A stretch of 12,516 nucleotides of DNA from NCBI GenBank assembly GCA_902610105.1, contig CACLUN010000024.1:1-12516 (forward strand). The letters are read 5' to 3'. The stretch is from an uncultured Bacteroidota bacterium. GTDB lineage: Bacteria > Bacteroidota > Bacteroidia > Flavobacteriales > Flavobacteriaceae. Both the position numbers and the translations under genes were made by a program. Shown here one piece after another: positions 1 to 12,516 of the stretch (positions are counted from its first letter, which is position 1; each line of letters begins with the position of its first letter). Below the pieces are notes generated by a model. The model was given only the letters and a program-made list of their open reading frames with translations. It searched no databases and was not told where the DNA came from.

Positions 1-2
1 TG

Positions 3-76
3 TTAATAAGTACCCCTTGAATTTTAACAGAAAATTTTTGTTTTCTTAACAAAATTTTAACATATTTACTTATTAA
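3..76. repeat. Inverted and direct repeats in the susC leader
   Basis: The 94 bases before susC are about four-fifths A+T and hold several short repeats. TTAATAAGTA at 3-12 is a perfect inverted copy of TACTTATTAA at 67-76. AATTTTAACA occurs as a direct repeat at 20-29 and 53-62. TTTTGTT (36-42) can pair with AACAAAA (48-54) across a 5-nt loop, extended by A31-34 with T55-58 around one bulged base. Such sequence is expected to arise often in AT-rich DNA, so an operator role is only a possibility. A TTTG at 37-40 could be a Bacteroidota -33 element, but the best -7 candidate (63-70, TATTTACT) fits TAnnTTTG poorly and is spaced too far away. No promoter is called. Confidence 0.4.
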
Positions 77-94
77 TCAAAAAAATTTAATTAA

Positions 95-3000
95 ATGAAA
101 CAATTAGTAAAACTTTTTTCCTTGTTTTTTGCAATGATAGGCATAATTGGTTTTGCGCAAAACACGGTTTCAGGAACTGTTTCTGACTCTGAAGGTTTGC
201 CATTACCAGGTGCTACTGTTGTTGTGCAAGGAACTTCGATTGGAGTAACATCAGATTTTGATGGAAATTACTCCATAGCAGCCTCTCAAGGTGATGTACT
301 AGTTTTTAGTTATGTTGGTTACGAAAGTCAAACTGTTACAGTAGGACTATCATCTACAGTCAATGTATCTTTAGCTAGTAGTACAGCTCTTGAAGAAGTT
401 GTTGTAACTGGGATTACATCGAGGGAAAGGCAAAGGTTGACATCTAATGCAGTAGTTGTAGGCTCTGAATTAATTGAAGGAGTAGCAGTTACATCACCGG
501 ATCAAGCCCTGATGGGTCGTGTGTCTGGACTTAGAATTGTCGGTCTTTCTGGAACCCCTGGTGCTCCTCAGCAAATACGTATTCGTGGTGAAGGTTCTTT
601 ATCGGGATCTAATTCTCCACTATTCGTAGTAGATGGTGTCCCAGTAAATTCTGGAACAATCAGTCCATTATTAACAGACATGGGAATATTATCTATGATC
701 AACGCATCTGATATTGAAGCTATTACAGTTCTTAAAGATGCTGCATCTCTAGCAGCTTATGGTGCAAGAGGATCAAATGGTGTAGTTGTTATTACAACCA
801 AAAAAGGTAAAGCAGGTAAAGTTTCTTACAATGTCCAATCTCAATATGGATTCCAAAATTACGCTATGGACGAAAGACCAATGCTTACTGGAAATCAGAG
901 ATTAGAATTAGGTGCTGAAGCAATCGTCAATAGTTATGGATGGACACCAGAATCTGCAACAGATTATGTGTTGAGAGTTTTTGCTGGTGCCTCAGCTTGG
1001 GATGCTGGCGGAAGAGTTGATGGTAATTGGGAGGACTTAATCAGAGTTGATGATGCTCCTTACCAAAACTACAATATATCTGCAACTGGTGGATCTTCAA
1101 CTGAAAACTTTAGAATTGGGTTAGGCTACAGACAACAGACTGGAACATCAATAGGTACTGACTTTGAAAGTGTTAATGGATCTATTTATTATAAAAAAAT
1201 ATCTGGTAAAGTAACACTTGAAACAAACAACAGAGTTTCTAATGCTATTCAAAATGGTATCCATGAAGGTAGTTCATTTTTTGGAGCGCCGCAGATGACT
1301 AGAATGTTTATGAGCCCATGGCAACAGCCTAAAAATGCTGATGGAACATGGAATTTAAATCTATCAACAAGTATTTTTAACACTCCATACTTAGCAGAAG
1401 TAAATATTCAAAGAAATGATGGAACTAAGGCTCTATCAAACAACAAGGTTTCTTATTCTATTAACGAGAACTTTAAACTTTCAAGTAGATTTGCTATCGA
1501 TTACACAGTAGGTGCATCTCATGAATATAGAAATCCATACCATGGTGATGGTGCTTCTGATAATGGTAACGCTTATGAAGCAATTAGCAGAAACTTTCTA
1601 TGGCAAACAATCAACGAGCTTGAATACAATCAAGTATTCGGTGATAATGAGCATTTTGTTTCTGCGTTATTAAGACAATCTTACTCAAACAATAAATCCA
1701 ACTTTTTAAGTGCAAGAGGTGAAAACGTAGCCGCTGACGGATTATATTATGTAGCAAGTTTTAATACTAATGAGTCAGGTTACAGCTCTTTTGGAGACTA
1801 TAAAGAACTTGGTTACTTAGCTCTTGCAAACTACTCTTATAAGGATAAATATGTTGTAGACTTATCATTTAGAAATGATGGATCTTCAAGATTTGCTAGC
1901 GGATACAGATTTGGTAATTTCTATTCTGCTGGTATTGCTTGGAACATTTCTAACGAAAATTTCTTATCAGACAGTGCGATAGTGAACAACCTTAAGTTAA
2001 GAGCATCATACGGACAAACAGGAAATAATGGTATTGGTAATAACCAGTATCAGTCTCTATTTGGATATGGTGCATCATACAATGACCAAGGTGCAGTTTT
2101 CCCTTCAACATTTGGAAACTTAATTATTTCTTGGGAAACAGCTAACTTATTAGATGTTGGTGTAGACTTCAGTTTATTAGATAATAGGCTTTCAGGATCT
2201 GTAACTTACTATGAAAAAGAAACTGACGACTTATTACAGAGTGTGCCTCTGTCAAGAACAACTGGTCATACATCACAAACAATGAATGTTGGTGCAATTA
2301 TGAACAAAGGCTGGGAATTTGAATTGGATGGGCAAGTTTTAAAAACTGATGATTTTTCATTTGAGATTTACGGAAATTTCTCAGAAAATCGTGATGAAGT
2401 TACAAGGTTGGCAAAAACTGCTGATGGTGAAGATATTAATCTTGATAGTTTTTACTACACAACTAGAGTTGGTTCTCCAAAAGATCAATGGTATATCAGA
2501 ACATGGGGAGGTGTTGATCCTGCCGATGGAAGACCATATTATCTGGTAGGTGGAGACTCAAGAGATGGTGCTGTTAGTGAAGAAGTTACTTATTCATACT
2601 ATGGCGCTGAGCAAACTATTCAAGGATTAAGAACTCCTCCTATTCAAGGTGCAGTTGGTACCAGAATCAGATGGAAAGGTTTCACCCTTGATGCAAATCT
2701 TATGTTTGCTTCCGGCCACATGGTATTTGAAAGATGGGGATGGTTTACTATGAACTCTGGTCTAAGATCAGTTAGAAGTTACCAAGGTGACCAAAGATTA
2801 ATGGCAAGATGGCAGAATCCAGGCGATATTACTGATGTACCTAAAATGGTATATAGTTCAAGTTCACTACTTGGAGGTTCAGCTACTACTAGTAGACACT
2901 TGTACAAAGGTGACTTCATGAGATTGAGGGACCTTAGTGTCAACTATACTCTACCTAAGAGCGCAACAGATGCGATTGGGTTTAACAGAGTAGATGTTTT

Positions 3001-3136
3001 TGTAAAAGGATTAAACCTTTTTACAAAAACAAAAGAATATTTACCTTTTGATCCTGAAGTAAGGGCATCTGGTAATTATAGAATAACAACACCACCACTG
3101 AAATCAATTTCACTTGGTGCTAACTTAAATTTTTAA
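95..3136 (+). CDS. SusC/RagA-family TonB-linked outer-membrane transporter
   Basis: This 1013-aa protein is an outer-membrane importer that, with its SusD partner, takes up oligomers using energy passed on by TonB. Residues 1-21 are a signal peptide ending before Gln22. Residues 23-95 form a carboxypeptidase-regulatory-like beta-sandwich (NTVSGTVSDSEGLPLPGA), as in most SusC proteins. EEVVVTG (100-106) is the TonB-box-like segment. The plug follows, with SPLFVVDGVPV (174-184) and YGARGSNGVVVITTKKGK (222-239), both hallmarks of the family. The rest is the barrel, ending in the aromatic outer-membrane signal LGANLNF. Length is normal for the family. The ATG is the first possible start and gives a complete signal peptide. 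susD follows after 3 nt, so the two are co-transcribed. The substrate cannot be read from the sequence, as no enzyme of known specificity is linked to the pair. Confidence 0.96.
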   Translation: MKQLVKLFSLFFAMIGIIGFAQNTVSGTVSDSEGLPLPGATVVVQGTSIGVTSDFDGNYSIAASQGDVLVFSYVGYESQTVTVGLSSTVNVSLASSTALEEVVVTGITSRERQRLTSNAVVVGSELIEGVAVTSPDQALMGRVSGLRIVGLSGTPGAPQQIRIRGEGSLSGSNSPLFVVDGVPVNSGTISPLLTDMGILSMINASDIEAITVLKDAASLAAYGARGSNGVVVITTKKGKAGKVSYNVQSQYGFQNYAMDERPMLTGNQRLELGAEAIVNSYGWTPESATDYVLRVFAGASAWDAGGRVDGNWEDLIRVDDAPYQNYNISATGGSSTENFRIGLGYRQQTGTSIGTDFESVNGSIYYKKISGKVTLETNNRVSNAIQNGIHEGSSFFGAPQMTRMFMSPWQQPKNADGTWNLNLSTSIFNTPYLAEVNIQRNDGTKALSNNKVSYSINENFKLSSRFAIDYTVGASHEYRNPYHGDGASDNGNAYEAISRNFLWQTINELEYNQVFGDNEHFVSALLRQSYSNNKSNFLSARGENVAADGLYYVASFNTNESGYSSFGDYKELGYLALANYSYKDKYVVDLSFRNDGSSRFASGYRFGNFYSAGIAWNISNENFLSDSAIVNNLKLRASYGQTGNNGIGNNQYQSLFGYGASYNDQGAVFPSTFGNLIISWETANLLDVGVDFSLLDNRLSGSVTYYEKETDDLLQSVPLSRTTGHTSQTMNVGAIMNKGWEFELDGQVLKTDDFSFEIYGNFSENRDEVTRLAKTADGEDINLDSFYYTTRVGSPKDQWYIRTWGGVDPADGRPYYLVGGDSRDGAVSEEVTYSYYGAEQTIQGLRTPPIQGAVGTRIRWKGFTLDANLMFASGHMVFERWGWFTMNSGLRSVRSYQGDQRLMARWQNPGDITDVPKMVYSSSSLLGGSATTSRHLYKGDFMRLRDLSVNYTLPKSATDAIGFNRVDVFVKGLNLFTKTKEYLPFDPEVRASGNYRITTPPLKSISLGANLNF

Positions 3137-3139
3137 ATC

Positions 3140-4579
3140 ATGAAAAAATTAATTAAACTATCATTTTTCTTTTCATTTTTGATGCTATTTATAGCATGTG
3201 GAGATGATGATCTTGAGCCTACACTTGCTCTTGACAAAGATTTGAGTACTGGTATCAATAATGCCGGTGATTTACAATCTGTATTAAACAGTGCATACGA
3301 CAGAATGAGTGCTACTGGATACTATGGAAGAAATCAAATCGTCATGGGTGATGTTAGAACAGATAATGCGTACTCAACTTTAAATTCTAACAGATTTAGT
3401 GATTCAGATATGGAATATAGTCCTACTGGTAGTGGTCCTTGGACGACTATCTACGGTGTTATTGCAATATGTAATATTGTTATAGGTGTTGATCCTGCTA
3501 CACTTGAAGGAGATCAGGGTCTTATCAATCACACGATTGGACAAGCGCATGCTATTAGAGCACTTGCTCACTTTGATTTACTACAGGACTATGGTCAACA
3601 TTTTGTAACTGGTCAAGGTGGTGCTGGAGCTTTAGGAGTACCTTATGTTAAGACATACAAGGATCCAGCTAACCTAACACCTGCAAGAGATACTGCTGCA
3701 TCAAATCTAGGAGATATTGTTGCAGATCTTCAGGGTGCTATTGGTCTTATGAATGATTCTTACAATATAAGTACTAGTTATATGACTAAGATGGGTGCTT
3801 ATGCAATTTTAGCAAGAGCTGCTTTGTATGGCGGTGCTGCTGATTCTAGTTTATTTGCCACTGCAGGTTCTGCTGCTGAGTGGGTTATAAATAACGGAAC
3901 AGCAAGCCCATCATCTGCTGCAGGGTTCAGAGCTACATACGTGAGTGACAATGCTGTTAACTCAATATTTGAGATGGCAATGTCTGGAACAGATTCCAGA
4001 GGAATTAACGGTATGGCATATATCCTAAGAGGAACATCTTATGGAGATGTCAGAATATTAAAGGGGGATGGTCCAGGTGAAGACTTATATGATATCTTTG
4101 CTGCTGATGCAGCAACAGATGTTAGATTCACTAGAAACGGTATGATTGGAACTGCTCAAGGCCAAGATACAGTACTTGGAAAGTATCCAAGTATGGATGG
4201 ATCTGATAATGTAACTATTTTCAGAGTTGAAGAAATGCACTTGATTGCTGCTGAGGCTGCATTAAGAGCTGGTAATTCTTCTACAGCTTTGAGTTATTTA
4301 AATAATGTACCTGGATTAAGAGGAGGTTCTCTTTACACAGAGGCAACATTGTCCAATATTCTTAAAGAAAGAAGAAAAGAGTTATACATGGAAGCTCCAG
4401 GAAGATTCTATGATTTAGCTAGAACCGGTCAAGATATGCCATTAATTGATTCATTTAAACAAATGAATGATGATGCTACTGGTACACCTCCAACATTTGG
4501 ATCGTATAGATATGCATATCCTATATATATTTCGGAATTAAATGCAAATCCTAATATTGTTCAAAATGCTGGTTACTAA
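3140..4579 (+). CDS. SusD/RagB-family surface lipoprotein
   Basis: This 479-aa lipoprotein is the lid and binding partner of the adjacent SusC transporter. The N-terminus is a lipoprotein signal peptide with a lipobox at LFIAC (Cys20). The acidic GDDD directly after the Cys resembles the Bacteroidota surface-export signal, so outer-leaflet display is likely. SusD-type helical sequence is visible at about residues 130-155 (AHAIRALAHFDLLQDYG) and in the C-terminal block ERRKELYMEAPGRFYDLAR (about 410-428). The end, PIYISELNANPNIVQNAGY, is the usual SusD closing motif. At 479 aa it is at the short end for the family but looks complete. It starts 3 nt after the susC stop and is followed 21 nt later by a strong terminator, so the pair forms a two-gene unit. 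The ligand is unknown. Confidence 0.95.
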   Translation: MKKLIKLSFFFSFLMLFIACGDDDLEPTLALDKDLSTGINNAGDLQSVLNSAYDRMSATGYYGRNQIVMGDVRTDNAYSTLNSNRFSDSDMEYSPTGSGPWTTIYGVIAICNIVIGVDPATLEGDQGLINHTIGQAHAIRALAHFDLLQDYGQHFVTGQGGAGALGVPYVKTYKDPANLTPARDTAASNLGDIVADLQGAIGLMNDSYNISTSYMTKMGAYAILARAALYGGAADSSLFATAGSAAEWVINNGTASPSSAAGFRATYVSDNAVNSIFEMAMSGTDSRGINGMAYILRGTSYGDVRILKGDGPGEDLYDIFAADAATDVRFTRNGMIGTAQGQDTVLGKYPSMDGSDNVTIFRVEEMHLIAAEAALRAGNSSTALSYLNNVPGLRGGSLYTEATLSNILKERRKELYMEAPGRFYDLARTGQDMPLIDSFKQMNDDATGTPPTFGSYRYAYPIYISELNANPNIVQNAGY

Positions 4580-4600
4580 CTACTGATTTTTATTTAATTA

Positions 4601-4630
4601 AAAAAACCCGCCAACTTTGGCGGGTTTTTT
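4601..4630 (+). terminator. Rho-independent terminator after susD
   Basis: CCCGCCA (4607-4613) pairs perfectly with TGGCGGG (4618-4624) across the 4-nt loop ACTT. The stem is extended by A6 (4601-4606) with T6 (4625-4630), which also supplies the U tract. The flanking A and T runs make it potentially active in both directions. It ends the susC-susD unit and lies 14 nt before the GTG of the acylase gene, so that gene needs either its own promoter in a very tight space or read-through. Confidence 0.93.
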
Positions 4631-4644
4631 GTTACATCTTGTTT

Positions 4645-6699
4645 GTGAAACTCATTATTTTTTTGATTTTAATTTCATATTCTAGTTTTTGTCAAAATAT
4701 TAATGTTAATAACATTGAAATAATAAGAGATAATTACGGTGTTCCTCATATATATTCAAATACAGATCAAGAATTAGCCTACGGTTTAGCTTACGCACAT
4801 AGTGAGGATGATTTTAAAACAATTCAAGAAGCTTATTTAGCTGGCAATGCATTACTTAGTAAGTATATTGGAATCAGGGGTGCACCTGTTGACTTTTTAA
4901 CGCAGCTAATTCAATCTGAGGAAGTAATTGATAGTTTGTTCGAGACTATTGATAAAAAATTCATAGAAGTTGCAGAAGGTTATGCGCAAGGAATTAATCG
5001 TTATGCTGAATTAAATTCGGATAAGGTACTAATCAAAAAATTATTTCCAATTACACCCAAAAAAATGTTAAAGTATTCTTTCCTTCAATTATTTATATCT
5101 AGTGAAGGAGATAGAGCCGTGAGAGCAATTTTTGAAAATGATTTTGAGAGTTTAAATTTACAAAGAAGAAATGAACTTGGTTCAAATCTTTTTTCATTTA
5201 GCACTAAAAAAACAAATAATGGCGAAACATATATGGCTGTCAACACACATCAGCCTTTAGACGGACCAACATCTTGGTATGAAGTACATTTAGAAAGCAA
5301 AGAGGGAACCAGTATTATTGGTGCTACGTTTGCAGGTGCACCATGTATTTTGACAGGAAGCAATAAAAATTTAGCATGGACACATACTGTAAATAGACCT
5401 GATAAAACTGATATTTTTCAACTTGAGATGGTAAAAAATAGCAAGAGAAAATATTATTTTGATAATAAAATACTAAAACTAAAAAAATATAGAGGGAAAG
5501 CTTTTATCAATATTTTAGGGATACCAATTAGAGTTAGTAAAAAATACTATTCAAGTGTATATGGACCCACTTTAAAAAATAAAACAGGTTTTTTCTCAGT
5601 AAGAACTGGATCTTTATTTAAAGTAAGAGCATTAGAGCAATGGTGGAAAATGAATAAAGCATCGAGCTTTAATGAGTTTTATTCCATTTTAGAGATGAAT
5701 GAAATTCCAGGATACAATATTGGCTATGCTGATAAAGATGATAATATTTTTTACATATCAAATGGTTTGATTCCTATTAGAAATGAAAAATTTAAGTGGA
5801 CAGGAGTTTTACCAGGAAATACTAGTGAAACATTATGGACAGATTATTACAAGACGCACGAACTACCGCAAGTATTAAATCCTGAGTCTGGTTATATTTA
5901 TAATGCAAACCACTCCCCTTTTAAATCAACTTCAATTGATGAAAACCCAGATCCACAGAATTTTGCTTTAAATATGGGTTTTGAAACTTTTGATAATAAT
6001 AGAAGTACTAGAATATTTGAGCTAGTTGAGTCTTATAAATCAATTGACTACGAGGATTTCAAGAAAATAAAGTATGACAATAAATTTCCTACACCTTTTA
6101 ATTATAATTTTATGGATGTCAACAACATAATGGAAATGAAACCCAATGACTACCCTGAGATTGCAGACTTGATTAAGCAAATACAGAATTGGGACAGATC
6201 TACCGATGTTGGCTCAACTGGAGCAGGAGCTTATGCTATGTTTTATTATACACTAGCTGACAAATATTTCTATAAAAGTTATTATGATAGGAATTTTAGT
6301 AAATCTTTGATTGCTGACTGTCTTGTTGAAGTAAAAAAACGTATGAAAAAATATTTTAATTCTACCTTAATAAAATTAGGTGATTATCAAAAACTTGTCA
6401 GAGGTGATAAAGAGATGCCAATTTTTGGAATGCCTGATGTAATAACTGCAATGAATGCCTCAAAGTATAAAGATGGTAAAGTTCAGGTTACCCACGGCGA
6501 ATCTTACATACAACTTGTAAAATTTAGCTCAAAAGGCACAGAGATTGAATCAGTTATATCATATGGAAGTAGTGATAATGAAGAATCACCACATTACAAT
6601 GACCAAATGGAAAAATACTCTAAGTTCCAAACAAAAAAAATGAGCTTTGACAGAGAATGGGTATTGAATAATTCGAAAAGAGCGTATAATCCTAAATAA
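4645..6699 (+). CDS. Secreted penicillin-acylase-family (Ntn) amidohydrolase
   Basis: This protein of about 684 aa is an N-terminal-nucleophile hydrolase of the penicillin acylase (S45) family. Such enzymes cleave amide bonds of acylated compounds such as beta-lactams, acyl-homoserine lactones or lipopeptides. The N-terminus KLIIFLILISYSSFCQ is a signal peptide; Cys precedes Gln but has no proper lipobox, so a soluble periplasmic or secreted protein is likely. RDNYGVPHIYSNTDQELAYGLAYAHSEDDF is the typical alpha-subunit start. After a spacer comes ELGSNLFSF: Ser180 of GSN is the predicted autocatalytic cleavage site and nucleophile. LTGSNKNLAWTHTVN follows and resembles the oxyanion-hole region. 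No ATG occurs before residue 141, so the start must be non-ATG. I chose GTG at 4645; TTG at 4639 is the alternative and adds two residues. At the 3' end it meets bshA tail to tail, 2 bp apart. The substrate is unknown. Confidence 0.85.
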   Translation: MKLIIFLILISYSSFCQNINVNNIEIIRDNYGVPHIYSNTDQELAYGLAYAHSEDDFKTIQEAYLAGNALLSKYIGIRGAPVDFLTQLIQSEEVIDSLFETIDKKFIEVAEGYAQGINRYAELNSDKVLIKKLFPITPKKMLKYSFLQLFISSEGDRAVRAIFENDFESLNLQRRNELGSNLFSFSTKKTNNGETYMAVNTHQPLDGPTSWYEVHLESKEGTSIIGATFAGAPCILTGSNKNLAWTHTVNRPDKTDIFQLEMVKNSKRKYYFDNKILKLKKYRGKAFINILGIPIRVSKKYYSSVYGPTLKNKTGFFSVRTGSLFKVRALEQWWKMNKASSFNEFYSILEMNEIPGYNIGYADKDDNIFYISNGLIPIRNEKFKWTGVLPGNTSETLWTDYYKTHELPQVLNPESGYIYNANHSPFKSTSIDENPDPQNFALNMGFETFDNNRSTRIFELVESYKSIDYEDFKKIKYDNKFPTPFNYNFMDVNNIMEMKPNDYPEIADLIKQIQNWDRSTDVGSTGAGAYAMFYYTLADKYFYKSYYDRNFSKSLIADCLVEVKKRMKKYFNSTLIKLGDYQKLVRGDKEMPIFGMPDVITAMNASKYKDGKVQVTHGESYIQLVKFSSKGTEIESVISYGSSDNEESPHYNDQMEKYSKFQTKKMSFDREWVLNNSKRAYNPK

Positions 6700-6701
6700 A
6701 A

Positions 6702-7808
6702 TTATTTTACCAATTTCTCATATTCATGTTCATACATTGGGACTATATCGTTAATGTTATATTTTTTTGCTCTATTGTAAGAATTTTCTTTAAATTTTTC
6801 TAGAAGTTTATCGTCAGAAAGTAGCTTATCAAGAGCATCAACATATCCGTCAATATCATTATAATCACAAGTAATTCCTGTTTTGTTAACGAGATTTAAT
6901 TCTGGAAGACCTCCCCTGTTTGATGAAACTATAGCATTCTTAGAGGCCATAGCCTCCAATGCAGCCAATCCAAAACTTTCAACCTTTGAGGGTAATATAA
7001 AAATATCAGAATGACAAAGTTCTTTTTCAACTTCATTTGTATTACCTAAAAAATTAACATTAGGTATTTTTAATTCTTTAGTCATTTCTTTTGCGATATC
7101 TAGCTCAGGGCCTTCTCCTATTAAATTAAAGATACATTTATATTTTTTTGAAATAAGGTTAATAACCTTAATTAAAGTTCTGATATTTTTTGCTGGTCTA
7201 AAATTACTCACATGAGTAATAGTTTTATGAACTGAAACCTTATTACAAAGATTCAGCTGATTATTAAATTTTTCTAAATCAACAAAATTAGGTATGACTT
7301 TTATCTTCTTATTTGTTTCAAAAAAATCATGTGTGTCAGTCTTAAGACTTTTAGAAACAGAAGTGACAATGTTTGATTTATCAATTGAAAACTTAACAGC
7401 TTTTTTATAAAAAGGATGCTTTCCAACTAGGGTAATATCAGTTCCATGTAAAGTAGTAACTATAGGAAGATTAATTTTATGCGTTTTAAGCATCTTTTGA
7501 GCCATATATGCAGCATATGCATGTGGGATTGCATAATGTACATGTACTAGATCAATTTTGTACTTTGTGGAAATATCTACAATCTTTGTTGAAAGAGCTA
7601 ATTCATATGGTTGAAAATTAAAAAGAGGATAAAATGGAACATTAACTTTATGAAAAAATATATTATCATCATTTACCTGTAATCTAACAGGCTTCTGATA
7701 TGCGATAAAGTGAACAGTATGACCATTTTTTGACAATTTATGTCCAAGTTCTGTGGCTAATATACCACTACCACCAAAAGTGGGGTAACATACAATTATT
7801 ATTCTCAT
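6702..7808 (-). CDS. bshA: BshA, N-acetyl-alpha-D-glucosaminyl L-malate synthase
   Basis: This 368-aa cytoplasmic GT4-family glycosyltransferase joins GlcNAc from UDP-GlcNAc to L-malate, the first step of bacillithiol synthesis. The N-terminus has the GT-B loop YPTFGGSGILATELG (8-22). Further marks are HVHYAIPHAYAAYMA (about 89-103), TLHGTDITLVGKHP (119-132), SNFRPAKN (201-208), the nucleotide-sugar motif ESFGLAALEAM (277-287) and GGLPE (299-303). GGSGxxATELG and HGTDITLVG match BshA more closely than a generic GT4. The length fits the family. The start lies 3 nt after the stop of the serine hydrolase, so it is probably the last gene of the minus-strand operon. The later bacillithiol genes bshB and bshC are not in this window. 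No terminator follows its stop; the transcript must run into the antisense strand of the acylase gene. Confidence 0.93.
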   Translation of the reverse strand: MRIIIVCYPTFGGSGILATELGHKLSKNGHTVHFIAYQKPVRLQVNDDNIFFHKVNVPFYPLFNFQPYELALSTKIVDISTKYKIDLVHVHYAIPHAYAAYMAQKMLKTHKINLPIVTTLHGTDITLVGKHPFYKKAVKFSIDKSNIVTSVSKSLKTDTHDFFETNKKIKVIPNFVDLEKFNNQLNLCNKVSVHKTITHVSNFRPAKNIRTLIKVINLISKKYKCIFNLIGEGPELDIAKEMTKELKIPNVNFLGNTNEVEKELCHSDIFILPSKVESFGLAALEAMASKNAIVSSNRGGLPELNLVNKTGITCDYNDIDGYVDALDKLLSDDKLLEKFKENSYNRAKKYNINDIVPMYEHEYEKLVK

Positions 7809-7811
7809 TAA

Positions 7812-8915
7812 TTATTCAAAAATTATTTTCTTTATTTCTGTTCTAATGTTATAATCAATCAGTTTTCTATTTTCCATGGTTGGATAAGTCCGATTTGAAA
7901 GAAAAACATATATAATTTGATCTTCTGGGTCAGCCCAAGCATATGTACCTGTAAATCCGGAGTGCCCAAAGCTATCTTTAGATAAACATTCACAAGATAA
8001 ATTTTCTTTATCATATAATTCAGGTTTATCAAATCCTATGCCTCTTCTAACACCTTTATCACAAAAATGACATTTATTGAACTCATCAAAAATTTTTTCA
8101 CCAAAAAATTTTTCATCACCATAATATCCCTTTTGAATATAGAGCTGCATCATCTTTGCAACATCAAGGGAATTTCCAAAAAGACCAGCATGACCTCCTA
8201 TTCCACCTTGCATTGCTGCGCCCATATCATGCACATATCCTCTTAATTCACCTAGTCTAAAATAATCATCAATTTCTGATGGAACTATTTTATTTTGATC
8301 AAATGTTTTATAAGGATTAAAATTTAATGATAACATTCCATTTTTAGAAAAAATGTAATCCTGTATAAGTTTATCCAAAGTTTTACCATATTTATCTTCA
8401 AGATATTTTTTTAACAAGTAGTATGGTATATCACTGTATTTATATTCTTTTACTTCTAGTAATTCAGATTCAATAATTTTATCAAATATTGTATCATTCC
8501 ATAATTGCATAAAAAGGCCTTCTCTCACCTCTATTTCAAAGTCTCTCGTTTGTTTATTTGAATAATAATTATCAAGTTGTTCATTTGTGATACTATCCAA
8601 AGTTTCCTTGTAAAAAGGAATCCAAGGAGTTAATCTGGAGTAGTGAGATAACATCTCTTTTAATCTTATATTCTTTTTTTCATATAAGTTAGTTTTTGGA
8701 AATAATGAGCTCAACGAAGTTTCAAAATTCATTGCTTTCGATTCAATTTCTTTGATAATCAACGGAATTGATACAAGAATTTTTGTAATTGATGCCAAAT
8801 CATAAATATCTTCATTCTCAACAGATATTTTTTTATTGTAAGTGTGGTGACCATATGATTTATTATATATAACACTTCCATTTTTAGCAATTAAAAGTTG
8901 AACTCCTGGGGTCAT
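7812..8915 (-). CDS. Beta-lactamase-fold serine hydrolase, detached C-terminal half of a GH3 fusion
   Basis: This is a class-C-type serine hydrolase (beta-lactamase/esterase family) with its catalytic set intact: LASITK with Ser42 and Lys45, the tyrosine motif KYSD (Tyr160) and the late HSGFTG motif (318-323). The annotated ATG gives 367 aa, but MTPGVQLLIAKNG falls inside the first conserved block rather than before it. Reading upstream in the same frame gives another 34 residues of plausible protein (including FSSIKLKKVDSIVDFAIKNK), back to a stop at 9018-9020, with no ATG, GTG or TTG among them. As it stands it also has no signal peptide. In many Bacteroidota this domain is the C-terminal half of one secreted protein with an N-terminal GH3 domain, and the missing start fits that origin. 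It is produced as a fusion through slippage at 9010-9019, or the gene is broken, or the base count there is wrong. Annotated as a CDS because the domain itself is undamaged. Confidence 0.8.
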   Translation of the reverse strand: MTPGVQLLIAKNGSVIYNKSYGHHTYNKKISVENEDIYDLASITKILVSIPLIIKEIESKAMNFETSLSSLFPKTNLYEKKNIRLKEMLSHYSRLTPWIPFYKETLDSITNEQLDNYYSNKQTRDFEIEVREGLFMQLWNDTIFDKIIESELLEVKEYKYSDIPYYLLKKYLEDKYGKTLDKLIQDYIFSKNGMLSLNFNPYKTFDQNKIVPSEIDDYFRLGELRGYVHDMGAAMQGGIGGHAGLFGNSLDVAKMMQLYIQKGYYGDEKFFGEKIFDEFNKCHFCDKGVRRGIGFDKPELYDKENLSCECLSKDSFGHSGFTGTYAWADPEDQIIYVFLSNRTYPTMENRKLIDYNIRTEIKKIIFE

Positions 8916-9017
8916 CTTATTTTTAATTGCAAAATCAACAATAGAATCTACTTTTTTAAGTTTTATGGAACTAAAACCCTCATTTAAATGGTGCTTAAAG
9001 CTTAAAATCTTTTTTTT
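8916..9017 (-). other. Coding-like linker lacking a start codon
   Basis: Thirty-four codons in frame with the serine hydrolase lie between the stop at 9018-9020 and the ATG at 8915. They read as an ordinary domain linker and first helix, ILSFKHHLNEGFSSIKLKK followed by VDSIVDFAIKNK, leading into the PGVQLLIAKNG block. None is a usual start codon. This is the piece that should join the GH3 protein to the serine hydrolase, and its preservation as protein sequence points to one ancestral reading frame. Confidence 0.7.
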
Positions 9018-9025
9018 TTAAGCTT
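8998..9025 (-). repeat. A10 run inside a perfect inverted repeat at the GH3/hydrolase frame junction
   Basis: On the coding (minus) strand AAGCTTAAAA (9025-9016) is followed by an 8-nt spacer and its exact inverse TTTTAAGCTT (9007-8998). The ten consecutive A (9019-9010) span the end of the first arm and most of the spacer. In the GH3 frame the codons read CTT AAA AAA AAA AGA TTT TAA. Moving back one base, or adding one A, gives CTT AAA AAA AAA AAG ATT TTA and runs on into the serine hydrolase. A_AAA_AAA is a shape known from -1 slippery sites, and A runs of this length are known to cause RNA polymerase slippage and replication errors. Which of these applies is not shown by the sequence. Confidence 0.75.
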
Positions 9026-10696
9026 AATTGAAGAATTTACAGGGATGTCTTTATTAATTGTGACAGGAAGTTTCCCCTTTACATTATTTGCTCCAAAAAT
9101 TGCTTGGGCTGCCTTTTCTTGAAAAACTGGAGAGTTTTGATAAGCAATCAAGATAGATTGAATATCATCTATATTTAAATCAAATATCGAATATGGCTTT
9201 GAAAAAACAACTAATGTTAAATCTGTTAGTTGCTTTAAATCATTAATTATTGAAATCTCTTCATCTGTAAACTTGTATTCACCAAAAGGTGATTTATCAG
9301 ACTTATGTAGCCCTACTATTAGTTTATCATAATTTTTAGAAATTTTAATCAAAGAATCTTTATTGTTTTGATATATATGATCAACCCTTGTGTATTTGTT
9401 CAAATATTTTAAAAAAGTGTTGTATGAATCATCTCCCATATTTACATATCCTATTGATTTTTGATCAAATATTGATAATGGTAAATTTGTGTTTTGATTC
9501 TTCACAAGAGTCATTGACTCCTCAGCTAATCTGTCTAAAAGAGCAAAGTCAATATCCTGATTTAAATCCTCAACTATATTCTCAATTTCAATCGGTTTAA
9601 AATTATTCAATCCTGATTTGTACTTTGCCATTAAATTTTTCTTAACGGCCTTTTCTAAAGTTTTATTAGAAATCTTATTTTTTTGAATAGCCTTTTTCAA
9701 TTCCTTAATACTTTTAGAAACATCAGTTGGCATTAATAGAAGATCATTACCAGCATTCAAAGCACTGACATCCGGATAATCTCCTTTGCTAAAATCAACG
9801 ATGGCTTTCATATCAAGCGCATCAGTAATTACAAGGCCTTTAAATCCTAAGTCATCAATCAATAAGTTATTAATTACTTTATTTGATAATGTAGAAACTT
9901 TATTTTTATCTAGAGAGGGAATATTTAAGTGTGCAGTCATAATACCATCTAATCCATTCTCTATTAACTTTTTAAAAGGATATAATTCAACCTCATCAAT
10001 TCTATCTTTAGAAAAACCAATCGTAGGTAAGGTTAAATGGGAGTCAGTTTCAGTGTCACCATGTCCTGGAAAATGCTTTGCAGCACCCATTATTCCGTGG
10101 TGGTGCATACCTTTTAAATAATTTAATGCTTTATTTGAAACATTATACTTATCCTCACCAAATGATCTAAACCCTATTATTGGATTGGCGGGATTCGTAT
10201 TTATATCAACAACAGGTGCAAAATTTATTTGAACACCAAGTCTTTTTGCATGAAATCCTATTCTTTTACCAACCTGATAGATTAAACTATCATTTTCTAC
10301 AGCACCCAGAGTCATATTATAAGGGAAAGAAAAGGCATCATCAAGACGCATCCCAATACCCCACTCTGCATCCATTGAAATTAGTAATGGAACTTTAGAT
10401 TGTTTTTGAAACTTATTAATTGCCTCAGCCTGGGATTTTATATCACCGAGTGAAAAAATCAAGCCTCCAAGTTTATAATCCTCGATTAATTTTGAAATGT
10501 GTTTAATTTCATCTTCACCATATTTAGTTGCAACCCATACAGTAATTAGTTGCCCAATTTTTTCTTCTAAATCTAAATTGTTATAAATACTGTCAACCCA
10601 CTTACTTTGTTTGTAATAATCTTTAGATAATAAAGGGTTCTGAGTTTGTCCAATAAAAAAAGTAAAAATCAGCGGAAATAAAAAAAAATTTTTCAT
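9002..10696 (-). CDS. Secreted GH3 glycosidase, NagZ-like (probable beta-N-acetylglucosaminidase)
   Basis: This GH3 hydrolase of about 564 aa probably releases terminal beta-GlcNAc, for example from peptidoglycan fragments. The start is set at the ATG at 10696, because MKNFFLFPLIFTFFIGQ is then a clean signal peptide and the ATG overlaps the upstream stop as ATGA; the longer reading frame from 10741 would bury the signal. KHFPGHGDTETDSH (207-220) carries the Asp/His pair in the loop typical of NagZ-type acid/base catalysis. VITDALDM contains the predicted nucleophile Asp292. LISMDAEWGIGMRL (about 105-118) is also typical. From about residue 400 to the end lies the second alpha/beta domain (GYVNMGDDSYNTFLKYL to GKLPVTI). 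The C-terminus LKKKRF is abrupt and encoded by the A10 run. Homologues commonly continue into a serine-hydrolase domain, which here lies in the -1 frame directly downstream. Confidence 0.88.
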   Translation of the reverse strand: MKNFFLFPLIFTFFIGQTQNPLLSKDYYKQSKWVDSIYNNLDLEEKIGQLITVWVATKYGEDEIKHISKLIEDYKLGGLIFSLGDIKSQAEAINKFQKQSKVPLLISMDAEWGIGMRLDDAFSFPYNMTLGAVENDSLIYQVGKRIGFHAKRLGVQINFAPVVDINTNPANPIIGFRSFGEDKYNVSNKALNYLKGMHHHGIMGAAKHFPGHGDTETDSHLTLPTIGFSKDRIDEVELYPFKKLIENGLDGIMTAHLNIPSLDKNKVSTLSNKVINNLLIDDLGFKGLVITDALDMKAIVDFSKGDYPDVSALNAGNDLLLMPTDVSKSIKELKKAIQKNKISNKTLEKAVKKNLMAKYKSGLNNFKPIEIENIVEDLNQDIDFALLDRLAEESMTLVKNQNTNLPLSIFDQKSIGYVNMGDDSYNTFLKYLNKYTRVDHIYQNNKDSLIKISKNYDKLIVGLHKSDKSPFGEYKFTDEEISIINDLKQLTDLTLVVFSKPYSIFDLNIDDIQSILIAYQNSPVFQEKAAQAIFGANNVKGKLPVTINKDIPVNSSIKLKKKRF

Positions 10697-11178
10697 TTTA
10701 TTAACTGTTTGTGCCAGCTTTTTGACAATGGAATCTCCCAATTGTTAACCAAATCAGACTTTAAGTTAATCAAGTTATTAAAAACGATTGTAGTATTGTC
10801 AATTTTTTTTTTCAATATTTTATTTTTAAAGTCTTTAAGCTTTGCTACAAAAATTTCATTATTTATCTTATATGAAATATCATGCCGATCTAATAATCTT
10901 GCTCCAAACTCATTTTCTAGGTTTTTAATAAAATGTACCATTTTATCTATAGAGCATCCAGAGGCTAAGGATATATTTTGATCCAAGGCGATTATGATGA
11001 AGTAGCAATATTTAATTTTTGATGCAACCTTTAATTCTTCTCCATGTGATGTCCATGAATTTAAGAAATCTTTAATCCTGTTTTCAATTATTTTAATTTG
11101 ATTAATAGAAAAAGACTTATTTGATTGATATATCCAAATTCTTGCATCATCACTTATTTCATCAAAGCTAACAATCAT
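10693..11178 (-). CDS. Conserved 161-aa protein of unknown function (often mislabelled ABC transporter ATPase)
   Basis: This small soluble protein belongs to a family I recall as widespread in Bacteroidota under the label 'ABC transporter ATPase'. No Walker A, Walker B or ABC signature is present, so that name has no support here. Visible marks are ARIWIYQSNKSF (12-23), WTSHGEELK (42-50), the cysteine motif ASGCSIDKMVHFI (72-84), FGARLLDRHDISYK (91-104) and a C-terminal VFNNLINLK...SWHKQ. Cys75 within SGCSID is a candidate functional residue. There is no signal peptide or membrane segment. It starts in an ATGA overlap with the Fe-S protein gene upstream and ends in an ATGA overlap with the GH3 gene downstream, so translational coupling on both sides is likely. 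An A10 run (10812-10803) lies in its coding sequence, and here the frame continues intact. The function is unknown. Confidence 0.85.
   Translation of the reverse strand: MIVSFDEISDDARIWIYQSNKSFSINQIKIIENRIKDFLNSWTSHGEELKVASKIKYCYFIIIALDQNISLASGCSIDKMVHFIKNLENEFGARLLDRHDISYKINNEIFVAKLKDFKNKILKKKIDNTTIVFNNLINLKSDLVNNWEIPLSKSWHKQLIK
10803..10812 (-). repeat. Second A10 run, in frame, in the 161-aa gene
   Basis: The coding strand reads TTG AAA AAA AAA ATT (LKKKI). The family-typical C-terminus continues in the same frame, so the base count appears right at this place. It serves as an internal comparison for the frame-breaking A10 at 9010-9019. Confidence 0.7.
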
Positions 11179-11960
11179 AATTCTTTAGATACTGAAGCAT
11201 CTATTATTTCGGCTACATCTAAAACTTTTACATCTGAGTTGTCTTCATTAGCTTTTATTCCATCAGACATCATGGTATTACAAAAAGGGCATGCAGCAGC
11301 AATAATTTTTGCATTTGTGTTAATAGCTTGTTTAGTTCTTTTAATATTGATTTCTTGATTACCTTTTTCAGACTCTTTAAACATCTGAGCTCCTCCTGCT
11401 CCACAGCACAGTGCTTTGTCCTTACAGCTCTTCATTTCCTTTAAATCTGCCTTGACAGAATCAATCAAGCTCCTTGGCGCTGAATATTCACTATTAGCTC
11501 TACCCAAATAGCAAGGATCATGAAATGTTATTTTTTTACCCTTAAATAACTTTTCTTCAATCTTTATTTTACCATCTTTAATTAGATGATCGAGCAATTG
11601 GGTATGATGTAATACTTGATATGAGCCTCCTAAACTTGGATATTCATTTTTAATTGTGTTAAAACAATGAGGACATGTCGTAACAATTTTTTTTACATTG
11701 TAGGAACTAAGAACCTCTATATTAGAAACAGCTTGCATTTGAAATAAAAATTCATTTCCAGCTCTTTTTGCTGGATCCCCTGTACAACTTTCTTCTACTC
11801 CAAGAACGCCAAATGAAACATTAGCTTTGTTTAGTAATCTGACAAAAGATTTTGTTATTTTTTTTGCTCTATCGTCAAAAGAACCAGCACAACCAACCCA
11901 AAAAAGAATTTCTGGCACAACACCTTTTTCTTTTAATTCTTTTAAAGTTGGGACATTCAT
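11175..11960 (-). CDS. CCG-domain Fe-S binding protein (HdrD/GlpC/LutA-like)
   Basis: This 261-aa cysteine-rich protein resembles the Fe-S electron-transfer subunits of heterodisulfide-reductase and lactate/glycolate-oxidase type complexes. Two CCG repeats are visible. The first has WVGCAGSFDD (Cys24), EESCTGDPAKRAGNE (Cys59, where the usual CCG reads SCTG) and CPHC (96-99). The second has FHDPCYLGR (Cys150), LCCGAGGAQMF (Cys185-186) and CPFC (224-227). Such halves bind unusual Fe-S clusters in HdrB/D. There is no membrane segment or signal, so it is cytoplasmic. A longer frame begins at 11999, but I prefer the ATG at 11960: it follows the upstream stop by 1 nt and MNVPTLKELKEKG fits the usual start of this group. 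Its stop overlaps the next ATG as ATGA. The likely partner is the Fe-S protein whose C-terminus lies at 12401-12514. Electron donor and acceptor are not evident. Confidence 0.88.
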   Translation of the reverse strand: MNVPTLKELKEKGVVPEILFWVGCAGSFDDRAKKITKSFVRLLNKANVSFGVLGVEESCTGDPAKRAGNEFLFQMQAVSNIEVLSSYNVKKIVTTCPHCFNTIKNEYPSLGGSYQVLHHTQLLDHLIKDGKIKIEEKLFKGKKITFHDPCYLGRANSEYSAPRSLIDSVKADLKEMKSCKDKALCCGAGGAQMFKESEKGNQEINIKRTKQAINTNAKIIAAACPFCNTMMSDGIKANEDNSDVKVLDVAEIIDASVSKEL

Positions 11961-11961
11961 A

Positions 11962-12396
11962 CTAATCTTTAAAGACTTGAATAGTGACATTTTTATCAAC
12001 TAAGTCAGTAAATTTTCCATTATACCTGGTTGCTTTAACTAAATGATTATCAATCCAATGATAATTACCTCCTCTAGGTTTACCCATCACTAAACTATGG
12101 TATTTAAAACCATTTTTATCTAACCATTGCTCAGTAACCTGACGATGATCCTCAGTCCTAGATGTAAAAAAACAAATAATATGTCCTTGATCATACCATT
12201 TATTTAAAGTTTCTAAAGCGTCTGGATATAATTTAGCAGTTGCCATTCTTTCTGGCTCTTCATTAGGAATATCATCACAAATTGTTCCATCAATATCAAT
12301 CAAATAATTTTTAACATTTTCAGGAAGAATAGGACTCACATTTTTCCCATCCTCTACTTTTTTTTCTAAAAAATCATCTAAACTTTTTTTTGTCAT
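11962..12396 (-). CDS. Small HAD-like phosphatase (family often named phosphoheptose isomerase)
   Basis: This 144-aa cytoplasmic protein has the haloacid-dehalogenase layout. Motif I is LIDIDGT, with Asp34 as nucleophile and Asp36 as acid/base. Motif II is FFTSRTE (Thr78), a motif-III Lys lies in GKPRGGNYHW (Lys106), and Asp116 in WIDNH is the probable Mg-binding acid. Homologues I recall from flavobacteria carry the name 'phosphoheptose isomerase', which the HAD motifs do not support; there is no SIS domain. The start is placed at the ATG at 12396, 4 nt after the upstream stop. The longer frame from 12453 would overlap the upstream coding sequence by more than 50 nt. The gene ends 1 nt before the ATG of the CCG Fe-S gene and thus sits between two Fe-S protein genes. 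A phosphatase activity is predicted; the substrate is unknown. Confidence 0.82.
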   Translation of the reverse strand: MTKKSLDDFLEKKVEDGKNVSPILPENVKNYLIDIDGTICDDIPNEEPERMATAKLYPDALETLNKWYDQGHIICFFTSRTEDHRQVTEQWLDKNGFKYHSLVMGKPRGGNYHWIDNHLVKATRYNGKFTDLVDKNVTIQVFKD

Positions 12397-12400
12397 AGTG

Positions 12401-12516
12401 TTAGTTTTTCCAGTTAAGTCTGTCAAGCTGATTAAATGGCCAAGGTGCACCATTATTTTCCAAATTATTCATCATATTATTTAGCTCACTAGGTGCTGAT
12501 GATTGCTCCATTACCA
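12401..12516 (-). CDS. C-terminus of a probable Fe-S oxidoreductase (partial, cut by window edge)
   Basis: The last 37 codons and the TAA stop of a minus-strand gene that continues beyond the window; codons are in frame from 12514. The fragment runs MEQSSAPSELNNMMNNLEN and then NGAPWPFNQLDRLNWKN. The ending (Asn-Gly-x-Pro-Trp, then Arg-x-x-Trp) resembles the C-terminal tail of HdrD-like Fe-S oxidoreductases, where NPWG...R..W is common. The CCG-domain gene two genes downstream supports a cooperating Fe-S pair. Cluster-binding residues lie outside the window, so the identification rests on the tail and the context only. Confidence 0.6.
   Translation of the reverse strand, partial: VMEQSSAPSELNNMMNNLENNGAPWPFNQLDRLNWKN

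Follow-up and report, generated by a model that had tools for sequence, protein, structure and literature searches.

A contig of an uncultured Flavobacteriaceae bacterium raises the question of why two protein-like enzyme frames should be parted by a single base at a run of ten adenines. The window, by which we mean the whole stretch of 12,516 nucleotides analysed here (G+C 32%), carries on its minus strand a GH3 glycosidase gene followed by a serine hydrolase frame, and an earlier note on the same DNA left three readings of the boundary: recoding, recent inactivation, or a homopolymer miscount. We regard the locus as a real and conserved recoding candidate, in which a mechanism of known type would act on a new gene and the slip site would lie at one of four alternative positions in different species. 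The features of the locus are:

9002..10696, minus strand: GH3 (NagZ-type beta-N-acetylhexosaminidase) gene, 564 aa from the ATG at 10696, ending in LKKKRF and a stop
9002..9004, minus strand: TAA that ends the GH3 frame, two codons past KKK
9010..9019, minus strand: A10 run, the proposed slippage site, from the sequence and from same-place runs in relatives
9018..9020, minus strand: TAA at the border of the A10, closing the hydrolase frame there, from the sequence
7812..9017, minus strand: open frame of a PF00144 serine hydrolase (PBP4B-like), 401 aa, with its stop at 7814-7812
8913..8915, minus strand: first ATG, GTG or TTG of the hydrolase frame, an ATG, at the first conserved block

The run appears as T10 on the plus strand at 9010-9019. 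The GH3 frame crosses it as AAG CTT AAA AAA AAA AGA TTT TAA (KLKKKRF and stop), with a slippery A_AAA_AAA heptamer in phase within the A10, and the hydrolase frame opens at 9017, inside the run and one base back from the GH3 frame; because the TAA at 9018..9020 blocks the hydrolase frame right at the run's border, entry into that frame must lie within the run itself. The layout described in the earlier note is borne out: the GH3 frame ends in LKKKRF at the A10, with its stop (9004-9002) just past the run, the hydrolase frame is protein-like back to the run, and no ATG, GTG or TTG precedes its first conserved block, the first being the ATG at 8915. The joined protein, put there at about 966 aa, comes to ~965 aa, the two frames lying one base apart. 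Unjoined, as had also been argued, the hydrolase would lack both a proper start and a signal peptide; the window sequence offers it no start codon before 8915 and no signal peptide of its own, and a protein begun at that ATG has 367 aa. The N-terminus of the GH3 protein is signal-peptide-like as judged by eye, and an alternative TTG start at 10741 would extend this protein to 579 aa.

A Pfam search places PF00933 (1e-79) and PF01915 (8.6e-8) in the GH3 half and PF00144 in the hydrolase half. The best PDB match of the GH3 half is Bacillus subtilis YbbD/NagZ (3bmx, 7.9e-67), and it contains AKHFPGHGDTETDSH, which we take to be the NagZ signature; the score against the NCBIfam beta-N-acetylhexosaminidase equivalog is 150.6 bits, below the cut-off of 207. 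From its domains and its closeness to a characterised NagZ, the GH3 half is classed as NagZ-type. The hydrolase half has SxxK, YSD and HSG motifs at 636, 754 and 912 (numbering of the in-frame relative L003, used throughout), and the solved structures related to it are distant ones only. We infer an AmiE-like amidase role for this half from the PF00144 match and the motifs, and the gene product is probably one secreted NagZ(GH3)-serine hydrolase, a muropeptide-rescue enzyme. No phage record matched the hydrolase.

Four relatives of the locus were found by scanning genome contigs with the GH3 half (isolates AG-461-P01, AG-901-C03, AG-325-E07 and AH-287-A05, all uncultured Bacteroidetes). Protein identities to the window are 96% for L001, 94% for L002, 76% for L003 and 72% for L004. 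The earlier note had called for the site to be compared in close relatives, and there the A10 and its phase are kept: L001, L002 and L004 have an A10 at the same place and the same one-base relation between the frames, with a GH3-frame stop immediately after the run (KKKRF in L001 and L002, KKKDF in L004), and the 564-aa GH3 reading frame recurs in L002 and L004. The window and L004 differ by a dS above 2, yet retain both run and phase. L003 has an A14 at this place, in frame, and reads as a single open frame of 961 aa, and a further locus, L053, has an A9 in the other out-of-frame phase. In the window, L001, L002, L004 and L053, each of the three lysines at the site is encoded by AAA.

Across two sister genera, 37 genomes yielded the gene, which is split in 25 of them and in frame in 12; the window brings the number of split loci to 26. 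Among 23 genomes of the genus of G002, the gene is present in 15 (eight in frame, seven split) and was not seen in the other eight assemblies; the 22 genomes of the genus of G243 comprise 18 split genes, three in frame, and one (G694) in frame in the part seen. Going beyond the earlier note, we find that in some related species the break falls at one of three further A runs within this gene, so that there are four split places, at about 563 (the linker; site 1), 622, 718 and 778 (sites 2, 3 and 4). Separate genes with their own starts and signal peptides, which by the earlier note would have spoken against its reading, did not appear in the 37 genomes, each gene being either fused in frame or split at an A run. 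All 26 splits lie downstream of the GH3 domain and upstream of the HSG motif at 912, so the short product never holds a whole hydrolase. In species split at sites 2, 3 and 4 the downstream piece has 189-350 codons and begins inside the hydrolase domain.

An uninterrupted run of A9 to A17 stands at the break in 25 of the 26 split loci; 21 have A10, and the remainder have A9, A11, A14, A17, or, in L149, A7 followed by T. The phase is nearly constant, 25 of the 26 sharing the -1 relation, with L053 (A9) as the exception. At the split, lysine is encoded by AAA in 75 of 75 cases, counted over 25 related and hence non-independent loci (L149 is omitted, its row having picked another lysine stretch), compared with 72-82% for the other lysine codons of the four site groups. 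L149 lies near the end of contig C122 of G692, and the T that interrupts its site-4 run places a stop inside the run; contig C73 of the same genome carries this region as well.

Long runs are also kept by in-frame relatives. Seven of the 12 have A10 to A14 after the GH3 part (L003 and L044, A14; L045, A12; L145, L016 and L164, A11; L146, A10), and no run of ten or more was seen there in L046-L049 and L015. L145, sister of the site-3 group, combines an A11 at site 3 with an A9 at site 4. A fifth place, near codon 595-601, holds in-frame A10-A11 runs in L016, L146 and L164 (KKKM) and is shared with the outgroups L019, L028 and L111; it might serve as an in-frame slip site.

When the GH3 half was placed on a midpoint-rooted tree of 48 rows (L053 and L165 omitted for their short GH3 parts), the two genera formed one group, set apart from 12 family outgroups with support of 100/100, the outgroup branches being long. 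Scored as five states, one for each site and one for in frame, the loci require eight changes on this tree, with in-frame species branching from within the split ones. More widely, 298 of 299 genomes in a family sample match the fused protein, and 319 of 395 in an order sample match P0111, a site-3 metagenomic protein used as query. All of the matches listed for family and order are one open frame of ~960-1060 aa without inner stops. The in-frame fusion is therefore the norm among them, in agreement with the earlier statement that the architecture is known in Bacteroidota, and is likely the ancestral state of the split genes. Forty of the 299 family genomes, with a small genome or a weak match, were searched again; G243 proved to be split at an A run, and others, such as G154, G116, G169 and G170, gave just pieces or stops.

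Coding sequence beyond the break is under purifying selection. Sixteen pairs were tried and 14 gave values, one of them a comparison with the in-frame L003 and four with a dS above 1.3; dN/dS is 0.05-0.19 downstream of the split versus 0.06-0.12 upstream. For the hydrolase of the window it is 0.119 against L001, 0.116 against L002 and 0.107 against L004. The downstream value exceeds the upstream one in 10 of the 14 pairs, and constraint may be slightly weaker past the split. Such low downstream ratios argue that the out-of-frame hydrolase part is very probably translated and useful.

Long A runs are unevenly placed within the gene. Judged against synonymous shuffles of 35 loci, runs of A10 or longer number none in the GH3 part, where 6.5 are expected, and 36 after it, where 22 are expected; with the partial locus L164, which is not among the 35, the 36 loci have one run in the GH3 part, and L053 and L165 are left out of both counts for the same reason as in the tree. 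Much of the abundance after GH3 is due to lysine-rich stretches in AT-rich DNA, as the expectation of 22 of the 36 indicates; the same composition does not explain the lack of long runs in the GH3 part. Among 85 in-frame outgroup loci there are no such runs in the GH3 part and three after it.

The split is specific to this gene in the parts of genomes scanned. A scan of frame lengths that makes no use of homology was run over 761 kb of G002, 400 kb of G004 and 400 kb of G243 (1.56 Mb), and each genome has one long frame split at A10 or longer, always the NagZ-hydrolase gene; no other gene in these 1.56 Mb is so split. In-phase runs within long frames are not rare: A9 occurs 19, 16 and 13 times in G002, G004 and G243, and A10 or longer two, one and four times. 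Break-like places at A5-A9 are found at A8 (five in G002, two in G004, none in G243) and at A9 (two in G004, none in the others), and by eye the A8 and A9 places shown with their flanks resemble normal gene boundaries. In insect endosymbionts many split genes are rescued throughout the genome; such rescue is rejected here, given the single gene split at A10 or longer in the 1.56 Mb scanned. With run and phase recurring in three further genomes, and no other long-run split in the scan, the split in the window is more than chance.

Metagenomic protein clusters extend these observations. A protein search with the GH3 of the window gave 7392 matches, of which the best 120 were used: 83 are shorter than 850 aa and 37 longer, and 81 of the 83 short proteins end within 12 aa of KKK, at site 1 (12), site 2 (9), site 3 (40) or site 4 (20). 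Within this best 120, all five clusters 93-95% identical to the window end in LKKKRF and five L004-like clusters end in LKKKDF, so that ten of ten clusters of these two kinds are out of frame; 14 clusters of 74-77% identity, among P0005-P0020, are in frame at site 1. The best 120 relatives of P0111 (91-100% identity) comprise 114 proteins of 725 aa, three of 723, two of 726 and one partial; 89 of the 119 informative ones are at 99-100% identity. By type, 117 of the 119 informative ones are of one kind and two of another length, these last (726 aa) having a third C-terminus that we read as a run one A shorter. No in-frame or full-length form was found among the 119, and one close to P0111 should have scored into the best 120. 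Sources among those listed are ena, jgi, ncbi, lgn and tara.

Transcriptional slippage, perhaps joined by ribosomal slipping, probably yields both GH3 alone and a fused protein from this one gene. RNA polymerase would slip on the A10 and produce transcripts of mixed run lengths; those of templated length would give GH3 alone, ending in LKKKRF, and those with the frames in register would give a fused two-enzyme protein carrying the GH3 signal peptide. Ribosomal -1 slipping on the same A10 may contribute. The hydrolase would then be made solely as a minority, fused product; split species would mainly make the short form, and in-frame species the long one. The sequences establish that the runs are conserved, that the phase hardly varies, that selection is purifying past the break and that, in the genome parts scanned, only this gene is affected; that slippage takes place, how often it does so, and that both products are used are what we infer from them. 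RNA polymerase slippage fits best because the runs are long and unbroken, more than one out-of-frame length occurs, no stable RNA fold was found in the 75 nt that follow site 1 in four genomes, relative to shuffles (z 0.16 to 1.12), and in-frame and out-of-frame relatives both carry long runs. Recoding, one of the three readings in the earlier note, thus gains support from the same A10 and phase in relatives together with the purifying selection.

The most direct competitor is programmed -1 ribosomal frameshifting, in which tandem Lys-tRNAs would slip on A_AAA_AAA without any slippage of RNA polymerase. The one-sided phase, -1 in 25 of 26 split loci, fits such slipping as well as it fits insertion of an A, and heptamers of the A_AAA_AAA kind are established sites of slipping (PMC3711429). 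For that process, however, six or seven A would be enough, whereas 25 of the 26 runs have at least nine and are unbroken; the stable downstream fold is missing at site 1 in the four genomes; and a -1 shift cannot join the frames of L053, nor of P0185 and P0190, whose C-termini seem to show the other phase. We consider it unlikely as the sole mechanism. Less probable still is phase variation, by which the A run, through slipped-strand mispairing at the DNA level, would toggle the hydrolase on and off between cells. Length and phase do differ at the same site between related species, as with the A14 of L003 beside its A10 relatives, and the 14 in-frame clusters among P0005-P0020 stand alongside split ones; but uniformity among the relatives of P0111 (0 of 119 in frame) speaks against frequent switching, the ten window-like or L004-like clusters are all out of frame (the window's own kind being five clusters, all LKKKRF), and the slip site moves between lineages.

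Two simpler accounts fare worse. The hydrolase half might be decaying, or might be a separate gene with an internal start, for which the in-frame ATG at 8915 and its 367-aa product are available in the window. Decay, and with it the recent inactivation considered in the earlier note, is made unlikely by the low dN/dS past the break, and the downstream pieces of site-2, -3 and -4 species cannot be whole enzymes because they begin inside the hydrolase domain; we give this pair of possibilities very little weight. A homopolymer miscount, the remaining reading of the earlier note, is very unlikely, to the point of being hardly credible: long runs can be miscounted in assemblies from single cells and metagenomes, but the same run length and phase occur in independent assemblies of several species, out-of-frame proteins come from all five sources listed above, the P0111 relatives are uniform, and elsewhere in these genomes A9-A11 runs lie in phase within long frames.

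Why the slip site should move is a matter on which we are more tentative. With somewhat less than even confidence, we suggest lasting selection for the hydrolase as a minority fused product, under which slip and dosage, not sequence position, would be conserved and the run would have been lost and re-created at at least four places. Against the slippage explanation as such stand the A9-A11 runs of other, in-frame genes and the substitution inside the run of L149. Splitting is not needed everywhere, since 12 of the 37 genomes are in frame, as are the 14 metagenomic clusters at site 1, and a short-to-long ratio that would differ between species weakens the idea of one fixed ratio.

Stand-alone hydrolase paralogues, 36-40% identical to the hydrolase half of L003, are present in several genomes (L013, 1400-2700, minus strand; similar at L012, L014, L054-L056 and L063). 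The one copy read, that of L013, begins with a signal-peptide-like stretch and carries an HTG motif. Such a paralogue could cover the hydrolase function in its genomes, which also counts against the preferred explanation.

Several described systems resemble parts of this arrangement. Citrobacter rodentium tssM1 has an A11 with 20-25% transcriptional slippage and two needed products (PMC4256274); there too the short frame meets an out-of-frame A run shortly before it ends, and the short and full-length products shown for tssM1 are proposed here. That gene serves secretion, whereas the present one is an enzyme fusion found in many species, with four alternative sites. The dnaX genes of Thermus thermophilus (A9, in frame, about 50% slippage; PMC1088944) and of Chlorobi (a run of 10 A; PMC3711429) similarly have an A run late in the gene and short and long products, and our in-frame A10-A14 relatives match the T. 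thermophilus layout; the protein is unrelated, and the out-of-frame state prevails among species of the two genera, which would make the short form the default. Traits shared with realignment genes of the dnaX, mxiE and tssM type are a run of at least nine at the junction (25 of 26, not L149), a conserved phase, and selection on the second frame.

For the enzyme itself, RmNag3 of Rhodothermus marinus has a GH3 domain and a C-terminal beta-lactamase-type domain, acts on acetyl-chitooligosaccharides, and is according to its authors the sole characterised enzyme of that architecture (PMC6987092). Domain order and signal peptide are the same as here; RmNag3 is described as a single protein, and no frame change is mentioned in the available portion of that article. 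NagZ (YbbD) and AmiE (YbbE) of B. subtilis break down muropeptides one after the other (PMC5061867); among solved structures those of YbbD match the GH3 half best, and the genes that are separate in B. subtilis are fused here. The natural reading is of a secreted muropeptide-rescue enzyme whose glycosidase would be made in excess over a putative amidase. The NagZ-hydrolase gene was not found among the titles listed for slippage and frameshifting in flavobacteria, in Bacteroidetes glycosidases, in single amplified genomes or in marine metagenomes (subscription journals and preprints being outside the scope of the search), and the strings 'glycosid' and 'Flavobacteri' are absent from the main text of PMC3711429. 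Slippage is thus an already known mechanism, and the gene with its relocating slip site is new with respect to the literature searched.

Automatic gene calling cuts such genes into seemingly truncated or broken pieces. Should the full-length protein indeed arise by slippage, a single gene would fix the proportion of two cell-wall recycling enzymes in common ocean bacteria, and four split sites side by side with in-frame species form a natural series on what slip sites are selected for.

An inverted repeat, AAGCTTAAAA...TTTTAAGCTT, flanks the run at 8998-9025 (minus strand) of the window; as a conserved element it was rejected, being broken or absent in L001, and it is probably due to chance. 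An AlphaFold model of the native in-frame L003 protein has a mean pLDDT of 66.9 and a pTM of 0.74, a weak prediction from 18 sequences. A second A10, in frame, lies at 10803-10812 (minus strand) of the window in a 161-aa gene without a Pfam match, directly upstream of the GH3 gene; the run there is A10 in the window, A9 in L002 and A7 in L004, and its length is therefore not conserved.
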